Shown: positions 1 to 64,000 of the stretch, in pieces
Layout of the letters: every line of letters starts with the position of its first letter
Numbering within the stretch: position 1 is the stretch's first letter
Origin: Bacillus sp. EAC
Lineage (GTDB): Bacteria > Bacillota > Bacilli > Bacillales > Bacillaceae_G
Direction: 5' to 3'
Assembly: GCF_002156875.1 (NCBI RefSeq)
Contig: NZ_NCSY01000005.1
Span: 1-64,000, forward strand
Length of the DNA stretch: 64,000 bases
Translations under genes and position numbers: made by a program
The notes under the pieces: generated by a model
Databases searched by the model: none
Told to the model about the DNA's origin: nothing
What the model saw: the letters and a program-made list of their open reading frames with translations, nothing else

Positions 1-452
1 AACGAAGGTTACAAACCAACCTTCTTCGGGCTTGGGCTTATGCTTGTCGGGCCTAAACAGTCGCCTCCGCTTTTCTTCCTGTCCAGCTCCGGCTCCTATT
101 CCCTCGAGGTCATTAGCCCAAGCCCAACGAAGGTTACAAACCAACCTTCTTCGGGCTTGGGCTTATGCTTGTCGGGCCTAAACAGTCGCCTCCGCTTTTC
201 TTCCTGTCCAGCTCCGGCTCCTAGTCCCTCGAGGTCATTAGCCCAAGCCCAACGAAGGTTACAAACCAACCTTCTTCGGGCTTGGGCTTATGCTTGTCGG
301 GCCTAAACAGTCGCCTCCGCTTTTCTTCCTGTCCAGCTCCGGCTCCTAGTCCCTCGAGGTCATAAGTCAAAGCCCAACGAAGGTTAAAAACCAACCTTCA
401 TCGGGCTTTGTCTTATGCTTGTCGGGCCTAAACAGTCGCCTCCGCTTTTCTT
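1..452. repeat. 125-bp tandem repeat array, about 3.6 copies
   Basis: Copies begin at 1, 126, 251 and 376, so the period is exactly 125 bp; the last copy is diverged and breaks off near 452, just after the stop of the neighbouring regulator gene. The array may extend left of the window. Each unit holds a long imperfect hairpin (about 21-bp arms, 7-nt loop) centred on GAAGGTT-N7-AACCTTC, followed by a GC-richer segment beginning CCTGTCCAGCTCCGGCTCC. That second segment resembles, from memory, an interspersed non-coding repeat common in Bacillus genomes. An 88-codon open frame inside it is a by-product of the repeat and shows no ribosome binding site. Confidence 0.9.
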
Positions 453-453
453 T

Positions 454-1308
454 TCACCTGCGAAGTTTGTTGGCTTCTTCGCTGGATTCGTGTAATTTGT
501 CGGAAATCTTGTTGCCTATTTGGTTAAAACTAATCACGTATAGTGCGTCTATTATGTTTAGTTGAGCCATTCTAGACGCGATACTTCCTATTCGACTATC
601 TTGTTCTATGTCAGGGGTACATAGTTTGATATCAGCTTCTTTAAATAAAGGCGACTTTCCTAATCTTGTAATTGCAATTAGAGTGGCACCTTTTTTCTTT
701 GCAAAACGAGCTAACTCTAAAACATCTTTTGTCTGACCTGAATTTGAAATCGCTACAAATACATCGCCTTCTTCTAAATGTCCTACTACATTGATCATCA
801 TGTGAAAATCTGGGGACATAATTGAATGATAGCCGATTTTTGTAAACTTATATGCTCCGTCAATTGCAGAAACAGCAGAACCGCCTACACCATAAAATAT
901 GATTTTATTTGCCTTTACTACTTCTTGTGTGGCTTTCTCTAGTTCTCTTTTGTCTAAAGTAGAAACCGTTGCTTCGATTGATGCCTTATTAACATAAGTC
1001 ACTTTATTAAATAAATCGTAAGGTGTATCTTTTTTCTCCATAACTGAAAAATCATTAATATTCATTTCAGCTACTGTTAAATCGCGAACTAGAGCGAGTT
1101 TAAAAGCTTTAAAGCTACCGATCCCTATCGTTTTACAGAATCTTACAACACTCGCTTCACTTGCACCTGTATTATGAGAAATGTCCTTAGTAGTTAAATT
1201 AGGAACGATTTCAGCATGTTCCATAATATAAATAGCAATCTTCTTTTCTGCTTGAGTAAATCTTTCCATATGATTTTCAATTTTGGATAAAATTGTTAAA
1301 TGTTTCAT
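454..1308 (-). CDS. RpiR/MurR-family transcriptional regulator
   Basis: A 284-residue protein with an N-terminal winged helix-turn-helix (about residues 1-77, including the EASVVRFCKTIG recognition region) and a C-terminal SIS phosphosugar-binding domain (about 125-255, with GVGGSA at 140-145). Such proteins sense sugar phosphates and repress or activate sugar catabolism genes in the cytoplasm. The start has a good GGAGAAGGTG binding site about 8 nt upstream. It stands alone between the repeat array and a secreted protease, so its target is not evident from context. It is a paralogue of the regulator at 12823-13683, with the shared SRMAQL-x-x-ID motif. Family assignment is secure; the ligand is unknown. 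Confidence 0.88.
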   Translation of the reverse strand: MKHLTILSKIENHMERFTQAEKKIAIYIMEHAEIVPNLTTKDISHNTGASEASVVRFCKTIGIGSFKAFKLALVRDLTVAEMNINDFSVMEKKDTPYDLFNKVTYVNKASIEATVSTLDKRELEKATQEVVKANKIIFYGVGGSAVSAIDGAYKFTKIGYHSIMSPDFHMMINVVGHLEEGDVFVAISNSGQTKDVLELARFAKKKGATLIAITRLGKSPLFKEADIKLCTPDIEQDSRIGSIASRMAQLNIIDALYVISFNQIGNKISDKLHESSEEANKLRR

Positions 1309-1464
1309 TTACTAAACACCTTCTCCGATTATCAATTATCTTCTATTATGGACCAAAATTTTCAAAAATCATATGGATATAATAAATTAAAACGTTTTTT
1401 TGAGAAGGTATCTTCTTTACTAACAATAAAACCTTTTTATAAACAACAATCCTTTAGAAAGGCT

Positions 1465-1500
1465 CATAAAAAAGTGCAGGAAACATCTCCCTGCACTTTT
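1465..1500 (-). terminator. Rho-independent terminator of the subtilase gene
   Basis: An 11-bp stem (1470-1480 with 1490-1500, AAAAGTGCAGG pairing with CCTGCACTTTT) is followed on the minus strand by a run of T. It lies just beyond the stop of the protease gene. Confidence 0.88.
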
Positions 1501-1513
1501 ACTTTTTAAATCT

Positions 1514-4500
1514 TTATTTTTGTAATACTGTAACAGTCTGCGCTTTTGTTGTTACTTTAAAACCATCCTTACTAGTCACATCAGCAGATACTGTATACGT
1601 ACCATTTGGAACATCTGCTTCTGGAGTCCATTTTAAGTGAATTTCAGTTTTATTTTCCGCATCTAAAGAATCAACTACATTACCATTAGCATCTTTAACA
1701 TAAACTTTCCAATTTACAGCGTTATTTGCAAATGCATTGATTCCTGCAGGAGTTTTTGCATTTACATTTTTATTTGGATATACACTGAAGGCGCTAACAA
1801 GCATTCCATCGTTAATATAAGAAGTGTCTCCCCAAACTGTATAACTGTGGTTTAGTGCATAATCTGCTCCTAATACTACTACGCTTTTTGGCTCTTCTTT
1901 TACAAGAGTAGATGTTGCACCTTGTGGTAATGGCTTATATTTTCCGTTATACCAGACAATCGCTCCATTAAAACCACTTCCAACATCATCCGCTTTGAAT
2001 GAGATTTCATATTGACCATCTTTAGGCGTGACTTTAATATCTGAAACAACTGGAGCAACTGAATCAATATGAAATGGCAATTTTACGATTTGTGGCTTCG
2101 CGCCACTATAATCAAGTGTTGTTTTGATTACATAGTTATAAACGCCATCCTTCACTAACTGTCCATTTTGATCCTTTAAATCCCAACCATATCCAGTATT
2201 CAAATAGTCTCTGTAAGACATAATGTTTTTACGGAATTTCCACGGCTTACCAGTATATTCACTAAAATCACCTAAGTATTGAAGTAATTCACCTTTATCA
2301 TTTTCAACGTACATTTCTGTTTTAGCTAAGTTACGAAGTACAGTAAATGATGGGTACACTACTTTCAATGGAGTATTAGGAGACATTACAATTCGATCCA
2401 TATTAAATCTTCCAGTTCTTGGATCATATCCTAATGGGTATACATTTTCTGCTCCAATTTCATCATTCCAAAGCGTCGTATAACCTAAGAATGCATCTTT
2501 TTCATACGCAGCTGGATCAATATTTTGAGGCTCATCCCATTCACCAAAATATCCCATGTAAGGAACTGTTAACGGTACTGCTGAATCACTATTTTTTCCG
2601 GATGGAACAAGACGTACATACCCTTCAACAAATGAACCATTCTTTAAGCTTGATGGAAGTTGAATCTGAACATCTAGATTCTTCTCTTGTCCAGGCTTGA
2701 TTTTTAATGTCTTTCCTTCCGTGTCTGTTACTGTTTCACCATTTACAGTTACTGTAGCACCTTGGATACGCTCACTTTTTAACGTTAAATATTCTTTTGA
2801 ATCTAGCTTTCCATCATAGTCTAAGTCAAATTCTTTTGTTTCTCTGCCATCTTTTAAAACATTTACATAAACTTGATATTCTAAATCTTTTACATTCACA
2901 TTTTGAAGAGCTTCTGCATTTAATTTGAAATGTATGTTATTCGTTTTAATTTCTTTTAACGCAACTGCTCCTGCTTGCTCAAGAGGAGTTTTCTCACTTG
3001 TCACAAGTACAGGCGTTTTAATAGCATTTTGAATTTGCATTAAACCAGATCCTTGAACACGTGGTGAGTATGGTATTTCATTATTTGTGCGAGGATCCTG
3101 TACTAGTTTAGAAGTATTCATTAAAGCAATTTTTGCTTTTAACGCCGCTTCTTCTGAATGTTTTAAGCCTTTTTCGTAAAGCGATTGTAATACTAAAGCT
3201 GAGCCACCTGAAACATGAGGAGTTGCCATCGATGTACCACTCATCACTTCATAGCCATTACCTGGTACCGTTGAGTAAATATTTCCTCCCGGCGCAGAGA
3301 TTTCTGGTTTAAAGTCTAATGTATGTGGAGCTCCGTAAGATGAGAAATATGACATCGTGTTCTTATCTGGATTGTCAATATATACCCCTTTAGACGGTTT
3401 CATTTTTACAATATAACCACTCGTTAACTTCGAAATTAATGCATCACCGATCGCTTTACTTGTCGTAGCTGCTTGCGGAAATAAAGAATAAGTACTCCAA
3501 TAAACTCTTGGGTAATCAATATCCTCATTTGCAGGAACAAGGATAACTGCTTTTGCTTTCTTCTTGCTTGCTTCAGATTGAATAAAGGAGTATGTAGCAT
3601 ACTTAACCTTTGGTTTTGCGACAACAATCTTGCCTGTTAAATCAGGAAGATTTTTAAAATCTGCTGTTTTACCTTCTCCAACATATACCATTTCATAAGA
3701 TTCAAGCGGTGATAACACTTTAGAAAGGTTGAAGTTATATTGTGTTTGATCTTTATATGGAAGCTGTAATCCATTTTCTTCTTGAAGTGTATTCATATGT
3801 ATGTTTGTATTCTCATATGAAGCAACAGATAACGCGAAAGGACTTACACCTGGTTCTCCAACTGTACCAATATCTGGATTTTCAGCATATGGTTTTGCAG
3901 AAGATTGTAACAAATTATTTTGTGTACTATAAGCAGAATTCCCCCCCGCCACAACTACAAGGGTACCTTGTTCAGTCGCTTCACGGATGGCTTTTTGAAT
4001 TGGATCATCTACTTCACTAACAAATCCTGAATCTGAACCTAAGCTCATATTAATGACATCTGCACCCATTGTTACAGCGTGCTCAATTCCAGCAATAATG
4101 TCATCTTCATATGCTCCTCCATTACCAGAATCAGAGAAAACTTTTTCTGCTAACAGCTGAACACCTGGTGCAATACCCTTTACTCCATCATTTGCTTCGT
4201 CACCATTCGCTCCTACTGTACCCGCAACGTGCATCCCATGTGAATTCCCTGCACTGTGTGGAATTACGTCTGTATCATGATCAGCCCAGTCATATCCGGT
4301 TGGAACCTTATCACTGTACCATACATCTCCTACACCTGTTTCTGCTAGTTTTCCTTTAATACTATCTTGTGTCCACTTCTCTTTCGCTTTTCCCTTATTC
4401 GTAATCGACATATCTTGATGTGTATAGTCAATTCCTGTATCGACAATTCCTACAAGTAATCCTTCTCCTTCGTATCCATAACTTTGCCAAACTTTTTGAG

Positions 4501-5041
4501 CTTGTACTAATTCTTTACTAGCACCCATAGAAGGTTGGAACATACGTGCAATATGTACATTAGTTACACCCGGAGTTTCCTGAATTTCTTTTACATTACG
4601 AAACTCAGTTTCTAAACTAAACCCATTGAATCCTTCATAAAAACGTTGATTTATTTTAGGAGTAGATCTTTCTTTTGAAATTTTTGAAATTACTTCATCC
4701 TGCTTTTCTTTATACTTTGTTTTTTTACTTTGGTCAGAATGATCTACTGCTTCTGGTTGTTCAACTTCAACAATTAATCGAATTTTATCATTCGGCTGAT
4801 ACGGCTTAACTTGTCCATTTTCATTTAAATTCTTATATCCAAACCTATCTACTTCTTCACCATCAGTTTGCTTACTTTCATCAATCAATATCTTTTGGCC
4901 TTGTTTTACAATTTCTTCTAAACTTGGAGCTGGCAGTTGTTCTTGTTGAGTTCCTTCTGCATAACCAGTTGTCGTTAACATCATTGCTGCTAAGGTTGCC
5001 GTTGCTAACACCTTATAAGGAAGACTTTTTCTTTTTTTCAT
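1514..5041 (-). CDS. Large secreted subtilisin-like serine protease (S8, Vpr/C5a-peptidase type)
   Basis: A 1175-residue extracellular protease. It has a Sec signal peptide (KKRK, a hydrophobic core, cleavage near GYA-EG), an I9-type propeptide (about 85-165), and a catalytic domain with Asp201 in VGIVDTGID, His268 in SHGMHVAGT and Ser604 in SGTSMATPH. A PA-type insert (about 425-555) lies between the His and Ser blocks. The C-terminal 500 residues hold Fn3-like domains as in C5a peptidases and lactocepins. No LPXTG anchor or S-layer domain is visible, so it is probably released. I place the start at the ATG at 5041; an in-frame TTG 15 nt upstream overlaps the GAGGAGAG binding site. The usual Thr of HGTH is Met. 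It is transcribed alone. Family certain; substrate unknown. Confidence 0.93.
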   Translation of the reverse strand: MKKRKSLPYKVLATATLAAMMLTTTGYAEGTQQEQLPAPSLEEIVKQGQKILIDESKQTDGEEVDRFGYKNLNENGQVKPYQPNDKIRLIVEVEQPEAVDHSDQSKKTKYKEKQDEVISKISKERSTPKINQRFYEGFNGFSLETEFRNVKEIQETPGVTNVHIARMFQPSMGASKELVQAQKVWQSYGYEGEGLLVGIVDTGIDYTHQDMSITNKGKAKEKWTQDSIKGKLAETGVGDVWYSDKVPTGYDWADHDTDVIPHSAGNSHGMHVAGTVGANGDEANDGVKGIAPGVQLLAEKVFSDSGNGGAYEDDIIAGIEHAVTMGADVINMSLGSDSGFVSEVDDPIQKAIREATEQGTLVVVAGGNSAYSTQNNLLQSSAKPYAENPDIGTVGEPGVSPFALSVASYENTNIHMNTLQEENGLQLPYKDQTQYNFNLSKVLSPLESYEMVYVGEGKTADFKNLPDLTGKIVVAKPKVKYATYSFIQSEASKKKAKAVILVPANEDIDYPRVYWSTYSLFPQAATTSKAIGDALISKLTSGYIVKMKPSKGVYIDNPDKNTMSYFSSYGAPHTLDFKPEISAPGGNIYSTVPGNGYEVMSGTSMATPHVSGGSALVLQSLYEKGLKHSEEAALKAKIALMNTSKLVQDPRTNNEIPYSPRVQGSGLMQIQNAIKTPVLVTSEKTPLEQAGAVALKEIKTNNIHFKLNAEALQNVNVKDLEYQVYVNVLKDGRETKEFDLDYDGKLDSKEYLTLKSERIQGATVTVNGETVTDTEGKTLKIKPGQEKNLDVQIQLPSSLKNGSFVEGYVRLVPSGKNSDSAVPLTVPYMGYFGEWDEPQNIDPAAYEKDAFLGYTTLWNDEIGAENVYPLGYDPRTGRFNMDRIVMSPNTPLKVVYPSFTVLRNLAKTEMYVENDKGELLQYLGDFSEYTGKPWKFRKNIMSYRDYLNTGYGWDLKDQNGQLVKDGVYNYVIKTTLDYSGAKPQIVKLPFHIDSVAPVVSDIKVTPKDGQYEISFKADDVGSGFNGAIVWYNGKYKPLPQGATSTLVKEEPKSVVVLGADYALNHSYTVWGDTSYINDGMLVSAFSVYPNKNVNAKTPAGINAFANNAVNWKVYVKDANGNVVDSLDAENKTEIHLKWTPEADVPNGTYTVSADVTSKDGFKVTTKAQTVTVLQK

Positions 5042-5625
5042 TTTTTCTCTCCTCAACCGTTTTTTTAATATAAAACTGCTAGAAATCTATTAAAATTGAA
5101 ATAGATTTAAAAGAAATTTCTATTACACTATGAATCTCCCGTAATCATTAATTTTTAATTACAGAGTTTAATACAATATTAATTTTAAATATCTTCTTTA
5201 ATTAAGCCTATTGGGACATTTGAAGGGACTTTTAGCTTATTCAATTTAATAGAAATCCTAAAAAAAGAATAAAAAAAGAGAAGGTTTTATCAGTAATAGT
5301 CGAGGATTATCGAAATGTATCTTATAAATCTGGTTAATGTTTATTAATTAAGACCATATTAAGCTAAATTAGAGATAATGTAGCGGAGATTAAATATAAC
5401 TTCCGTCTTTAAATAGTACATTAGGAGTATAGAATTTTTATATTTCATAAGCTTTACTACCCGTTTTCCAGACAAAAATAGTTTCTATTTTTATGTTTTC
5501 ATTATTATGTCGAAAAAATTCTGATTATTTCAGAATGATGGTTTGTTAAATAAGTAATTATTGGATAAAATAGTAAATATAGGTCATGGAAATGATTTAC
5601 AAACAAATATCTAGGAGTGACGCAA
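5042..5625. other. Intergenic region between divergent protease and VOC genes
   Basis: No gene is visible in these roughly 580 bases, which must hold the promoters of both divergent neighbours. It is extremely AT-rich. The clearest structure is a perfect 7-bp inverted repeat ATTCTGA-N5-TCAGAAT at 5518-5536, about 90 bp ahead of the VOC gene, a possible operator. I could not assign a convincing promoter to either gene. Confidence 0.5.
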
Positions 5626-6048
5626 ATGGCAATCGATATTTATCTTAATTTTAATGGTAATACACGTGAAGTAGTTGAGTTTTATGCAGAGGTTTTTGGA
5701 ACAGAAAAGCCGGAAATTATGACTTTTGGACAAACTCCACCGAACCCAGAATACCCACTTCCAGAGGAAGCGAAAGATTTAGTTATGCACACTCGCCTTA
5801 ATATTAGTGGAAGTAATATTATGTTTTCGGATATTTTCCCTGGATTCCCTTATATTGAAGGAAACAACTTTTATCTTTCATTTTTAAGCGAAGACATTGA
5901 TGAGCTTAAATCTGTATTTAATAAATTAAGTGATGGCGGAAAAGTAACTATGGAGCTTCAAGAAACATTTTGGAGTAAATGCTACGGCAGTCTAACAGAC
6001 AAATTCGGCACTCAATGGATGTTTAACCACGGCAATGGTGGAATGTAA
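5626..6048 (+). CDS. VOC-family (PhnB/YjdN-like glyoxalase fold) protein
   Basis: A 140-residue single-domain protein beginning MAIDIYLNFNG and containing the YAEVFG segment typical of PhnB/YjdN-like members of the vicinal oxygen chelate superfamily. These proteins often act in antibiotic resistance, glyoxalase-like or demethylase-like chemistry, but this subgroup has no settled function and usually forms homodimers. The start is the ATG at 5626, 8 nt after AGGAG; a GTG at 5617 lies inside that binding site. It is monocistronic, with its own terminator. Family good, function unknown. Confidence 0.82.
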   Translation: MAIDIYLNFNGNTREVVEFYAEVFGTEKPEIMTFGQTPPNPEYPLPEEAKDLVMHTRLNISGSNIMFSDIFPGFPYIEGNNFYLSFLSEDIDELKSVFNKLSDGGKVTMELQETFWSKCYGSLTDKFGTQWMFNHGNGGM

Positions 6049-6070
6049 TTAATTTTTAAAATATACATAA

Positions 6071-6118
6071 AAAGATAGAGAGTCCTTCTTTTAAAGAGAG
6101 ACTCTCTATCTTTTTTTT
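6071..6118 (+). terminator. Rho-independent terminator after the VOC gene
   Basis: The stem GATAGAGAGTC (6074-6084) pairs with GACTCTCTATC (6100-6110) and is followed by eight T residues. Confidence 0.9.
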
Positions 6119-6168
6119 CTGTTGGCTTTTTTCGAAACTTTGTTGTAATGTTCCTTTTGACTTTTGTA

Positions 6169-6204
6169 GATTTCCACTCTAACATGCTCGCTTTCCGTGA
6201 GGCG
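6169..6204 (+). repeat. Degenerate interspersed repeat, copy A
   Basis: This stretch, with the core GCTCGCTTTCCGTGAGGCG, matches 42551-42585 at roughly three quarters of positions by eye. Both resemble remnants of a GC-rich non-coding repeat I remember from many Bacillus intergenic regions (CTCGCTTTCCGCGGGCG core). The similarity may extend to about 6270. It lies in the 270-bp gap ahead of the MFS gene. Confidence 0.5.
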
Positions 6205-6440
6205 ATAGCTTTGCATCCTCGGTTCATTCGCACCTATGAAGTCGCACCCTCTACTCCAATCTTCCTCTTTATTTACTGTTTGATTTAACAACTCCTTATT
6301 AAAAACAATAATCTAAGAGAATGGCTTTTCATTTACTAACACAATTAAAAATAATAAATAATGGTTTAAAAGGTTTTATACAAGATGTTGCTTGTCATAT
6401 ATTCAACTATAAATATAATTTTCACAAGGATGTGTTTAGT

Positions 6441-7664
6441 TTGAATCCTATTAAAATATTCAATCGAGTTTCTAATCGTTGGACAGTTTTATTGGCATTT
6501 GCTGCGCTAGCGGGAATTAGTCAAATGCTCTGGCTTAATTTTGCTCCACTAATATCCTTTATAAAGTCTCATTACAATGTATCCGAATCAGATATTAATT
6601 GGTTATTAACGGTTTTTCCCTTTATCTACATTTTACTCTCAATTCACTCAGGAAAAGTAATCGATCGCCGAGGCTACCGCTATAGCATATTAATAGGTGG
6701 AATCTTTATGTCAGTCTTCGCTTGCCTCCGTATTTTTGATTCTAGCTTTTCAATTTTGTTGATTGGGCAAATAGGCATCGCTATTGGGCAGCCTTATATA
6801 CTAAATGCGATTTCGAGACTAGTTATTGATTGGTTTCCTAAAAATCAACAAGCCACTGCAACAGGTATTGGTACAGTGGGAATGTTTATTGGTATGGCAT
6901 TCGCTCTGGCTGCAACACCTTATTTGGTCGAGCATATTGGATTTCAAGAAACATTAGTAATCATGGCCCTTCTTACAGTTTTCTTTACACTTATTTTTTT
7001 CCTTATTGGCATTCCGAATGATACAAACGGTCAGAATATTGATTTGAGTGCTAGTTTTAGTAAACAATTAGGTTTATTAAAAAATAAACAATTCATTTTA
7101 CTAAATATTATTTCTTTTTTAGGATTAGGTGTTTTTAATGGATTAACCTCTTGGATCGAACAAATATTAAAACCATATGGTGTTTCTTCTGAACAAGCTG
7201 GGTATGTAGGTGGTTCATTAATTATTGGTGGAATCATTGGGTCAATTGTAATTCCTGTCCTATCCGACTTTTTTGGAAAGAGAAAACCGTTCATTTTATT
7301 TACAATCATTTGTCCACTACTACTTACTTATCCTCTTTGTACAAGTGGTCATTTCTCACATCTTCTCATATTTGGAAGTTTACTAGGATTTGTCTTCTTA
7401 CCTGCTTTTGCTTTACTATTATCAGTTACAGAGGAGTTAGTTGGTCAAAAGCAATCTGGTGCGGCCACTGGTCTTTTGCTAATGGCTGGAAATCTAGGTG
7501 CTGTAGTCGTCATTGCTTCAATGCAAATTGTGAAGGGAAATCACCCTACTTGGATTCATTCAGTTTATTTCGTTTTGATCCTTCTTTTAATTTGTTGCGT
7601 TCTCACTTTCTACTTAAAAGAAAAGCCCGTTTTAATTGATGAACATCCTATTCATGACAAATAA
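6441..7664 (+). CDS. MFS transporter (12-TM, unknown substrate)
   Basis: A major facilitator superfamily permease of about 407 residues with 12 predicted membrane helices, the motif-A loop GKVIDRRGYR between helices 2 and 3, and a second-half loop SDFFGKRKP. It would act in the cytoplasmic membrane as a proton-coupled porter; the substrate cannot be read from sequence. The frame stays open upstream to an ATG at 6321, but that start has a poor binding site and would add 40 uncharacteristic residues. The TTG at 6441 is about 10 nt after AAGGA and puts the first helix close to the N terminus, so I prefer it, with moderate confidence. It is followed by the convergent truA. Confidence 0.8.
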   Translation: MNPIKIFNRVSNRWTVLLAFAALAGISQMLWLNFAPLISFIKSHYNVSESDINWLLTVFPFIYILLSIHSGKVIDRRGYRYSILIGGIFMSVFACLRIFDSSFSILLIGQIGIAIGQPYILNAISRLVIDWFPKNQQATATGIGTVGMFIGMAFALAATPYLVEHIGFQETLVIMALLTVFFTLIFFLIGIPNDTNGQNIDLSASFSKQLGLLKNKQFILLNIISFLGLGVFNGLTSWIEQILKPYGVSSEQAGYVGGSLIIGGIIGSIVIPVLSDFFGKRKPFILFTIICPLLLTYPLCTSGHFSHLLIFGSLLGFVFLPAFALLLSVTEELVGQKQSGAATGLLLMAGNLGAVVVIASMQIVKGNHPTWIHSVYFVLILLLICCVLTFYLKEKPVLIDEHPIHDK

Positions 7665-7726
7665 AGAAGCATTAGAAAAATATCATCCAATGCTCCCATT
7701 CCATATCAATTCATCTTTTTAATAAA

Positions 7727-8464
7727 TTAAAAATCAATTTTTTCCAAATATAATCCAGCTGGATCAGCAAGACTACTCACTTGGCCCCGATCCTTTGATT
7801 CAATCATTTTTGAAATAGCCTTCGCATCTAATTTTCCCAATCCAACTTCTATTAATGTACCGACAATTTTCCTTACCATATTATAAAGGAAGCCATCACC
7901 GCTCACTCTAATTTGAATAAATCCTTCTTTTATTTCAAATTTGATTGAATAGATTTCGCGAACCATGCTTTTTTTCTTAGATTTAGCATTTGAGAATGCT
8001 GTAAAATCATGCTCACCTAAAAAATACTTAGCTGCTTGCTTCATTTTTTCTATATCCAATTTTTCTTCTACGTGCATACTATATCTTCGCATAAATGGGT
8101 TTGAATATTCTTCATTCCAAACCTTATACAAATACGTTTTAGCTTTGGAATTATATCGAGCATGAAATCGTTCAGATTCTATCGTAACTTCTTTAACGCT
8201 AATATCCTGTGGTAAATAGTGATTTAAATAATTCTTAATGTCTGTTTCAGGAAGGTTCTCCTTGATTTTGAAGTTAGCAATTTGTGAAAAAGCGTGAACC
8301 CCTGCATCTGTTCTGCTGCAGCCGATTATTTCTATTGGTCTACCTATCATCTCTGATAGTACATTTTCAATTTTACCTTGAATCGTATTTTCTCCACTGC
8401 CAAGTCTTTGCCAGCCTTTATATCGCCCGCCGTCATATTGAATGATTAATTTATAATTGTTCAT
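7727..8464 (-). CDS. truA: tRNA pseudouridine(38-40) synthase TruA
   Basis: A 245-residue cytoplasmic enzyme that converts U38, U39 and U40 in the tRNA anticodon arm to pseudouridine. The catalytic motif GCSRTDAGVHA is at about residues 48-58 with the Asp nucleophile, and the N-terminal IQYDGGRYKGWQ block is typical. Length matches the family. The ATG at 8464 follows AAAGGAG. In many Bacillaceae truA follows ribosomal protein genes; here it stands alone between an MFS gene and cdaR, which suggests an additional or relocated copy. Confidence 0.95.
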   Translation of the reverse strand: MNNYKLIIQYDGGRYKGWQRLGSGENTIQGKIENVLSEMIGRPIEIIGCSRTDAGVHAFSQIANFKIKENLPETDIKNYLNHYLPQDISVKEVTIESERFHARYNSKAKTYLYKVWNEEYSNPFMRRYSMHVEEKLDIEKMKQAAKYFLGEHDFTAFSNAKSKKKSMVREIYSIKFEIKEGFIQIRVSGDGFLYNMVRKIVGTLIEVGLGKLDAKAISKMIESKDRGQVSSLADPAGLYLEKIDF

Positions 8465-8755
8465 TTTATACTCCTTTAATTATCATTAATGTTATGTCAG
8501 TTAAATTTTGGCTGTTTTCATAAGTTTTACTGCTATTGGCAAGGTATTGTTTGATAACCATCTGCATAAAGAATATCAAAAAACAGCAATCTTTTAGAAA
8601 AAAGCCTAATCTTTTTTTAGCTATTATGTATTTTATCCTTTTTAACATTTAATCTACTTTAAATTCAACTAAACATTGGAAAAAATATGAAGAAAGCTCA
8701 CATTTCTCCTGTTCCTCCTCATACACTTTACCATTATTTTAATTTTTATCATATG

Positions 8756-8774
8756 TCCCTTATTAATAATGGGA
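8756..8774. promoter_or_regulatory. Palindrome upstream of cdaR
   Basis: A perfect 10-bp palindrome TTATTAATAA (8760-8769) is flanked by TCCC and GGGA, one base off symmetry. It lies about 45 bp ahead of the cdaR start and could be an operator. No experimental motif is known to me for this regulator. Confidence 0.35.
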
Positions 8775-8817
8775 TTTTTCTTTATACTAAAGGTATATAA
8801 AGTGATTGGAGAATAAC

Positions 8818-9939
8818 ATGGTACTGAATGATTTAGCTTTAAAAATTATTAATGAAGTTAGAAAACTTATACATGAAGATATCATAATCATAAATACTGA
8901 CGGGATTATTATTGCGAGTACTGATTCAGCTCGAACTGGTACCTTTCACGAGGGTTCTTTACTTGCTATCAACCAAGGAAAAACGTTTATTATTACGACT
9001 GAAGATGAAAAACGATTAAAGGGAGTTAAAGCAGGTATTAATCTTCCTATTTTCTTTCAAAATGAAATGGTAGGTGTAATTGGAATCACAGGGAATCCTG
9101 AAACGATCTCACCATTTGGCGAGATGCTACGTCGGATGACTGAACTCCTGATTAGAGAAAACTATTACACTGATCAAATTGATATTACACAAAGATCACT
9201 CGAAACATTTGTTTTTGATTGGATTCAACTTGACGAGTGGGATGATTCATTTTTAGAGCGCTCACACATGCTACATATAGACTTAACTCTAGGAAGACAG
9301 GTTATTGTTTTTGAATGGGAGAATAAAAATAATATTCCTCTTGATATAAGGCAAATAATTCTCGATTTAACAAATAAACAAAATGGGGAATTATCTATTC
9401 GTTGGGGAAACAATCGTTTACTTGTTCTAATAGTGGCTGACAAATTATCAAATCGAAGTCAAATTAATAAAATCGTACAAGGAATTCAATCTTTTTTACA
9501 AAACAGATTAAATCTTCCAGTTTCAGTTGGTGTTGGTCAAACTATGCCCCCGAAATTATTGAGTAAATCATATCATCAAGCGATCCGCTCACTAAAAGTA
9601 TCTCTAAAAACGAAAACGATCATATTCGATGAGGACCTAACCATTGATTTAATACTTCAAGAACTTTCACATGACGTAAAAAATACATTTCTTAATCGAA
9701 CAATTGCTCCGATTTTGGCCGAGCAAGATTTACTCCTAACGATTCAAGAATTTATTCGACAAAACCAATCATTAAAAATGACAGCTTCTTCGTTGCATAT
9801 CCATATAAATACGCTTCTATATCGACTCAACAAAATAACAGAACTAACGAAATTAAATCCAAGAGACATTCATGATTTATGTAAAATCTATATCGGCATT
9901 AGTTTGTTGGATGATTCTACAAAAAGACACCTATTTTAG
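8818..9939 (+). CDS. cdaR: CdaR-family sugar-diacid/glycolate operon regulator (YsfB-like)
   Basis: A 373-residue transcription factor with an N-terminal diacid-recognition domain (about residues 3-130, containing INTDGIIIASTD and FHEGS) and a C-terminal PucR-type helix-turn-helix (about 315-370, with the SLKMTASSLHIHINTLLYRL helix pair). Members activate glucarate, galactarate or glycolate genes. The two genes immediately downstream encode glycolate oxidase subunits, matching the B. subtilis ysfB-ysfC-ysfD order as I remember it, so it probably activates glcDF in response to glycolate or a related acid. The ATG at 8818 follows GGAGAA; a TTG at 8806 overlaps that site. Its terminator overlaps its stop codon. 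Confidence 0.88.
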   Translation: MVLNDLALKIINEVRKLIHEDIIIINTDGIIIASTDSARTGTFHEGSLLAINQGKTFIITTEDEKRLKGVKAGINLPIFFQNEMVGVIGITGNPETISPFGEMLRRMTELLIRENYYTDQIDITQRSLETFVFDWIQLDEWDDSFLERSHMLHIDLTLGRQVIVFEWENKNNIPLDIRQIILDLTNKQNGELSIRWGNNRLLVLIVADKLSNRSQINKIVQGIQSFLQNRLNLPVSVGVGQTMPPKLLSKSYHQAIRSLKVSLKTKTIIFDEDLTIDLILQELSHDVKNTFLNRTIAPILAEQDLLLTIQEFIRQNQSLKMTASSLHIHINTLLYRLNKITELTKLNPRDIHDLCKIYIGISLLDDSTKRHLF

Positions 9940-9949
9940 GTGTTTTTTC
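9925..9949 (+). terminator. Terminator overlapping the cdaR stop
   Basis: ACACCTA (9927-9933) pairs with TAGGTGT (9937-9943) and is followed by T residues; the TAG stop is part of the right arm. It separates cdaR from glcD. Confidence 0.82.
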
Positions 9950-10020
9950 TATAGATTTCTCCATAGATTATCACTCATATTACTCTTTATACTTGAATTA
10001 TAATAATAGGGGGAAAAGAT

Positions 10021-11433
10021 ATGATTACAAAAGACATTGCTCAAAAGTTTATAGCTATTGTTGGAACTGAAAATTTCGATGATTCTAAAGCAGAAAGACT
10101 CGTTTATTCCTACGATGCCACTCCAAATCTTCAATCATTACCAGATGCTGTCATTAGTCCTCGTACTGCTAAAGAAGTTTCCGAAGTCGTTAAAATCTGT
10201 AATGCATTTAATATTCCAATCGTACCAAGAGGCTCGGGTACAAATCTTTGTGGTGGTACTTGTCCTACAAATGGTGGACTTGTCATCTTATTTAGGCATT
10301 TAAACAAAATTCTTGAAATTGATGAAGAAAACTTAACTATTACAGTTCAACCAGGTGTAATCACACTAGATATGATTAACGAAATCGAAGCAAAAGGATT
10401 ATTTTATCCACCAGATCCTAGCTCAATGAAAATCTCAACAATTGGTGGAAACATTAATGAAAATTCTGGTGGCTTACGAGGTTTAAAGTACGGTGTCACA
10501 CGTGACTATGTCATTGCACTTGAAATTGTGTTAGCGAACGGCGATATTATCCGAACTGGTGGAAAGCTGGCTAAGGACGTTGCAGGTTATGATTTCACCC
10601 GTTTATTCGTAGGATCAGAAGGTACACTTGGCATTATTACTGAAGCTACATTAAAACTCATCCCAATGCCAGAAACAAAAAAAACTATGCTAGCTTTATA
10701 TGATAGTTTAGAAGACGCTGCCAAAACTGTTTCTAAAATTATTGCTAATAAAATAATTCCAACTTCCTTAGAATTTATGGATCAACCGACACTTGAAGTT
10801 GTAGAAAATTTTGCTCAGATTGGTCTTCCAACTGATGTAAAGGCCGTATTATTAATTGAACAAGACGGACCAGAGGCTGTTGTAAATAAAGATATCGAAT
10901 TGATTAAAACAATTTGTTTGCAAGAAAAATGTATCTCTGTCAGCATAGCAAAATCTGAAGAAGAAGCAATTGCATTAAGAACGGCTAGACGCTCTGCCCT
11001 TTCCGCTTTAGCACAATTAAGACCAACTACAATTTTGGAAGACGCTACTGTACCTCGGTCAAAAATTGCTGATATGGTGAATGCTATCAACCTAATTGCT
11101 GAAAAGTATAATGTAAAAATTTGCACATTTGGTCATGCTGGTGACGGGAATCTTCATCCTACATGTCCAACAGATGCTCGTGACCATGACGAAATGGAAC
11201 GTGTAGAAATGGCTTTTGCTGAGATTTTTGAGAAAGCAATCGAACTCGGCGGAACCATTACTGGTGAGCATGGAGTTGGGATCGTTAAAGCACCTTATCT
11301 AGAATTAAAACTAGGCAAAGAAGGGATCGCTGCTATGTTAGCAGTAAAAACTGCGCTAGATCCAAATAATATAATGAATCCTGGAAAAGTCTTTGCAAAG
11401 GATAGCCGAAAAAGAATGTTGGTGTCGAAATGA
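10021..11433 (+). CDS. glcD: Glycolate oxidase FAD-linked subunit GlcD
   Basis: A 470-residue FAD-dependent oxidoreductase that oxidises glycolate (or D-lactate) to glyoxylate (or pyruvate) on the cytoplasmic face of the membrane, passing electrons to its Fe-S partner. The PCMH-type FAD-binding domain carries VPRGSGTNLCGGT (about residues 63-75) and GGNINENSGG; the C-terminal domain carries FGHAGDGNLHPT and GEHGVGIVK. The start follows a GGGGG-type site. The next gene overlaps by 4 nt, so both are translationally coupled, and the CdaR regulator lies upstream. It could be a D-lactate dehydrogenase, but the cdaR linkage favours glycolate. Confidence 0.92.
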   Translation: MITKDIAQKFIAIVGTENFDDSKAERLVYSYDATPNLQSLPDAVISPRTAKEVSEVVKICNAFNIPIVPRGSGTNLCGGTCPTNGGLVILFRHLNKILEIDEENLTITVQPGVITLDMINEIEAKGLFYPPDPSSMKISTIGGNINENSGGLRGLKYGVTRDYVIALEIVLANGDIIRTGGKLAKDVAGYDFTRLFVGSEGTLGIITEATLKLIPMPETKKTMLALYDSLEDAAKTVSKIIANKIIPTSLEFMDQPTLEVVENFAQIGLPTDVKAVLLIEQDGPEAVVNKDIELIKTICLQEKCISVSIAKSEEEAIALRTARRSALSALAQLRPTTILEDATVPRSKIADMVNAINLIAEKYNVKICTFGHAGDGNLHPTCPTDARDHDEMERVEMAFAEIFEKAIELGGTITGEHGVGIVKAPYLELKLGKEGIAAMLAVKTALDPNNIMNPGKVFAKDSRKRMLVSK

Positions 11434-12764
11434 CAACACTTCAGGAGCAACAATCTATTCAACAACAATTTAAAGAACGAATGAATGAAGATGAACTATT
11501 AAACTGTATGCGGTGTGGTTTTTGCTTACCAAGTTGTCCCACTTATATCGAATCTGGTCAAAAAGAATCTCATTCACCTAGAGGTCGAATCGCTTTAATG
11601 AAGGCAGTAACAGACGGTCTGATCGAACCCGATGAAGATGTCGAACGCACACTTGAACTTTGTCTCGGCTGTCGTGCATGTGAACCTGTCTGTCCTTCTG
11701 GAGTGAAATATGGCCATTTACTTGAAGAAGCTAGGGATATTATTGCACAGCATAAAAAGCACTCCCTACCTGCTCGAGCTGTTCGTAATATAATTTTTAA
11801 AGAACTATTCCCACATCAAAAACGCATGAGATTAGCAGTAGGACTTTTAGGATTATATCAACGAACAGGATTACAAGTAGTTGCTAGAAAATCAGGCATT
11901 ATGAAGTTGATTCCTAGCAATTTATCCGCAATGGAAAAAGTTTTACCAAAAGTACCTACAATGAGACAAATGAAATCACGACCTGATTTCCTGCCTTCTA
12001 TTGAGAAGAAAGTTAGTAGAGTAGCATTCTTCTCTGGATGCTTGATGGATACAATGTTTTTGGAAACAAATAATGCCACTATGAAGCTATTACAGTTAGC
12101 AGGTTGTGAAATAGTGATTCCCAAAGACCAAGCTTGCTGCGGAGCTTTACATGGACATAGTGGTGAAAAAGATATTGCAAAAGAAATGGCAAAGAAAAAT
12201 ATAGAAGCCTTTGAGAATTTAAATGTAGATTTTATCATTACAAACGCAGGTGGATGTGGTGGATTCCTAATCGATTATGACCACCTACTTAAAGATGATC
12301 CAATTTGGAAAGAGCGTGCAATTTCGTTTAAAAATAAATTAAAAGATATATCTGAGATTTTAGTAGAAGTTGAGTTTCATAAAAAAGTGAATTTACGTCT
12401 ACCTGAGCAAATAATCACTTACCAAGATTCATGTCATTTAAGAAATGTGATGAAAACGTCTTCTGCTCCAAGAACTTTACTAAAATCGATTCAAAATACG
12501 ATGTATCATGAAATGAAAGATGCAGATCGTTGTTGTGGTTCAGCTGGTATTTACAACATAGTTGAATCTGAAATGTCGATGCAAATTCTAGATTACAAAA
12601 TGAAGCAAGTAACTAAAACTCAAGCAACAACAATTGTTACAGCTAATCCTGGTTGTTTATTACAAATGAAATTGGGTGTACAAAGAGAGAATCAATCGGA
12701 TAAAGTAGATGTAGTTCACATTGTCGATTTACTTTTAAAAGCTGCTGAATATACTGAAGCATAA
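11430..12764 (+). CDS. glcF: Glycolate oxidase iron-sulfur subunit GlcF
   Basis: A 444-residue electron-transfer subunit. Two ferredoxin-type cluster motifs, CMRCGFCLPSCP and CLGCRACEPVCP, occupy the first 90 residues. Two cysteine-rich CCG domains follow (FFSGCLMD with CCGALHGHSG, and DSCHLRN with CCGSAGIYN), as in heterodisulfide-reductase-like and GlcF/LutA proteins. It accepts electrons from the flavoprotein subunit and passes them towards the quinone pool. The ATG overlaps the glcD stop (ATGA), and a strong terminator follows. Confidence 0.93.
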   Translation: MTTLQEQQSIQQQFKERMNEDELLNCMRCGFCLPSCPTYIESGQKESHSPRGRIALMKAVTDGLIEPDEDVERTLELCLGCRACEPVCPSGVKYGHLLEEARDIIAQHKKHSLPARAVRNIIFKELFPHQKRMRLAVGLLGLYQRTGLQVVARKSGIMKLIPSNLSAMEKVLPKVPTMRQMKSRPDFLPSIEKKVSRVAFFSGCLMDTMFLETNNATMKLLQLAGCEIVIPKDQACCGALHGHSGEKDIAKEMAKKNIEAFENLNVDFIITNAGGCGGFLIDYDHLLKDDPIWKERAISFKNKLKDISEILVEVEFHKKVNLRLPEQIITYQDSCHLRNVMKTSSAPRTLLKSIQNTMYHEMKDADRCCGSAGIYNIVESEMSMQILDYKMKQVTKTQATTIVTANPGCLLQMKLGVQRENQSDKVDVVHIVDLLLKAAEYTEA

Positions 12765-12774
12765 GTTATAAAAA

Positions 12775-12808
12775 AACAAACCTTTGTGACTAATTACAAA
12801 GGTTTGTT
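12775..12808. terminator. Bidirectional terminator between glcF and the RpiR gene
   Basis: AACAAACCTTTGT (12775-12787) pairs with ACAAAGGTTTGTT (12796-12808). The minus-strand side ends in seven T residues and the plus side in a weaker T-rich run, so it serves both convergent genes. Confidence 0.9.
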
Positions 12809-12822
12809 TACTTTTCTATTCA

Positions 12823-13683
12823 TTATTTTTTACCATGTAGGGATTTAATCGCAGTCCTTGTTTGATCGATATACTGAATCGTTTGATCATATTCTTGTGT
12901 AGCAACGGCCATAAATAAAATATCAATCACGTGCAGCTGAGCCATTCTTGAAGAAGTTGCTCCACTACGGAATGTCGCTTCTCTATTCGGTGAGTTGAAC
13001 AATTTTATATCCGCTAAGCAAGATACGGAGTTTGTACCAAATCCAGTAATACTAATCGTTTTCACATCATTTTCTTTCGCAATACGAAGTGCTTTCTGGA
13101 CTTCTACCGTTTCACCTGAAAATGAAATTCCAACTAATACATCATTCTCCTCATGATTTGCAATTTGAACTGCTAACAAATGTAAATCTGTAAATGCAGA
13201 TGTATATTTTTTAATACGCAAAAACTTTTGCTGTGCATCTAAGGCTACGACCATCGAACCACCAACGCCAAAAAAATAAATATTTCTAGCTTTGGAAATA
13301 ACCTGTACAGCTTCCTCTAAATCACTAACATTTAAAATATCACTTGTATCTTTTATAGCTTGGATACTATTATTCATCATTTTTTGGATTATGGAACTAG
13401 TTGATTCACCTGAATGGATGTCTCTATTTCCTGTTTCTGTTGTTGTAATGATATCTCCAGCAATTCGAAGCTTTAACTCTTGATACCCTTTTAGCCCTAA
13501 AGAACGACATAATCTAATGATTGCAGAATTACTAGTTTGGCTTTTTTCAGCAAGCTCATATACTGTAAATTGAATGGATTTATCTGGATTTTCTATAATA
13601 TATTTTGCTGCTCTTCGTTCAGATGGAGGAAGTTTAAATAACATTTCTTTTAACATGATTAATCCGCCATTTAATGCATTCAT
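12823..13683 (-). CDS. RpiR/MurR-family regulator of the amino-sugar cluster
   Basis: A transcription factor of up to 286 residues with an N-terminal helix-turn-helix (SNSAIIRLCRSLGLKGYQELK region) and a C-terminal SIS domain (FGVGGSMVVALDAQQKF) that binds a sugar phosphate. It lies directly downstream of murQ on the same strand but behind a terminator. MurR of E. coli, in the same family and next to murQ, senses MurNAc-6-phosphate, so a similar role over this cluster is likely. The first ATG (13683) has only a weak GTAGGG site; the ATG at 13656 preceded by GGCGGA would also give a normal family start. It is paralogous to the regulator at 454-1308. Confidence 0.87.
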   Translation of the reverse strand: MNALNGGLIMLKEMLFKLPPSERRAAKYIIENPDKSIQFTVYELAEKSQTSNSAIIRLCRSLGLKGYQELKLRIAGDIITTTETGNRDIHSGESTSSIIQKMMNNSIQAIKDTSDILNVSDLEEAVQVISKARNIYFFGVGGSMVVALDAQQKFLRIKKYTSAFTDLHLLAVQIANHEENDVLVGISFSGETVEVQKALRIAKENDVKTISITGFGTNSVSCLADIKLFNSPNREATFRSGATSSRMAQLHVIDILFMAVATQEYDQTIQYIDQTRTAIKSLHGKK

Positions 13684-13940
13684 ATACCCTACTCAACTCT
13701 CTCTATTTTATATCTTATTTCTAATTCTATTAATTTGCTATTATCATAAACTTTGTTTCTATTAAACTTGGTGCTTTGTTAAATCCTACTCTAGGATGCT
13801 TGGCTTTCCATTGGTCGGGTGATAGCCAATTAATTACTAAAGAAGCTTATTAGATTATCCAATCTAAGATGACGATACTTACTTGATTATAAACAAATTT
13901 TAGTGTATTTACTATAAACGCTAAAAAGAACTTAATAGAA
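13684..13940. other. Intergenic region between the RpiR gene and murQ
   Basis: About 260 bases downstream of murQ and upstream of the regulator, both on the minus strand. It should contain the regulator's promoter, but I see no clear -35/-10 pair, no RNA gene and no small coding frame with a binding site. Confidence 0.4.
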
Positions 13941-13980
13941 AAGCGACTTACTAATATTCAAGTGATTAGTAGTCGCTTCC
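13936..13980 (-). terminator. Terminator at the end of the PTS-murQ operon
   Basis: The sequence at 13941-13955 pairs with 13965-13978 (one bulged base) to form a stem of 14 pairs; TTTTCT follows on the minus strand. Confidence 0.82.
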
Positions 13981-13986
13981 TTGTAC

Positions 13987-14877
13987 TTATTCTTCTACTA
14001 TTTTACTAATAAATCCTTGAGCTTGATTTAGGCTTTTAGTTGCTTCATCAAAAGTCATACCAGTCAAAATCATAACAATTGCTGCTTTTGTTTGATTATT
14101 GGCTTTCTTTAGATATTCACTTGCAACTTCATAGTCACAACCAGTCGCTCCAACTATAATTCTCTTCGCACGATCAACAAGCTTAACATTTGTTAATTGC
14201 AAATCAACCATGAGATTTTTATATACTTTTCCAATTCCGACCATTGATGCTGTTGAAATCATATTACAAATTAGCTTCTGAGACGTACCCGCTTTTAAAC
14301 GGGTTGATCCTGTTAATACTTCTGGTCCATTATCTACTTCAATTTTATGCAATGCAACTTTTCCAATTTCTGAATCTTTATTACATGCAATTGCGACTGT
14401 TTTTGCGCCAACTTCATTTGCATATTGTAATGCACCAATGACATAAGGTGTTCTGCCTGATGCTGCAATGCCAATAACGATATCATTTTTAGTAATTGAA
14501 ATATTTATTAAATCTGCTTTCCCTAATTCTTCACTATCTTCTGCACCTTCAACAGCTTTAATAAATGCTGAATTTCCACCAGCAATTAAACCTATTACCT
14601 CACTTGGATTTGTTCCAAATGTTGGAGGACATTCGACAGCATCCAATAATCCAATTCGTCCACTAGTACCAGCACCAACATAAATTAATCTTCCATCATT
14701 TCGAAAAGATTCAACGACATGTCGAACGACCTCCGAGATAGTTGGTATTTGCTCTCGCACTGCAATAGCAACCTTTTGATCCTCATCATTCATTATCATT
14801 AAAAACTGATCAACCCTTAATTGGTCTAAGTTACTCGTGCGTTCATTTCTAATTTCAGTTGTTAAGTTTTCTAACAT
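13987..14877 (-). CDS. murQ: N-acetylmuramic acid 6-phosphate etherase MurQ
   Basis: A 296-residue SIS-domain lyase that removes the D-lactyl ether from MurNAc-6-phosphate, giving GlcNAc-6-phosphate and D-lactate in the cytoplasm. The sequence shows GAGTSGRIGLLDAVECPPTFG at about 68-88; Glu82 and Glu113 fall where the catalytic pair of E. coli MurQ (Glu83 and Glu114) lies. Length matches the family. AGAGGTG precedes the ATG. It is the last gene of the apparent operon that starts with PTS IIB at 19673, and lies 70 bp after the sugar kinase gene. Confidence 0.95.
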   Translation of the reverse strand: MLENLTTEIRNERTSNLDQLRVDQFLMIMNDEDQKVAIAVREQIPTISEVVRHVVESFRNDGRLIYVGAGTSGRIGLLDAVECPPTFGTNPSEVIGLIAGGNSAFIKAVEGAEDSEELGKADLINISITKNDIVIGIAASGRTPYVIGALQYANEVGAKTVAIACNKDSEIGKVALHKIEVDNGPEVLTGSTRLKAGTSQKLICNMISTASMVGIGKVYKNLMVDLQLTNVKLVDRAKRIIVGATGCDYEVASEYLKKANNQTKAAIVMILTGMTFDEATKSLNQAQGFISKIVEE

Positions 14878-14947
14878 TTTGCACCTCTACTTAATACTGA
14901 CTACTACTACTGTAATCTAAATATTTTTTGTATTTCTCGATTTATAC

Positions 14948-15859
14948 TTACTTTTTTATGCATATATTTATTTCTTTCATCGCTAAAAGATAACCACCAT
15001 ATGTTGAAGAAATATGGTCCGTATAAAACTTGACTGATGGATATTGCTCTCGAATTGAATGAACAAAAGAATTTTGAACAATCTGTATGTGCTGTAGAAT
15101 ACTCCCTTTAATTGCAACTCGAGGTGCTCCTTGTAGCTTTAGTTTTTTTATCGCTTGTAGTGTAGTTTTCGCAAGTAATTTCCCTGCTCGTTCTAAGACA
15201 TCTAAAGCAATTAAATCTCCCATACCTGCCATTTCTACGATAAAAGGAACATGTGAAGCAATCACGCTTTTTGGATTATGATAGATATATTGTTTAAGTT
15301 CATCTACTTCATTTAATTGTAATTTTTCTATTAATTTCTGAGATAAATAACTTAGCTGAATATTCTCATCAAATTCTTGTGTGATATTTTTAAATATTTC
15401 CATACAAATCCAGTATCCGCTTCCTTCATCACCTATCAAGTGTCCCCATCCACCTGTTGTCACAATCTTCTCTTGATCCAAACCGATACACACAGATCCT
15501 GTACCTGCAATTGTTAAAACTCCACTTTTTCCATTAAGCAAAGCCGCATGAGCAAGACGCGCGTCATTTACAATTTTAAAAGGAATGCGGAATGACTCAT
15601 TTAACGCCGATTCTAAAGGATTGATATCTTTAATTCCTCCGTATCCAGCTAATCCTAAAAATAAAAATAAACAATTCTCTTTTGATAAAGGGAGAAGACA
15701 GTTCTCAATGGCTTCAATTATATGATTGATTCCTTCTTTTTCATTAATAAGTAGATTACTGTACCCAGAATATCCTTGGCTAATAACATTGCCTTCTAAA
15801 TCATAAGCAATTGCCTCTGTTTTAGTTCCTCCACCATCAACGCTAATAATGTATTGCAT
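14948..15859 (-). CDS. BadF/BadG-family amino-sugar kinase (MurK/NagK-like)
   Basis: A 303-residue ASKHA-fold kinase. The phosphate-binding loop SVDGGGTKTEAIAYD is at residues 5-19, and GTGSVCIG and GDEGSGYW mark the adenosine and second phosphate motifs. BadF-type kinases phosphorylate GlcNAc; Clostridium acetobutylicum MurK, of the same family and linked to murQ, phosphorylates both MurNAc and GlcNAc at O6. Set just upstream of murQ, it would phosphorylate the non-PTS half of an imported disaccharide after cleavage. A GGGGG binding site precedes the ATG. Whether it prefers MurNAc or GlcNAc cannot be read from the sequence. Confidence 0.87.
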   Translation of the reverse strand: MQYIISVDGGGTKTEAIAYDLEGNVISQGYSGYSNLLINEKEGINHIIEAIENCLLPLSKENCLFLFLGLAGYGGIKDINPLESALNESFRIPFKIVNDARLAHAALLNGKSGVLTIAGTGSVCIGLDQEKIVTTGGWGHLIGDEGSGYWICMEIFKNITQEFDENIQLSYLSQKLIEKLQLNEVDELKQYIYHNPKSVIASHVPFIVEMAGMGDLIALDVLERAGKLLAKTTLQAIKKLKLQGAPRVAIKGSILQHIQIVQNSFVHSIREQYPSVKFYTDHISSTYGGYLLAMKEINICIKK

Positions 15860-15949
15860 CTTAGCTGCCCCCTACCTAAATTCCCAGATTATTCTTAAAC
15901 GATTACTTTAAAATTATTACTTTTTCTTATTAGTTAATATTAAAACCGA

Positions 15950-16261
15950 TTATTTTTCAGCTAATTTTTTATGCAAACGAATGATATGTTCAACTAATTT
16001 TTGTTCGCTCATAGCTGTCATTAAATGGTCCTGTGCATGAATCATTAAAAGTGATTTCTCACAAGGTTGTCCATTTAGTTCAGCTTGTATTAAAGTTGTT
16101 TGAGTTTTATGGGCTTTGCCAATTTCTACATGAGACTCTTCAATTAAACGGTCAGCTGTTTCGAAGTCATTCTTTTCTGCAGCTTCTAGCGCCTCATAAG
16201 CTAAAGACCTCGCGTTTCCACCGTGTGAGATAATTTCAAAAATTTCTTGTTCGTTATTCAT
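15950..16261 (-). CDS. PTS lactose/cellobiose-family IIA component (cluster 1)
   Basis: A 103-residue all-helical IIA protein of the lactose/chitobiose family; it takes phosphate from HPr and passes it to IIB. The IHAQDHLMTAM motif places the phosphorylated histidine at His75 and the metal-binding aspartate at Asp78, the same spacing as His78/Asp81 of lactococcal IIA-Lac. I chose the ATG at 16261, 7 nt after AGGAGAA; the longer frame from 16276 runs through that site. It lies between GH4 and the kinase gene in the operon and is paralogous to 34312-34635. Confidence 0.93.
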   Translation of the reverse strand: MNNEQEIFEIISHGGNARSLAYEALEAAEKNDFETADRLIEESHVEIGKAHKTQTTLIQAELNGQPCEKSLLMIHAQDHLMTAMSEQKLVEHIIRLHKKLAEK

Positions 16262-16311
16262 ATATATTCTCCTCATCTATATTCATATTTTTTCAGTTTA
16301 TAAATGGATAC

Positions 16312-17637
16312 TTAATTTTTATAAAATGCTGGTAAGAAATCTTTATGTGCTTCTAATAAAGCATCTAATACTGTTTTAGCAACTTCATCACTTGGAACTA
16401 AAGGATTAATTGTTAGAGCTAACAACGCCTTTTCGTATGAACCAGTGACAGCAGCCTCAGCCCCTATTCGTTCAAATGATTTAATTTGTTGAACAAGCCC
16501 ATTTATTTGTGGTGGTAATTCACCAATTGAAACAGGTATCGGCCCTTGCCTTGTTACAATACAATTTACTTCAACAGCCGATTCATTTGGTATCCCTTGA
16601 ATTGATCCATTGTTTTGCACATTTAAAACTTGAATATCTTTTTTATCATTATAAATAGATGTGATTAAGCTACAGGCAGCATCACTATAGTATGCTCCTC
16701 CTCTTTTTTCAAGTTGAGGTGGTTTAATAGCTAGATTTTCATCCCTATATAATTCAAACAAATCATCTTCTAATTTCTTTACAACTTCTGCTCTTGTTGT
16801 CCCTGATTTAAAAGATTCTAATTCTTCTTCTAAAATATGTTTAGTCTTGTAATAGTATCGATGGTACGGACAAGGAAGTACCCCTAAAGACATTAAAAAT
16901 TCTTTTTGCCATGGTAGTGGAGCAATATTTCTCATGGTCATTTGTATTTCTGGATTTGCTAATAATTCTAAAACATGTTCTGTGACTTCTTTTCCATCAA
17001 CATAAACATGCAGTCCATATACCATATGATTTAATCCTGCAAAATCGATGTGAACACGACCTGTTTCTACTTCTAGTAATTTGGCAATTGTCATTGTCAT
17101 ATTGATAGGTACATTACAAACACCAATTACTTTTTTATGATTGCTATAACGTAATAAAGCTTCAGTAACCATACCAGCTGGATTTGTGAAGTTAATTAAC
17201 CAAGCTTCCGGACAAAGTTGTTGCATTTCTTCTGCAATCTCTAATAAAACAGGAATTGTTCGAAGCCCTTTAAATAGGCCACCTGCACCATTTGTTTCTT
17301 GACCAATCATACCGAATTGCAGAGGAATACGTTCATCCTTAATACGAGCTTCTAGTAAACCAACACGCATTTGAGTTGTAACAAAATCCGCATCTTTTAA
17401 AGCTAATGTTCGATCTAATGTTAAATGGATTTCCATAGGAATTCCTGCTTGTTTTACCATACGTCTTGCTAAACTACCGACAATCTCTAACTTTTCTTTG
17501 CCAGCCTCAATATCTACTAACCAAAGTTCCCTTATAGGAAGCTCGTGATATCTTTTTATAAATCCTTCAACTAGTTCTGGTGTATAACTTGAACCACCAC
17601 CAATTGTCACGATTTTAATTCCTCTTTTTTTATTCAT
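16312..17637 (-). CDS. GH4 NAD-dependent 6-phospho-beta-glucosidase (cluster 1)
   Basis: A 441-residue family 4 glycoside hydrolase. The N-terminal NAD-binding loop is IGGGSSYTPE. The CNVP motif (Cys174) and LNHMVYG (His204) supply the Mn ligands, and LGQETNG-type and FTNPAG blocks are present. These cytoplasmic enzymes cleave 6-phosphorylated disaccharides delivered by a PTS through an oxidation-elimination mechanism. The LicH/CelF/ChbF branch acts on cellobiose-6-P or (deacetylated) chitobiose-6-P. The ATG at 17637 follows AAGGTG by 8 nt; a GTG at 17646 overlaps it. It is closely similar to the GH4 gene at 32967-34298. Exact substrate uncertain. Confidence 0.92.
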   Translation of the reverse strand: MNKKRGIKIVTIGGGSSYTPELVEGFIKRYHELPIRELWLVDIEAGKEKLEIVGSLARRMVKQAGIPMEIHLTLDRTLALKDADFVTTQMRVGLLEARIKDERIPLQFGMIGQETNGAGGLFKGLRTIPVLLEIAEEMQQLCPEAWLINFTNPAGMVTEALLRYSNHKKVIGVCNVPINMTMTIAKLLEVETGRVHIDFAGLNHMVYGLHVYVDGKEVTEHVLELLANPEIQMTMRNIAPLPWQKEFLMSLGVLPCPYHRYYYKTKHILEEELESFKSGTTRAEVVKKLEDDLFELYRDENLAIKPPQLEKRGGAYYSDAACSLITSIYNDKKDIQVLNVQNNGSIQGIPNESAVEVNCIVTRQGPIPVSIGELPPQINGLVQQIKSFERIGAEAAVTGSYEKALLALTINPLVPSDEVAKTVLDALLEAHKDFLPAFYKN

Positions 17638-17666
17638 TTTGAACACACCTTCATTTCATATTTTTC

Positions 17667-17954
17667 TTATGAATTGAATACAACAATATAACAAGTCACG
17701 ATGCAGAAAGCTAATAATGAAATAAATAAAATTGAAGCTTGTTTCTTATTCTTAAACTTACCTTCAATAAATACGATCACGCTTGTAAGTCCTACACTCA
17801 GACCTATGCTATTTGTGATAAATACTGCCAGATTTTTACTCATTCCAATAAAGAGTAGAACAGGATTAAAGATAAGATTAAACGCAAGAATAAATACAAA
17901 AAATACAATAGCAGCTTTATAACTAAAAAAATGGAGATTCTTTGTAGTGTTCAT
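17667..17954 (-). CDS. Small three-helix membrane protein inside the PTS operon
   Basis: A 95-residue protein I do not recognise. It is very hydrophobic, with predicted membrane helices at about 14-36, 41-62 and 73-92, and a lysine-rich loop (EGKFKNKKQ) between helices 2 and 3. It has a good AAAGGAA binding site 8 nt before the ATG and sits between the IIC and GH4 genes on the same strand, so it is probably expressed with them. It could be a PTS accessory or an unrelated insertion. The second PTS cluster has no equivalent. Confidence 0.65.
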   Translation of the reverse strand: MNTTKNLHFFSYKAAIVFFVFILAFNLIFNPVLLFIGMSKNLAVFITNSIGLSVGLTSVIVFIEGKFKNKKQASILFISLLAFCIVTCYIVVFNS

Positions 17955-18035
17955 ATTTAAAATTCCTTTCTTGCTTATTTAGTAATAAATAAAGGAAGCT
18001 TGGAGAAATTGTCCAAAACTCCCTTTACTATTATT

Positions 18036-19334
18036 TTAAGAAGATACTTTTACACTATTATCGATTTCAATAGTAGATTCTTGTGCTAGCAATTTTTTAT
18101 CGTACATTTTGAAGAATGGTAAATAGATTACAATTGATATAGCTAAATTGATTACAACTAAGATAATTGCTCTCCAATCCCCACCAGTTGATAAATATGC
18201 ACCGATTGGAGCAGGTAAAGTCCACGGAACCATTACGTAAGTTGGATTAACTAATCCCGCAGCTGTTGCTAGATAAGAAATTGTTGCACCAATTATTGGA
18301 ACGATCATGAATGGAATAATTAATACAGGATTTAATACAATCGGCATCCCGAAAATTACTGGCTCATTAATGTTAAAAATACTTGGGATAATTGCTGTTC
18401 TTCCTAGTGCCTTTGAATAACTAGATTTTCCTGCAATTAACATTGCAATTACTAAGCCTAATGTTGCACCTGAACCACCGATCCAAATAAACCACTGGAA
18501 GAAAGTTTCAGGAGCAATGTGTGGTAGCTGACTACCTACTTTACCAGCTGCAACGGCTGCAGAGTTATTTGCTAAATAAACTTCCCAAACAGGACGTGCA
18601 ACTGCGCCTACTACCGATACCCCATGGATACCAAATGCCCAGAAAAATGTAATTAAGAATACAGGTACTAACACTCCAGGTAACGAGTCACCCGCACTAA
18701 TTAGTGGAGCTACTGCTTTGTCTACAAGAGAATGTGTATCTACTTTAAATACAACTGTAATTAAAGTCATTACTGTTAAAACAACTGTTACAGGAATAAG
18801 TGCTTCAAAAGAGCGTGCTACAGAGCTAGGAACGGAATCCGGCATTTTAATTGTAATATTTTTTGTCTTACAAAAACGTAATACTTCAACCGCAAAAATA
18901 GAAGTGATCATACCAACGAAAAGTCCGTGACCACCCATATTGGCCATTGGTAATACAAATCCTACCTTATCAATCATTTGAACACCAGTTGTAAATAAAA
19001 ACGCTGATCCAGCTAATAATGCCCCAGAAAGCGGGTCTAGTTTATAGCTTTGAGACAAACTATATCCAATCCCAAAAGTTATATACAGGGTCATAATGAA
19101 CATTGTAAGTCGATACGGGATTAATATTTCCGCAATATGATTTGCTGCCCATACACCAACTGCAGAATCTGCAGGAACTGGTGGAAAAGCAATAATTAAG
19201 AATAAGCTGCCAAAAATGATAAATGGTAACGCTGAAACTACACCATCACGAATAGCTCGTAAATGCTTTTGTTCAGATAGCTTTGCCATTGGTGTTGATA
19301 AATTGTTTTCCAAAAATGCAATAAACTTATCCAT
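18036..19334 (-). CDS. PTS cellobiose/chitobiose-family IIC permease (cluster 1)
   Basis: A 432-residue membrane component of the lactose/cellobiose (EIIC-Lac) family with about ten membrane helices. Typical blocks include MAKLSEQKHLRAIRDG near the N terminus, GGSGATLGL, and NINEPVIFGMPIVLNP around the sugar site. It translocates the sugar while IIB phosphorylates it. AAAGGAG precedes the ATG. The IIB gene lies directly upstream. It differs from MurP, the known MurNAc PTS protein, which belongs to the glucose family with fused IIB. Confidence 0.94.
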   Translation of the reverse strand: MDKFIAFLENNLSTPMAKLSEQKHLRAIRDGVVSALPFIIFGSLFLIIAFPPVPADSAVGVWAANHIAEILIPYRLTMFIMTLYITFGIGYSLSQSYKLDPLSGALLAGSAFLFTTGVQMIDKVGFVLPMANMGGHGLFVGMITSIFAVEVLRFCKTKNITIKMPDSVPSSVARSFEALIPVTVVLTVMTLITVVFKVDTHSLVDKAVAPLISAGDSLPGVLVPVFLITFFWAFGIHGVSVVGAVARPVWEVYLANNSAAVAAGKVGSQLPHIAPETFFQWFIWIGGSGATLGLVIAMLIAGKSSYSKALGRTAIIPSIFNINEPVIFGMPIVLNPVLIIPFMIVPIIGATISYLATAAGLVNPTYVMVPWTLPAPIGAYLSTGGDWRAIILVVINLAISIVIYLPFFKMYDKKLLAQESTIEIDNSVKVSS

Positions 19335-19367
19335 TTGTTATTCTCCTTTATATGACAAAATATTAGA

Positions 19368-19673
19368 CTACTTAACTAGTTCTTGAACTAATTTTAATAA
19401 TGTTGGGCCACCAAGTGGACTATAAGCTTGAGGTGGAATGACAGCACATGGTACATTCGCCTCGTCTGATGAAGCCTTAAAACCATCAAATCTGTGTCTT
19501 ACTTGTGGTGCAACCATGGCTACATCCCAACCATTCTTCACTTCCTCAGCAAACTCTTGGGTTCCGACTGCTAAAACATCTAGATTTAATCCGTTTTTTT
19601 CTCCTTCTTTTTTCAGAGCGTTTACTACAATCGCACTAGACATACCGCCTGCACATACAAATAATACCTTCAT
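19368..19673 (-). CDS. PTS lactose/cellobiose-family IIB component (cluster 1)
   Basis: A 101-residue cytoplasmic phosphocarrier. The active-site loop is CAGGMSSA with phospho-cysteine Cys7, followed by the conserved VAPQVRHR-type segment. It transfers phosphate from IIA to the sugar bound in IIC. AGGAGGA precedes the ATG. It is the first gene of the operon, immediately downstream of a consensus promoter and cre site. Confidence 0.94.
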   Translation of the reverse strand: MKVLFVCAGGMSSAIVVNALKKEGEKNGLNLDVLAVGTQEFAEEVKNGWDVAMVAPQVRHRFDGFKASSDEANVPCAVIPPQAYSPLGGPTLLKLVQELVK

Positions 19674-19720
19674 GAACTTATCCTCCTAATATAAAATTAA
19701 TAAAAAAAGATTTGAAAAAC

Positions 19721-19734
19721 TGAAAACGTTTTCT
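19721..19734 (-). promoter_or_regulatory. cre site (CcpA operator), perfect consensus match
   Basis: TGAAAACGTTTTCT fits the TGWAARCGYTWNCW consensus at all 14 positions. It sits just downstream of the -10 box of the PTS promoter, around the transcription start, where CcpA binding represses. Confidence 0.88.
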
Positions 19735-19742
19735 ATAAAACA

Positions 19743-19771
19743 ATTATATTCTCATTAAAATAAAATTTCAA
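19743..19771 (-). promoter_or_regulatory. SigA promoter of the PTS-GH4-kinase-murQ operon
   Basis: On the minus strand TTGAAA (19766-19771) and TATAAT (19743-19748) are 17 bp apart, a near-perfect vegetative promoter, about 70 bp ahead of the IIB start. Confidence 0.87.
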
Positions 19772-19802
19772 TTATTATAACTTAAAAATGAAATAAAATT
19801 TC

Positions 19803-19833
19803 AGAAGATGCAAAAAAATTTTTTACATCTTCT
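19803..19833 (-). terminator. Hairpin after mupG, probable terminator
   Basis: AGAAGATG (19803-19810) pairs with CATCTTCT (19826-19833), and A/T pairs extend the stem inwards. The T-run on the minus strand is imperfect (TTTTATTT), so termination may be partial. Confidence 0.6.
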
Positions 19834-19851
19834 CAAACAGTTATAAATTAG

Positions 19852-20946
19852 TTAGTTTTCCTTAAACTGAAACTTACTCCATGGATGCAAGAAATCTAAT
19901 AAGAAAATTTCTTCCTCCGAAATGCGGCCTACTATATTCGTTTTACCTGAATTCTCCATATCTTGAAGCGCTATTTGCAATTCACCTTTATACTGACCAT
20001 ATAATTCATTTTCAACGAGAATATCACCTCTACGAATATGTGGTGTATAAGTTGGTTTAAACTCTTCCTCCTTATATTTTACACGTGATTGTGTTGAACG
20101 GATTAAATAGTCTGAAACATCACCACGATAAAAATGAAACTCGTCCAATACGATTTTTTTCTCAAGAGGTGTAATTGTATCGTATAAGTTTATATTTAAC
20201 GTAAATAAATCTTTACCATGTTTATTTAACTCAGAAAGTTGTTTAAATTCTTCTTCAGAAGCATATGCATTTGCAATAATAACGTCATCAATTAAATCTG
20301 AGTAAAATAAATGTTTTGCTTGCGTTACGACAGATAAATTACGATGCATTTCTAAAGAACAAAGTCCTTCTGAAACAGGCCATGGACCATACGTAGCTGC
20401 TTGCGAATTAATAAATGCGGCTGTACGTATTCCATGTTTTTTAAATTCTTCGCTACATTTTACAAAATGGTTATAACTTAGCCCTGCATAACGATGCGGA
20501 TAAAAATTATGCGAACCAATTAAATTTGATTGATTAGGTTTATAAGCTAATATATTTTCTAAATATTTTGTAGCATTGCTCATATTAATTTCGATTTTTA
20601 ATCCATAGGGATTATACGTCATAATTGACTCTTCATTTCCAGTAAAGCCCAAATCTAATCGAATACCATAAGCTCCTAAATTAGCAAAAAATGAAAGGTC
20701 ATTATAAGAAATACCTAGTTTACCAAATACTCGTGGTGCAATATCAACCATTACTTCCATTTCAAGACTATTTGCATAATCAATAATTTCTTTAAATTCT
20801 TTCATAATTTTCTCTTGATCTCCATCAACAGATAATAAACAAGTAAAAATTCGTTTAAAGCCATATTCATGAGCTAACTTAATATAATCTTTATCTTTAT
20901 CAACCGTTGAATGTTCTGGATAAATTGAAACACCTAATTTTTTCAC
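19852..20946 (-). CDS. mupG: 6-phospho-N-acetylmuramidase MupG (DUF871)
   Basis: A 364-residue cytoplasmic protein with the N-terminal TIM-barrel start KKLGVSIYPEHS and a C-terminal cyclophilin-like domain of the DUF871 family. In Staphylococcus aureus MupG cleaves MurNAc-6-phosphate-GlcNAc into MurNAc-6-phosphate and GlcNAc, and is clustered with murQ and murR. The start is a GTG at 20946, 8 nt after a strong AGGAGG; a longer frame begins at 20976 but runs across that site. It follows anmK by 40 bp on the same strand. Together with MurQ, AnmK and the kinase it completes a MurNAc-GlcNAc salvage route. Confidence 0.9.
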   Translation of the reverse strand: MKKLGVSIYPEHSTVDKDKDYIKLAHEYGFKRIFTCLLSVDGDQEKIMKEFKEIIDYANSLEMEVMVDIAPRVFGKLGISYNDLSFFANLGAYGIRLDLGFTGNEESIMTYNPYGLKIEINMSNATKYLENILAYKPNQSNLIGSHNFYPHRYAGLSYNHFVKCSEEFKKHGIRTAAFINSQAATYGPWPVSEGLCSLEMHRNLSVVTQAKHLFYSDLIDDVIIANAYASEEEFKQLSELNKHGKDLFTLNINLYDTITPLEKKIVLDEFHFYRGDVSDYLIRSTQSRVKYKEEEFKPTYTPHIRRGDILVENELYGQYKGELQIALQDMENSGKTNIVGRISEEEIFLLDFLHPWSKFQFKEN

Positions 20947-20986
20947 GATTTTTCCTCCTAATTTGTTCTTCCTCAAATTGTAATCA

Positions 20987-22135
20987 TTAATAAGGAACCG
21001 GTGTAATGTTTCCTAAAATAACTGGTCGACCAGCTTTAGTTGCACTAGGCACATTACTTGGTATTCCATGTAAAGTTTCATTTGCTAATACAGCAAATGC
21101 AATTGCTTCTTTGGCATCAGAAGAATAACCAATATCTTCTTGAGTTAATACTTTACAATCGTTTATCAACAACTCTTGAAGCATGCGTAATAACGTTTTA
21201 TTATGACTTCCTCCGCCACCAACAATAACTTCATCTATCGACTGATTCGGAAAAATAAATTTTTTATAGTTTTCTGCGATTGATTTAGCTGTAAACATTG
21301 TCATAGTAGCAATCAAATCATACGAAGAAATCTCTTTAAATTCATCCATTATCTGGTCAACAAATTGTGCTCCAAATAATTCTCTACCAGTAGTTTTTGG
21401 AATCTGCGCCAAAATATACGGGACACTCATACATCTTTCTAGCAATCTTTCATTTACTATACCTTGTGCAGCCAAATCACCATTCGCATCAAATGATACA
21501 TTGAAAAAACGCTTACAAATTTCATCAATAATCATATTACCCGGTCCAGTATCAAATGCTACTAAATCATTTAACGAAGCATTTTTTGGTATAACGGTCA
21601 CATTTCCAATTCCGCCTATATTTTGTAATAATCTTGATTTAGATTTATTTTTATAAAGTAGCAATTCTGAATATGGAACTAGTGGTGCCCCATATCCACC
21701 TGCTGCCATATCCATTACCCGAAAATTTGAAACAACTTTTGTTTTTGTCTCATAAGCAATGACTGCTGGTTCACCTAATTGCAATGTAGATTGAATAAAA
21801 TGTTCCTCTTTTTCAGGTTGATGATAAATCGTTTGACCATGTGATCCAATAAAATCAAGATCATTTAATAACAACTGATTCTTATCACAAATTTGTTTCA
21901 CTGCATCCGCAAATGCATATCCAAGCTTAAAATTTAAACTGCATAAATGTTGTGCATTAGAGGAAACAAGTGATATGGCATCCATGGTCTCTTTTAATAA
22001 GCTATCGTCAATTGCGATTGTCATGAAATCAATTAATTTAACTTCAGTATCAAGACCACTACCTTTTAACTCAACTAACGCAGCATCAATACCATCTAAC
22101 GATGTCCCAGACATTAACCCTACTGCAAAACCCAA
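20987..22135 (-). CDS. anmK: Anhydro-N-acetylmuramic acid kinase AnmK
   Basis: A 382-residue ASKHA-fold kinase that opens and phosphorylates 1,6-anhydroMurNAc to MurNAc-6-phosphate with ATP. The N-terminal signature GLMSGTSLDGIDAALVE (6-22) and the later FDTGPGNMIID and VGGGGSHN motifs are diagnostic. The start is TTG at 22135, about 9 nt after AAAGGAG; no ATG lies closer to the conserved signature. It leads a two-gene unit with mupG. Finding anmK here implies exposure to anhydro-muropeptides, products of lytic transglycosylases, perhaps from other bacteria. Confidence 0.93.
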   Translation of the reverse strand: MGFAVGLMSGTSLDGIDAALVELKGSGLDTEVKLIDFMTIAIDDSLLKETMDAISLVSSNAQHLCSLNFKLGYAFADAVKQICDKNQLLLNDLDFIGSHGQTIYHQPEKEEHFIQSTLQLGEPAVIAYETKTKVVSNFRVMDMAAGGYGAPLVPYSELLLYKNKSKSRLLQNIGGIGNVTVIPKNASLNDLVAFDTGPGNMIIDEICKRFFNVSFDANGDLAAQGIVNERLLERCMSVPYILAQIPKTTGRELFGAQFVDQIMDEFKEISSYDLIATMTMFTAKSIAENYKKFIFPNQSIDEVIVGGGGSHNKTLLRMLQELLINDCKVLTQEDIGYSSDAKEAIAFAVLANETLHGIPSNVPSATKAGRPVILGNITPVPY

Positions 22136-22415
22136 TATATCTCACTCCTTTTTATTTTTATACCTAATACCTTAAAACAGATTATCTTTTTTGTAAAAGA
22201 AAACAAATTCAAACTTTCAATAAATGCACATTATTTTAACGTTATTTCATATAAAATTCATCATTTATATAAACCTTATTCGGACACACTTTTTTCATCT
22301 TGGATACTAGTTTAAATACTCCTGTATATAATTATTTGAGAAAAAAAGTGAGGAGATTATGCATAACTTTAATGAATCGGCTATAATTATCGTTAATAAA
22401 TGACTAAAATTTTTT
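22136..22415. other. Intergenic region between divergent anmK and the leader peptide
   Basis: No gene is seen here. A TATAAT at 22382-22387 (plus strand) could be the -10 box for the leader peptide transcript, but its -35 is poor. No cre match is evident for anmK. A 5-codon frame ATG...TAG at 22400-22417 ends in the leader binding site and lacks its own. Confidence 0.4.
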
Positions 22416-22430
22416 AGGAGGTGATATGAT

Positions 22431-22523
22431 ATGACAAGTGCAGTTAATTTGTCAGATAAATCATCAGCTCATGCAAAGCCTAGTATTAGAAAGGCGATAC
22501 TTTGCATGGGAGTGACTTTTTAA
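22431..22523 (+). CDS. Candidate 30-residue leader peptide
   Basis: This short frame encodes 30 residues (start MTSAVNLSDK, end LCMGVTF). It is preceded by AGGAGGTGAT at 22416-22425, the full complement of the 16S rRNA 3' end, and ends 78 bp before the next gene. Such a strong site on so small a frame, together with the alternative stems that begin inside it, suggests a regulatory leader peptide more than a functional protein. I do not recognise the peptide. Inference: ribosome stalling in it controls the downstream gene. Confidence 0.6.
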   Translation: MTSAVNLSDKSSAHAKPSIRKAILCMGVTF

Positions 22524-22595
22524 ATAATCGCCCAAGTAAGTTTTTCTAATCCATTGGCTTTGCACCTTATTTTATAAATTAAGAATAAGGAGCTG
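22465..22595 (+). promoter_or_regulatory. Candidate attenuator: mutually exclusive stems between leader and SD
   Basis: Segment 1 (22465-22480, CAGCTCATGCAAAGCC) can pair with CTTTGCATG at 22500-22508 (9 bp, CATGCAAAG). Alternatively it can pair with GGCTTTGCA at 22556-22564 (9 bp) plus GAGCTG at 22590-22595 (6 bp); the last covers the Shine-Dalgarno of the next gene. A further pair, GGCGAT (22493-22498) with ATCGCC (22527-22532), fits only the second fold. The two folds exclude each other, as in Erm-type translational attenuators. Pairing was read by eye; energies were not computed. Confidence 0.55.
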
Positions 22596-22601
22596 GCAGA
22601 A

Positions 22602-22868
22602 ATGGCATATGTAAAAGCAACGGCTATATTACCAGAAAAACTAATAGTTGAAATTCAAAAATATATTCAAGGAGAAACAATCTATATTCCTAAACTTGAA
22701 AAAACTCATCAGAAATGGGGCTCACGTTCTGGAACACGAAAGCTAATTGATGATAGAAACAAATCAATTAAAACTTCATTTAAGAATGGAATAACAATTG
22801 ACCAATTAGCCAATGATTATTATCTCTCCGTTGAAACAATTAAAAAAATTATTTACACCACTAAATAA
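22602..22868 (+). CDS. CD3324-family small protein (putative DNA-binding)
   Basis: An 88-residue protein resembling the CD3324 family known from clostridia and bacilli: an N-terminal LPEKLIVEIQKYIQGETIYIP segment, a central KWGSRSGTRKLIDDRN block and a C-terminal helix-turn-helix-like part (ITIDQLANDYYLSVETIKKII), as in Mor-type activators. It is probably a small DNA-binding protein; no function is established to my knowledge. AAGGAG lies 9 nt before the ATG and is part of the alternative pairing described for 22465-22595. It has its own terminator. Confidence 0.75.
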   Translation: MAYVKATAILPEKLIVEIQKYIQGETIYIPKLEKTHQKWGSRSGTRKLIDDRNKSIKTSFKNGITIDQLANDYYLSVETIKKIIYTTK

Positions 22869-22877
22869 CATAAAAAT

Positions 22878-22910
22878 AAGCACTGATAAACTTTGATCAG
22901 TGCTTTTTGT
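22878..22910 (+). terminator. Terminator after the CD3324-family gene
   Basis: AAGCACTGAT (22878-22887) pairs with ATCAGTGCTT (22896-22905), followed by TTTGTT. Confidence 0.88.
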
Positions 22911-23016
22911 TATGGCGAGTTTGTTTCTTAATCATTTAGACCATTTTAAAAACTTCACAACTCAAGTAAATTAAATGCTATGAGGGACTAATAAATTGCC
23001 ATAAGGAGTGAATAAA

Positions 23017-23661
23017 ATGGAACCCTTTATAAGAAGTGATCAATATAATTTTATTAAATATCAAATCCAAATACTAATTAATGGATATACATCTGTAAAC
23101 GATAAAGCCGTTCTTAATGCATTAAAATCTCTCGTTAGTGAGAGAGTGTTTAGCTTATTTCCTGATTTAACAGAAGTTCAGCAACAGTTACTAAATCCCA
23201 TTAATGATATAAAAAATTCAGATCGTGCAGAAAAAGTCTTAGATCAACTACAACCATTTGTCCTTCCATTTAAAGAAGTCTCAGAACAATCAATTAAAAA
23301 ATTATTTCCTAAAGCTAAAAAGCTAAAACTCCCAATATCAAAGGATATAAAACTAACGGAAATGACATATCTAGGGTGGGATGATTTAGGCTCTAATTCT
23401 AAATTTATCGTTACTTATTTCAACGGAAAACTGATTGGTTTACAAGGAACTTTTAAGCCACTGAATAAAAAAGGAAATTGTACTATTTGTAATAAGTTTG
23501 AAGATTTAGGGATGTTTATGACTAAAACGAAAGGAAAATTAGAAGGCACTTTTATTCAAAGAGGCAATTACATATGCCTAGACAGCCAAAAGTGTAATCA
23601 AAATATTACTACTTTAAATAAACTGAATGATTTTATTATGTTGATAAAAGAGGATAAGTAG
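23017..23661 (+). CDS. FusB/FusC-family EF-G-binding protein
   Basis: A 214-residue two-domain protein: an N-terminal helical bundle and a C-terminal zinc-binding domain with Cys155, Cys158, Cys187 and Cys193 (TICNK and ICLDSQKCN motifs). The pattern and the GWDDLGSN block match staphylococcal FusB, which binds elongation factor G, helps release stalled EF-G from ribosomes and gives fusidic acid resistance. Chromosomal relatives occur in many Firmicutes. The ATG at 23017 follows AAGGAG by 8 nt; an in-frame GTG at 23008 overlaps that site. It stands alone after the CD3324 gene terminator. Resistance itself is inference. Confidence 0.87.
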   Translation: MEPFIRSDQYNFIKYQIQILINGYTSVNDKAVLNALKSLVSERVFSLFPDLTEVQQQLLNPINDIKNSDRAEKVLDQLQPFVLPFKEVSEQSIKKLFPKAKKLKLPISKDIKLTEMTYLGWDDLGSNSKFIVTYFNGKLIGLQGTFKPLNKKGNCTICNKFEDLGMFMTKTKGKLEGTFIQRGNYICLDSQKCNQNITTLNKLNDFIMLIKEDK

Positions 23662-23781
23662 GATCAGTATTTAGAATCATCAACATTGTGTTAAGCAATT
23701 CTACGATTGTGAAGGAAAAGAATATCTTATTAATTCTCGTTCATTAATCATTTGAACTAACTACATATTTCTAAAATAAAT

Positions 23782-23812
23782 ACGCGTGAATTTTAATCCA
23801 CGCGTTTGTTAA
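23782..23812. terminator. Hairpin between convergent FusB-like and terC genes
   Basis: ACGCGTG (23782-23788) pairs with CACGCGT (23799-23805), with T-rich sequence on both sides. It probably serves both convergent genes, although the stem is short. Confidence 0.65.
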
Positions 23813-23850
23813 TCTATTTATACTTTTGAACTAAAAATAATATAAAATTC

Positions 23851-24597
23851 TTATTCTTCATTAGTATTTTTTGTCTTCTTTTTAGATAGAAACCAGCCAC
23901 CTAAAGCAATAAGAAGCATTATCGACCAAAAAATGGTATTCCAAATTGGTCCTTCTACAAATTCGTGAGAAATAATATGAAGCGATGGATGAGCAAGTGT
24001 ATGCATTAATAACTTAACTCCAACCCATCCTACCAATAACATTGCCGCCGTTTCAAGACTAGGTCGTTCTGTCAATAACTTAACAAAAATGCTTGCAGCA
24101 AATCGAATAACAATTAGTCCTGCAATTGCACCAATTATGATGACAATAAATTTAGCTCCATCCATTCCGCCAATATCATCCATAGTTGTATCAGGTAAAT
24201 CAATTACTAGAGCTACTGCTGCTAAAATCGAATCGATCGCAAATGCGATATCTGCTAATGAAATTTGGGCAACAGTCATTCCAAAACTCTTCTGTTTTTT
24301 TCCTTTGCCATCATCGTGTTTTTTTAGTAAATGTTTCAATGCAATGAAAATTAAATAGGCAGCTCCAATAGCTTGAACTTGCCAAACGTGAAAAAGGAAT
24401 GAAATAATAAAAATAGCACCTATTCTAAATATAAACGCTAATAGTAACCCAATATTTATTGCTTTCTTTTGTTGTTCTTCTGGTAAATGCTTTGCCATTA
24501 CAGCTAAAACTAAAGCATTATCAGCAGACAATAAACCTTCCAACAAAATCAAAATAATTAAAACCCATCCAAACTCCAATAATAAAGATAGCTCCAT
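23851..24597 (-). CDS. TerC-family membrane protein (YkoY/YceF-like metal exporter)
   Basis: A 248-residue integral membrane protein with about seven helices. The family acidic motifs LLSADNALVLA (residues 23-33, Asp26) and ADIAFAIDSILA lie within helices. B. subtilis relatives (MeeF/YceF and MeeY/YkoY) export manganese to metalate secreted enzymes, so a Mn or related metal role is likely. A lysine-rich cytoplasmic loop follows helix 3 (KKHDDGKGKKQK). AAGGGGGAA precedes the ATG. Some relatives carry a yybP-ykoY manganese riboswitch; I see no such motif in this leader, only the long-range inverted repeat at 24622-24687. Confidence 0.9.
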   Translation of the reverse strand: MELSLLLEFGWVLIILILLEGLLSADNALVLAVMAKHLPEEQQKKAINIGLLLAFIFRIGAIFIISFLFHVWQVQAIGAAYLIFIALKHLLKKHDDGKGKKQKSFGMTVAQISLADIAFAIDSILAAVALVIDLPDTTMDDIGGMDGAKFIVIIIGAIAGLIVIRFAASIFVKLLTERPSLETAAMLLVGWVGVKLLMHTLAHPSLHIISHEFVEGPIWNTIFWSIMLLIALGGWFLSKKKTKNTNEE

Positions 24598-24621
24598 ATT
24601 TCCCCCTTAAAAATAATAAAT

Positions 24622-24687
24622 ATTTGGATAGATTGAATCACCTTCTTTTCCAATATATTCCCTTTATTGCAACTTCCTTATCCAAAT
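24622..24687 (-). promoter_or_regulatory. Inverted repeat in the terC leader
   Basis: ATTTGGATA (24622-24630) and TATCCAAAT (24679-24687) are perfect 9-bp inverted arms separated by 48 bases, ending about 25 bp before the terC start. If transcribed they would close a 66-nt leader structure. No known riboswitch core is seen inside. Confidence 0.4.
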
Positions 24688-24771
24688 TTCCAACTATTCT
24701 GTTACATTTTTTAATTTATGAGGTTAAAAGCTAATTTTAATATAACTATTACGTACTCAATCATCCGCGCA

Positions 24772-24796
24772 ATATAGTTGACATAGTCAACTATAT
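24772..24796. promoter_or_regulatory. 25-bp palindromic operator of the MarR-GNAT gene
   Basis: ATATAGTTGAC (24772-24782) and GTCAACTATAT (24786-24796) form perfect 11-bp arms around ATA. The size and position fit a MarR-type dimer site. It contains the -35 box of the following gene, so binding should block transcription (autorepression). Confidence 0.82.
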
Positions 24797-24806
24797 ATTT
24801 TATAGT
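24778..24806 (+). promoter_or_regulatory. SigA promoter of the MarR-GNAT gene
   Basis: A perfect TTGACA (24778-24783) and TATAGT (24801-24806) are separated by 17 bp. The -35 box is embedded in the palindrome. Confidence 0.85.
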
Positions 24807-24846
24807 ATTAGCAATCTAAAATTTCTGAAAATTGAAGGTGACGATT

Positions 24847-25761
24847 ATGAATTATATTGAAAAAATACGTAAATTTAACAGATACTATGCAAATATATTA
24901 GGTAAGATTGACCAGGAAATTTATAATCAACCTTTTCCATTAACTGAAGCACGCATCATCACTGAACTTAACTACAACACTGGCTGCACTGCTTCAGAAA
25001 TTAGTGAAAAGCTAGGAGTTGATCGTGGTTATTTAAGTCGTATTATTCAACGATTTGAAGAGGAAAATATCATCGCTAAAAGACAGTCCACGATTGATAA
25101 ACGTCAGTATTCTCTTTTTCTAACTGATACAGGGAAAGAAATTTACAAAAAACTAGCTGAAGATTCAAGTCGTGGCGTCGAGAAAATGATAGATAATTTA
25201 TCAATGACTGAACTATCTAAACTAGCTTCATCAATGGAATGTATAGAGAATACTTTCTCTCAACAACAATTTTCCAAACCAGACATTACTATCCGTCCAT
25301 TTCTACCAGGTGATGTGGGTTATATCGCATATATTCATGGTAAAATTTACAGTACGACATACCAATTTGGACGTATCTTTGAATATTATGTCATGAAAGG
25401 TTTAACAGAGTTTCTAATTAATAATGAGGGTGGCGAACTGTGGGTAGCTGAAATAAATGGAGAAATTGTCGGCTCAATTGCCATTACAAAATCTAGCGAC
25501 TCAATTGCACAGTTAAGATGGTTTATACTAGCTGAAAATTATCATGGAATGGGCATCGGTAAAAAACTAATCGAAACAGCACTCAACTTCTGTAAAGAAC
25601 AAAACTATCTACATATATTTTTATGGACAGTAAATGCTCTAGAATCAGCTCGCTATCTATATAAAAAGTATGGTTTCTCATTAACTGAAGAAAAACCTAA
25701 TTTTGAATGGACTGGCTCAAAGTTACTGGAAGAAAGATGGGATCTTGATTTATCTATTTAA
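24847..25761 (+). CDS. MarR-GNAT fusion: transcriptional regulator with N-acetyltransferase domain
   Basis: A 304-residue two-domain protein. Residues 1 to about 140 form a MarR winged helix (TASEISEKLGVDRGYLSRIIQRFE with the following beta wing). Residues about 150-300 form a GNAT domain with the acetyl-CoA loop NYHGMGIGKKLIE. Such fusions occur in many bacteria, but their acetyl acceptor is usually unknown. The ATG at 24847 follows AAGGTG by 6 nt; a TTG at 24832 overlaps it. A consensus promoter and a 25-bp palindrome directly upstream suggest autoregulation, perhaps relieved by the acetyltransferase substrate. Confidence 0.9.
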   Translation: MNYIEKIRKFNRYYANILGKIDQEIYNQPFPLTEARIITELNYNTGCTASEISEKLGVDRGYLSRIIQRFEEENIIAKRQSTIDKRQYSLFLTDTGKEIYKKLAEDSSRGVEKMIDNLSMTELSKLASSMECIENTFSQQQFSKPDITIRPFLPGDVGYIAYIHGKIYSTTYQFGRIFEYYVMKGLTEFLINNEGGELWVAEINGEIVGSIAITKSSDSIAQLRWFILAENYHGMGIGKKLIETALNFCKEQNYLHIFLWTVNALESARYLYKKYGFSLTEEKPNFEWTGSKLLEERWDLDLSI

Positions 25762-25773
25762 ACAAAAACCAAT

Positions 25774-25812
25774 AAAAAAGCAACGTACCACAATGATACG
25801 TTGCTTTTTTTT
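25774..25812. terminator. Bidirectional terminator between convergent genes
   Basis: AAGCAACGTA (25778-25787) pairs with TACGTTGCTT (25797-25806), and A/T runs extend the stem on both sides. It serves the MarR-GNAT gene and the convergent methyltransferase gene. Confidence 0.9.
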
Positions 25813-25814
25813 TC

Positions 25815-26570
25815 TCACACTTGTCCCAAATAACTTTTCGTTATATTTGGTAAGATAATTTTCCCGTTAACACTATATTTCTTGAATAAATTTGTTAATG
25901 CAGAAATGAAATGACCATACTCTTTATCTGTCTTCACAGGTGAAAATGATGACGATAAATTTCTGCCTAAAAACCCTTCATAATCCACTTCTAAATCATT
26001 TTGATAAGACTGATATTCATATTTTCCATCTTTAAAAAACTGAATATATATTTCCGGGTTATCTTCTATTCCCCCGCTAAATCCTTTAAATTTCGGACAG
26101 TTCTTTTTGCATATCTCCTGTAATTCCATCATTAATGGTTTCGATAAGTCTTTACTATTCCAAACTAGTAAAACTTTAGAGTCTTTCTTCAAAATACGTT
26201 GGCATTCTGCTTTAAATTTTTCTTTATCAAACCAGTGGAATGCCTGGGCAACTGTTATTAAGTCAATACTATTATCATTTAACGTTGAATGTTCAGCTGT
26301 AGCTTCGATTGATTGAAAACCACTGTAATGTTTCAAAGAATGTTCAGCAGTACTTCGCATGTCATTATTCGGCTCAATTGCAATCACTTTCATCCCTACT
26401 TCAAGTAATTGTCTGCTTAGTATGCCCGTGCCTGAACCTATATCTACAACATTACTCTCTTCGTTTAAATCATTTGTAGCAAGTAAATAATCAATAAATT
26501 TCTTTGGATAAATTGGTCTATATTTTGAGTAAACCTCTGCCTTACCAGTAAAATTTTCTAAATTATTCAT
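25815..26570 (-). CDS. Class I SAM-dependent methyltransferase
   Basis: A 251-residue Rossmann-fold methyltransferase with motif I VVDIGSGTGILSRQL (about 41-55), the acidic motif IAIEPNNDM and the motif IV region ITVAQAFHWF. The last resembles the UbiE/Methyltransf_11 group that includes yeast-TMT1-like enzymes acting on small molecules. Nothing in the neighbourhood fixes the substrate. AAGGGAA precedes the ATG. It may form a unit with the RDD gene 33 bp upstream on the same strand. Confidence 0.87.
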   Translation of the reverse strand: MNNLENFTGKAEVYSKYRPIYPKKFIDYLLATNDLNEESNVVDIGSGTGILSRQLLEVGMKVIAIEPNNDMRSTAEHSLKHYSGFQSIEATAEHSTLNDNSIDLITVAQAFHWFDKEKFKAECQRILKKDSKVLLVWNSKDLSKPLMMELQEICKKNCPKFKGFSGGIEDNPEIYIQFFKDGKYEYQSYQNDLEVDYEGFLGRNLSSSFSPVKTDKEYGHFISALTNLFKKYSVNGKIILPNITKSYLGQV

Positions 26571-26602
26571 GGATCTGATTCCCTTAAAATAAGTGTATTT
26601 TA

Positions 26603-27061
26603 TCAGTAATAAACTACTTTAGTCTTTGCGATTAAATCATGTAATGTTTTTTTATCTTTCCTAAAAATAAATAATATATCAATAATACTAATAACACTAA
26701 ATACAACAGTTATTGTAGGAAGATTAAGTACCCCTATGAGATAGAACGAACGTAATGTTATTGTCTTAATATCAACACGATCATTTGAATCTTTAACCAC
26801 CTGAATTTTTAATATTCTCTTCCCAATGGTTTGTCCATTCCAAATATAAGTAGGAATGATAATATTTAACATGATTGTTATTCCGAGAATTAAAAGCGTA
26901 AATAGACACATCGAAATGCTACTATACAAAAATGTATCTAAATACTCTTCATTAGATAATCCAAATAAAAGTAATCCTATTTTTGAAAATAGCATACTTA
27001 CGATTCCATCTATCCATGAAGCAAAAAGCCTTCTCGTTCGACTAGATAATTTAAAATCCAT
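26603..27061 (-). CDS. RDD-family membrane protein
   Basis: A 152-residue protein with the RDD signature near the N terminus (RRLFASWIDGIV: conserved Arg and Asp), and three or four predicted membrane helices. The central YIWNGQTIGKRILKIQVV block is characteristic of the family. Some RDD proteins act as Na+/H+ antiporters or transport accessories; function here is unknown. GGGATG lies upstream of the ATG. It sits 40 bp after the ABC exporter gene on the same strand. Confidence 0.82.
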   Translation of the reverse strand: MDFKLSSRTRRLFASWIDGIVSMLFSKIGLLLFGLSNEEYLDTFLYSSISMCLFTLLILGITIMLNIIIPTYIWNGQTIGKRILKIQVVKDSNDRVDIKTITLRSFYLIGVLNLPTITVVFSVISIIDILFIFRKDKKTLHDLIAKTKVVYY

Positions 27062-27101
27062 CTAACTTCATCCCCTAGGTATACTGTGCCAGTTCATTTT
27101 A

Positions 27102-28814
27102 TTAATGTTGATGGGCATGAAGCTTCGCAAATATCCCATTTTCTTGCGATAAAAGTTCCATATGCGTTCCATCTTCAGCTATACCTTCTTCTGTAATGAC
27201 TAAGATTCTGTCTGCATTTTTAATTGTACCTAATCGATGGGCAATGATTAGGGTAGTTCGATCCTTCGCTAAATCATTTAATGCTTCTTGAATAATTGCT
27301 TCGGTTTCAGTATCAAGGGCTGATGTGGCTTCATCAAGTATTAAAATTGGCGGGTTTTTCAAGAACATCCTTGCAATAGCTAAACGCTGTTTTTGACCAC
27401 CAGAAAGTTTTAATCCTCTTTCACCAATTTCAGTTTCATATCCATTTGGAAGTGATGCAATTAAATCCGTCAAGTGAGCTTTTCTTGCTGCTGCTTCAAT
27501 CTCTTCTTGCGTAGCATCTAACTTACCATACGCAATATTCTCTCTTAACGTCCCTGTAAATAAGAAGACATCCTGTTGGACGATCCCTATATTAGAACGT
27601 AGTGATTCTTTAGTCATATTTCGTATATCGATTCCATCAATTGAAATTGTACCTGATAATACATCGTAAAAACGAGGAATTAAAGAACAAATCGTCGTTT
27701 TCCCCGCACCTGATGGACCCACAAAAGCAATTGTTTTTCCAGCTTCAATTGAAAACGTCATATCATTTAAAATCGTTCGTTTATTTTCATATCCAAATGT
27801 AACATCTTTAAAATTGATGTACCCTTTTAATGTTTTTACTTCAATTGCATCCGGAATATCTTCAATATCAGGTTCATTATCAATTAACTCAGTGAATCGC
27901 TTAAACCCTGCCATCCCTTTAGGATATAGTTCAAGTAAAGCACTAATTTTATCTATTGGTTTAAATAAAGTATTTAAATAAAGAATGAAAGCTACTAACT
28001 CTCCATATGATAAAATTTTAGTAAAACTTAACCAAGCTCCAAACACTAAAATTATGAGAGTCATCAGACGGGTTGAAACATAAATTCCCAATAGGTTCCA
28101 ACTCATAACCTTATAAGCATTTAATTTTGTCTTACGGAAAAACTGATTATTCTTTTCAAATCTTTTCATTTCATATTGTTCGTTTGTAAATGATTGTACA
28201 ACTCGAACTCCAGAAACGCTATCCTCCACTTGTGAATTTACATTCGCAATATTGCCATACATTTGACTCCAAGAAGAATTCATTTTCATGTTTGAGTAAG
28301 AAATTAGCCAGACAAGAAATGGTACGATAATAATGGCGACAAGAGCTAACTTAACGTTAATTGTAAGCATGATCGAAAATGCTCCAATAAAGGTCATAAT
28401 TGCTATAAATAAATCCTCAGGTCCATGATGAGCTAATTCACCAATATCCATTAAATCATTCGTGATTCGACTCATTATATGACCCGTTTTTGTGTTATCA
28501 AAGAAACGGAATGATTGTTTTTGTACATGATTAAATAGTTCCCGGCGCATATCCGTCTCAATATTTATTCCAAGTTTGTGTCCCCAATAGTTAACGACAA
28601 ATTGCATTCCTGAACTCATTAAATAAAGTACTAAAAGTCCAATACTTACAGAAATAATCGTGCTCCAATTTCCTTGTGGCAGAAGCTTATCAATAAACCA
28701 CGAAACGGCTAAAGGAAATCCTAACTCCATTAATCCAACTAATAAAGCACAAAAAAAGTCTATATAAAATAACTTTTTATGAGGACGATAATAACTAAAA
28801 AAACGTTTAATCAT
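27102..28814 (-). CDS. ABC exporter (fused membrane and ATPase, multidrug/lipid type)
   Basis: A 570-residue half-transporter. Six membrane helices occupy about residues 1-310 and an ATPase domain follows, with Walker A GPSGAGKTT, signature LSGGQKQR, Walker B LILDEATSALD and switch histidine in IAHRLGT. It would homodimerise in the membrane and export drugs or lipids (BmrA/MsbA-like). The ATG at 28814 is about 10 nt after GAGGTG; the TTG at 28832 overlaps that site. Two palindromes upstream (28844-28857 and 28861-28870) could be repressor sites. Substrate unknown. Confidence 0.92.
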   Translation of the reverse strand: MIKRFFSYYRPHKKLFYIDFFCALLVGLMELGFPLAVSWFIDKLLPQGNWSTIISVSIGLLVLYLMSSGMQFVVNYWGHKLGINIETDMRRELFNHVQKQSFRFFDNTKTGHIMSRITNDLMDIGELAHHGPEDLFIAIMTFIGAFSIMLTINVKLALVAIIIVPFLVWLISYSNMKMNSSWSQMYGNIANVNSQVEDSVSGVRVVQSFTNEQYEMKRFEKNNQFFRKTKLNAYKVMSWNLLGIYVSTRLMTLIILVFGAWLSFTKILSYGELVAFILYLNTLFKPIDKISALLELYPKGMAGFKRFTELIDNEPDIEDIPDAIEVKTLKGYINFKDVTFGYENKRTILNDMTFSIEAGKTIAFVGPSGAGKTTICSLIPRFYDVLSGTISIDGIDIRNMTKESLRSNIGIVQQDVFLFTGTLRENIAYGKLDATQEEIEAAARKAHLTDLIASLPNGYETEIGERGLKLSGGQKQRLAIARMFLKNPPILILDEATSALDTETEAIIQEALNDLAKDRTTLIIAHRLGTIKNADRILVITEEGIAEDGTHMELLSQENGIFAKLHAHQH

Positions 28815-28843
28815 AAGGATACAGCACCTCAATTCTACTAAAT

Positions 28844-28870
28844 AGACTGGTTAGTCTGATATGTATACAT
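28844..28870. promoter_or_regulatory. Two adjacent palindromes upstream of the ABC exporter
   Basis: AGACT-GGTT-AGTCT (28844-28857) resembles TetR-family half-sites, and ATGTATACAT (28861-28870) is a perfect 10-bp palindrome. Both lie 30-60 bp ahead of the exporter start. No TetR gene is nearby. Confidence 0.45.
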
Positions 28871-29115
28871 TACCACATGAGATTTAAGTGTGCTATCTTT
28901 ACTGACAATCCAAAATGAAAGATTAGTATAAACTAATTGCAATTTTAATAGACTATAAAGTACAAAATGAACGTGTTCGTCCTCCCAAGTGTCGAATATT
29001 GCCCGTAAATATTTTGTAAATTCGCAATAAAATGTATTTTTTTTCAATTTAGTGTGTTACGATTCACCTTGTTGTGTGTCACTGGGTAATTTTACCATAA
29101 AGGAGGAAAGTTCTT
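28871..29115. other. Intergenic region between divergent ABC and RND transporters
   Basis: This region separates two divergent efflux genes and should carry both promoters. A 69-codon minus-strand frame (28838-29047) has no binding site and overlaps the palindromes, so I do not call it. No clear -35/-10 pair was found. Confidence 0.4.
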
Positions 29116-32100
29116 ATGTCTTGGTTTACGAAATGGGCCTTTAACAATAAGGCGGCCATAACCTTTTTATCAGTTCTTATTTTATTAATTGGAGTCTTAA
29201 GTTATAGCAAGCTTCCAATGGAATTTTTACCTGCTGCTGATCAGCCTGTTGTTTCAGTAATCGTTATGGGGCAAGGTACTGATTCAAAAACAATGGAGGA
29301 TCAAGTAACTACTAAGGTAGAAAATGCAGTTGCGGGCGTAAAAGGAAAAAGTCATATTTATTCAAGCACAAGTAATGGTTTTTCAAAAGTTGATTTATAT
29401 TATGAGTCTGGAACAAGTATGAAAGAAGCTAAGCAAGAAGTTCAAGAATCATTAAGTAACATCAATCTTCCTCAAAATGTAAGTAAACCTACAATTGTTC
29501 AATTAAATACATCAATGATTCCAATAGCAGATGTGGCAATCACATTTGAAGATGGATTAACTCCTACTAATATTGAATTTGCAAACAAAAAAGTAATCCC
29601 TTATTTTAAAGACATTAAAGGTGTCGCGAATGTTCAAACATATGGTACAGAAAAATCATTTGTCTCATTAAAAATCGACAATGCGAAACTAGCTCAGAAA
29701 AAAGTTTCGTTGGAAAGCATTATGAGCGTCATTCGTGGTCAAAATTCAGCTATCTCTGTTGGCGAAGGAATTATTAATCAAAAGACTAGTAATATTAAAG
29801 TTGTAGGCACTATAGATAATTTAGATAAAGTAAAAAATCTTACTGTTGCTGGAAATGTAAAACTAGCTGATATTGCAACCATTGAAGTAAAAAAGCCTGA
29901 TAGTAATATTACAAGAATAAACGGAAAAGATGGCTTATTATTAATCGTAACAAAAGACAGTAATTCAAATGCAGTGAGCATTACAAAAGATGTTAGGACA
30001 GCTACGAAAGAATTAAATAAAAAATATAAGAATCTGAATTCAAGTGTCATGGTTGCAACTTCTGATATGGTTAAAACTTCGGTACATGCAATGATTAAAG
30101 AGGTTTTACTCGGAGCTTTATTTGCAACGATTGTGATTATGCTATTCTTGAGAAATATTCGTTCAACTCTAATTACGATTGTTTCGATCCCATTATCACT
30201 ATGTTTAACTTTATTTTTACTTTCACAATCTGGCATCACGTTGAATGTTTTAACATTAGGTGGTGTTGCAGTAGCTGTTGGTCGTTTAGTTGATGATAGC
30301 ATCGTTGTAATTGAAAATATTTTCAGAAAAACACAAACTGAAAAATTTTCTGTACAAATGATTATCGAAGCAACAAAAGAAGTTGGAAGTGCCATTACAG
30401 CATCAACATTAACAACGGTAGCGGTGTTTTTACCAATAGGTATTATAAGCACTGGTCTAAAGGATTTCATGCTTCCATTCGCTCTTACAATTACTTACTC
30501 TTTATTAGCTTCATTATTTGTAGCATTAACAGTCGTACCATTATTAAGTGCATTCTTCCTTAAAAAGGCTAAACTATCTTCTCATAAGCCTTCAGTTCGT
30601 TATAAAAAATTACTTACATGGTCATTAAATCATAAATGGGTTGTAATTGTTGTTTCATTACTATTATTTATAGGATCAATCGGCACTTATTTTGCAATGC
30701 CAAAAGGTGCAACTGATAATTCATCTTCAGATTTCGTCCAAACAACTTTAACCTATCCAAGTAATACTCCTATTGAAGAAGTAAAAGCAAATACTCTTAA
30801 ACTAGAAAATTATATTTTAGACCAAAATGGTGTAAAAGGTGTATACACTCAATTAGGAAGTACTGCAGATGCGGCCAAATATGGTGATGTTCGTTCTTCT
30901 ACTCAAGCAATCTTTTTAATAACACTAAAAGATAAAAAACTTACAGATAAAGTAGTAAAACAAATTAATACTCAAAAAAGTCAATACTCCGGAGCTGAGC
31001 TTAATGCTTTAGCATCTACACTATTTGGTGGAGCAAAAACTCAAATTACTATTGATATCGTAGGAAATGATTTAAATGAGTTAGAAAAAACAGCAAGTGA
31101 TATTAAAAATAAACTAAAAAATATTGACGGCATCAAGAAAGTTACAACAAATGAAGAAGATAAAAAAACAGTTTATTCTTTAGAAGTTGATCCTACAAAA
31201 GGTAATGTTGAACAAATATCTCAACAATTGTTTGTCATGCTAAATCGAACTCCTCTTGGAACAGTTTCGATTGATCAACAACCAACTGATGTTTACCTTG
31301 AGCCAATATTGAAACCTTCTACACCTAGTGATCTTCAATCAATTCCAATTATGACAAAAACAGGTATGGTTCCAGTTTCAACAATTGCAACGGTTAAAAA
31401 AGAAGAAAAGCCAACTAATCTCTATCATAAAGACGGCGATACGTATTTAAGTATTTCAGCAGAAGTTAAGGCTGATAAACTATCAGATATTAATAAAAAC
31501 ATCAATAAAGCTATTTTTGGAGACAAACAATCAAAAGGCATGAAAATTGCAGATGGTGTAAATGTTTATATCGGTGGAGCACTTGCACAGCAATCTCAGG
31601 ATTTTTCAGATTTATATATGATCATGTTAGTCTCAATCGGATTAGTTTTCCTAATTATGATCATTACGTTTAAAACGTTCCGTGCCCCAATTGCAATATT
31701 ATGCTCATTACCATTGGCAGCAATTGGAGCTGTTCTAGCTCTAATCATTAGTCGCATAGCAGTTGAGCCGACTGCACTTTTAGGTGCACTTATGCTAATC
31801 GGCATTGTTGTAACAAATGCGATTGTATTATTAGATCGAGTGAAACAAAAAGAAAAACAAATGATTTTAAGAGATGCGATCATCGATGCTGCGGTAACTA
31901 GAATTAGACCAATTCTCATGACTGCAGTTGCAACGATTTGTGCTATGCTTCCATTATTATTTAAGAAAGCAGAAACAGGTAGTCTAGTATCTCAAAGTTT
32001 AGCAGTCGTTGTTATTGGTGGACTTACCGTTTCCACATTATTAACATTAATTGTAATCCCTGTAATTTACGAGTTGTTATACTTTAGAAAATCTAAGAAA

Positions 32101-32142
32101 CAACGGAGTCAAAAGGATTCAAATAAATCAGTAAATGTCTAA
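29116..32142 (+). CDS. RND-family efflux transporter (SwrC/AcrB-like)
   Basis: A 1008-residue inner-membrane pump with the RND layout: a helix at about 12-30, a large extracytoplasmic loop, helices 2-6 around residues 330-500, a second loop, and helices 8-12 at about 845-995. The proton-relay acidic pair appears in GRLVDDSIVVIENIF. In Gram-positives such proteins (B. subtilis SwrC) expel lipopeptides such as surfactin or other amphiphiles without an outer-membrane partner. No membrane-fusion protein gene is adjacent. AAAGGAGG precedes the ATG and a terminator follows. Substrate not readable. Confidence 0.92.
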   Translation: MSWFTKWAFNNKAAITFLSVLILLIGVLSYSKLPMEFLPAADQPVVSVIVMGQGTDSKTMEDQVTTKVENAVAGVKGKSHIYSSTSNGFSKVDLYYESGTSMKEAKQEVQESLSNINLPQNVSKPTIVQLNTSMIPIADVAITFEDGLTPTNIEFANKKVIPYFKDIKGVANVQTYGTEKSFVSLKIDNAKLAQKKVSLESIMSVIRGQNSAISVGEGIINQKTSNIKVVGTIDNLDKVKNLTVAGNVKLADIATIEVKKPDSNITRINGKDGLLLIVTKDSNSNAVSITKDVRTATKELNKKYKNLNSSVMVATSDMVKTSVHAMIKEVLLGALFATIVIMLFLRNIRSTLITIVSIPLSLCLTLFLLSQSGITLNVLTLGGVAVAVGRLVDDSIVVIENIFRKTQTEKFSVQMIIEATKEVGSAITASTLTTVAVFLPIGIISTGLKDFMLPFALTITYSLLASLFVALTVVPLLSAFFLKKAKLSSHKPSVRYKKLLTWSLNHKWVVIVVSLLLFIGSIGTYFAMPKGATDNSSSDFVQTTLTYPSNTPIEEVKANTLKLENYILDQNGVKGVYTQLGSTADAAKYGDVRSSTQAIFLITLKDKKLTDKVVKQINTQKSQYSGAELNALASTLFGGAKTQITIDIVGNDLNELEKTASDIKNKLKNIDGIKKVTTNEEDKKTVYSLEVDPTKGNVEQISQQLFVMLNRTPLGTVSIDQQPTDVYLEPILKPSTPSDLQSIPIMTKTGMVPVSTIATVKKEEKPTNLYHKDGDTYLSISAEVKADKLSDINKNINKAIFGDKQSKGMKIADGVNVYIGGALAQQSQDFSDLYMIMLVSIGLVFLIMIITFKTFRAPIAILCSLPLAAIGAVLALIISRIAVEPTALLGALMLIGIVVTNAIVLLDRVKQKEKQMILRDAIIDAAVTRIRPILMTAVATICAMLPLLFKKAETGSLVSQSLAVVVIGGLTVSTLLTLIVIPVIYELLYFRKSKKQRSQKDSNKSVNV

Positions 32143-32149
32143 AAAGTTG

Positions 32150-32178
32150 ACCCAGCTCTTTTATGAGCTGGGTTTTTG
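32150..32178 (+). terminator. Terminator after the RND gene
   Basis: ACCCAGCTC (32150-32158) pairs with GAGCTGGGT (32165-32173), followed by TTTTGG. Confidence 0.87.
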
Positions 32179-32181
32179 GTT

Positions 32182-32227
32182 CAAAAAAATAGCATAAGGA
32201 TCATCGCTTGATGATTCCTATGCTATT
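32182..32227 (-). terminator. Terminator of the chitobiose-type PTS operon
   Basis: An 18-bp stem (32188-32205 with 32210-32227, including G-U pairs) with loop GCTT ends in seven T residues on the minus strand. Its tip ATCATCGCTTGATGA recurs exactly at 36798-36812 on the other side of the operon. Confidence 0.9.
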
Positions 32228-32262
32228 CCAATAAATCTATTTAAAAGCGTTACTTTAGTAAT

Positions 32263-32970
32263 CTATAACAATACAATTTCCTTAGGAAGTTTAACAGCTG
32301 ATAATATTTCAGTTTCCCTTACTCGATCAGTCGTATAAGAAGAATTATTTAATATCTCATGATCAAGATATCCAGGGTGACACATTACTTCAACCGTCTG
32401 ACCTTCACTAACAAGTGTCATAAGTTTGTCAAAATAATCGTATGTAGCACCATCCCCGTAAAAGTCATGTAGGAATACATCTGTAAATGGAGGTACATTT
32501 TCTAACGCACGCTCTGAAATACGTCTTGCACTTAAATTATATTTTTGAGCTATCATTTGAACAACTGGTAAAAACTCTGGAACAGTGTGAACATGATGAT
32601 GGCTGTCAAAATGAGTTAGTGTTAGTCCCGTTTCCAAGAATTTTTCAATCTGAGCAGTCCACTCTCTCTCTAGTTCATCAAGTGAAATATTTTTGTGTTC
32701 AAGGAATTCACCTCTACTTTTGAAGTTTCCTTTTTCGTTTACAAGTGATGGCACGTCATTTAAAAAGGGTTTTCCGCACGTTAAAACAAGATGAATTCCT
32801 ACTTGAAGTGATGGATTTTCTTTAGCAAGCTCGACTGCATGACTAACACCTGGCATATTCATCATCATCGTAGCTGAATTTACAATTCCATTCTTATGAG
32901 CTTCGATGATTCCGTAATTGATTCCTTTTGAATACCCAAAATCATCTGCATTTACAATTAGTTTAATCAT
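32263..32970 (-). CDS. chbG: ChbG/YdjC-family carbohydrate deacetylase
   Basis: A 235-residue metal-dependent deacetylase of the YdjC family. The N-terminal VNADDFGYSKGIN holds the Asp pair, and the HFDSHHHVHT and CHPGYLD blocks hold the metal-binding histidines. In E. coli, ChbG removes an acetyl group from chitobiose-6-phosphate, which both allows GH4 cleavage and creates the inducer. The ATG overlaps the upstream GH4 stop (ATGA), so the two enzymes are coupled. It is the last gene of the IIB-IIC-IIA-GH4-chbG operon. Confidence 0.92.
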   Translation of the reverse strand: MIKLIVNADDFGYSKGINYGIIEAHKNGIVNSATMMMNMPGVSHAVELAKENPSLQVGIHLVLTCGKPFLNDVPSLVNEKGNFKSRGEFLEHKNISLDELEREWTAQIEKFLETGLTLTHFDSHHHVHTVPEFLPVVQMIAQKYNLSARRISERALENVPPFTDVFLHDFYGDGATYDYFDKLMTLVSEGQTVEVMCHPGYLDHEILNNSSYTTDRVRETEILSAVKLPKEIVLL

Positions 32971-34298
32971 GAATTTTTTACCCCTTTAAAAAATTGCGGT
33001 AAATGTGCTTTATGTGCCTCTAACATTTCATCTACAATTTGTTTAGCAATCTTATCAGAAGCTACTAAAGGATTAATTGTCAATGCAAGTACAGCTTGAT
33101 CGTAATTGCCAGTAACTGCTGCTTCACAAGCCACTCTTTCAAAAGATTTAATTTGTTGAACAAGTCCACGGACTTGAACTGGTAAGTCCCCCATAACTAA
33201 CGGTTTTGGACCATCTTTCGTAATCACACAACTAACCTCAATTGCCGAATCATTTGGAATGCTAGCAATTGATCCATTATTTATCGTATTTACTGGCTGA
33301 ATATCACCTTTATCATTATAAATAGAAGATATTAATCTGACTGCAGCATCACTATAATAAGCTCCCCCGCGCTTTTCAAGCTGTGGTGGTTTAATTGAAA
33401 GATTTGGATCTTTATACAATTCAAAGAGTTCATCTTCTAATTTTTTTACAACCTCTGCACGTGTTCCCACAGTTTCAGCATTTTTAATATCTTTTTCAAC
33501 CATTTCTCTCGTTTTATAATAATAACTATGATATGGACATGGAAGAACGCCTAATGCTCTGATAAATTCTGGTTCCCATCCATATCCTTGAATATTTTTA
33601 ACAAAACTAGAGTTTTCAGGATTTGTTAAAAATTCAATTACTTGATCTTTAACACTTTCACCATCAACAAATACATCTAAACCATATACCATGTGATTTA
33701 AGCCAGCAAAGTCAATTCTTACTCGTGAATGTTCTACATTCATAAGCTTTGCAATACCCATCTCCATCCCAATTGGCACATTACATAGTCCAACAACCTT
33801 TTGATGATCTGTATAACGAAGTACTGCTTCTGTCACCATACCCGCTGGATTTGTAAAGTTAACAAGCCAAGCATTTGGACATAGTTCTTGCATGTCTTTC
33901 ACAATATCTAAAATGATAGGAATTGTCCGAAGTCCTTTAAATAAACCTCCTGGTCCATTCGTTTCTTGACCAAGGACACCATATTTCAAAGGTATTCTTT
34001 CATCTTTTGCTCGTGCTTCAAGTAATCCTACACGAAACTGAGTCGTTACAAAATCTGCATCTCTTAGAGCTTCTCTTCGATCCAGCGTAAGATGTACTTC
34101 CACTGGAAGACCAGCCTTTTGGAACATACGTTTAGCTAAATCACCAACAATTTCTAGTTTTTCTTTTCCTTCTTCAATATCTACTAACCATAGCTCGCGT
34201 AAAGGTAGCTCATCATATCGTTTTATAAAGCCTTCAACAAGCTCTGGAGTATAACTTGAACCTCCACCAATCGTTGTAATTTTAATCGATTTTTTCAC
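32967..34298 (-). CDS. GH4 6-phospho-beta-glucosidase, chitobiose type (cluster 2)
   Basis: A 443-residue family 4 glycosidase with the NAD loop IGGGSSYTPE, the LGQETNGPGG block, the CNVP metal cysteine and LNHMVYG. The GTG start at 34298 is 9 nt after GGAGG, and that site overlaps the IIA stop, so translation is coupled. Neighbouring chbG suggests ChbF-like action on deacetylated chitobiose-6-phosphate. It is strikingly similar to 16312-17637 along its whole length, which indicates duplication. Confidence 0.93.
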   Translation of the reverse strand: MKKSIKITTIGGGSSYTPELVEGFIKRYDELPLRELWLVDIEEGKEKLEIVGDLAKRMFQKAGLPVEVHLTLDRREALRDADFVTTQFRVGLLEARAKDERIPLKYGVLGQETNGPGGLFKGLRTIPIILDIVKDMQELCPNAWLVNFTNPAGMVTEAVLRYTDHQKVVGLCNVPIGMEMGIAKLMNVEHSRVRIDFAGLNHMVYGLDVFVDGESVKDQVIEFLTNPENSSFVKNIQGYGWEPEFIRALGVLPCPYHSYYYKTREMVEKDIKNAETVGTRAEVVKKLEDELFELYKDPNLSIKPPQLEKRGGAYYSDAAVRLISSIYNDKGDIQPVNTINNGSIASIPNDSAIEVSCVITKDGPKPLVMGDLPVQVRGLVQQIKSFERVACEAAVTGNYDQAVLALTINPLVASDKIAKQIVDEMLEAHKAHLPQFFKGVKNS

Positions 34299-34311
34299 TT
34301 TCTTTAGCCTC

Positions 34312-34635
34312 CTATTTGTTCGTATTTATTTCCTGACGAAGCTCAACAATTTCTCTTGCCAAATCCTTTAATGTCATTGCCGTCATTAAATGATCTTGTG
34401 CATGGATCAGAATGATTGGAGTTTCAAATTCTTCACCACCAGCCTCTGCTTGAATCAGTTGTGTCTGAAAACGATGAGCATGTGTAAATTCACCATCAGC
34501 CTCAGAAAGTTTTTCTAACGCTAACTCGAACTTCTTTTCTTTTGCCATATAGATCGCTTCCATTGCAAGGCTTCTTGCATTACCACTGTGCAAAATTAAT
34601 TGAAAAGAAAGGTTGTACAATTCTTCTTTCGTCAT
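34312..34635 (-). CDS. PTS lactose/cellobiose-family IIA component (cluster 2)
   Basis: A 107-residue IIA protein. The motif LIHAQDHLMTAM places the phosphorylated His at residue 78 and the metal Asp at 81, exactly as numbered in lactococcal IIA-Lac. The ATG at 34635 is 8 nt after AAGGTG; a GTG at 34644 overlaps that site. It lies between a repeat element and the GH4 gene and passes phosphate to the IIB encoded at 36233-36538. Confidence 0.93.
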   Translation of the reverse strand: MTKEELYNLSFQLILHSGNARSLAMEAIYMAKEKKFELALEKLSEADGEFTHAHRFQTQLIQAEAGGEEFETPIILIHAQDHLMTAMTLKDLAREIVELRQEINTNK

Positions 34636-34678
34636 CGGAATCACACCTTCTCATAGATTTGAAGATCACAATACTAAT

Positions 34679-34881
34679 AGCTTGCCATAGGGCAAGCTTC
34701 TAGCATGTAGACAAAATGTATAATTAGAAACACTCAAACTGACTGATAGCGCTTGTCTTTCGAGGCGCGAATTCTGATGAGGAGTGGAGTAACTTTAGAC
34801 GGTATGAACACCGCAAGAAGGCGAATCAACGAAGAAAACTAGCGTTTGTCAACAGTCTGAGAGCTTGCCATAGGCAAGCTC
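34679..34881. repeat. 203-bp element with matching end hairpins inside the PTS operon
   Basis: The left end is the hairpin AGCTTGCC-ATAG-GGCAAGCT (34679-34698) and the right end is the near-identical GAGCTTGCC-ATA-GGCAAGCTC (34861-34881). Between them are GC-richer bases including TAGCGCTTGTC and TAGCGTTTGTC direct repeats. No frame with a binding site is present. It fills the gap between IIC and IIA, so it must be transcribed with the operon. It resembles non-coding repeats I recall from Bacillus genomes. Confidence 0.7.
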
Positions 34882-34894
34882 CTTTATTCCTTTT

Positions 34895-36211
34895 TTAATT
34901 TGTTGCACTTTTTTCAGCTTGTAAATTTTGCTTATCCCACATTCTAAAGAATGGATAGTAAATGAAGAATGCAACAACAAGATTAATCAATTGCATTGCA
35001 GATCCTCTCCAGTTACCACCTGTAGCTAGCCATCCACCAATAATAGGAGGAGTAGTCCAAGGAATAGCAATTCCTGAAGTTTTTGGAGCAAACCCAGTTT
35101 TCATTCCTATATATGTGGTAAGAACAAGAACTAGTGGAGCTAAAATAAACGGAATAAGTAGTAATGGATTCATTACGACTGGAGCACCGAAAGTAATCGG
35201 CTCATTAATATTAAAGATACCAGGGCCAATAGATAGCCGTCCTAACTGCTTGGCGTGCTGACTCTTTGCTAAGAATAACATCATGAGAGCAAAACAGATT
35301 GTCGCACCAGAGCCACCCATATAAATAAAAATATCAAAGAATTGTTGCGTAACAACATGTGGCATTTCATGTCCAGCTTGTAATGCTAAACGGTTTGCAT
35401 CAGTCGCTGCTAACCAAATTGGTCCCATTACACCACCAACGATAGCTGCACCATGTAGACCTACAGACCATAATAGTTGAATTAAAAAGACAGCAATTAA
35501 TGCACCAGCCAATGATCCTCCTAGTTTACTTAGTGGATCTTGTAACAAGTCTCCAACAACATTGTGTAAAGTTTCGTAATGTGTATTTTCAATTAATAAA
35601 CGAATAATCCATACGCAAAGGATAACTAAGAATGCAGGAAATAAAGCAACAAACGATTTACTAACACTTGGCGGTACTCCATCAGGCATTTTAATAACAA
35701 TATTTTTTTGGATGATCCATCGATAAATTTCTGTCGAAAATAATGCAATTAGGATAGCAACAAACAGCCCTTTACTTCCTAGAAACGCCATAGGTAGAAC
35801 TCCACCAACATGAATTGCTGCGGTTGCTCCCTCTGGAGTAAACATTGTGAAATTAGGAGTTGCTAGAAGAAACGAAGCAATCGAAATTGCACCAGCATTT
35901 AGTGGATCCACTTTGTAATGTTCAGCGAGTCGATATGCAATACCAAATCCCGCGATAAGTGCCATAATATCAAATGTCGCATTTACAGGATATAAAAGCT
36001 TAGTCAACCATGCGTCACCAAATGTTCTTGCCATAAATTCTGGATAACCATCAAATGGTAAAAAGCCTAAAATTAAGAAAATAGAACCAATAATAATTAG
36101 AGGTAATGTTAAAATAATTCCATCACGCAATGCTTGCAAGTGCTTTTGACCTGCAATCTTTCCAGCAACCGGCATTACTTTCTCTTCTAGCATTTGAGTA
36201 AAGTTGGCCAC
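34895..36211 (-). CDS. PTS cellobiose/chitobiose-family IIC permease (cluster 2)
   Basis: A 438-residue EIIC-Lac family permease with about ten membrane helices and the family blocks AGQKHLQALRDG, YMGGSGATI and NINEPITFGAPVVMNPL. It moves the disaccharide across the membrane while it is phosphorylated. I prefer the GTG at 36211 (after AGGGGTG); the longer start at 36220 lies inside that site. It follows IIB by 21 bp. Context with chbG points to chitobiose as substrate. Confidence 0.93.
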   Translation of the reverse strand: MANFTQMLEEKVMPVAGKIAGQKHLQALRDGIILTLPLIIIGSIFLILGFLPFDGYPEFMARTFGDAWLTKLLYPVNATFDIMALIAGFGIAYRLAEHYKVDPLNAGAISIASFLLATPNFTMFTPEGATAAIHVGGVLPMAFLGSKGLFVAILIALFSTEIYRWIIQKNIVIKMPDGVPPSVSKSFVALFPAFLVILCVWIIRLLIENTHYETLHNVVGDLLQDPLSKLGGSLAGALIAVFLIQLLWSVGLHGAAIVGGVMGPIWLAATDANRLALQAGHEMPHVVTQQFFDIFIYMGGSGATICFALMMLFLAKSQHAKQLGRLSIGPGIFNINEPITFGAPVVMNPLLLIPFILAPLVLVLTTYIGMKTGFAPKTSGIAIPWTTPPIIGGWLATGGNWRGSAMQLINLVVAFFIYYPFFRMWDKQNLQAEKSATN

Positions 36212-36232
36212 ACAAATCACCCCTATATGAAA

Positions 36233-36538
36233 TTATGAACCTATTAAATCGATTGCAAATTTTAGGACTTCCGCACCCTTACACATCCCATAGTGGACTG
36301 GGTTAATGGCATCTACCGGAATTCCTTTTTCTAATCCTGATTTTTTCAATTGCGGGAGTAAGTACCGAACTTGGGGACCTACAAGTAATACATCTGCTTG
36401 ATCAAGATGATTTTTCACATCATTAGCACTTACTGCCCAAATCTTAGCTTCAATTCCTTCTTCTTTTGCAGCCGCTTCCATTTTAGTTACTAAAAGACTC
36501 GTTGACATACCGGCAGCACAACATAACAATATGTTCAT
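36233..36538 (-). CDS. PTS lactose/cellobiose-family IIB component (cluster 2)
   Basis: A 101-residue IIB protein with the phospho-cysteine loop CAAGMSTS (Cys7) and the [11 protein letters not shown] segment. It is the first gene of the chitobiose-type operon. AAGGAGGGG precedes the ATG, and a cre site lies 22 bp upstream of the start. Confidence 0.94.
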
Positions 36539-36560
36539 TTAACCCCTCCTTGCCGTTAAA

Positions 36561-36574
36561 CGAAAACGTTTACA
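36561..36574 (-). promoter_or_regulatory. cre site upstream of the chitobiose-type operon
   Basis: TGTAAACGTTTTCG matches 13 of 14 positions of the TGWAARCGYTWNCW consensus. It indicates CcpA-mediated glucose repression. I could not assign the promoter with confidence. Confidence 0.78.
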
Positions 36575-36936
36575 TAATTTCCGTTTTAATCATCTTGTTT
36601 CCCCATTCTGCTCCAAAAACTCGATTGAACTACTCCTTTCTTCCCAAAATATTTTCTCAACTAATATATATTCAGCTTTTTTTACAATAGGACAAATTCA
36701 AATATTTTTTTTGCTTATTTTATTTTTTCGTTAAGAAAAATATTATTAATCCACTTACGAATATTTTGAGGAAAGAAACTCATAAAAAAGAAGAGAAATC
36801 ATCGCTTGATGACAACCCTTCTTGTTTCCATTTGCTATTATGAATTAATGTCGTTTTAAAAATTCTGTTTAGGCAGAATCGAATTCTATTAAATACCAAC
36901 AATGTAATTTAAAAGATACAAATTATTGAAAAGTTA
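36575..36936. other. Intergenic region with two hairpins, between LysR gene and PTS operon
   Basis: No gene is seen. It contains the PTS promoter region (not resolved) and two minus-strand hairpins downstream of the LysR gene. One is at 36785-36825, with tip ATCATCGCTTGATGA and a TTTTTT tail. The other is at 36862-36879, ATTCTG pairing with CAGAAT followed by TTTT. One of them probably terminates LysR transcription. Confidence 0.55.
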
Positions 36937-37824
36937 CTATTCGTTTTCATAGTGATTTTCAATACATTCAATAAATACATTCATCGACTTCGTTTGTAGC
37001 TGAAATGCCTCTGAAATGATAGAAAAATTACGTTTAATTGGTGTCCCTTTTACTTGGAGAAAAAGAATTGTATTTAATAGTTTTTCTTTTTTCATGGTAA
37101 GTTCAGATAAATAGGTTATTCCTACCCCTGCCTCAACTGCTTCTTTAATTAATTGAGTACTACCAAATTCTATTAGCGTAGTCGGACGTATTTGTAATCT
37201 ATTAAATAGTCTTTCTGTCGCTTCCCTCGTTCCTGATCCTTCTTCCCGTACAATCCACGTCTGTTGTTCCAATTGTTCAATTGACACTTCTTTATCTATA
37301 TCAAACTCACTATTTATACCAGCGATAATATACATTTCATCTGTTGCAAACGCTTTTATAAATAAATTTTGATTAACTACGTCTCCTTCGACAATGCCAA
37401 TATCGATTTGATGTCCTAAAACTGCTTGAACAATCTCACGTGTATTTCCTATTTGCACAGATGGAATCACATCGGGATACAAAGTTTTCAACTTAGCTAA
37501 AATATGTGGAAGCACATACTCGCCAAAAGTATAGCTGGCACCTATTTTTAATAAACCGGTTGCCTCATTCATCAAATCACTTACTAAAGTTGACATGCGT
37601 TTATATAAACTTGTAATTTCCTTTGCATGCGAAAAGACAATCTCTCCTGCTTTCGTTAATTGAACATGCTTATTTGTCCTAATTAAAAGCTTAGTTCCTA
37701 TGTGTTTTTCGAGTAATTGTATTTGTTGACTCACTGATGGCTGAGTCATATGAAGCTCTTCAGCCGCCCTCGAAAAATTCCTTTTCTCTGCTACTTTTAT
37801 AAACACTGATAATAAATGGTCCAT
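36937..37824 (-). CDS. LysR-family transcriptional regulator
   Basis: A 295-residue LysR regulator. The N-terminal winged helix reads FSRAAEELHMTQPSVSQQIQLLE and is followed by an effector domain. The ATG at 37824 follows AAGGGAGAA; a longer frame from 37872 is unlikely. It is divergent from a YeiH-family permease gene 111 bp away, the same pairing seen for CysL/YeiE-type regulators, which respond to sulfur compounds. It likely controls that permease and itself from the shared AT-rich intergenic region. Confidence 0.88.
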   Translation of the reverse strand: MDHLLSVFIKVAEKRNFSRAAEELHMTQPSVSQQIQLLEKHIGTKLLIRTNKHVQLTKAGEIVFSHAKEITSLYKRMSTLVSDLMNEATGLLKIGASYTFGEYVLPHILAKLKTLYPDVIPSVQIGNTREIVQAVLGHQIDIGIVEGDVVNQNLFIKAFATDEMYIIAGINSEFDIDKEVSIEQLEQQTWIVREEGSGTREATERLFNRLQIRPTTLIEFGSTQLIKEAVEAGVGITYLSELTMKKEKLLNTILFLQVKGTPIKRNFSIISEAFQLQTKSMNVFIECIENHYENE

Positions 37825-37935
37825 AAGTTCTCCCTTAGTATCGTTTTTACCTATTATAACTATTATAATCATTTATTTTTCTTATGATATAAAATCTTAT
37901 ACGATAGAACTAGATAGCAAGAAAGGATGAAAATA

Positions 37936-38982
37936 ATGGAGCAAAAATTTATTACTCTTCCGAACCCAAATGAACCAAGATTTGAAAAAAGGATTAAAGG
38001 TTCTAAACTTTTAGGAATCGGATTTACATTTATAATGGCAAGTTTAGGTTTTGTTATTTCTAAAATACCTGGATTTGATCATATTGGACCACTTGCATGT
38101 GCAATACTTCTTTCCGTAGTTTATCGCCAACTTTTTGACTACCCAGAAAAATTTCGCGTCGGAATTCAATTTTCATCAAAAATTTTATTGAGATTTGCAA
38201 TCATATTATATGGTTTAAAACTAAATTTGAACGTTATTTTCCATCAAGGAATCCCCTTATTACTAAGGGGTACAGCAACAATACTATTTTCGATTATTGT
38301 TTTAATGATCATAGCTAAATGGCTTAAGGCAGATACATCACTTTCAATATTATTAAGTGTAGGAACTGGAGTTTGTGGAGCTGCTGCAATTGCAGCAATA
38401 TCTCCAATTATTGATTCGAAAGAAGAAGACACAGCAATGGGAATCGGAATCATTGCATTAGTGGGAACAATTTTTTCGATTGTCTATACACTTTTATTTC
38501 CTTTCTTGAGTATTAGTCCGATAGATTATGGCTCTTGGGCTGGTATAAGCCTACATGAAATTGCACATGTCGCATTAGCTGCCGCTCCAGCAGGTGAAGA
38601 TGCGCTTGCAATGGCACTTTTATCTAAATTAACACGTGTATTTCTATTAATTCCATTATGTTTTGTCATTATGTTTTGGAAGAAAAAGAAAGGCAAAATA
38701 GAAGATACACCAAATATAGACTTCCCTTGGTTTTTAATTGGCTTTATCTTTATGAGCTTTATTGGTAGTTACTTTTTTGGACACTTCATCATCGTTTCGA
38801 CTAAGTTTACTAGCTCAATTAGTCTAGCGACAACATTCATTCTTACAATGGCCATGACAGGACTTGGTTTGAACATAAACATTAAAGAAGTAAGGACAAA
38901 AGCAATCCGTCCTTTGATTGCCATTTTAATAACTTCCTTTCTCTTATCAATTCTTACTTATTATAGTTATATTCTTATCTAG
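37936..38982 (+). CDS. YeiH-family putative anion exporter (UPF0324)
   Basis: A 348-residue membrane protein with about ten helices. The conserved GTGVCGAAAIAA and ISLHEIAHVALAA blocks mark the YeiH/YadS (UPF0324, putative sulfate exporter) family. Function is not proven; sulfonate or sulfite-related export has been suggested for relatives next to cysteine or taurine regulators. The ATG at 37936 follows AAAGGATG; the ATG at 37927 lies too close to that site. The adjacent divergent LysR gene is its likely regulator. Confidence 0.86.
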   Translation: MEQKFITLPNPNEPRFEKRIKGSKLLGIGFTFIMASLGFVISKIPGFDHIGPLACAILLSVVYRQLFDYPEKFRVGIQFSSKILLRFAIILYGLKLNLNVIFHQGIPLLLRGTATILFSIIVLMIIAKWLKADTSLSILLSVGTGVCGAAAIAAISPIIDSKEEDTAMGIGIIALVGTIFSIVYTLLFPFLSISPIDYGSWAGISLHEIAHVALAAAPAGEDALAMALLSKLTRVFLLIPLCFVIMFWKKKKGKIEDTPNIDFPWFLIGFIFMSFIGSYFFGHFIIVSTKFTSSISLATTFILTMAMTGLGLNINIKEVRTKAIRPLIAILITSFLLSILTYYSYILI

Positions 38983-38992
38983 TATTAAAAAT

Positions 38993-39039
38993 AGACCGAT
39001 GAACGCTTGTATTTAACAAATGTTCATCGGTCTTTTTTT
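38993..39039 (+). terminator. Terminator after the YeiH gene
   Basis: AGACCGATGAAC (38993-39004) pairs with GTTCATCGGTCT (39022-39033), followed by six T residues; TTGT and ACAA pair inside the loop. Confidence 0.92.
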
Positions 39040-39128
39040 CATTAACGCTCAATTTTCTACTAGGAAAAAACCTTATAATATTTACTAATTTAAACAGATT
39101 ATTTGTAAAATAAGATTCTATTTGAATA

Positions 39129-39164
39129 ATCCCACAGGAGTATCGCATATCCGCTCAAATTAAC
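39129..39164. repeat. Degenerate interspersed repeat, copy C
   Basis: The sequence TCCCACAGGAGTATCGC followed by ATATCCGCTCAAATTAAC resembles the CCGCAGGAGTCTCGC / CCGCTCCAATCAAC segments of a GC-rich Bacillus interspersed repeat, recalled from memory. Its 3' part partly matches 59093-59110 in this window. Confidence 0.35.
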
Positions 39165-39246
39165 TTTTTACTTTCACTTTGCCTTAACAAAAACTTCTTG
39201 TACAGAAACAATCATTGTGGACAAAAGTCTAAATTCTTCGATATTA

Positions 39247-40587
39247 TTAATCATAAAATTCTACTACATTATTTAATTTCTTTAGTTGTTCTTCAATTCC
39301 AGTTTTCGCATTAATAAAAACTTGATACGTATCATTTCCTCTAGTTCCAACAAATTCATAACACAGTACTTCTTGGTTCAATTTATTTAGAATAATGGCT
39401 TGGCGTTCTTCCATTACTTTGATATTCGAACTAATCCCTTTCCTTGCTTCTTCTACTGATATTTCAGGTTTTGTCATTTTTCGTTCTGTATATGCTGACA
39501 AGTAATTTCTTGCTGAAAAACCTACTATACTTCCATCATCAAGTGCAATTTTCATCGTAACAGACTCAGGATAAATTCTAACTCCATTTATCTTAGTTAC
39601 ATATGTAAATACACCAATTGTGTCATATTGTGAACTTTGTGTAAGCTCCATATTTTTAAATTTATTCCGTTCTAAAAACTTCAACCCATTTAGAGATGCC
39701 CTATTCAAATCAATTTTTTGAGCTTTTATGTCACGATTATCGATTACCCATACTGGATACCCACCTTTTTCAGTTATGTCCATATAGATTTCACTATTCG
39801 TTTTACGTTCTTTAATCTCCAAACTATAATAATGGTCATCTACTTTTTTACCTGTTGATTCTACTTTTATCTTTTCAGTCCCATCTAACTCTAAGAACTT
39901 TTGAGCAATTTCTTTTGCTTCATTTTTAGTTATCTCTTTACCTTTTACATTTGCAAGATTTGTGCGATTAACTTTAAAATTTGTCAGTGAAGGATCTGCA
40001 TTTGGATCTGTATAAGAAGTGGCATTATGCTCAACCGACTTAAATCCATTAATGATAACATTGTTCGTAGGCGTTCTTTCCTTCGCGAAAGCAAGCTCTA
40101 CATCCATCCAACGTAATTTATCTTTAAAGACCATATGTTGTACTTTGCGTAACTCGCCTTGTATTTCAGCTGAATTATCGTATAGTTTTTGAAGAGTAGC
40201 ATATTCATTCTCATTCAATGGGTCTTTTTCTAAATCACGTACACCAGTCCGATAACTAAATTCACCAATACTACTTAGAAATTCTTCTGTTTTATTTATC
40301 GGTAATAATCTAAGTGGAAGCTGTCCTACATTCGAATGTGCTTGAGATGATAGCCCCCAAACTTCAACAAGCGCTGGAGAAAGTGATGATTTTGATTTCA
40401 TAGCTAATGTATCACCGATTTTATCATGCAATAAATCGACTTCATATGTTAGCTCATGAAATGCCCTTTGATAGTTATTCTCCGCTTGAACTTTAATTTC
40501 TTTTTTCGCTTTGCTCTCTGAATAACCCCAGTATGTTGTACCAATCATTCCAACTGTTAAAGCAGCAATTAAGACACCTTTGATCAT
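39247..40587 (-). CDS. ypeB: Germination protein YpeB
   Basis: A 446-residue spore protein with an N-terminal membrane anchor (about residues 4-22), a long helical middle and C-terminal PepSY-type domains. YpeB is made in the forespore, lies in the inner spore membrane or cortex region, and is needed to hold and stabilise the cortex-lytic enzyme SleB until germination. The sleB gene lies directly upstream by 15 bp on the same strand, the usual sleB-ypeB operon. The downstream 200 bases hold no clear terminator. Confidence 0.94.
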   Translation of the reverse strand: MIKGVLIAALTVGMIGTTYWGYSESKAKKEIKVQAENNYQRAFHELTYEVDLLHDKIGDTLAMKSKSSLSPALVEVWGLSSQAHSNVGQLPLRLLPINKTEEFLSSIGEFSYRTGVRDLEKDPLNENEYATLQKLYDNSAEIQGELRKVQHMVFKDKLRWMDVELAFAKERTPTNNVIINGFKSVEHNATSYTDPNADPSLTNFKVNRTNLANVKGKEITKNEAKEIAQKFLELDGTEKIKVESTGKKVDDHYYSLEIKERKTNSEIYMDITEKGGYPVWVIDNRDIKAQKIDLNRASLNGLKFLERNKFKNMELTQSSQYDTIGVFTYVTKINGVRIYPESVTMKIALDDGSIVGFSARNYLSAYTERKMTKPEISVEEARKGISSNIKVMEERQAIILNKLNQEVLCYEFVGTRGNDTYQVFINAKTGIEEQLKKLNNVVEFYD

Positions 40588-40602
40588 AAACGTACTCCTT
40601 TC

Positions 40603-41319
40603 CTATCGACAGAATATATGTCTGCCAATCTGTTTAATTTGTGGGCGGCTCCAAATCCAAGCACTCGTTGCTGTATCTGGATTAAAATAATAGAGTGCAT
40701 TTTCACTAGGATCCCATCCATTTACTGCATCTAACACTGCCTTTTTGGCTGTTTCATTAGGCGTTAAATAAATTTGCCCATCCGCTACTGCTGTAAATGC
40801 ACCAGGCTCAAAAATTACACCTGATACTGTATTTGGAAACGAAGCATTACTAACTCGATTCAATATAACTGCTGCAACAGCAACTTGACCGATATAAGGT
40901 TCGCCACGCGATTCGCCATAAACAGCATTCGCCATTAATTGAATATCATTTTGAGAATATCCGCTAGGAACATTTGATCCAGTATTACCCGCGCCTGATT
41001 TTTCGTATTTCGTTGCTTTTACAAGCATTGCTTTTGTCTTTGCACCTACGACTCCGTCAACTGGCATTCCAAAATTATTTTGGAAATTCCTAACCGCCCA
41101 ATATGTGTTGTATCCAAATACCCCATCAACCTTACTAGTGTAATAGCCGTTATACTTTAAACGAGACTGTAATTCAATTACATCTTCTCCGGTAGCACCT
41201 ATTTGAAGTACTTGATTTGTAAACGCCTTAACATCCCTCTCTTGACCGTTACATACAAAAAGGATGACAAAAACAATCCCAAATATTAACGGACCTTTCA
41301 TAAAAACTAATTTCTTCAT
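40603..41319 (-). CDS. sleB: Spore cortex-lytic enzyme SleB
   Basis: A 238-residue exported lytic enzyme with a signal peptide (about 1-32), a peptidoglycan-binding domain (about 38-93, GATGEDVIELQSRLKYNGYY) and a C-terminal Hydrolase_2 domain (about 127-238, with NAVYGESRGEP holding the catalytic glutamate). It is a lytic transglycosylase that degrades muramic-delta-lactam cortex during germination. GGAGG precedes the ATG. A forespore (SigG) promoter is expected; an AATACTA resembling a SigG -10 lies upstream but its -35 is poor. Confidence 0.96.
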   Translation of the reverse strand: MKKLVFMKGPLIFGIVFVILFVCNGQERDVKAFTNQVLQIGATGEDVIELQSRLKYNGYYTSKVDGVFGYNTYWAVRNFQNNFGMPVDGVVGAKTKAMLVKATKYEKSGAGNTGSNVPSGYSQNDIQLMANAVYGESRGEPYIGQVAVAAVILNRVSNASFPNTVSGVIFEPGAFTAVADGQIYLTPNETAKKAVLDAVNGWDPSENALYYFNPDTATSAWIWSRPQIKQIGRHIFCR

Positions 41320-41393
41320 TAAAAGACCTCCATAGGTATCAATCTATTCATTAGTATTTTTTTCAAGGATTTCCCAAATTATGTAACAACAAT

Positions 41394-41421
41394 AAAAAAA
41401 GGACCTGTAAGGTCCTTTTTT
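41394..41421. terminator. Symmetric hairpin upstream of sleB
   Basis: GGACC (41401-41405) pairs with GGTCC (41411-41415), flanked by seven A and six T residues, so it could terminate in both directions. No obvious transcript ends here on the plus strand. On the minus strand it lies between the racemase-like gene and sleB and may insulate sleB. Confidence 0.7.
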
Positions 41422-41531
41422 AAAAATTTTCACTCCAATAATTACACAGCACATAGAAATAGGTTGAAATGTTCATATTAACAATATGGTGTAACTACAC
41501 CTACTACCATCATCGGTGTGGAGGGATATTC

Positions 41532-41705
41532 TTGAATATACGTGAAGGTCTAATCCCAACTGTACTCGGTTCCGCTGTTACAGCAACAGGATACGCAATG
41601 AAACAAAAACGTGGTTCTAACAAGATGATTGCAAACACGGTTTTTGGCTTCGGTTTAGCACATATTGTTTTAGGTGCGATTGATCTTGTTGAGCATCGAC
41701 GTTAA
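41532..41705 (+). CDS. Conserved small Bacillaceae membrane protein
   Basis: A 57-residue protein starting at TTG (41532), 6 nt after GGAGGG, with sequence MNIREGLIPTVLGSAVTATGY and a second hydrophobic stretch (TVFGFGLAHIVLGAIDL). It likely has two short Gly-rich membrane helices. Homologues occur in the Bacillus cereus group as I remember, sometimes mislabelled asparagine synthase; no function is known. A longer frame from 41469 lacks a binding site. Short repeats of GGTGT/ACACC upstream could form alternative hairpins near the start. Confidence 0.7.
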   Translation: MNIREGLIPTVLGSAVTATGYAMKQKRGSNKMIANTVFGFGLAHIVLGAIDLVEHRR

Positions 41706-41710
41706 GTAGT

Positions 41711-41740
41711 AAAGGAGAGCGTAATGCTCTCCTTTTTATT
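41711..41740 (+). terminator. Terminator after the small membrane protein gene
   Basis: AAAGGAGAGC (41711-41720) pairs with GCTCTCCTTT (41725-41734), followed by TTATTT. Confidence 0.9.
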
Positions 41741-41755
41741 TACTTTTAAGTAAAA

Positions 41756-42442
41756 TTAAACTTTCACATTTACCTTACTCGGTTCTATTTTCTTTTCTAA
41801 TTTTAATCGATTAACAATACTAGAAACCAAAGGAAGTAATGGATTAATAATGGATGAATTACATTGTTCCGAGGCACACACCATTGACAATTGAGCAACA
41901 GAAATTGCTCCATTTCCGTCACAATTTATACGTTTTAAAAACTTAATAATTTCTTGATTATATTCATCTATTAACCCCTCCATTAATAATTTAAATGTAT
42001 TGTTAATTACCATCACATCAATTTCTATTTCCTTTTGATAATTACTAGCATGCCTTTTTAAGCGATTCATTGTTCCTTCAATTGTTGAAGGGTTAGTAAA
42101 TAAAATTGTTTGGGGTCCTTCTATACTTAAAAGGTAATCAAAAAAAGGTTCGTCTATCTTTATAATTGGTATCGATATTCTTAATTGCTCCTCTTCTAAT
42201 AAGGCAATATAATTTGTACAAGTAATTAAAATTGCATCAACATTACATTTTGCGATCCATTCAATCTGCTCTTTCACTTTATTTCGAGCCTCTGAATCTC
42301 CAAAATATTGATCATTTGAAACTCGGTAGATTAATGCTGGATCAACAAAATGAATTAACTCAATATTGTAAGAAAAAAATGCTTTTTCGATATGATCAAT
42401 ATTTGAAAAATGAGCGTGTAAGCAACCTAACCTTTTCTTCAT
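41756..42442 (-). CDS. Asp/Glu racemase-superfamily protein, unknown role
   Basis: A 228-residue protein of the aspartate/glutamate racemase fold. The two expected catalytic cysteines are visible, one in LITCTNYIALL and one in SMVCASEQC. It begins KKRLGCLHAHFSNIDH, consistent with hydantoin or amino-acid racemases, but the substrate-binding blocks do not identify a known enzyme. GGAGAAA precedes the ATG at 42442. It is monocistronic between two terminators. It could be a racemase, a decarboxylase-like enzyme, or inactive. Confidence 0.7.
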   Translation of the reverse strand: MKKRLGCLHAHFSNIDHIEKAFFSYNIELIHFVDPALIYRVSNDQYFGDSEARNKVKEQIEWIAKCNVDAILITCTNYIALLEEEQLRISIPIIKIDEPFFDYLLSIEGPQTILFTNPSTIEGTMNRLKRHASNYQKEIEIDVMVINNTFKLLMEGLIDEYNQEIIKFLKRINCDGNGAISVAQLSMVCASEQCNSSIINPLLPLVSSIVNRLKLEKKIEPSKVNVKV

Positions 42443-42550
42443 CACAATTTCTCCTTAATTCATTTCTGATTATTCAGATAATATTATCTAGAATTGTTCT
42501 TTTTGCCACTTACTTCTTTTAATATATTGGCCATGTTAAAAAGGTTTGTT

Positions 42551-42585
42551 GAATTCCACTTCAGGATACTCACTTTTCGTGGGCG
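42551..42585. repeat. Degenerate interspersed repeat, copy B
   Basis: This stretch aligns with 6169-6204 at about 26 of 35 positions by eye (shared core CCACT, CTC, CTTT, CGTG, GGCG). It lies in the gap between the selO gene and the racemase-like gene. Confidence 0.45.
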
Positions 42586-42688
42586 TATTATTAAATATCA
42601 ACAAAATTCAATTACAGAGTTAATCAATAAAAAGAGGAAAAAATCATAATGATTATCTTCCCCCTTTATATTCATCATAAGTCTTTCA

Positions 42689-44164
42689 TTATGTCCCGCA
42701 ATAAGTTTGGTAAGGACGATCCGACTGCTCAGGTAGCTTACAGTACTCATCTTTTTGTGAAGTGTGCACATATGGAGCTGCAAGAACTTTTAGAAGCTTC
42801 TCCATTACGCTATAATCAGATTTTTCTACAGCTGCCTCTAGTGCAGCCTCAACTCGATGATTTCGAGGGATTACAGCAGGATTGCTTTTTTGCATCAATT
42901 CACGCGCTACATCTTTCGAATCCTGTTGTCTACCTATTCTTGCCTGCCATAACTCATGCCATTTTAAAAAGTCTGAGGTTCCAAATAGTACTGAATCGTC
43001 AAATTTCTCTAAAGTTAATGCTCGGAAAGTATTAGTATAATCTGCTTTGGATTTCTGCATCATACTTAAAAGATCTTTAATTAATGTCTCATCATCTTCC
43101 TCTTCATTTTTTAATCCCAGCTTTGCCCTCATACCTGTTAACCAATTTAAATGATACATTTTCGGATACTCAGAAATCACGTTCTGTGCTAATTCCAGAG
43201 CCTGCTCTTCATTTTCATGAATCAGTGGCAAAAGTGTTTCTGCAAACCTCGCAAGATTCCACCCCGCCATTTGTGGCTGATTTCCATAAGCATAACGACC
43301 TTGAACGTCAATAGAGCTGAATACCGTTGCAGGATCATACGTATCCATGAAAGCACATGGTCCATAATCAATCGTTTCTCCACTAATCGTCATGTTATCA
43401 GTGTTCATAACACCGTGAATAAATCCAACTAATTGCCACTTGGCAATCAATGATGCTTGTCGTTTAATTACTTCCTGAAGCATGGATAGATATTGGTTCG
43501 GCGTATTTTCAATGTCAGGAAAATGTCGATGCAATGTATAATCTGCCAAAACACGAAGATCCTCTATACTTCCCCATTTTGAAACAAATTGAAAGGTTCC
43601 TACTCGAATATGACTAGAAGCCACACGAGTCATGATCGCACCTGGCAAATTGACTTCACGTCTTATTGACTCACCTGTTGTCACAACTGCAAGGCTTCGT
43701 GTAGTTGGAATACCAAGTGCAAACATTGCTTCACTAATAATGTATTCTCGTAACATCGGTCCAAGTGCCGCTCGCCCATCTCCCCCGCGAGAGTATACCG
43801 TTCTTCCGGATCCTTTAAGTTGTATATCTACACGTGTACCACCTGGAGTAATCTGTTCCCCAAGCAACAAAGCTCTGCCATCTCCTAACATATTAAAATG
43901 TCCGAATTGATGTCCAGCATAAGCTTGAGCGAGTGGAGAACCACCATTTGGAACCCTATTGCCAGCAAAAACGGCTACATTATCTTCGCTATCAAGTTCC
44001 TGGACATTCAATCCAATTGATACCGCTAAAGACTTATTAAGTATGATCAAGTTTGGTGAGCTTACAGGATTTAAGCTTTGATTCGAATAAAATGATTCTG
44101 GTAAACGGGCGTAACTATTGTCGAAATTCCATCCTGTTTCTTTTATTTCTCTACTATTACTCAT
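42689..44164 (-). CDS. selO: Protein adenylyltransferase SelO (YdiU/UPF0061)
   Basis: A 491-residue pseudokinase-fold enzyme that transfers AMP from ATP to protein Ser, Thr or Tyr residues, with roles in redox homeostasis in E. coli. The sequence shows the [11 protein letters not shown] and [25 protein letters not shown] blocks, GVMNTDNM (metal-binding Asn and Asp) and the DYGPCAFMD motif. Length matches the family. The C terminus ends in YCGT; this cysteine lies where eukaryotic SelO has selenocysteine. AAAGGAGG precedes the ATG. It appears monocistronic. Confidence 0.94.
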
Positions 44165-44983
44165 TTGATCTCCTCCTTTTATTTATCATTTTGTACTCTA
44201 ATTTTATGAATATCATTAAACAAAAGTCATTATTCTCTATTTCAACACAGGTTCTTTTTCTAAAAGTTTTTGACCATTATAAAGAAAAAACTTTAGCAAA
44301 AGACAGTTATTAGTTTTGACTTCCATTAGTTTATTATTCTGTAGCACTCGGAGTTGAAACATTATAAGTATTTAGGCAGTTATGATATGTACTTTGCTTA
44401 AGTATACTTTTGAATATGTATTTTTCATAATATTAAGTAAGACGATTATATTTTTTTATCAACTTGAGTAATACACTGTCTACATAAAAAGCAAAGAGAT
44501 ACTATTTACACTCTCTTTGCTTTTTATAATTAACAATTTTTGATTTTTGAAATATATTATTTCATTCACTTCCCACTTTATATAAAAAACACTTGATGGT
44601 TCAGTTATTTCAACTTATCCAAATGTCTGCTCTTACTGAAATACACAAATCATCTAGCCGATACCCTAACTCATTTCGAACAAGCTAATTTCAATAACTG
44701 CATTAGTAGTCATTTGAATCACCTATTAACAATTTAGTCACGTCATTCCAACCAATTTTCAAGTGAACAACAAAGAGTTTAAAGCTTTTCTTCATCTTTT
44801 TTTAAAGTTTCAATCCAAATTAATAAATAGCAAGAAAAAAGCACCACTAACAAAACCTTCCACAAATAACGTTTCCTCCAGTCTACACATACACTCATGC
44901 AATCCTTCTACTACTAAATCTATCTATTTCAAGAAATCATTACATTCATTTTTATCTACATCCATAATAATTTCGTAGTTCAC
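44165..44983. other. 819-bp gap without a confident gene
   Basis: Both strands lack a convincing coding frame. A 71-codon plus-strand frame at 44763-44978 has no binding site and low-complexity composition. The main feature is a perfect 13-bp hairpin at 44486-44498/44513-44525 with A and T runs on either side, a terminator shape in both directions, about 460 bp beyond the chemoreceptor stop. The region could hold an untranslated RNA or a decayed gene. Confidence 0.5.
44486..44526. terminator. Orphan bidirectional terminator-like hairpin
   Basis: AAAAAGCAAAGAG (44486-44498) pairs perfectly with CTCTTTGCTTTTT (44513-44525). No gene ends nearby on either strand. Confidence 0.7.
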
Positions 44984-46693
44984 TTAGAACGTAAATACAT
45001 TAACTCTTCTCTTTAAGTCTTCTGCCAAATTTGCTAAAGCAGATGAGGAAGCAGCAATCTCTTGCATAGTTGCCAGTTGTTCCTCAGTTGCAGCCGAAAT
45101 ATTTTGTGTTCTTTCTGCTGATTTTTGGGCAGTTGTATTTATCAATTCAATCGCATGACCCATTTGTTCTGTACCGGCTACTAGTTCCTGTACTGAATAA
45201 GATACTTCATGGATTTGGACTGAAACTTGATGTACTGATGCTTGAATTTTCCCAAATGATTTACCTGCATGATTAACATTATCTGTTCCGATTTCGACTT
45301 GATTTGTAGTTTGTTCCATTGAATCTACCGCTTTGACTACTTCAGTTTGAATAGCATTTATTAATTTTGATATTTTACTTGCAGAAGCAGCTGATTCTTC
45401 CGCTAATTTACGAACTTCTGCTGCAACTACTGCGAATCCTTTTCCATGTTCACCTACTCGAGCTGCCTCAATTGCTGCATTTAATGCCAATAGATTTGTT
45501 TGGTCGGCAATTCCTGTTATCACTCGAACAATTTCGCCAATTTCTCCAGAGCGTTCTCCTAATTCATGAATCACGTTATTAAGATAACTTATCTTTTCAT
45601 AGATGGCGTCCATTTGCTCAACAGCCTGTTTAATGACATTGCTTCCTTCAAATGATAGTTTCTCTGCTTCTTTCGCAACTTCGTTTACTCTTATCGAATT
45701 ATTTCCAATAAGTTGTGTTTGTCCAACCATCCCTTGAATAGTTTCGGAGGCTTCTATTACCGTAGTTACTTGATTATCTGAGTCACTTGCAAACTCTAAA
45801 GTTACAGTTGCAATATGTTCACTAGCTTCACTCGTTTGTTCAGCACTTGCAGAAAGCTGGCTTGAAAATACGGCAAATTGATCTGATGCCTCATGTATTT
45901 GGTTAATTATCTCCCTTAACTTGCATGTTGATTGATTATAGGCTGAGACTAAAATACCGATTTCATCCTTTGAATCATAGACAACTTCTTTAGTTAAATC
46001 CCCTCTCTCTGTTGCCTGTAAACCTATCATTAATTGCTTTATTGGATTTACAATTAACCGTGCAATATAATTTCCTAATATTAAAATCACGACTGTGGTA
46101 GCAATAACTACTTTGAATGAGTTAAATATTGCACTGGAGGCAATATCTTTATTTTTTTGATATGTTTTTTCGGAAATCTTTAAATTCAAATTGTCTAATT
46201 CATCATATTTAGAAGTTAATTGATTCTGATAATTATTTATTTCAGAATAATAGATTTTAATAGCTTCTTCATTTTCATTTAATTTACCAAGCTCAATTGC
46301 TTTATATATATTTGTCTCAAAACTTGGAAGTATCTTTTGAATATCTTCAATAATTTTTCCTTCTTCAGTTGTCATATTCGTGGTTTTATATTTATTTAGT
46401 AGCTCATTATTTTCTTTAAAACGAGCATTTATATCTTTTTCGATTTCCTTAGCAGTATTTTCATCAACGCCATCAGTAAAACATTGCCACATATCTGCAA
46501 TAATCATTCGATTGTTCAATCTATATTTAGCAAAGTCATTAGTAGGTATTACTCTACTTTTGTACATCACCTCGGTGTTTTCTCTCATCTGCGACATATT
46601 TATGTATCCAATTAACTGTATTAATGACATAGAGAAAATAAATAAAAAAACCAAAAACCCAATTTTTGTTTTAGTACTTAAATTGCGAATCAT
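44984..46693 (-). CDS. Methyl-accepting chemotaxis protein
   Basis: A 569-residue transmembrane chemoreceptor: first helix at about 11-33, a four-helix-bundle ligand domain (about 35-185), a second helix (about 190-212), a HAMP domain and a long cytoplasmic signalling coiled coil with the conserved hairpin tip [36 protein letters not shown] (broken here into blocks by family knowledge). It would signal through CheA/CheW. The ATG at 46693 follows AAAGGAGAGAG; a longer frame from 46783 adds a spurious hydrophobic segment. It is monocistronic. Ligand unknown. Confidence 0.93.
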
Positions 46694-46961
46694 TTCTCTC
46701 TCCTTTTCAGCTAGCAAAAATAATATAAAGATGCTTAAAATGTTATGTGAAAAAAGTAACATGATGCTATACATAAGTAACAAATATGATTGAACAACTA
46801 AACTATAAATTACTACCTAACTAATCACCACTCCAACTTTTACCGTTTTAAAAGGTAAAAATTTTTACTACTGTAGCTAGCGCTTATCTCGAATAAACGC
46901 AAGCCTAAAGGGCAATATAATTATTGTTGAGTTTTATCTTTACAATAATAGGAGGAATTTC

Positions 46962-47129
46962 ATGGCACAGAATCAAGAACATCACCACTCACATAAAACA
47001 GGTGAAACAGTTATGGAAACAGGTCATTATATAGATGCAGATGGTGATCACATTGAATTAACTGCAGGACAAAAGTTCCCAAGTTGTCCTTCCTCTGGTC
47101 ATTCTACAAATTGGAAGCATGAACAATAA
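46962..47129 (+). CDS. yjzC: YjzC-family small protein
   Basis: A 55-residue His-rich protein (start [15 protein letters not shown], end [10 protein letters not shown]) found by reading the plus strand; it begins 6 nt after GGAGGAA. It contains the YjzC-like [12 protein letters not shown] and KFPSCPSSG segments. The family is common in Bacillus and has no known function. A terminator follows. Upstream, TTTTACC (46838-46844) and GGTAAAA (46854-46860) form an inverted repeat of unknown role. Confidence 0.85.
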
Positions 47130-47138
47130 AAATTTAGT

Positions 47139-47190
47139 AAAACAAAAAGACAGCTTACTTATGAGTAGGACTGTTTTTTGTTTTACTATG
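47139..47190 (+). terminator. Terminator after yjzC
   Basis: The A-rich arm at 47139-47153 ending GACAG pairs with CTGTTTTTTGTTTT (47171-47184), with one bulged G; T-rich sequence follows. Confidence 0.75.
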
Positions 47191-47239
47191 ATTTTATATC
47201 TCCATTTCATAAAAATATAAAATTACAAAACTTCGAAAT

Positions 47240-47287
47240 TGAAAAAAAAACAGAAACATGTCAGTGAAAATCGACTGTTTCTGTTTT
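47240..47287 (-). terminator. Terminator of the sugar ABC transporter operon
   Basis: AAAACAGAAACA (47247-47258) pairs with TGTTTCTGTTTT (47276-47287); the minus-strand side ends in a run of nine T. Confidence 0.88.
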
Positions 47288-47304
47288 AAAAATTCGAACT
47301 CTCA

Positions 47305-48480
47305 TTACTTTCCTTTATTTCGTGTAATTACATCAAACACAACTGCAAGAACAAGAACCGCACCACGAATGATGTATTGGTAAGATATATCGATTCCCAT
47401 CAAGTTCATTCCACTCGTTAATGAAGCCATTACGAATGCACCAATAATCGTACCTGTTACTTTACCAACACCACCTGCAGCAGAAACACCACCGACATAA
47501 GCAGCAGCGATTGCATCCAACTCAAACATTGTACCTGCTTGAGGCGATGCAGATGCAAGTCTTGCTGTAAATAATACTCCTGAAAGAGCTGCAAGCATAC
47601 TCATTGATCCAAACACAATGTAAGTAATCTTTTTAACACTAATTCCACTTAGTTGTGCAGCCTCTGGGTTTCCACCAACAGCATAAATGTGACGCCCTAA
47701 AGGAGTTTTAGTTGAAATAAAGTGATAAACTATTACTACTATTAACATGATTACCGCAGTCCAAGAAATTCCTTGGTATCCCGCTAGAATATAACAAATA
47801 TAACCAATTATTCCAGAAATAAATAATAATTTTAATATTTGCATTGGCATTGAAAGCACTTCAAATCCGTAAGTGATGTTAACACTTCGCTTCTTAAAGT
47901 CACTCCAAATAAGAAGAATGATTGAAAGTGCCCCAATTATTAATGTCGAAACATGTAAATCGTTCCAATTTCCAAAGCTCGGAATATAACCATTTCCAAT
48001 CGCTTTGAAATTCTCATTTGAAGTGATAATCGTACCAGTATGAACAAGGGACATCAGTAATAATCCCTTGAAAATTAGCATTCCTGCTAATGAAACTACG
48101 AATGAAGGAATTCCTAATTGGGCAACAAAAAATCCGTTAACTAAGCCTATTATTGCGCCGATTACAAGAACTGCCACAATTGATAACCAAACTGGCAATC
48201 CATACTTTGTTAAAAATAGAGCAACAACTGCTCCAAGGAAACCAGCCACAAAACCAACTGAAAGGTCAATATGTCTAATTACAATGACAAGTGTCATACC
48301 TACAGCAAGAACTGCGACATAACCTGTCATGTTGATTAAATCACTTAAGTTACGAGAGGACATAAATAATCCGTCTGTATTTATTGTGAAAACTAGCATA
48401 ATTACAGCAAGTGCAATATACATTCCATACTCACGAATGTTTTTCTTTAATAAAATACCTGCTTCTTGGAAAAAATTCAT
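47305..48480 (-). CDS. mmsB: Multiple-sugar ABC transporter permease (GguB/MmsB type)
   Basis: A 391-residue membrane permease with about ten to eleven helices of the branched-chain/monosaccharide (CUT2) family. Typical blocks include GMTLVIVIRHIDLSVG and the C-terminal AAYVGGVSAAGGVGKVTGTIIGA. It forms the pore for monosaccharides delivered by the lipoprotein encoded at 50132-51280. The ATG at 48480 follows AGAGGTTG; a TTG at 48489 overlaps that site. It is the last gene of the three-gene operon. Confidence 0.92.
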   Translation of the reverse strand: MNFFQEAGILLKKNIREYGMYIALAVIMLVFTINTDGLFMSSRNLSDLINMTGYVAVLAVGMTLVIVIRHIDLSVGFVAGFLGAVVALFLTKYGLPVWLSIVAVLVIGAIIGLVNGFFVAQLGIPSFVVSLAGMLIFKGLLLMSLVHTGTIITSNENFKAIGNGYIPSFGNWNDLHVSTLIIGALSIILLIWSDFKKRSVNITYGFEVLSMPMQILKLLFISGIIGYICYILAGYQGISWTAVIMLIVVIVYHFISTKTPLGRHIYAVGGNPEAAQLSGISVKKITYIVFGSMSMLAALSGVLFTARLASASPQAGTMFELDAIAAAYVGGVSAAGGVGKVTGTIIGAFVMASLTSGMNLMGIDISYQYIIRGAVLVLAVVFDVITRNKGK

Positions 48481-48495
48481 TTTATTCAACCTCTC

Positions 48496-50016
48496 TTAAA
48501 CTGTAGCAAGGGCCATTACACTCTCTTGCGTTGCTTCTTCTCTTGATAATTCCCCAGTTATTTTACCTTCTGCCATTACATAAATTCGGTCACTCATACC
48601 AAGTACTTCTGGAAGTTCAGAGGAAATCATGATAATGCTCATGCCCTGATCAACCAAAAGATTCATAAATGAATATATTTCAAATTTGGCACCTACGTCG
48701 ATTCCACGTGTCGGTTCATCTAGGATAAGTACATTTGGATTTGTAAATAACCATTTACTTAATGATACTTTTTGCTGATTACCTCCGCTCAATTTCCCAA
48801 CAACTGAAGCAATTGACGGAGCTTTAATATTTAACTTATTTAGATAATCATTCGCAACTACTATTTCTTCATGTTGATTAATAACACTTGATTTTGAAAT
48901 CTTGAATAAGTTCGTAATTGAAATATTATTTTTAATATCTTGCTCGAGAATCAAACCGTCACCTTTACGATCCTCAGTTACATAAGCAATTCCAGCTTTT
49001 ATCGCATCTTTCGGATGCTTAAAACGCTTATTCTCACCTTGAATTAAAATAGAACCATCGAGTTTGAAACTAGTTGGATTACCAAAAATACTTTTCGCTA
49101 ATTCTGTTCTACCAGATCCCATTAGTCCAGCAATCCCAATAATTTCACCTTTACGAACATTTAAATTTATATTATGAAGAATTTTACGACCTAACTTTGG
49201 ATCATAAACATTCCAATCTTGCAATTCTAAAGAAACCTCACCAAACTTTTGATTAGGACGTTTTGGATAAATATCATCAATTTCACGACCAACCATGTGT
49301 TTAATAATTGTATTTTCGCTAATTTCACCTTTATCTTTATCTAATGAGCAAATAGTGTGCCCATCTCGAAGTACTGTTACTGTATCTGCAATTGCAATTA
49401 CTTCTTTCAATTTGTGTGAAATCATAATACATGAAATCCCTTGATTCTTTAATTCATTCATTAAGAACAGTAGATTTTCACTATCATCTTCATTTAATGC
49501 TGCAGTAGGCTCATCAAGAATTAATAACTTAACGTCCCTACTTAGTGCTTTGGCTATTTCAACAAGTTGCTGTTTACCAACACCTAATTCTTTTATTTGC
49601 ACATCGGGATTAACATCTAATTTTACTTTTTTTAACATTTCAATTGCTTTTACAATTGTTTCATTGAAATCAACGGTCATTCCTTTTTTAATTTCATGAC
49701 CAATAAATATATTTTCGTATACTGATAGTTCAGGAAAAAGAGATAATTCCTGATATATGATACCGATACCTTTTTTTTCACTGTCACTTATTTTTGAAAA
49801 TTTTTGAACTTCATCTCCAAAAATAATATCTCCGGTATATGTTCCAAACGGATATATACCACTTAAAACTTTCATTAAGGTTGACTTTCCAGCGCCATTT
49901 TCACCTACTAAGCAATGGATTTCACCTTTTCTTACCTTAAAGTTTACGTCACTTAAGGCCTTAACACCTGGAAACTCTTTTGAGATGTTTCTCATCTCTA
50001 ATATAAATTCACTCAT
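48496..50016 (-). CDS. mmsA: Multiple-sugar ABC transporter ATP-binding protein (GguA/MmsA type)
   Basis: A 506-residue tandem ATPase. The first domain has Walker A GENGAGKST, signature LGVGKQQLVEIAKA and Walker B LLILDEPTAAL. The second has the usual altered Walker A (GLMGSGRTE), LSGGNQQKVSLSKWL and LILDEPTRGIDVG. This is the normal architecture of CUT2 sugar importers. GGAGACGG precedes the ATG. It is 15 bp upstream of the permease gene and about 115 bp downstream of the binding-protein gene. Confidence 0.94.
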   Translation of the reverse strand: MSEFILEMRNISKEFPGVKALSDVNFKVRKGEIHCLVGENGAGKSTLMKVLSGIYPFGTYTGDIIFGDEVQKFSKISDSEKKGIGIIYQELSLFPELSVYENIFIGHEIKKGMTVDFNETIVKAIEMLKKVKLDVNPDVQIKELGVGKQQLVEIAKALSRDVKLLILDEPTAALNEDDSENLLFLMNELKNQGISCIMISHKLKEVIAIADTVTVLRDGHTICSLDKDKGEISENTIIKHMVGREIDDIYPKRPNQKFGEVSLELQDWNVYDPKLGRKILHNINLNVRKGEIIGIAGLMGSGRTELAKSIFGNPTSFKLDGSILIQGENKRFKHPKDAIKAGIAYVTEDRKGDGLILEQDIKNNISITNLFKISKSSVINQHEEIVVANDYLNKLNIKAPSIASVVGKLSGGNQQKVSLSKWLFTNPNVLILDEPTRGIDVGAKFEIYSFMNLLVDQGMSIIMISSELPEVLGMSDRIYVMAEGKITGELSREEATQESVMALATV

Positions 50017-50131
50017 ATGATCCGTCTCCTGAAATTACAAATAGATTCAGTAAAAAACAAATGGAATAACTAACAAAATAGTGACGGGAGGCTCCATCAC
50101 TATTTTGCTAGATTAATATATTTTCATCTAA

Positions 50132-51280
50132 TTACTTTAGTCCTGTAAAATCAGAAGCTTGATAGTAACCAGAATCAATTAATGCACTTTGTACGCTGTC
50201 ATGATCAACAACAATGATGTCAGTTTGTTTTGTTTTGATATCTGCTTTACCATTGTTTGTAACTCCTGAAGCATCAGGTGTTTCATCTTTTAAGATTGAT
50301 GTAGCAGTAGCAATTGCATCTGTAACTAATGTACGAACATCTTTAAATACAGTCATAGATTGTTTTCCATCGATGATGTACTGTATAGAAGCTTGTTCAG
50401 CATCTTGACCAGAAATCACATATGAAGTGATATCTTTGTCTGCCTTATATGTGTCAGCAATAGAACGAGCTGTTCCATCATTTGGAGCAAGGATTAACAC
50501 ATCACCTTTATCTGCTTTTGAAGCTTTTGTTAAGTTAGATGCAGCTAATGTCTTCGCAACGTTGAAATCCCAGTTAGTTGTTACTTGACCAATAATTTTT
50601 CCTTCTTCGTCACGAGTTAATTCAGCTTTATCTTTTAATTTAACTGCCTCTGGTGAATTCACAACTTTGAATGTACCATCAGCAATTTTTGGTTGAAGAA
50701 CACTCCAAGCACCTTGGAAGAATAAGAATGCGTTGTTATCAGTTGCAGCTCCTGCATATAGGTTTAAAGGTTGACCTTTTTCGCCTGAAGCATGATCTAC
50801 AAGATATTGTGCTTGTGCAGCACCTACAGCAATGCTATCGAACGATACATAGTAATCAACAGCATCAGTACCTGTAATTAAGCGATCGTAAGAGATAACT
50901 TTCACTCCAGCAGCTTTTGCAGCTTCAGCTGAAGCAGCAGCAGCAGCGCCGTCTTGAGGACAAATAATTAAAACTTTGATTCCTTTTGCAATTAAAGAAT
51001 CAACATTTGCTTTCTCTTTAGCAGAGTCCCCTTGTGAGAATAAAATCTGAACTGAATAATCTGTATCTTTTAAAGCATCTTTAAATCGTGTTTCGTCTTG
51101 AGTCCAACGTGGCTCATCTTTTGTAGGTAAAACGATACCGATATCAACTTTGCCATCTTTATTTTTCTTACCAACTGAAGAGCTATCATTAGATGTTGAA
51201 GAAGAGCCACATCCTGCAGCAGCAAAAGCAAACACCAAAAGAACTGAAAAAATTGCTAAAATCTTTTTTAAACTTTTCAA
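50132..51280 (-). CDS. chvE: ChvE-type monosaccharide-binding lipoprotein
   Basis: A 382-residue lipoprotein with signal peptide, lipobox AAGC (Cys24) and a Ser-rich linker, then a periplasmic-binding-protein fold. The blocks IGIVLPTKDEPRWTQD, VISYDRLITGTDAVDYYVSFD and ATDNNAFLFFQGAWSVL are like Agrobacterium ChvE, which binds arabinose, xylose, galactose and glucose. The start is TTG at 51280, 7 nt after AAGGGGGA. It is the first gene of the operon, and three cre-like sites lie upstream. Exact sugar not readable. Confidence 0.92.
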   Translation of the reverse strand: MKSLKKILAIFSVLLVFAFAAAGCGSSSTSNDSSSVGKKNKDGKVDIGIVLPTKDEPRWTQDETRFKDALKDTDYSVQILFSQGDSAKEKANVDSLIAKGIKVLIICPQDGAAAAASAEAAKAAGVKVISYDRLITGTDAVDYYVSFDSIAVGAAQAQYLVDHASGEKGQPLNLYAGAATDNNAFLFFQGAWSVLQPKIADGTFKVVNSPEAVKLKDKAELTRDEEGKIIGQVTTNWDFNVAKTLAASNLTKASKADKGDVLILAPNDGTARSIADTYKADKDITSYVISGQDAEQASIQYIIDGKQSMTVFKDVRTLVTDAIATATSILKDETPDASGVTNNGKADIKTKQTDIIVVDHDSVQSALIDSGYYQASDFTGLK

Positions 51281-51302
51281 AACGCTTCCCCCTTATTTTT
51301 TC

Positions 51303-51316
51303 TGATTACGTTTACA
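51303..51316 (-). promoter_or_regulatory. cre-like site 1 upstream of chvE
   Basis: TGTAAACGTAATCA matches 13 of 14 positions of the cre consensus and lies 23 bp before the chvE start codon. Confidence 0.7.
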
Positions 51317-51340
51317 TATTTAAGGTATCACGGATTTATT

Positions 51341-51354
51341 TGGAAACGCTTCCC
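51341..51354 (+). promoter_or_regulatory. cre-like site 2 upstream of chvE
   Basis: TGGAAACGCTTCCC matches 12 of 14 consensus positions; it is a near-palindrome centred on the CG. Confidence 0.5.
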
Positions 51355-51403
51355 TATTTCCTTCACTCATTTGTCTATTACCTGTACTTATTTAACTTGT
51401 TTT

Positions 51404-51417
51404 AGAAAACGGTTTCA
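51404..51417 (-). promoter_or_regulatory. cre-like site 3 upstream of chvE
   Basis: TGAAACCGTTTTCT matches 13 of 14 positions. With sites 1 and 2 it gives three LacI-family-type boxes in 115 bp. Confidence 0.6.
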
Positions 51418-51564
51418 TTCCTTTCTATAAAACTAGCATTATTTAGACATTTGGATATATTTATACAGTAATACAAAGATTTAAGTATCTCGACTTTAAA
51501 AAAAGTCAGACCTAAATGCGCTTATTTTTAACTTAAAGAAACTTACCTAGAATTTAGGATAGAA

Positions 51565-51600
51565 AAAAAGAGAGAACATAAAAAGTTCTCTCTTCTTTAT
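51565..51600 (-). terminator. Terminator of the gnt operon
   Basis: AAGAGAGAAC (51568-51577) pairs with GTTCTCTCTT (51585-51594), with seven T residues on the minus strand, about 105 bp beyond gntP. Confidence 0.85.
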
Positions 51601-51700
51601 TTAAAGATGATTTTTTTAATTCTTTACTTTTATCTAGTTTTTTAAAGCATGCTCCGCCTTGTACACGGATGATTAAAATCCATGCTGCTGCATTTTAACA

Positions 51701-53047
51701 CTATACGAATAAACTTAGTAATAGAATAAATCCTAATCCACTAACCGAAATAATTGTCTCAAGTAATGTCCAAGTTGAGAAAGTTTCTTTCATGCTTAAA
51801 CCAAAATATTCTTTAAACATCCAGAAACCAGCATCATTAACATGTGATGCAATTAAGCTACCTGCTCCTGTTGCAAGAACAACTAAAGCAAGGTTTACAT
51901 CGGATGAACCCAACATTGGGATAACTAGACCAGCAGTAGTTAGAGATGCAACTGTTGCAGATCCTAATGAAATACGTAAAATTGCAGCGATGATCCATGC
52001 TAGTAAAATCGGTGATAACGAAGTGCCTTTGAATAATTCAGCTACATAGTCACCTACTCCACCATTAATTAATACTTGTTTAAAGGCACCGCCGCCTCCG
52101 ATGATTAAGAGCATCATACCAATATGTGTAATTGCTGTTGTACAAGAATCCATCACTTCTTTGATTGGAATTTTTCTAGCTAATCCCATTGAATAGATTG
52201 CAAATAGTAAGGAAATCACCATTGCTGTGGATGCGTTTCCAATAAAACGGATAATAGCAAGTACATGATTATCTTCAAATCCTACTGTTTCTTGAAGTAA
52301 AGTAATAATTGTAGCAATCGCCATTAAAATAACAGGAAGCATAGCAGTAAATACACTGATACCAAATCCTGGTGTTTCTTCTAGTTTAAAAACCTTTTGT
52401 TCGCCTAATGAGGCAATATTTCCTGTTTTATTAAATGATTCAGGAACCAATTTTTTAGCAATCTTAGTAAATAAAGGACCTGCGATTATAACAGTCGGAA
52501 TCGCAATAATTAAACCGTAAAGTAAAACTTCACCTATATTTGCGCCATATTCACCTGCGATTACAGTTGGACCAGGGTGCGGTGGTAAGAAACCGTGCGT
52601 TACAGATAAAGCAGCCGCCATTGGTATTCCAAGATACAAAATAGAAACCTTTAATTGTTTTGAAATCGCAAATACGATTGGAATCAATAATACTAATCCT
52701 ACTTCGAAGAATAAAGCTACTCCGATAATGAATGAAGCTGCAACTACAGCCCACTGAATATTCTTTTCTCCAAATTTGTTAACAAGAGTCATTGCAATAC
52801 GTTGCGCGCCACCAGAATCCGCGATCAACTTACCAAGCATCGCACCTAGTCCAAAGATTAATGCTAAATGACCAAGTGTTCCACCTAATCCAGCTTCGAT
52901 TGTGGTGACTATCTCATCTAGTTTCATTCCAAGAGCCAAAGCTACGCCAAACGAGACAATTATTAATGAGATAAACGTGTTTAACTTTAAACCCATGATT
53001 AAAATAAGTAATGCTATAATTCCTATTGCTACTATAACCAATGGCAT
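51701..53047 (-). CDS. gntP: Gluconate:proton symporter GntP
   Basis: A 448-residue membrane permease of the GntP family with about twelve to fourteen helices. Family blocks include LIFGLGAMLGKLIADSGGAQRIA, the PPHPGP motif in a re-entrant loop, and GSATVASLTTAGLV. It takes up D-gluconate for phosphorylation by the kinase gene just upstream. A GGGGGG binding site precedes the ATG. It is the third gene of a gntR-gntK-gntP operon; the gntZ dehydrogenase that follows in B. subtilis is absent here. Confidence 0.94.
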   Translation of the reverse strand: MPLVIVAIGIIALLILIMGLKLNTFISLIIVSFGVALALGMKLDEIVTTIEAGLGGTLGHLALIFGLGAMLGKLIADSGGAQRIAMTLVNKFGEKNIQWAVVAASFIIGVALFFEVGLVLLIPIVFAISKQLKVSILYLGIPMAAALSVTHGFLPPHPGPTVIAGEYGANIGEVLLYGLIIAIPTVIIAGPLFTKIAKKLVPESFNKTGNIASLGEQKVFKLEETPGFGISVFTAMLPVILMAIATIITLLQETVGFEDNHVLAIIRFIGNASTAMVISLLFAIYSMGLARKIPIKEVMDSCTTAITHIGMMLLIIGGGGAFKQVLINGGVGDYVAELFKGTSLSPILLAWIIAAILRISLGSATVASLTTAGLVIPMLGSSDVNLALVVLATGAGSLIASHVNDAGFWMFKEYFGLSMKETFSTWTLLETIISVSGLGFILLLSLFV

Positions 53048-53067
53048 TGATATTTCCCCCCGTATAT

Positions 53068-54615
53068 TTATCTATTTATTTTATTAATTAATCCTCTTTG
53101 ATAATTTGCAATACGTTTATAATCTTCTTCTAACACTCGCGATAGGTTAATAAAGATAGGCAATAAATGTCTGTACTCTTGTACTGCCTCTTTCTTAGGT
53201 ACATGCTTGTGGGTACTTCCCACCATTTCAGAAGCTACTTCGAATGATTCTATTTTCCCTGTTGCATAGAGTCCTAAAATACAAGCACCTAGACAAGAAC
53301 TTTCATAGCTTTCCGGCACGACCACTTCCAAGTCAAAAATATCGGACATCATTTGACGCCATACGTTTGATCTTGCGAACCCACCAGTTGCTTGGATTCG
53401 AGTTACTGGTCCTTCCATGCATTCAATTAATGCTAAAAATACTGTATATAAGTTGTAAATAACACCTTCAAGAGCAGCGCGAATCATATGTTCCTTTTTA
53501 TGCGCCATCGTTAAGCCAAAGAATGAGCCGCGTACGTCAGGATTCCATAATGGTGCACGTTCACCCGCTAGGTAAGGATGAAATAACAATCCATCAGCCC
53601 CCGGTCTTACACCTTCAGCTATCTTTGTTAATACTTCATATGGATCAATACCTAGTCTTTTCGCTGTTTCTACCTCTGAAGCTGCAAATTCATCACGTAT
53701 CCAACGAAAAACCATCCCGCCATTGTTTACTGGTCCACCAATGACCCAATGTTTTTCAGTTAATGCGTAGCAAAATATTCGTCCTTTTTCGTCTGTTTGC
53801 GGATGATCAATAATAGTTCGAATCGCCCCACTTGTTCCAATTGTGACCGCAATTTCGCCTTTTTTAATCGCATTCACACCAAGATTGGAAAGTACGCCAT
53901 CACTTGCACCAATTACAAAGGGAGTTTGTGGATCAATCCCCATTTGTCTAGCCAAATCAGGATTACAGTTGGTAAAAATCTCGGTGGTAGGAACAAGCTT
54001 AGATAGTTGCTCAGTTGTGATCCCCGCAATTCGTAAGGCTCCCTCATCCCAATCTAGTGTTTTGAGATTCATCATGCCCATGGCTGAAGCAAGGGAATGA
54101 TCGACAACGTACTGGTCAAAAAACTTTTTAAATATATATTCTTTAATTCCGATATATTTTTTAGCTTTAGCAGCTATCTCTCGTCGTTCGTTCACAATCC
54201 AAGTAATCTTGCTTAAAGGTGACATCGGGTGAATCGGTGTTCCTGTGCGTTTATAGACTTCATGTCCATTTAAATCATCTTTAATTTTATGTGTCCATGA
54301 TTCACTACGATTATCTGCCCATGTAATACATGGTGTTAGTGGTTGATCATTTTCATCCATGGCAATAAGGCTATGCATCGCACTGCTAAAAGAAATAAAC
54401 GAAATCTCTTTTTGCGGATGTTGTTTCATGATTTTCGAAATAGCTTGTACCACAGCCGTAAAAATCTCTTCTGGGTCTTGTTCAGCTGTCGAAATATCAG
54501 GTGTGTAGAGTGGGTAACCGATATTCTCTTGTTGGAAAACTTCGCCTTTTTCACTAAATAAAACGGCTTTTGTGCTTGTCGTACCGATGTCTAACCCTAA
54601 CATATAGCTTTTCAT
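53068..54615 (-). CDS. gntK: Gluconokinase GntK (FGGY family)
   Basis: A 515-residue FGGY-family sugar kinase that converts gluconate to 6-phosphogluconate. The phosphate loop LGLDIGTTSTKAVLF is at residues 6-20, and GTSGAIRT and the later ATGGFARSNVWRQMMSDIF blocks are present. Its length is that of the Gram-positive GntK type, unlike the small E. coli gluconokinase. The start overlaps the gntR stop by one base (TAATG) and AAAGGAG lies upstream inside gntR. Context with gntR and gntP makes gluconate the substrate. Confidence 0.95.
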   Translation of the reverse strand: MKSYMLGLDIGTTSTKAVLFSEKGEVFQQENIGYPLYTPDISTAEQDPEEIFTAVVQAISKIMKQHPQKEISFISFSSAMHSLIAMDENDQPLTPCITWADNRSESWTHKIKDDLNGHEVYKRTGTPIHPMSPLSKITWIVNERREIAAKAKKYIGIKEYIFKKFFDQYVVDHSLASAMGMMNLKTLDWDEGALRIAGITTEQLSKLVPTTEIFTNCNPDLARQMGIDPQTPFVIGASDGVLSNLGVNAIKKGEIAVTIGTSGAIRTIIDHPQTDEKGRIFCYALTEKHWVIGGPVNNGGMVFRWIRDEFAASEVETAKRLGIDPYEVLTKIAEGVRPGADGLLFHPYLAGERAPLWNPDVRGSFFGLTMAHKKEHMIRAALEGVIYNLYTVFLALIECMEGPVTRIQATGGFARSNVWRQMMSDIFDLEVVVPESYESSCLGACILGLYATGKIESFEVASEMVGSTHKHVPKKEAVQEYRHLLPIFINLSRVLEEDYKRIANYQRGLINKINR

Positions 54616-55340
54616 TATTCTTGGTCTACTCCTTTAGAAAGCATTTGTTGAGACCTCCAAAGGTCTTCTACTTTTCCTTGTACATCATCAAAGTTTTGAT
54701 GTAATGATTGAATCATGAGGTCTCTATTTTTTGTATCGATTGCATCAATATAAAGTTGGTGATTCTCAACAATGCGTGGAAAGTCTTCATAGTTTTCCTT
54801 GAAACGAACTCGCATGGATAAAAGGACGAATGCTTCCATTACCGGTTTTGCATTATTCCAGATCATCATGATGTAAGAATGACTAATCGCTCGTATAATC
54901 GTTTCATGAAATAAAACATCTTGAAATGCAAACTCATCGGCATCTTGGTATTTTATAGCGATTTTCATCATTTCGAGAATTTTACTCAGTTCCTTTACTA
55001 ATTCATTGGTGTCTAATTTTACCAGCCGTTCAAATACAAACGTTTCGATAAGTAATCGGACATCATAGATTTCTTCTATTTCTTTATCTGTTAATCCAAT
55101 GACAACTGCACCCATTCTCTCTAAGCGAATCAAATTTTCAGATGCTAAAGTTTTTAATGCTTCCCGAATAGGGGAACGACTCACATCAAAATCGGCAGCC
55201 AATTTATTTTCTGATAAGGTGGTACCGCTTTCAATAAGACCTGAAATAATCTGCATTCTTAATTCATATGTTACACGATCACCCGCTGAAGCTTTTGATA
55301 GCCATTTTGCAGGATATAAACATTGCTTTGATTCTTTCAT
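54615..55340 (-). CDS. gntR: Gluconate operon repressor GntR
   Basis: A 241-residue GntR/FadR-subfamily regulator: an N-terminal winged helix (about 15-85, with KLAADFDVSRSPIREALKTLASENLI) and a helical FCD effector domain. It represses the gnt operon and is released by gluconate. AGAGGGTGA precedes the ATG. A perfect palindromic operator overlaps its promoter 25 bp upstream, so the operon is autoregulated as in B. subtilis. Confidence 0.95.
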   Translation of the reverse strand: MKESKQCLYPAKWLSKASAGDRVTYELRMQIISGLIESGTTLSENKLAADFDVSRSPIREALKTLASENLIRLERMGAVVIGLTDKEIEEIYDVRLLIETFVFERLVKLDTNELVKELSKILEMMKIAIKYQDADEFAFQDVLFHETIIRAISHSYIMMIWNNAKPVMEAFVLLSMRVRFKENYEDFPRIVENHQLYIDAIDTKNRDLMIQSLHQNFDDVQGKVEDLWRSQQMLSKGVDQE

Positions 55341-55364
55341 TTGTTCACCCTCTTTTTTACTAGT

Positions 55365-55382
55365 ATACTTGTATACAAGTAT
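55365..55382. promoter_or_regulatory. GntR operator
   Basis: ATACTTGTATACAAGTAT is a perfect 18-bp palindrome identical to the B. subtilis GntR operator as I recall it. It overlaps the end of the -10 box and the start of transcription. Confidence 0.92.
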
Positions 55383-55408
55383 TATATAATTTATTTCTAA
55401 AAATGCAA
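55381..55408 (-). promoter_or_regulatory. SigA promoter of the gnt operon
   Basis: TTGCAT (55403-55408) and TATAAT (55381-55386) are 16 bp apart on the minus strand. TGCAAGCGCTTTAT at 55404-55417, over the -35, matches 12 of 14 cre positions and may be a weak CcpA site. Confidence 0.8.
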
Positions 55409-55484
55409 GCGCTTTATTTCATTGTAAGAATACGTATTTATTATTTCACGATACGTTGTAAAAAAGTCGCTACTAGAAACATAA

Positions 55485-55516
55485 AAGGCAACTCCCGAAA
55501 TTGGGTGAGTTGCCTT
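55485..55516 (-). terminator. Terminator of the methyltransferase/glycosylase unit
   Basis: AAGGCAACTC (55485-55494) pairs with GAGTTGCCTT (55507-55516), with CCC and GGG inside; TTTTATGTTT follows on the minus strand. Confidence 0.8.
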
Positions 55517-55537
55517 CTTAAAATCTTGATACAAAAA

Positions 55538-55587
55538 TAGGGAAAAGGCTTGAAGTGACTGCAATCGTCCCTTTTTCCTTTTCCCTA
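55538..55587. other. Unassigned hairpin downstream of the RNA methyltransferase gene
   Basis: TAGGGAAAAGG (55538-55548) pairs perfectly with CCTTTTCCCTA (55577-55587), with 28 bases between. It lies between the stop at 55660 and the terminator at 55485-55516, so it would be in the 3' untranslated region. A 68-codon minus frame across it has no binding site. Confidence 0.45.
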
Positions 55588-55659
55588 CTCGTGCCTTTAT
55601 CAAAGGTTTATTATGAATCTGTCAAAGCTTTAATTAGTTTGTCAGAAGTTTATTGTTAG

Positions 55660-57042
55660 TTACACTTTTAAAATAAGTTGCGCCACGCATTCCACATGAC
55701 TAGTATGTGGGAACATATCGACTGGCTGTAAATACTTCACATCATACGCAGAGCTTAATACTTTTAAATCTCTAGCTAAAGTTGAAGGATTACAAGAAAC
55801 ATAAACCAATTTCTTTGGTTTAATCTTTAAAACTGTGTTTAAAAACTCTTCATCACAGCCTGTTCTAGGTGGATCTGTTACGATCACATCAGGCTTCCAA
55901 CCTTCCCTTAACCATTTTGGTAATACTAGTTCTGCTTCACCAGCTTCGTAATGAGTATTTGTAAAACCATGACTTAGCGCATTTTGTTTCGCATCAATAA
56001 TCGCTTCTTTTGTTACGTCCATGCCACGCACTTCTTTAGCATCTTTCGCTATCCACAGTCCAATCGTACCTACACCACAATAAGCATCAACAACTTTTTC
56101 TGTTCCAGTTAATGCTGCTGCTTTTTTTACTTCATCATATAGTTTAACTGTTTGTTCAGGATTTAATTGGAAAAATGCTCTTGCTGATAATTCGAATGAA
56201 AGATCGCCAAGTTTTTCCTCAATTACTTCTTCTCCAGCTAAATAAACTGTTTCCCTACCAAAAATAACTGAGGTCATTTGATTATTAATATTTTGCATTA
56301 GACTTGTTACTTCAGGCATTCTTTTTTGAATCTCGCTAATTAGCTCGTTTTTTTGAGGGAAGTCTTTCGTTCCAGTAACGAGAACTAATTGAATTTGGCC
56401 AGTACGTAAACCTACTCGCGCAACAATTGTACGAATAACACCCTTATTTTTACGTTCATTATAAACAGGGATATTAAGACGAGTTAAAATTTTCTTTACT
56501 TTACCAGTTACTTTATTTAAATCTTCATGCTGAATTGGGCAGTGACCAATATCCACAACATTATGTGAGTTTTGTGAGTATAATCCAGCGATAATTTTAT
56601 TTTTTTCAAGTCCAGTTTGAAGCTGACTTTTATTACGATAATTCCATGGATTTTCCATACCAATCGTATCTTTTATGGTTGTTTTTTCTAACAAATCCTT
56701 CGCATACTTTTCCATCGCTTGAATAACGATATCTTGTTTATATTGAAGTTGACCTTCATAAGAAGCATGTTGAATTTGGCATCCACCACATTTGTCATAA
56801 ATTTTACAAGTAGGCTCAACTCGATCTGGGGATGATTTTCGAATACGTTGAATTTTTCCTTCTGCAAATCCATTACGAACATTTGTCACTTCTGCTACTA
56901 CTTCCTCACCAGGTAATGCTCCTTTAATGAAGACAACTTGACGTTTGAAATATCCTACTCCTTCTCCATTAATTCCAATGCGTTTAATTGTTAAAGGAAA
57001 GGATTGTCCTACTTCTAATTTATTTGTTAATTGATTACTCAT
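55660..57042 (-). CDS. rlmD: 23S rRNA (uracil-C5)-methyltransferase RlmCD/RumA family
   Basis: A 460-residue enzyme with an N-terminal TRAM RNA-binding domain, a 4Fe-4S cluster site (Cys79, Cys85, Cys88 in [11 protein letters not shown] and a fourth Cys in GHCPIQ), and a Rossmann methyltransferase domain ([36 protein letters not shown] with the catalytic Cys). It methylates uridines of 23S rRNA (U747 and U1939 in related Gram-positive enzymes). TGGAGAG precedes the ATG; the gene follows the AlkA-like gene by 15 bp, matching the B. subtilis yfjP-yfjO neighbourhood. Which uridine it targets is not readable. Confidence 0.92.
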
Positions 57043-57057
57043 TTATACAACTCTCCA

Positions 57058-57918
57058 TTATTCTATACTCTTCCAAAGATAAAGAGCAGCGTAGCTTCCA
57101 AATGGAGAAACTTGCTCTTTCACATATTCCATTATCTCTTTTGAAGGTTTTCCATCTAAATTTAATAGTTTTTGAAGCGCAATTTGTATTCCTACATCGC
57201 CAACAGGGAAGATATCTTTTCTACCTAAACCAAAAAGTAAGAAGTTTTCGACAGTCCACGGACCGACTCCCTTTAGTTTAATCAACTCTTTAGCAATTTC
57301 TTCCGAAGAGATTGAACGATATTGATGATGGTTTAATACGCCTTCACTCCAAGCTTTTGCTATTCCGATCATATATTCAGCTTTTCGAGTACTAAGTTGT
57401 AAATCTCTTAATTCATCAATTGTTAACGATGAAATCTTTTCAGGTGTAGGAAAAAACCAAGCATTACCAACTCGTTCTCCATACATTCGAACAAATTTTT
57501 TCGTTACTTGAATCGCAAATGTACGTTGAATTTGTTGATGAATAATACATGAAATCAAACATGCAAAAGGGTCATTTGAAACGGTAATTGGTGTATGTCC
57601 GAATAGATCTATTAGAGGAGCTATAGTAGTTTGTCTTAAATGATGATGTAATTCTTCAAATTGTGTTTCCCACTGTAAGATAGTTGAAATTTCATTGAGG
57701 ATTTTTGTTTTGTTTTCGTGTTCACTTATGACTTCAAATCGAACCGGATCATCATTTATTTGTTTCACTTTTACAACTGCATGAGTTTCATCAATATAAA
57801 GTGGAATACTTAAACGCTTTTCGGCCGAATGGACTGAAAATGTTGGCTCATGTACTAATCTTTTTAATACTTCATCCCATTGATAAGGTGTATTAAGAGA
57901 TACCTCTTCCTTCCACAT
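57058..57918 (-). CDS. DNA-3-methyladenine glycosylase (AlkA-like, HhH-GPD)
   Basis: A 286-residue base-excision repair enzyme. The helix-hairpin-helix LIKLKGVGPWTVENFLLFGLGR and the following FPVGDVG aspartate (about residues 215-245) form the HhH-GPD catalytic core; an N-terminal AlkA_N-type domain precedes it. It removes alkylated purines from DNA, producing abasic sites. The neighbour downstream is the RNA methyltransferase gene, as for B. subtilis yfjP-yfjO. Confidence 0.9.
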   Translation of the reverse strand: MWKEEVSLNTPYQWDEVLKRLVHEPTFSVHSAEKRLSIPLYIDETHAVVKVKQINDDPVRFEVISEHENKTKILNEISTILQWETQFEELHHHLRQTTIAPLIDLFGHTPITVSNDPFACLISCIIHQQIQRTFAIQVTKKFVRMYGERVGNAWFFPTPEKISSLTIDELRDLQLSTRKAEYMIGIAKAWSEGVLNHHQYRSISSEEIAKELIKLKGVGPWTVENFLLFGLGRKDIFPVGDVGIQIALQKLLNLDGKPSKEIMEYVKEQVSPFGSYAALYLWKSIE

Positions 57919-58082
57919 ACTCCCGTTCCTCCTTACATACTCTGATGTGTATTATAGCACATGGAGTACTAAGGTTGAAATTTCTTGAAAACATAGTCTT
58001 CGATTGACAAAATATCTCTGTCATACTGAATTTGAATTTAGCACTTTTTAAGTTAGAATCAATAAATTGCGAAAATCAAAAT

Positions 58083-58118
58083 AAAAACTGTCCTTGTATA
58101 ATACAAGAACAGTTTTTA
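58083..58118. terminator. Terminator downstream of pdaA
   Basis: 58083-58099 pairs with 58101-58117 over about 14 bp (AAAAACTGT with ACAGTTTTT as the outer part), with A/T runs on both sides. It begins directly after the pdaA stop. Confidence 0.82.
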
Positions 58119-58925
58119 TTATTTAGGTAGATAAAAATATGGATTAAATCCACTTCTTTCTAACATCAATTCGTCTAAGCTTCTGAAAGTATAGCCTCTT
58201 TTATGTAAATCAGTAATAATTGCATCCATAGCTTCAGCATTATCCTTTGAAACAGTATGCATTAATATAACTGCTCCAGGATGAATGAGCTCCATCACAT
58301 TGTCATGCGCGTATTTCCACCCACGTTGTTGATCTACTTTCCAATCAACATAAGCAAGGGACCAAAAAACATTTTCATACCCTTCACGATTAACGATTGC
58401 TAAAGTACGCTCACTAAATACTCCTCTTGCCGGACGGAAATATTTCATATCAGTACGTCCTGTCAATTCTTGATAGGCCATCTTGACCTGTTCTAATTCC
58501 TGAACAATTCTTGCATCACCAAGCGTAGTCATATCAGGATGACTCCATGAATGATTTCCTACGATATGACCTTCATCGACCATCCGTTTAACTAATTCTG
58601 GATTCGCTTTAATATAATGACCTGTAATAAAGAAAGTTGCATGTACTTTATGTTTTTTCAGTACATCTAAAAATTTAGGAGTATACCCATTTTCATAACC
58701 ATTATCGAAAGTTAAGTAAATATCCTTTTTTTTCGTATCCCCTAAATAGACTGATCCATTTCGAGAAAGCATTTTATTAAACAACTCACCTGCATCAGGT
58801 GGAACTTCATCTTTCGCTCGTACAATTCCCCAATTATGTGGGGCATTGCTATAAGCAAAAGTCGTTCCTGGTAATACGAGTAGAATCGCTATAAGAAATG
58901 GGATAATGTATGCCAATTTTTTCAA
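58119..58925 (-). CDS. pdaA: Delta-lactam-biosynthetic de-N-acetylase PdaA
   Basis: A 268-residue exported polysaccharide deacetylase. A signal peptide (KKLAYIIPFLIAILLVLPG, cleavage after TFA) is followed by a NodB domain with LTFDNGYENGY (metal Asp) and NHSWSHPDMT (metal histidines). PdaA removes the acetyl group from MurNAc in spore cortex peptidoglycan, the step needed for muramic-delta-lactam, which SleB (40603-41319) recognises. I prefer the TTG at 58925, about 6 nt after GAGGTG; the GTG at 58934 overlaps that site. It resembles B. subtilis YfjS/PdaA in sequence and neighbourhood. Confidence 0.93.
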   Translation of the reverse strand: MKKLAYIIPFLIAILLVLPGTTFAYSNAPHNWGIVRAKDEVPPDAGELFNKMLSRNGSVYLGDTKKKDIYLTFDNGYENGYTPKFLDVLKKHKVHATFFITGHYIKANPELVKRMVDEGHIVGNHSWSHPDMTTLGDARIVQELEQVKMAYQELTGRTDMKYFRPARGVFSERTLAIVNREGYENVFWSLAYVDWKVDQQRGWKYAHDNVMELIHPGAVILMHTVSKDNAEAMDAIITDLHKRGYTFRSLDELMLERSGFNPYFYLPK

Positions 58926-59177
58926 TTCTATCACCTCACTTGAGATTAGTATTTGTAAATATGTTAGAAATATTTAACGAAATGAACTACTTTTTAAATC
59001 AAATAGTTTAAAGTACTAAATTTTCATAACACTAAAAAAAATGTTTCTTATTTTCATTATTTTTGTTTGCAAAATATATAAATATTTTTAGCATTCCGCT
59101 CCAATCAATACACTGTAATAAAGCCTCCCTAAATCAACAATCTTTTAATAAGGTGCCAAATCATTAGAAAAAGTCAC
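58926..59177. other. Intergenic region between pdaA and fumarase genes
   Basis: It should carry the forespore promoter of pdaA, which I could not place with confidence. The segment 59093-59110 (ATTCCGCTCCAATCAATA) partly matches 39147-39164 and is a possible relic of an interspersed repeat. No gene or RNA is evident. Confidence 0.4.
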
Positions 59178-59222
59178 AAAAAAAGCAATGTCATCCATTC
59201 AAATGAAATGAATAACATTGCT
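59177..59222 (-). terminator. Terminator of the fumarase gene
   Basis: AGCAATGT (59184-59191) pairs with ACATTGCT (59215-59222), the inner CATTC/GAATG adds pairs, and seven T residues follow on the minus strand. Confidence 0.85.
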
Positions 59223-59232
59223 CATCCTTTTA

Positions 59233-60753
59233 TTAGAATACTTTCTCAGCCATCGTTGCAAGCTTTTGAAGTGAATCTTTATCAACTTCTTTATGCAATG
59301 AATTACCATGTGAATCCATTGTAACGACTGCTTTAAAGTCTTCAATTTGCAAGTGCCACATAGCTTCAGGAATTCCAAATTCCAGGAAGTCTACACCTTT
59401 TACTTCTTTTATACATTGTGCATAGTATTGTGCTGCTCCACCAATTGCATTTAAGTACACTCCACCGTGCTCTCCTAATGCTTTTAATGTTTTTTCGCCC
59501 ATACCGCCTTTACCAATTACAGCGCGAATACCAAATTTCTTCATGATATCCCCTTGATATGGCTCCTCACGAATACTTGTTGTTGGACCTGCTGCTTTAA
59601 TGTGATATTTTTCATCAGCATCCTTTAAAACTACTGGGCCACAGTGATAAATAATTTGACCATTTAAATCTACTGGGCAATCATGGTCTTTTAAATGATG
59701 GTGAATTGCGTCACGGCCTGTGTACATCATGCCACTAATTGAAACAACATCTCCAACTTTTAATTCCCGAATTTGTTCTTCTGTAATAGGAGCTACTAAT
59801 TTTACTTCACGTGGTTTCTCAGTTGTTTCAGACTCATTTGTGAAGCTAATTTCTTCACCATCGCGATAAATCCATTCTGAAATCCCACCAGATTCAGCAT
59901 TAATTTTCATTCCTAAACGACGAAACGCCCAACAATTATAAGCAACTGAAACAAAGAAACTTGCAGGTAGACGATTGATCACTCCGATTTTACAGCCTAG
60001 TAGAGTTGTTTCTCCACCAAAGCCCATCGTTCCCACTCCAAGCTTATTTGCATTTTCTAAAATATAGTCTTCCATTACTCTTAGCTCTTCAATCGGATTA
60101 ACATCATCTGTTAAACGAAAAAGTTGATCTTTCGCAAGTTCGTAACCACTTGTACGATCTCCACCAACTCCTACACCAATAAAGCCAGCACTACAGCCTT
60201 GTCCTTGTGCTTGGTATACGCTGTGTAAAATACACTTACGTATTCCGTCTAGATCACGACCAGCCTTTCCAAGTCCCTCTAATTCACATGGTAGGCTATA
60301 TTGAATATTTTTATTTTCACAACCGCCACCTTTTAATATTAGGCGGATATCAATATACTCACTTTCATGTTGTTCAAATTTGATAACAGGAGTACCTGGT
60401 CCTAAATTATTCCCACTATTTTTTCCAAATAATGAATCAACTGAATTTGGTCGAAGCTTGCTATCTTTAGTCGCTTGTTCCATCGCTGCAAAGATTGCTT
60501 TTTTTATTTCAAGCTGGTTAACCCCAACTGGCGTTTTCACTTTAAAAGTTGGCATACCAGTGTCCTGACAAATAGGTGAAACATCACCTTCAGCCATCAT
60601 GATATTATTTGTAATCGTTTCTAATGCAATCGCACTTCTAGTGCCTGCACTTTCATTTGCTTTCGCTTGTCGAATGGCTTTACGCACATCCTTTGGTAGG
60701 TTCGTTGATGTTTCTACAATTAACTGATAAATACTCTCTTGTAACTGTTGCAT
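59233..60753 (-). CDS. fumA: Class I fumarate hydratase (4Fe-4S)
   Basis: A 506-residue oxygen-sensitive fumarase that interconverts fumarate and malate in the TCA cycle. Cluster cysteines include Cys62 in CQDTG and those in GGGCENKN and GQGCSAGF; both the alpha part (about 1-285) and the beta part (about 320-506, with ISGMMYTGRDA and TTSIREEPY-like catalytic blocks) are fused in one chain. GAGGGGG precedes the ATG. It is monocistronic. This iron-sulfur type occurs in the B. cereus group as I recall, whereas B. subtilis uses the class II enzyme. Confidence 0.94.
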   Translation of the reverse strand: MQQLQESIYQLIVETSTNLPKDVRKAIRQAKANESAGTRSAIALETITNNIMMAEGDVSPICQDTGMPTFKVKTPVGVNQLEIKKAIFAAMEQATKDSKLRPNSVDSLFGKNSGNNLGPGTPVIKFEQHESEYIDIRLILKGGGCENKNIQYSLPCELEGLGKAGRDLDGIRKCILHSVYQAQGQGCSAGFIGVGVGGDRTSGYELAKDQLFRLTDDVNPIEELRVMEDYILENANKLGVGTMGFGGETTLLGCKIGVINRLPASFFVSVAYNCWAFRRLGMKINAESGGISEWIYRDGEEISFTNESETTEKPREVKLVAPITEEQIRELKVGDVVSISGMMYTGRDAIHHHLKDHDCPVDLNGQIIYHCGPVVLKDADEKYHIKAAGPTTSIREEPYQGDIMKKFGIRAVIGKGGMGEKTLKALGEHGGVYLNAIGGAAQYYAQCIKEVKGVDFLEFGIPEAMWHLQIEDFKAVVTMDSHGNSLHKEVDKDSLQKLATMAEKVF

Positions 60754-60854
60754 TACTGCTCCCCCTCAACCCTTTATAAAAAAGACAGAATGTTCCCCTT
60801 TTTATTATAATACAATTTTAAATAAACGGTTTAATAAAACGGATTATTCACCAT

Positions 60855-60880
60855 AAAAAAAGCCCATTAAAATGGACTTT
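60855..60880 (-). terminator. Terminator overlapping the SE1561 gene stop
   Basis: AAGTCCATT pairs with AATGGGCTT (minus strand, one G-U pair), followed by seven T residues. Confidence 0.78.
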
Positions 60881-61049
60881 ATTCAGCACGATTAACTTCG
60901 CGACACTTATTTTCTAAGTCATCTAATACTGACAATAATTGATCTAGCTCTTCTAGACTTAATTCTTCCGGTTCTAACGATTCAATTGTCTCCATAACTG
61001 TATTAAAACGTTCTTTTATATAGGATAATTGTTCAACTGAATTTGACAT
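60879..61049 (-). CDS. SE1561-family small protein
   Basis: A 56-residue acidic, wholly helical protein (start MSNSVEQLSYIKERF, middle LEPEELSLEELDQLLSVLDDLE) read directly from the minus strand. It matches the pattern of the SE1561 family of bacilli and staphylococci, whose function is unknown. A GGAGCGAGAG site lies 7 nt before the ATG. A terminator overlaps its stop, and it is divergent from yfkAB. Confidence 0.82.
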   Translation of the reverse strand: MSNSVEQLSYIKERFNTVMETIESLEPEELSLEELDQLLSVLDDLENKCREVNRAE

Positions 61050-61247
61050 AAATCTCTCGCTCCTTCTTAAACACTTATAGGCTTATTATACCCTTTTTAG
61101 TCTATATATCGTAGATTTTCGACATTTTTTAAATTTCGGAACGTTATATCTATACAACAATTATGTTTCTTACTTATAATAGTTGAGGAAAAATTAAATT
61201 TATCTAATACTTATGGGTGCTTTGAAGTACCCTAAAGGAGTTTTTAC

Positions 61248-62369
61248 ATGAAAAGTCTATTACAACAAATAACACCTACATATGATCCTTGGGAAGCATA
61301 TATGGATGTTGAAGAGTATGGTAAAAACATACTTACAAATGTTGAGTTTACAACAACAACCATTTGTAATATGCGCTGCGAACATTGTGCGGTAGGTTAT
61401 ACACTTCAGCCAAAGGATCCTAATGCCTTACCAATTGAATTAATTTTAAACCGCTTAGAAGAAATCGAGAAGCTTCGTTGTATTAGTATTACTGGTGGGG
61501 AGCCAATGCTTTCTAACAAAATGCTTAACGAATATGTTGTTCCTTTATTAAAGTACGCTCATGAACGAGGTGTACGTACTCAAATTAACTCAAATCTTAC
61601 ACTAGATTTTGAACGCTATGAAAAGATTATCCCTTACTTAGATGTCCTACATATTTCACATAACTGGGGAACTGTTGATGAATTTGTTGAAGCTGGTTTT
61701 GCGATGATGGAACGTAAACCTACATATGCACAACGAGCAAAATTATTTGATAATATGATCGAAAATAGTCAACGTCTTGCAGAAGCAGGTGTTATGGTAT
61801 CCGCTGAAACTATGCTAAATAAACGTACATTACCTTATTTAGAAAAAATCCATAAACAAATTGTTAATGAAATGAAATGTCAACGTCATGAAGTTCATCC
61901 AATGTACGCAAGTGATTTCGCAAGTAATCTTGAGGTACTATCAAAAGACGAACTTCGTAATGCAATTTCTACATTATTAGATGTTCGCGATGAAAATATT
62001 TGGATGCTCTTTGGAACTTTACCATTTTATCCTTGTAGTGATGAAGAAAATGAATTAGAAATCATACAAAGATTATATAATAGCAAAAATGTAACTCTAC
62101 GAAACGACCCGGATGGACGATCACGATTAAACGTAAATATATTTGATGGAAGTATTATTGTAACTGATTTTGGCGATGTTCCACACCTTGGGAATATAAA
62201 AGATAACACACTTCAATATGCATACGACAAATGGATGGAATCTAAAACAGCAAAAGAATTGAGCTGTCACTGTCCTGCTGTAAAATGTTTAGGACCTAAT
62301 ATACTAGTTAAAAATAGCTATTATCCTACGACTGATTTTACGACTAAAAATACAAAGCTTACTTTCTAA
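61248..62369 (+). CDS. yfkAB: Radical SAM protein YfkAB
   Basis: A 373-residue radical SAM enzyme. The cluster motif is in TTICNMRCEHCAVGY (CxxxCxxC, about residues 36-50), GGEPMLS follows at about 83-89, and a C-terminal Cys cluster CHCPAVKCLGP may bind a second iron-sulfur centre. Homologues in B. subtilis are yfkA and yfkB, which read as one gene. The reaction is unknown. AAAGGAG precedes the ATG; a short GGGTGCTT/AAGTACCC hairpin (61215-61232) lies directly in front of that site. TATAAT at 61175-61180 may be the -10 box. Confidence 0.92.
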   Translation: MKSLLQQITPTYDPWEAYMDVEEYGKNILTNVEFTTTTICNMRCEHCAVGYTLQPKDPNALPIELILNRLEEIEKLRCISITGGEPMLSNKMLNEYVVPLLKYAHERGVRTQINSNLTLDFERYEKIIPYLDVLHISHNWGTVDEFVEAGFAMMERKPTYAQRAKLFDNMIENSQRLAEAGVMVSAETMLNKRTLPYLEKIHKQIVNEMKCQRHEVHPMYASDFASNLEVLSKDELRNAISTLLDVRDENIWMLFGTLPFYPCSDEENELEIIQRLYNSKNVTLRNDPDGRSRLNVNIFDGSIIVTDFGDVPHLGNIKDNTLQYAYDKWMESKTAKELSCHCPAVKCLGPNILVKNSYYPTTDFTTKNTKLTF

Positions 62370-62387
62370 AATAAAATAATCTATTTT

Positions 62388-62446
62388 AAAACATCTCAAA
62401 TTGTTAGACGTAAAGCCTAATAATGCGAGGTGTTTTGTTTTTTTAC
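62388..62446 (+). terminator. Terminator after yfkAB
   Basis: AAAACATCTC (62388-62397) pairs with GAGGTGTTTT (62427-62436), a second inner stem (ATTGTTAG with CTAATAAT) extends it, and a T-run follows. Confidence 0.87.
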
Positions 62447-62666
62447 AATTTTTACATTTTTATGTAATATTTTTAATAAAATGTGAAAAAAAGCACTGTT
62501 TTAACTTGTCGAATGAATGTAAAATAGCATAAATAGTGTAGAAATATGTATTAAGCACATTGGCATCTTTGATTATCTTCTACTATTTCTAAATCAGTCA
62601 CCAACAGATCTTGCATACATTTCACTTATTAATATACTAATATTTTTATAATTGAGGTGGCAATTA

Positions 62667-62885
62667 ATGCATTCAAATCAAACCTCACCTAAGACTGACA
62701 CAGTAGATAGAAGACATTTTTTAAAAACATTATCATTATTCCTTATCGGTTTCACAATCGTAACTCCATTTCATAATCCTTTTCATTCTGTAAAAGTAAT
62801 GGCAAAGGAAAAAAAGAGTGGAATTACTTGGGGACAACTAGAAAATCTAACTTGGGAACAAATCCAAAATCTAAATCAAAAATAA
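62667..62885 (+). CDS. Small protein with twin-arginine-like signal
   Basis: A 72-residue protein I do not recognise. The N-terminal VDRRHFLKTLSLFLIG fits a Tat export motif (RR-x-FLK followed by a hydrophobic stretch), with possible cleavage after VKVMA. The mature part would be only about 25 residues, Lys-rich then TWGQLENLTWEQIQNLNQK, in which TWxQxxNL occurs twice. The ATG at 62667 follows GAGGTGG; a TTG at 62652 overlaps it. It lies between yfkAB and yfkD and has its own terminator. It could be a secreted peptide or a membrane-held small protein. Confidence 0.75.
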   Translation: MHSNQTSPKTDTVDRRHFLKTLSLFLIGFTIVTPFHNPFHSVKVMAKEKKSGITWGQLENLTWEQIQNLNQK

Positions 62886-62920
62886 AAGAATGCCTCTTAA
62901 CAAGATGGCATTCTTTTTTA
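62884..62920 (+). terminator. Terminator after the small Tat-like gene
   Basis: AAAAGAATGCC (62884-62894) pairs with GGCATTCTTTT (62907-62917), followed by T residues. It overlaps the stop codon. Confidence 0.9.
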
Positions 62921-63035
62921 ATTTTTCTACTATGCATTTCTAAAACGACCGAAATGAAAGATCAAACCTATCATAAAGTAAGTTTGTTCTTATGGATTTT
63001 ACTATTTATTTATTGAAAATTTTTCAAAAGAAACA

Positions 63036-63839
63036 CTATCTTGGATGCACTGATGTCACATAGCCAAATGATACGTAATCTTGTACTGGGATCCATGCTC
63101 CAATTCCTTGAGAAATGACATTTTTTACTTGTAATGATTTCTTATTGCCTTTTAAAATTAGATAGACTTCTCCAAAAGTAACTTTTCCTTTTTCATTTAC
63201 TGCTGGTGCATAAGTATATAAGTAGCCAAGTCTCTTCGGCGGTACATTATAAACTCTTTCATTTTTAGTCCCTGCACCTATGACCGTTTGAAATGCCAAT
63301 GGTAATGTTGTTTTTTCTGAGGCATCATGCATCATTAAATTTATTACGTCATCTGCATCTCTTACTTTTGATGTTAAACCACCACGAATGATGAGTTGTG
63401 AATTTTGATAGTATTTTACTTGTTTATAATTTTTTTCTCCTCGGTTATCGAGAAAGTTAGTATTTACCTTTTTATATTGCCAATTTATTGTTGTTTCATT
63501 TGATTCGTAATTTAAAGGCCATACACCTAGAAAAATCTTTGCATTATAACCAACTGCAAATGGTGCTTTTCCAACTGAAGACTCATTAAACATGCGAATT
63601 AAATTGGGATTTTCAATTTTAACATTCGATGAATCTAGTAATTGCTTTGCTAATTCACCTGGTTGCAATTCTGGTAAATCTTGAGATGGATTTGGATACG
63701 TATTTTCTTTTGATACATTTGAAGCAAAACCTGGAACTCTTAGATCAGATTTTGCAGCAAAAGATTTTTGTGAATTAGTTAAAGAAATTGATAAGAAAAC
63801 TATATTTAAAAGTATGAATGATTTCATCCATTTAAACAT
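63036..63839 (-). CDS. yfkD: YfkD-family secreted protein
   Basis: A 267-residue exported protein with a Sec signal peptide (KWMKSFILLNIVFLSISL, cleavage near SFA-AK) and the YfkD-type body (FASNVSKENTYPNPSQDLPELQP, then VGYNAKIFLGVWPLNYES and the C-terminal VKNVISQGIGAWIPVQDYVSFGYVTSVHPR region, cited as family blocks). Its function is unknown. The ATG at 63839 is 7 nt after AAAGGAG; frames from further upstream cross that site. It is next to yfkAB, as in B. subtilis. Confidence 0.88.
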   Translation of the reverse strand: MFKWMKSFILLNIVFLSISLTNSQKSFAAKSDLRVPGFASNVSKENTYPNPSQDLPELQPGELAKQLLDSSNVKIENPNLIRMFNESSVGKAPFAVGYNAKIFLGVWPLNYESNETTINWQYKKVNTNFLDNRGEKNYKQVKYYQNSQLIIRGGLTSKVRDADDVINLMMHDASEKTTLPLAFQTVIGAGTKNERVYNVPPKRLGYLYTYAPAVNEKGKVTFGEVYLILKGNKKSLQVKNVISQGIGAWIPVQDYVSFGYVTSVHPR

Positions 63840-64000
63840 GTACATGCTCCTTTCGTAAATAAGGAAATTATTTATTCTTAGCATGAACATTTTTTGTAAA
63901 TATATGTATTTTCAAATCTCTCTTTTTAACTTAATTGACGGATCTGTATTAACAGAGCCTAATTGAAAAAAGAATCCTACTTATGAATTGAGTTTAGCAT
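63840..64000. other. Upstream region of yfkD at the window edge
   Basis: No gene, repeat or clear promoter is visible in these last 160 bases. Confidence 0.4.

Follow-up and report, generated by a model that had tools for sequence, protein, structure and literature searches.

The window, i.e. the whole stretch of 64,000 nt that was analysed (Bacillus sp. EAC, contig NZ_NCSY01000005.1, positions 1 to 64,000), carries a short leader ORF with its own Shine–Dalgarno sequence (SD) ahead of a CD3324-family gene. An intrinsic terminator, a conserved block and the gene of a FusB-family EF-G-binding protein follow on the same strand. The features and the arms of the leader RNA are listed in Table 1.

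Table 1. Features of the leader element and the genes behind it (window positions).
Feature	Position	Strand	Sequence or remark
Leader SD	22416–22425	+	AGGAGGTGAT; complements the whole anti-SD; kept in homologues
Leader ORF, 30 codons	22431–22523	+	ATG at 22431, TAA ends at 22523; peptide MTSAVNLSDKSSAHAKPSIRKAILCMGVTF
Codons 9–10 of leader ORF	22455–22460	+	predicted stall window; P-site 12–15 nt before CATGC, where SD opening is easiest
Arm 1, 5' end	22465–22470	+	CAGCTC; partner: bases after arm 2 (fold A) or GAGCTG 22590–22595 in the SD region (fold B)
Arm 1	22468–22480	+	CTCATGCAAAGCC; covariation, permutation tests
Fold-A helix 1:2	22470–22478 with 22500–22508	+	CATGCAAAG / CTTTGCATG
Fold-B helix 1:3	22472–22480 with 22556–22564	+	TGCAAAGCC / GGCTTTGCA
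P2, 5' arm	22484–22492	+	TATTAGAAA; inner helix of fold B; partner about 22543–22550
P3, 5' arm	22493–22498	+	GGCGAT; 1 nt 5' of arm 2
Arm 2	22500–22510	+	CTTTGCATGGG; fold-A partner of arm 1
P3, 3' arm	22527–22532	+	ATCGCC; covariation, permutation tests
Arm 3a	22556–22564	+	GGCTTTGCA; pairs with arm 1 in fold B, else extends the SD stem
Arm 3b	22565–22571	+	CCTTATT; anti-SD side of the SD stem
Arm 4	22584–22595	+	AATAAGGAGCTG; contains the SD of the CD3324 gene, AAGGAG 22587–22592
CD3324-family gene, 88 aa	22602–22868	+	matches NF040785 and PF08765; Mor-like HTH protein
Intrinsic terminator 3' of CD3324 gene	22878–22905	+	terminator scan
Conserved block	22917–22947	+	GAGTTTGTTTCTTAATCATTTAGACCATTTT; candidate CD3324 operator or upstream part of promoter
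-10-like sequence	22967–22972	+	TAAATT; downstream of the conserved block
FusB-family EF-G-binding protein gene	23017–23661	+	PF07299 and PF16571 over cut-off

The CD3324 protein matched its family model (CD3324_fam, 114.8 bits, E 1.4e-33), and its match to the Mor domain was just over the cut-off (26.0 bits with a cut-off of 24.9). Its predicted structure had a pLDDT of 83, and the HTH half aligned with phage Mu Mor and C. The comparison of the model with Mor (1rr7) gave a Z of 6.7 with 50 aligned positions and an rmsd of 2.7, a score with which other HTH proteins tied. The FusB protein was searched as 23038–23661, i.e. without the first seven codons. The N-terminal EF-G-binding domain (PF07299, E 5e-26) and the C-terminal zinc finger (PF16571, E 3e-6) were both found, and the FusB and FusC structures were hit with E 1e-34 and 4e-31, respectively. 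The protein scored below the NCBIfam cut-offs for the named staphylococcal determinants. Further downstream, 24832–25761 encodes a GNAT acetyltransferase domain fused to a MarR domain.

An earlier note on this DNA had proposed a leader-peptide attenuator with a masked SD and two competing folds. Direct reading of the sequence recovered every pairing it listed, the leader frame and the SD at the positions given. Arm 1 lies in the leader ORF and has two possible partners: arm 2, which gives fold A, and arm 3a, which gives fold B. The folding check of the leader region was run on 22410–22620 (211 nt). This RNA folded with −57.3 kcal/mol, compared with −43.5 ± 3.8 kcal/mol for shuffled sequences (z −3.67; 0 of 200 shuffles as stable). 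The minimum-energy structure combined fold B with an SD stem (CCTTATT/AATAAGG), which was absent from the earlier list. Single-sequence folding thus gave fold B, whereas RNAalifold on 48 diverse elements gave fold A, again with the SD stem.

The short frame, both folds and the SD stem recurred ahead of all 30 of the best CD3324 relatives. The element was also upstream of about 31 of 40 further CD3324 homologues, which were picked by protein similarity alone. CD3324 relatives were present in 72 of 199 genomes (protein search). A DNA pattern of the three exact arms matched at least 119 stretches in a collection of named genomes, including Bacillus, Peribacillus, Cytobacillus, Paenibacillus, Cohnella, Brevibacillus, Sporosarcina and one Clostridia bin. 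As these loci were selected for exact arms, the unbiased evidence comes from the similarity-picked homologues, the genome searches with a covariance model and 44 divergent hits of that model. The covariance model matched 96 of 299 genomes of the order and 85 of 348 of the class. The element was single in its own genome, where the next match (E 0.06, locus L199) reads as chance, and up to four copies were found in other genomes. In one genome (G125), element and CD3324 gene stand in tandem, 765 bp apart (L167 and L168), with compensatory arms GCAAAATC/GATTTTGC.

The viral contigs searched gave no match to the element, and the phage records contained no CD3324. No Rfam 15 family was over its gathering score, and the PADLOC search gave no match. 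The element was absent from the literature searched (subscription papers aside), and a literature search on CD3324 or yraL returned nothing relevant.

The sequences compared below are related, and the p values overstate their independence. The fold-B helices (1:3, P3, SD stem and the contact of arm 1 with the SD) contained 87.7% standard pairs, compared with 39–47% when slid. They included 12 doubly changed pairs, and their covariation score was reached by 0 of 500 shuffles. The fold-A helix was paired to 99.2%, and two of its pairs had changed on both sides. Native partners also paired better than permuted partners for 1:2 (z −4.3), 1:3 (z −2.9), P2 (z −6.2), GGCGAT/ATCGCC (z −6.8) and the SD stem (z −2.7). 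Among the 44 divergent model hits, 1:2 reached z −8.3, with exchanges of C-G and T-A at three positions and of T-A and C-G at a fourth; 1:3 reached z −2.8, with covariation at one position (C-G/T-G/T-A). Hence, the two mutually exclusive folds that share arm 1 are both evolutionarily conserved, and each is backed by compensatory changes. Together with the leader ORF and its own SD, the exclusive helices with one arm in the ORF and the conserved SD stem support the proposed attenuator.

Clostridial CD3324 leaders had the same architecture with different bases. The arms of locus L292 are CTCCATGCAGAGTC, CTGCATGGAG, TGCGAT/ATCGCA and GGCTCTGC, and those of L282 are AGCAAAGGCTAT/ATAGCCTTTGCT. Their leader peptides differ (MQQNEALLHAES and LIKMESVRYA, respectively). 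Other leader types were seen at four CD3324 loci (L284, L287, L291 and L293). Three divergent CD3324 paralogues (L185, L187 and L188) have very short leaders (MRKLILS, MRKLISN and MGKYLNIRIFSC) with a palindrome of the TAGCAAAG type and a distal GTCTTTGCT. CD3324 genes may generally be under attenuator control.

Two other pairings were tried and rejected. An erm-like 2:3b pairing that would free the SD (GGGGTGG after arm 2 with CACCTTAT) was no better in native than in permuted sequences (z +0.8). Pairing of the leader SD with arm 3b or with ATCGCC was worse than permuted (z +2.4 and +1.4, respectively).

The earlier note had assigned GGCGAT/ATCGCC (P3) to fold B only. This part did not hold, as P3 can join fold A as an H-type pseudoknot. 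Hairpin A holds the 5' arm of P3 in its loop, at a constant 1–2 nt from arm 2; 172 of the 178 scored elements have the commonest spacing. The other spacings vary: 4–14 nt between arm 1 and GGCGAT, and 8–66 nt between arm 2 and ATCGCC. The fixed spacing is unexplained by fold B and is expected from coaxial stacking, which points to a pseudoknot of fold A. Because spacing and covariation both suit such a pseudoknot, P3 is probably shared by fold A and fold B.

In the reading frame, arm 1 encodes HAKP in 159 of 191 elements, CKA in 31 and another peptide in one. The start codon lies 33–40 nt upstream of arm 1 in nearly all elements. Downstream of HAKP the peptide varies, and close relatives even change frame there. 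In several leaders the stop codon comes immediately behind arm 1; others extend beyond arm 2. As peptide and frame vary, arm 1 appears to be constrained mainly as RNA, and the role of the leader would be to bring ribosomes onto it. Codons 7, 8, 10, 12 and 13 of HAKP-class leaders were conserved at the second position and free at the third ([LM][PS]x[ST]x[AT][ST]). Over the codons before arm 1, frame 0 was stop-free and had the most conservative changes. These conserved codons adjoin the predicted stall, and the peptide possibly contributes to stalling there.

The accessibility of the SD was modelled with nearest-neighbour energies, leaving out pseudoknots and co-transcriptional kinetics. A simple equilibrium switch between folds A and B that exposes the SD was discarded, as the SD was closed in every modelled state. 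Of 39 diverse elements, 32 had the SD closed more tightly in fold A than in fold B; fold A frees arm 3a to extend the SD stem. At equilibrium, fold B also left the SD slightly less closed than masking of arm 1 did. In all eight relatives tested, opening was costlier in fold A (for L292, 10.3 vs 3.0 kcal/mol). In the window, the two folds were about equal for the SD alone.

A ribosome was then represented by a mask of 30 nt, with assumed footprint edges 14 nt upstream and 15 nt downstream of the P-site. For the 39 diverse elements, opening of the ribosome-binding site took 11.1 kcal/mol without a ribosome, 9.4–9.9 kcal/mol with the P-site 12–18 nt before arm 1, and 13.2–14.1 kcal/mol with the ribosome on arms 1 and 2. 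The effect of the mask was seen in 34–37 of the 39 elements (Wilcoxon p about 1e-9, for related sequences). At the favourable position, the probability of 1:2 was 0.01 and that of 1:3 was 0.93. The effect was complete in the clostridial L292, which opened at 0.3 with the favourable mask vs 9.6 free and about 11 kcal/mol with the ribosome on arm 1. For the SD alone in the window, the effect was small (5.1–6.4 vs 6.4–9.8) and varied with the flanks included. In every modelled state, the SD stem 3b:4 persisted (about 0.85); for most elements, that of the window among them, the model therefore predicts a modest gain.

As opening was easiest with a ribosome stalled just upstream of arm 1, the model favours a stall near codons 8–10 as the on state, with the 1:3 fold as the on-competent structure. 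The steps would be as follows. Arm 3 (3a and 3b) would close the SD in arm 4, and arm 1 would alternate between arm 2, in the P3-pseudoknotted fold A, and arm 3a, in fold B. A ribosome stalled at about codons 8–10 would cover no more of arm 1 than its 5' half (CUCAU), on which fold A and the contact of arm 1 with the SD depend. It would leave GCAAAGCC free to capture arm 3a, which would shorten the SD stem and allow translation. Fold A, or ribosomes running over arms 1 and 2, would leave arm 3a with the SD and keep the gene off. Induction by stalled ribosomes and the identity of the on state are inferred.

The earlier note had the opposite direction: fold B off, through pairing of the SD with the 5' end of arm 1, and fold A on, with a finishing ribosome leading to B and an early stall leading to A. 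The SD being easier to open in fold B in the model speaks against this. Moreover, leaders of the CKA and HAKPE classes stop right after arm 1, so that finishing cannot mask arm 2. On the other side, the complementarity between the 5' end of arm 1 and the SD beat permutation weakly (z −2.1, p 0.015), and divergent members pair CUCC with the GGAG of the SD in their best fold. Fold A also forms first in transcription, and the pseudoknot, absent from the model, may stabilise it. Because pseudoknots and folding kinetics lie outside the model, we keep the opposite direction as an alternative and regard it as rather unlikely.

Attenuation of transcription, with fold B as the terminator, is very improbable. 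A U-rich stretch (ACCUUAUUUU) does stand 3' of arm 3a. It starts with ACC, however, and is constrained as the anti-SD arm, with compensatory changes. The terminator scan detected no terminator-like site in the leader, yet found the one after the CD3324 gene.

The 191 distinct elements preceded CD3324 genes in 136 cases and, directly, FusB-family genes in 49. The latter support the link of the element to FusB and come from Paenibacillaceae and some Bacillaceae. The remaining six elements preceded PF00144 beta-lactamase-family genes (three, all in Paenibacillus: L066, L076 and L092, one of them plasmid-borne) and broken or fragmentary genes (three). A further element (L296) lies ahead of a SpoU-type RNA methylase gene. 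Of the 102 loci with enough flanking DNA, 82 have FusB as the next gene after CD3324, in the same orientation, and a Pseudalkalibacillus plasmid had the same order.

These targets also bear on a general sensor of ribosome flux or growth, in which the rate of leader translation (initiation, amino-acid supply) and not an antibiotic would set the fold. Such a sensor would fit the unconserved peptide after HAKP and the unconserved frame, and a codon for a common regulatory amino acid is not obvious. However, FusB-family, SpoU-type RNA methylase and beta-lactamase-family targets are all plausible for translation or drug stress, and codon-structured conservation stands beside the predicted stall. 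We consider the flux sensor improbable. The element probably switches genes on when an antibiotic or another stress stalls ribosomes.

The FusB gene had been described as lying next door. It does adjoin the CD3324 gene, but a terminator and a conserved promoter-like block stand between the two, which suggests that the Mor-like CD3324 controls FusB. Of 65 diverse loci, 62 carry the block (31 nt, consensus AAGTTTGTTTCTTAATCATTTTCTACATTTT) in the gap that separates the CD3324 terminator from the start of FusB, and a -10-like sequence comes about 18–20 nt after it. In the window, it scored 27.4; the next best site in the window scored 9.7, and shuffled controls reached 6.2 at 99%. The block was also present behind CD3324 genes with an a/b hydrolase next (L010, L037, L072, L094 and L118; score 26–30), ahead of another a/b hydrolase (L060, L090 and L115; score 21–22) and ahead of a GNAT gene (L141; score 28). 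It was absent at 50 directly attenuated FusB genes (score at most 7.3) and upstream of the CD3324 leaders, of which 135 were scored (at most 10.1). When its own genome was scanned for further sites, no excess emerged (6 vs 6 for the reversed pattern).

The simplest reading of these comparisons is that the block is a CD3324-dependent promoter. Its main alternative is that the block could be flanking DNA inherited by shared ancestry, with no CD3324 site in it. The promoter reading is in line with phage Mu Mor and C (PF08765), which the HTH domain of CD3324 resembles by Pfam match and, in a tie with other HTH proteins, by predicted fold; the block likewise stands just upstream of a -10 that lacks a clear -35. 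CD3324 differs from them in being cellular and 88 aa long, and only its C-terminal half aligned. Activation by CD3324 is putative; we infer it for the FusB gene from the Mor match, the terminator between the two genes and the distribution of the block. Separately, an inverted repeat (TTATGGC 22910–22916, GCCATAA 22998–23004) flanks the region ahead of the FusB SD (AAGGAG 23003–23008) and is possibly a second, independent control of FusB.

Among known systems, a published precedent is the fusB gene of Staphylococcus aureus plasmid pUB101, where stalling of ribosomes on the leader by fusidic acid induces expression (PMC12008383, PMC12493156). The regulation of FusB homologues was stated as unknown in a 2025 review (PMC12493156). 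Both loci have a leader ORF with a strong SD, alternative RNA pairings, control of an SD and a FusB-family gene. In contrast, the pUB101 leader peptide (MLKDITYLKLLDLEYKMLCS) and arms are unrelated in sequence, with no homology by direct reading (locus L190), the CD3324 gene is absent there, and we read that leader as a three-segment layout. Short SD-led leader ORFs with unrelated peptides were seen at FusB-family genes of S. aureus pUB101, Listeria, E. faecalis and E. raffinosus (L190, L191, L192, L196 and L197). As the fusB-like genes of Listeria and Enterococcus also have short leaders, leader control may be general for the FusB family.

The erm, cat and ABC-F attenuators (ErmC, Cat-86, VmlR and MsrD) are alike in that stalling on a leader switches an SD-masking fold. 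In the element described here, arms 2 and 3 compete for arm 1 and P3 probably pseudoknots fold A. Moreover, it mostly controls a regulator gene, and members of several gene families are under the same element.

In actinobacteria, whiB7 has a uORF attenuator and encodes a transcription activator; once ribosomes are inhibited, the activator turns on resistance genes. The likeness is one of logic only, a cascade from attenuator to activator, if real. WhiB7 is an Fe-S WhiB protein and CD3324 a Mor-like HTH protein, transcription is attenuated there and translation here, and the regulon appears to be local here.

Taken as a whole, we think it somewhat likelier than even that the locus is a translational attenuator that senses ribosome position and is on when a ribosome stalls at about codons 8–10. 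It would control the Mor-like activator CD3324 and, through it, probably the adjacent FusB-type gene; elsewhere, the same element would act directly on FusB. The wider picture, to which we give slightly less than even weight, is a widespread stress circuit of Bacillota with WhiB7-like logic. In it, a pseudoknotted attenuator would act on a Mor-like activator, and this on a neighbouring translation-protection or drug-modifying gene (FusB, a/b hydrolases, GNAT). In other lineages, the attenuator would act directly on FusB.

The element would offer a bistable RNA with a pseudoknot in which each of the two folds is backed by covariation. It makes the stall site of the ribosome, the drug sensed and a WhiB7-like activator circuit in Bacillota testable. 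If true, the reading would assign a function to CD3324, an uncharacterised family with one member in Bacillus subtilis, and it would account for the control of chromosomal FusB homologues across much of Bacillales.
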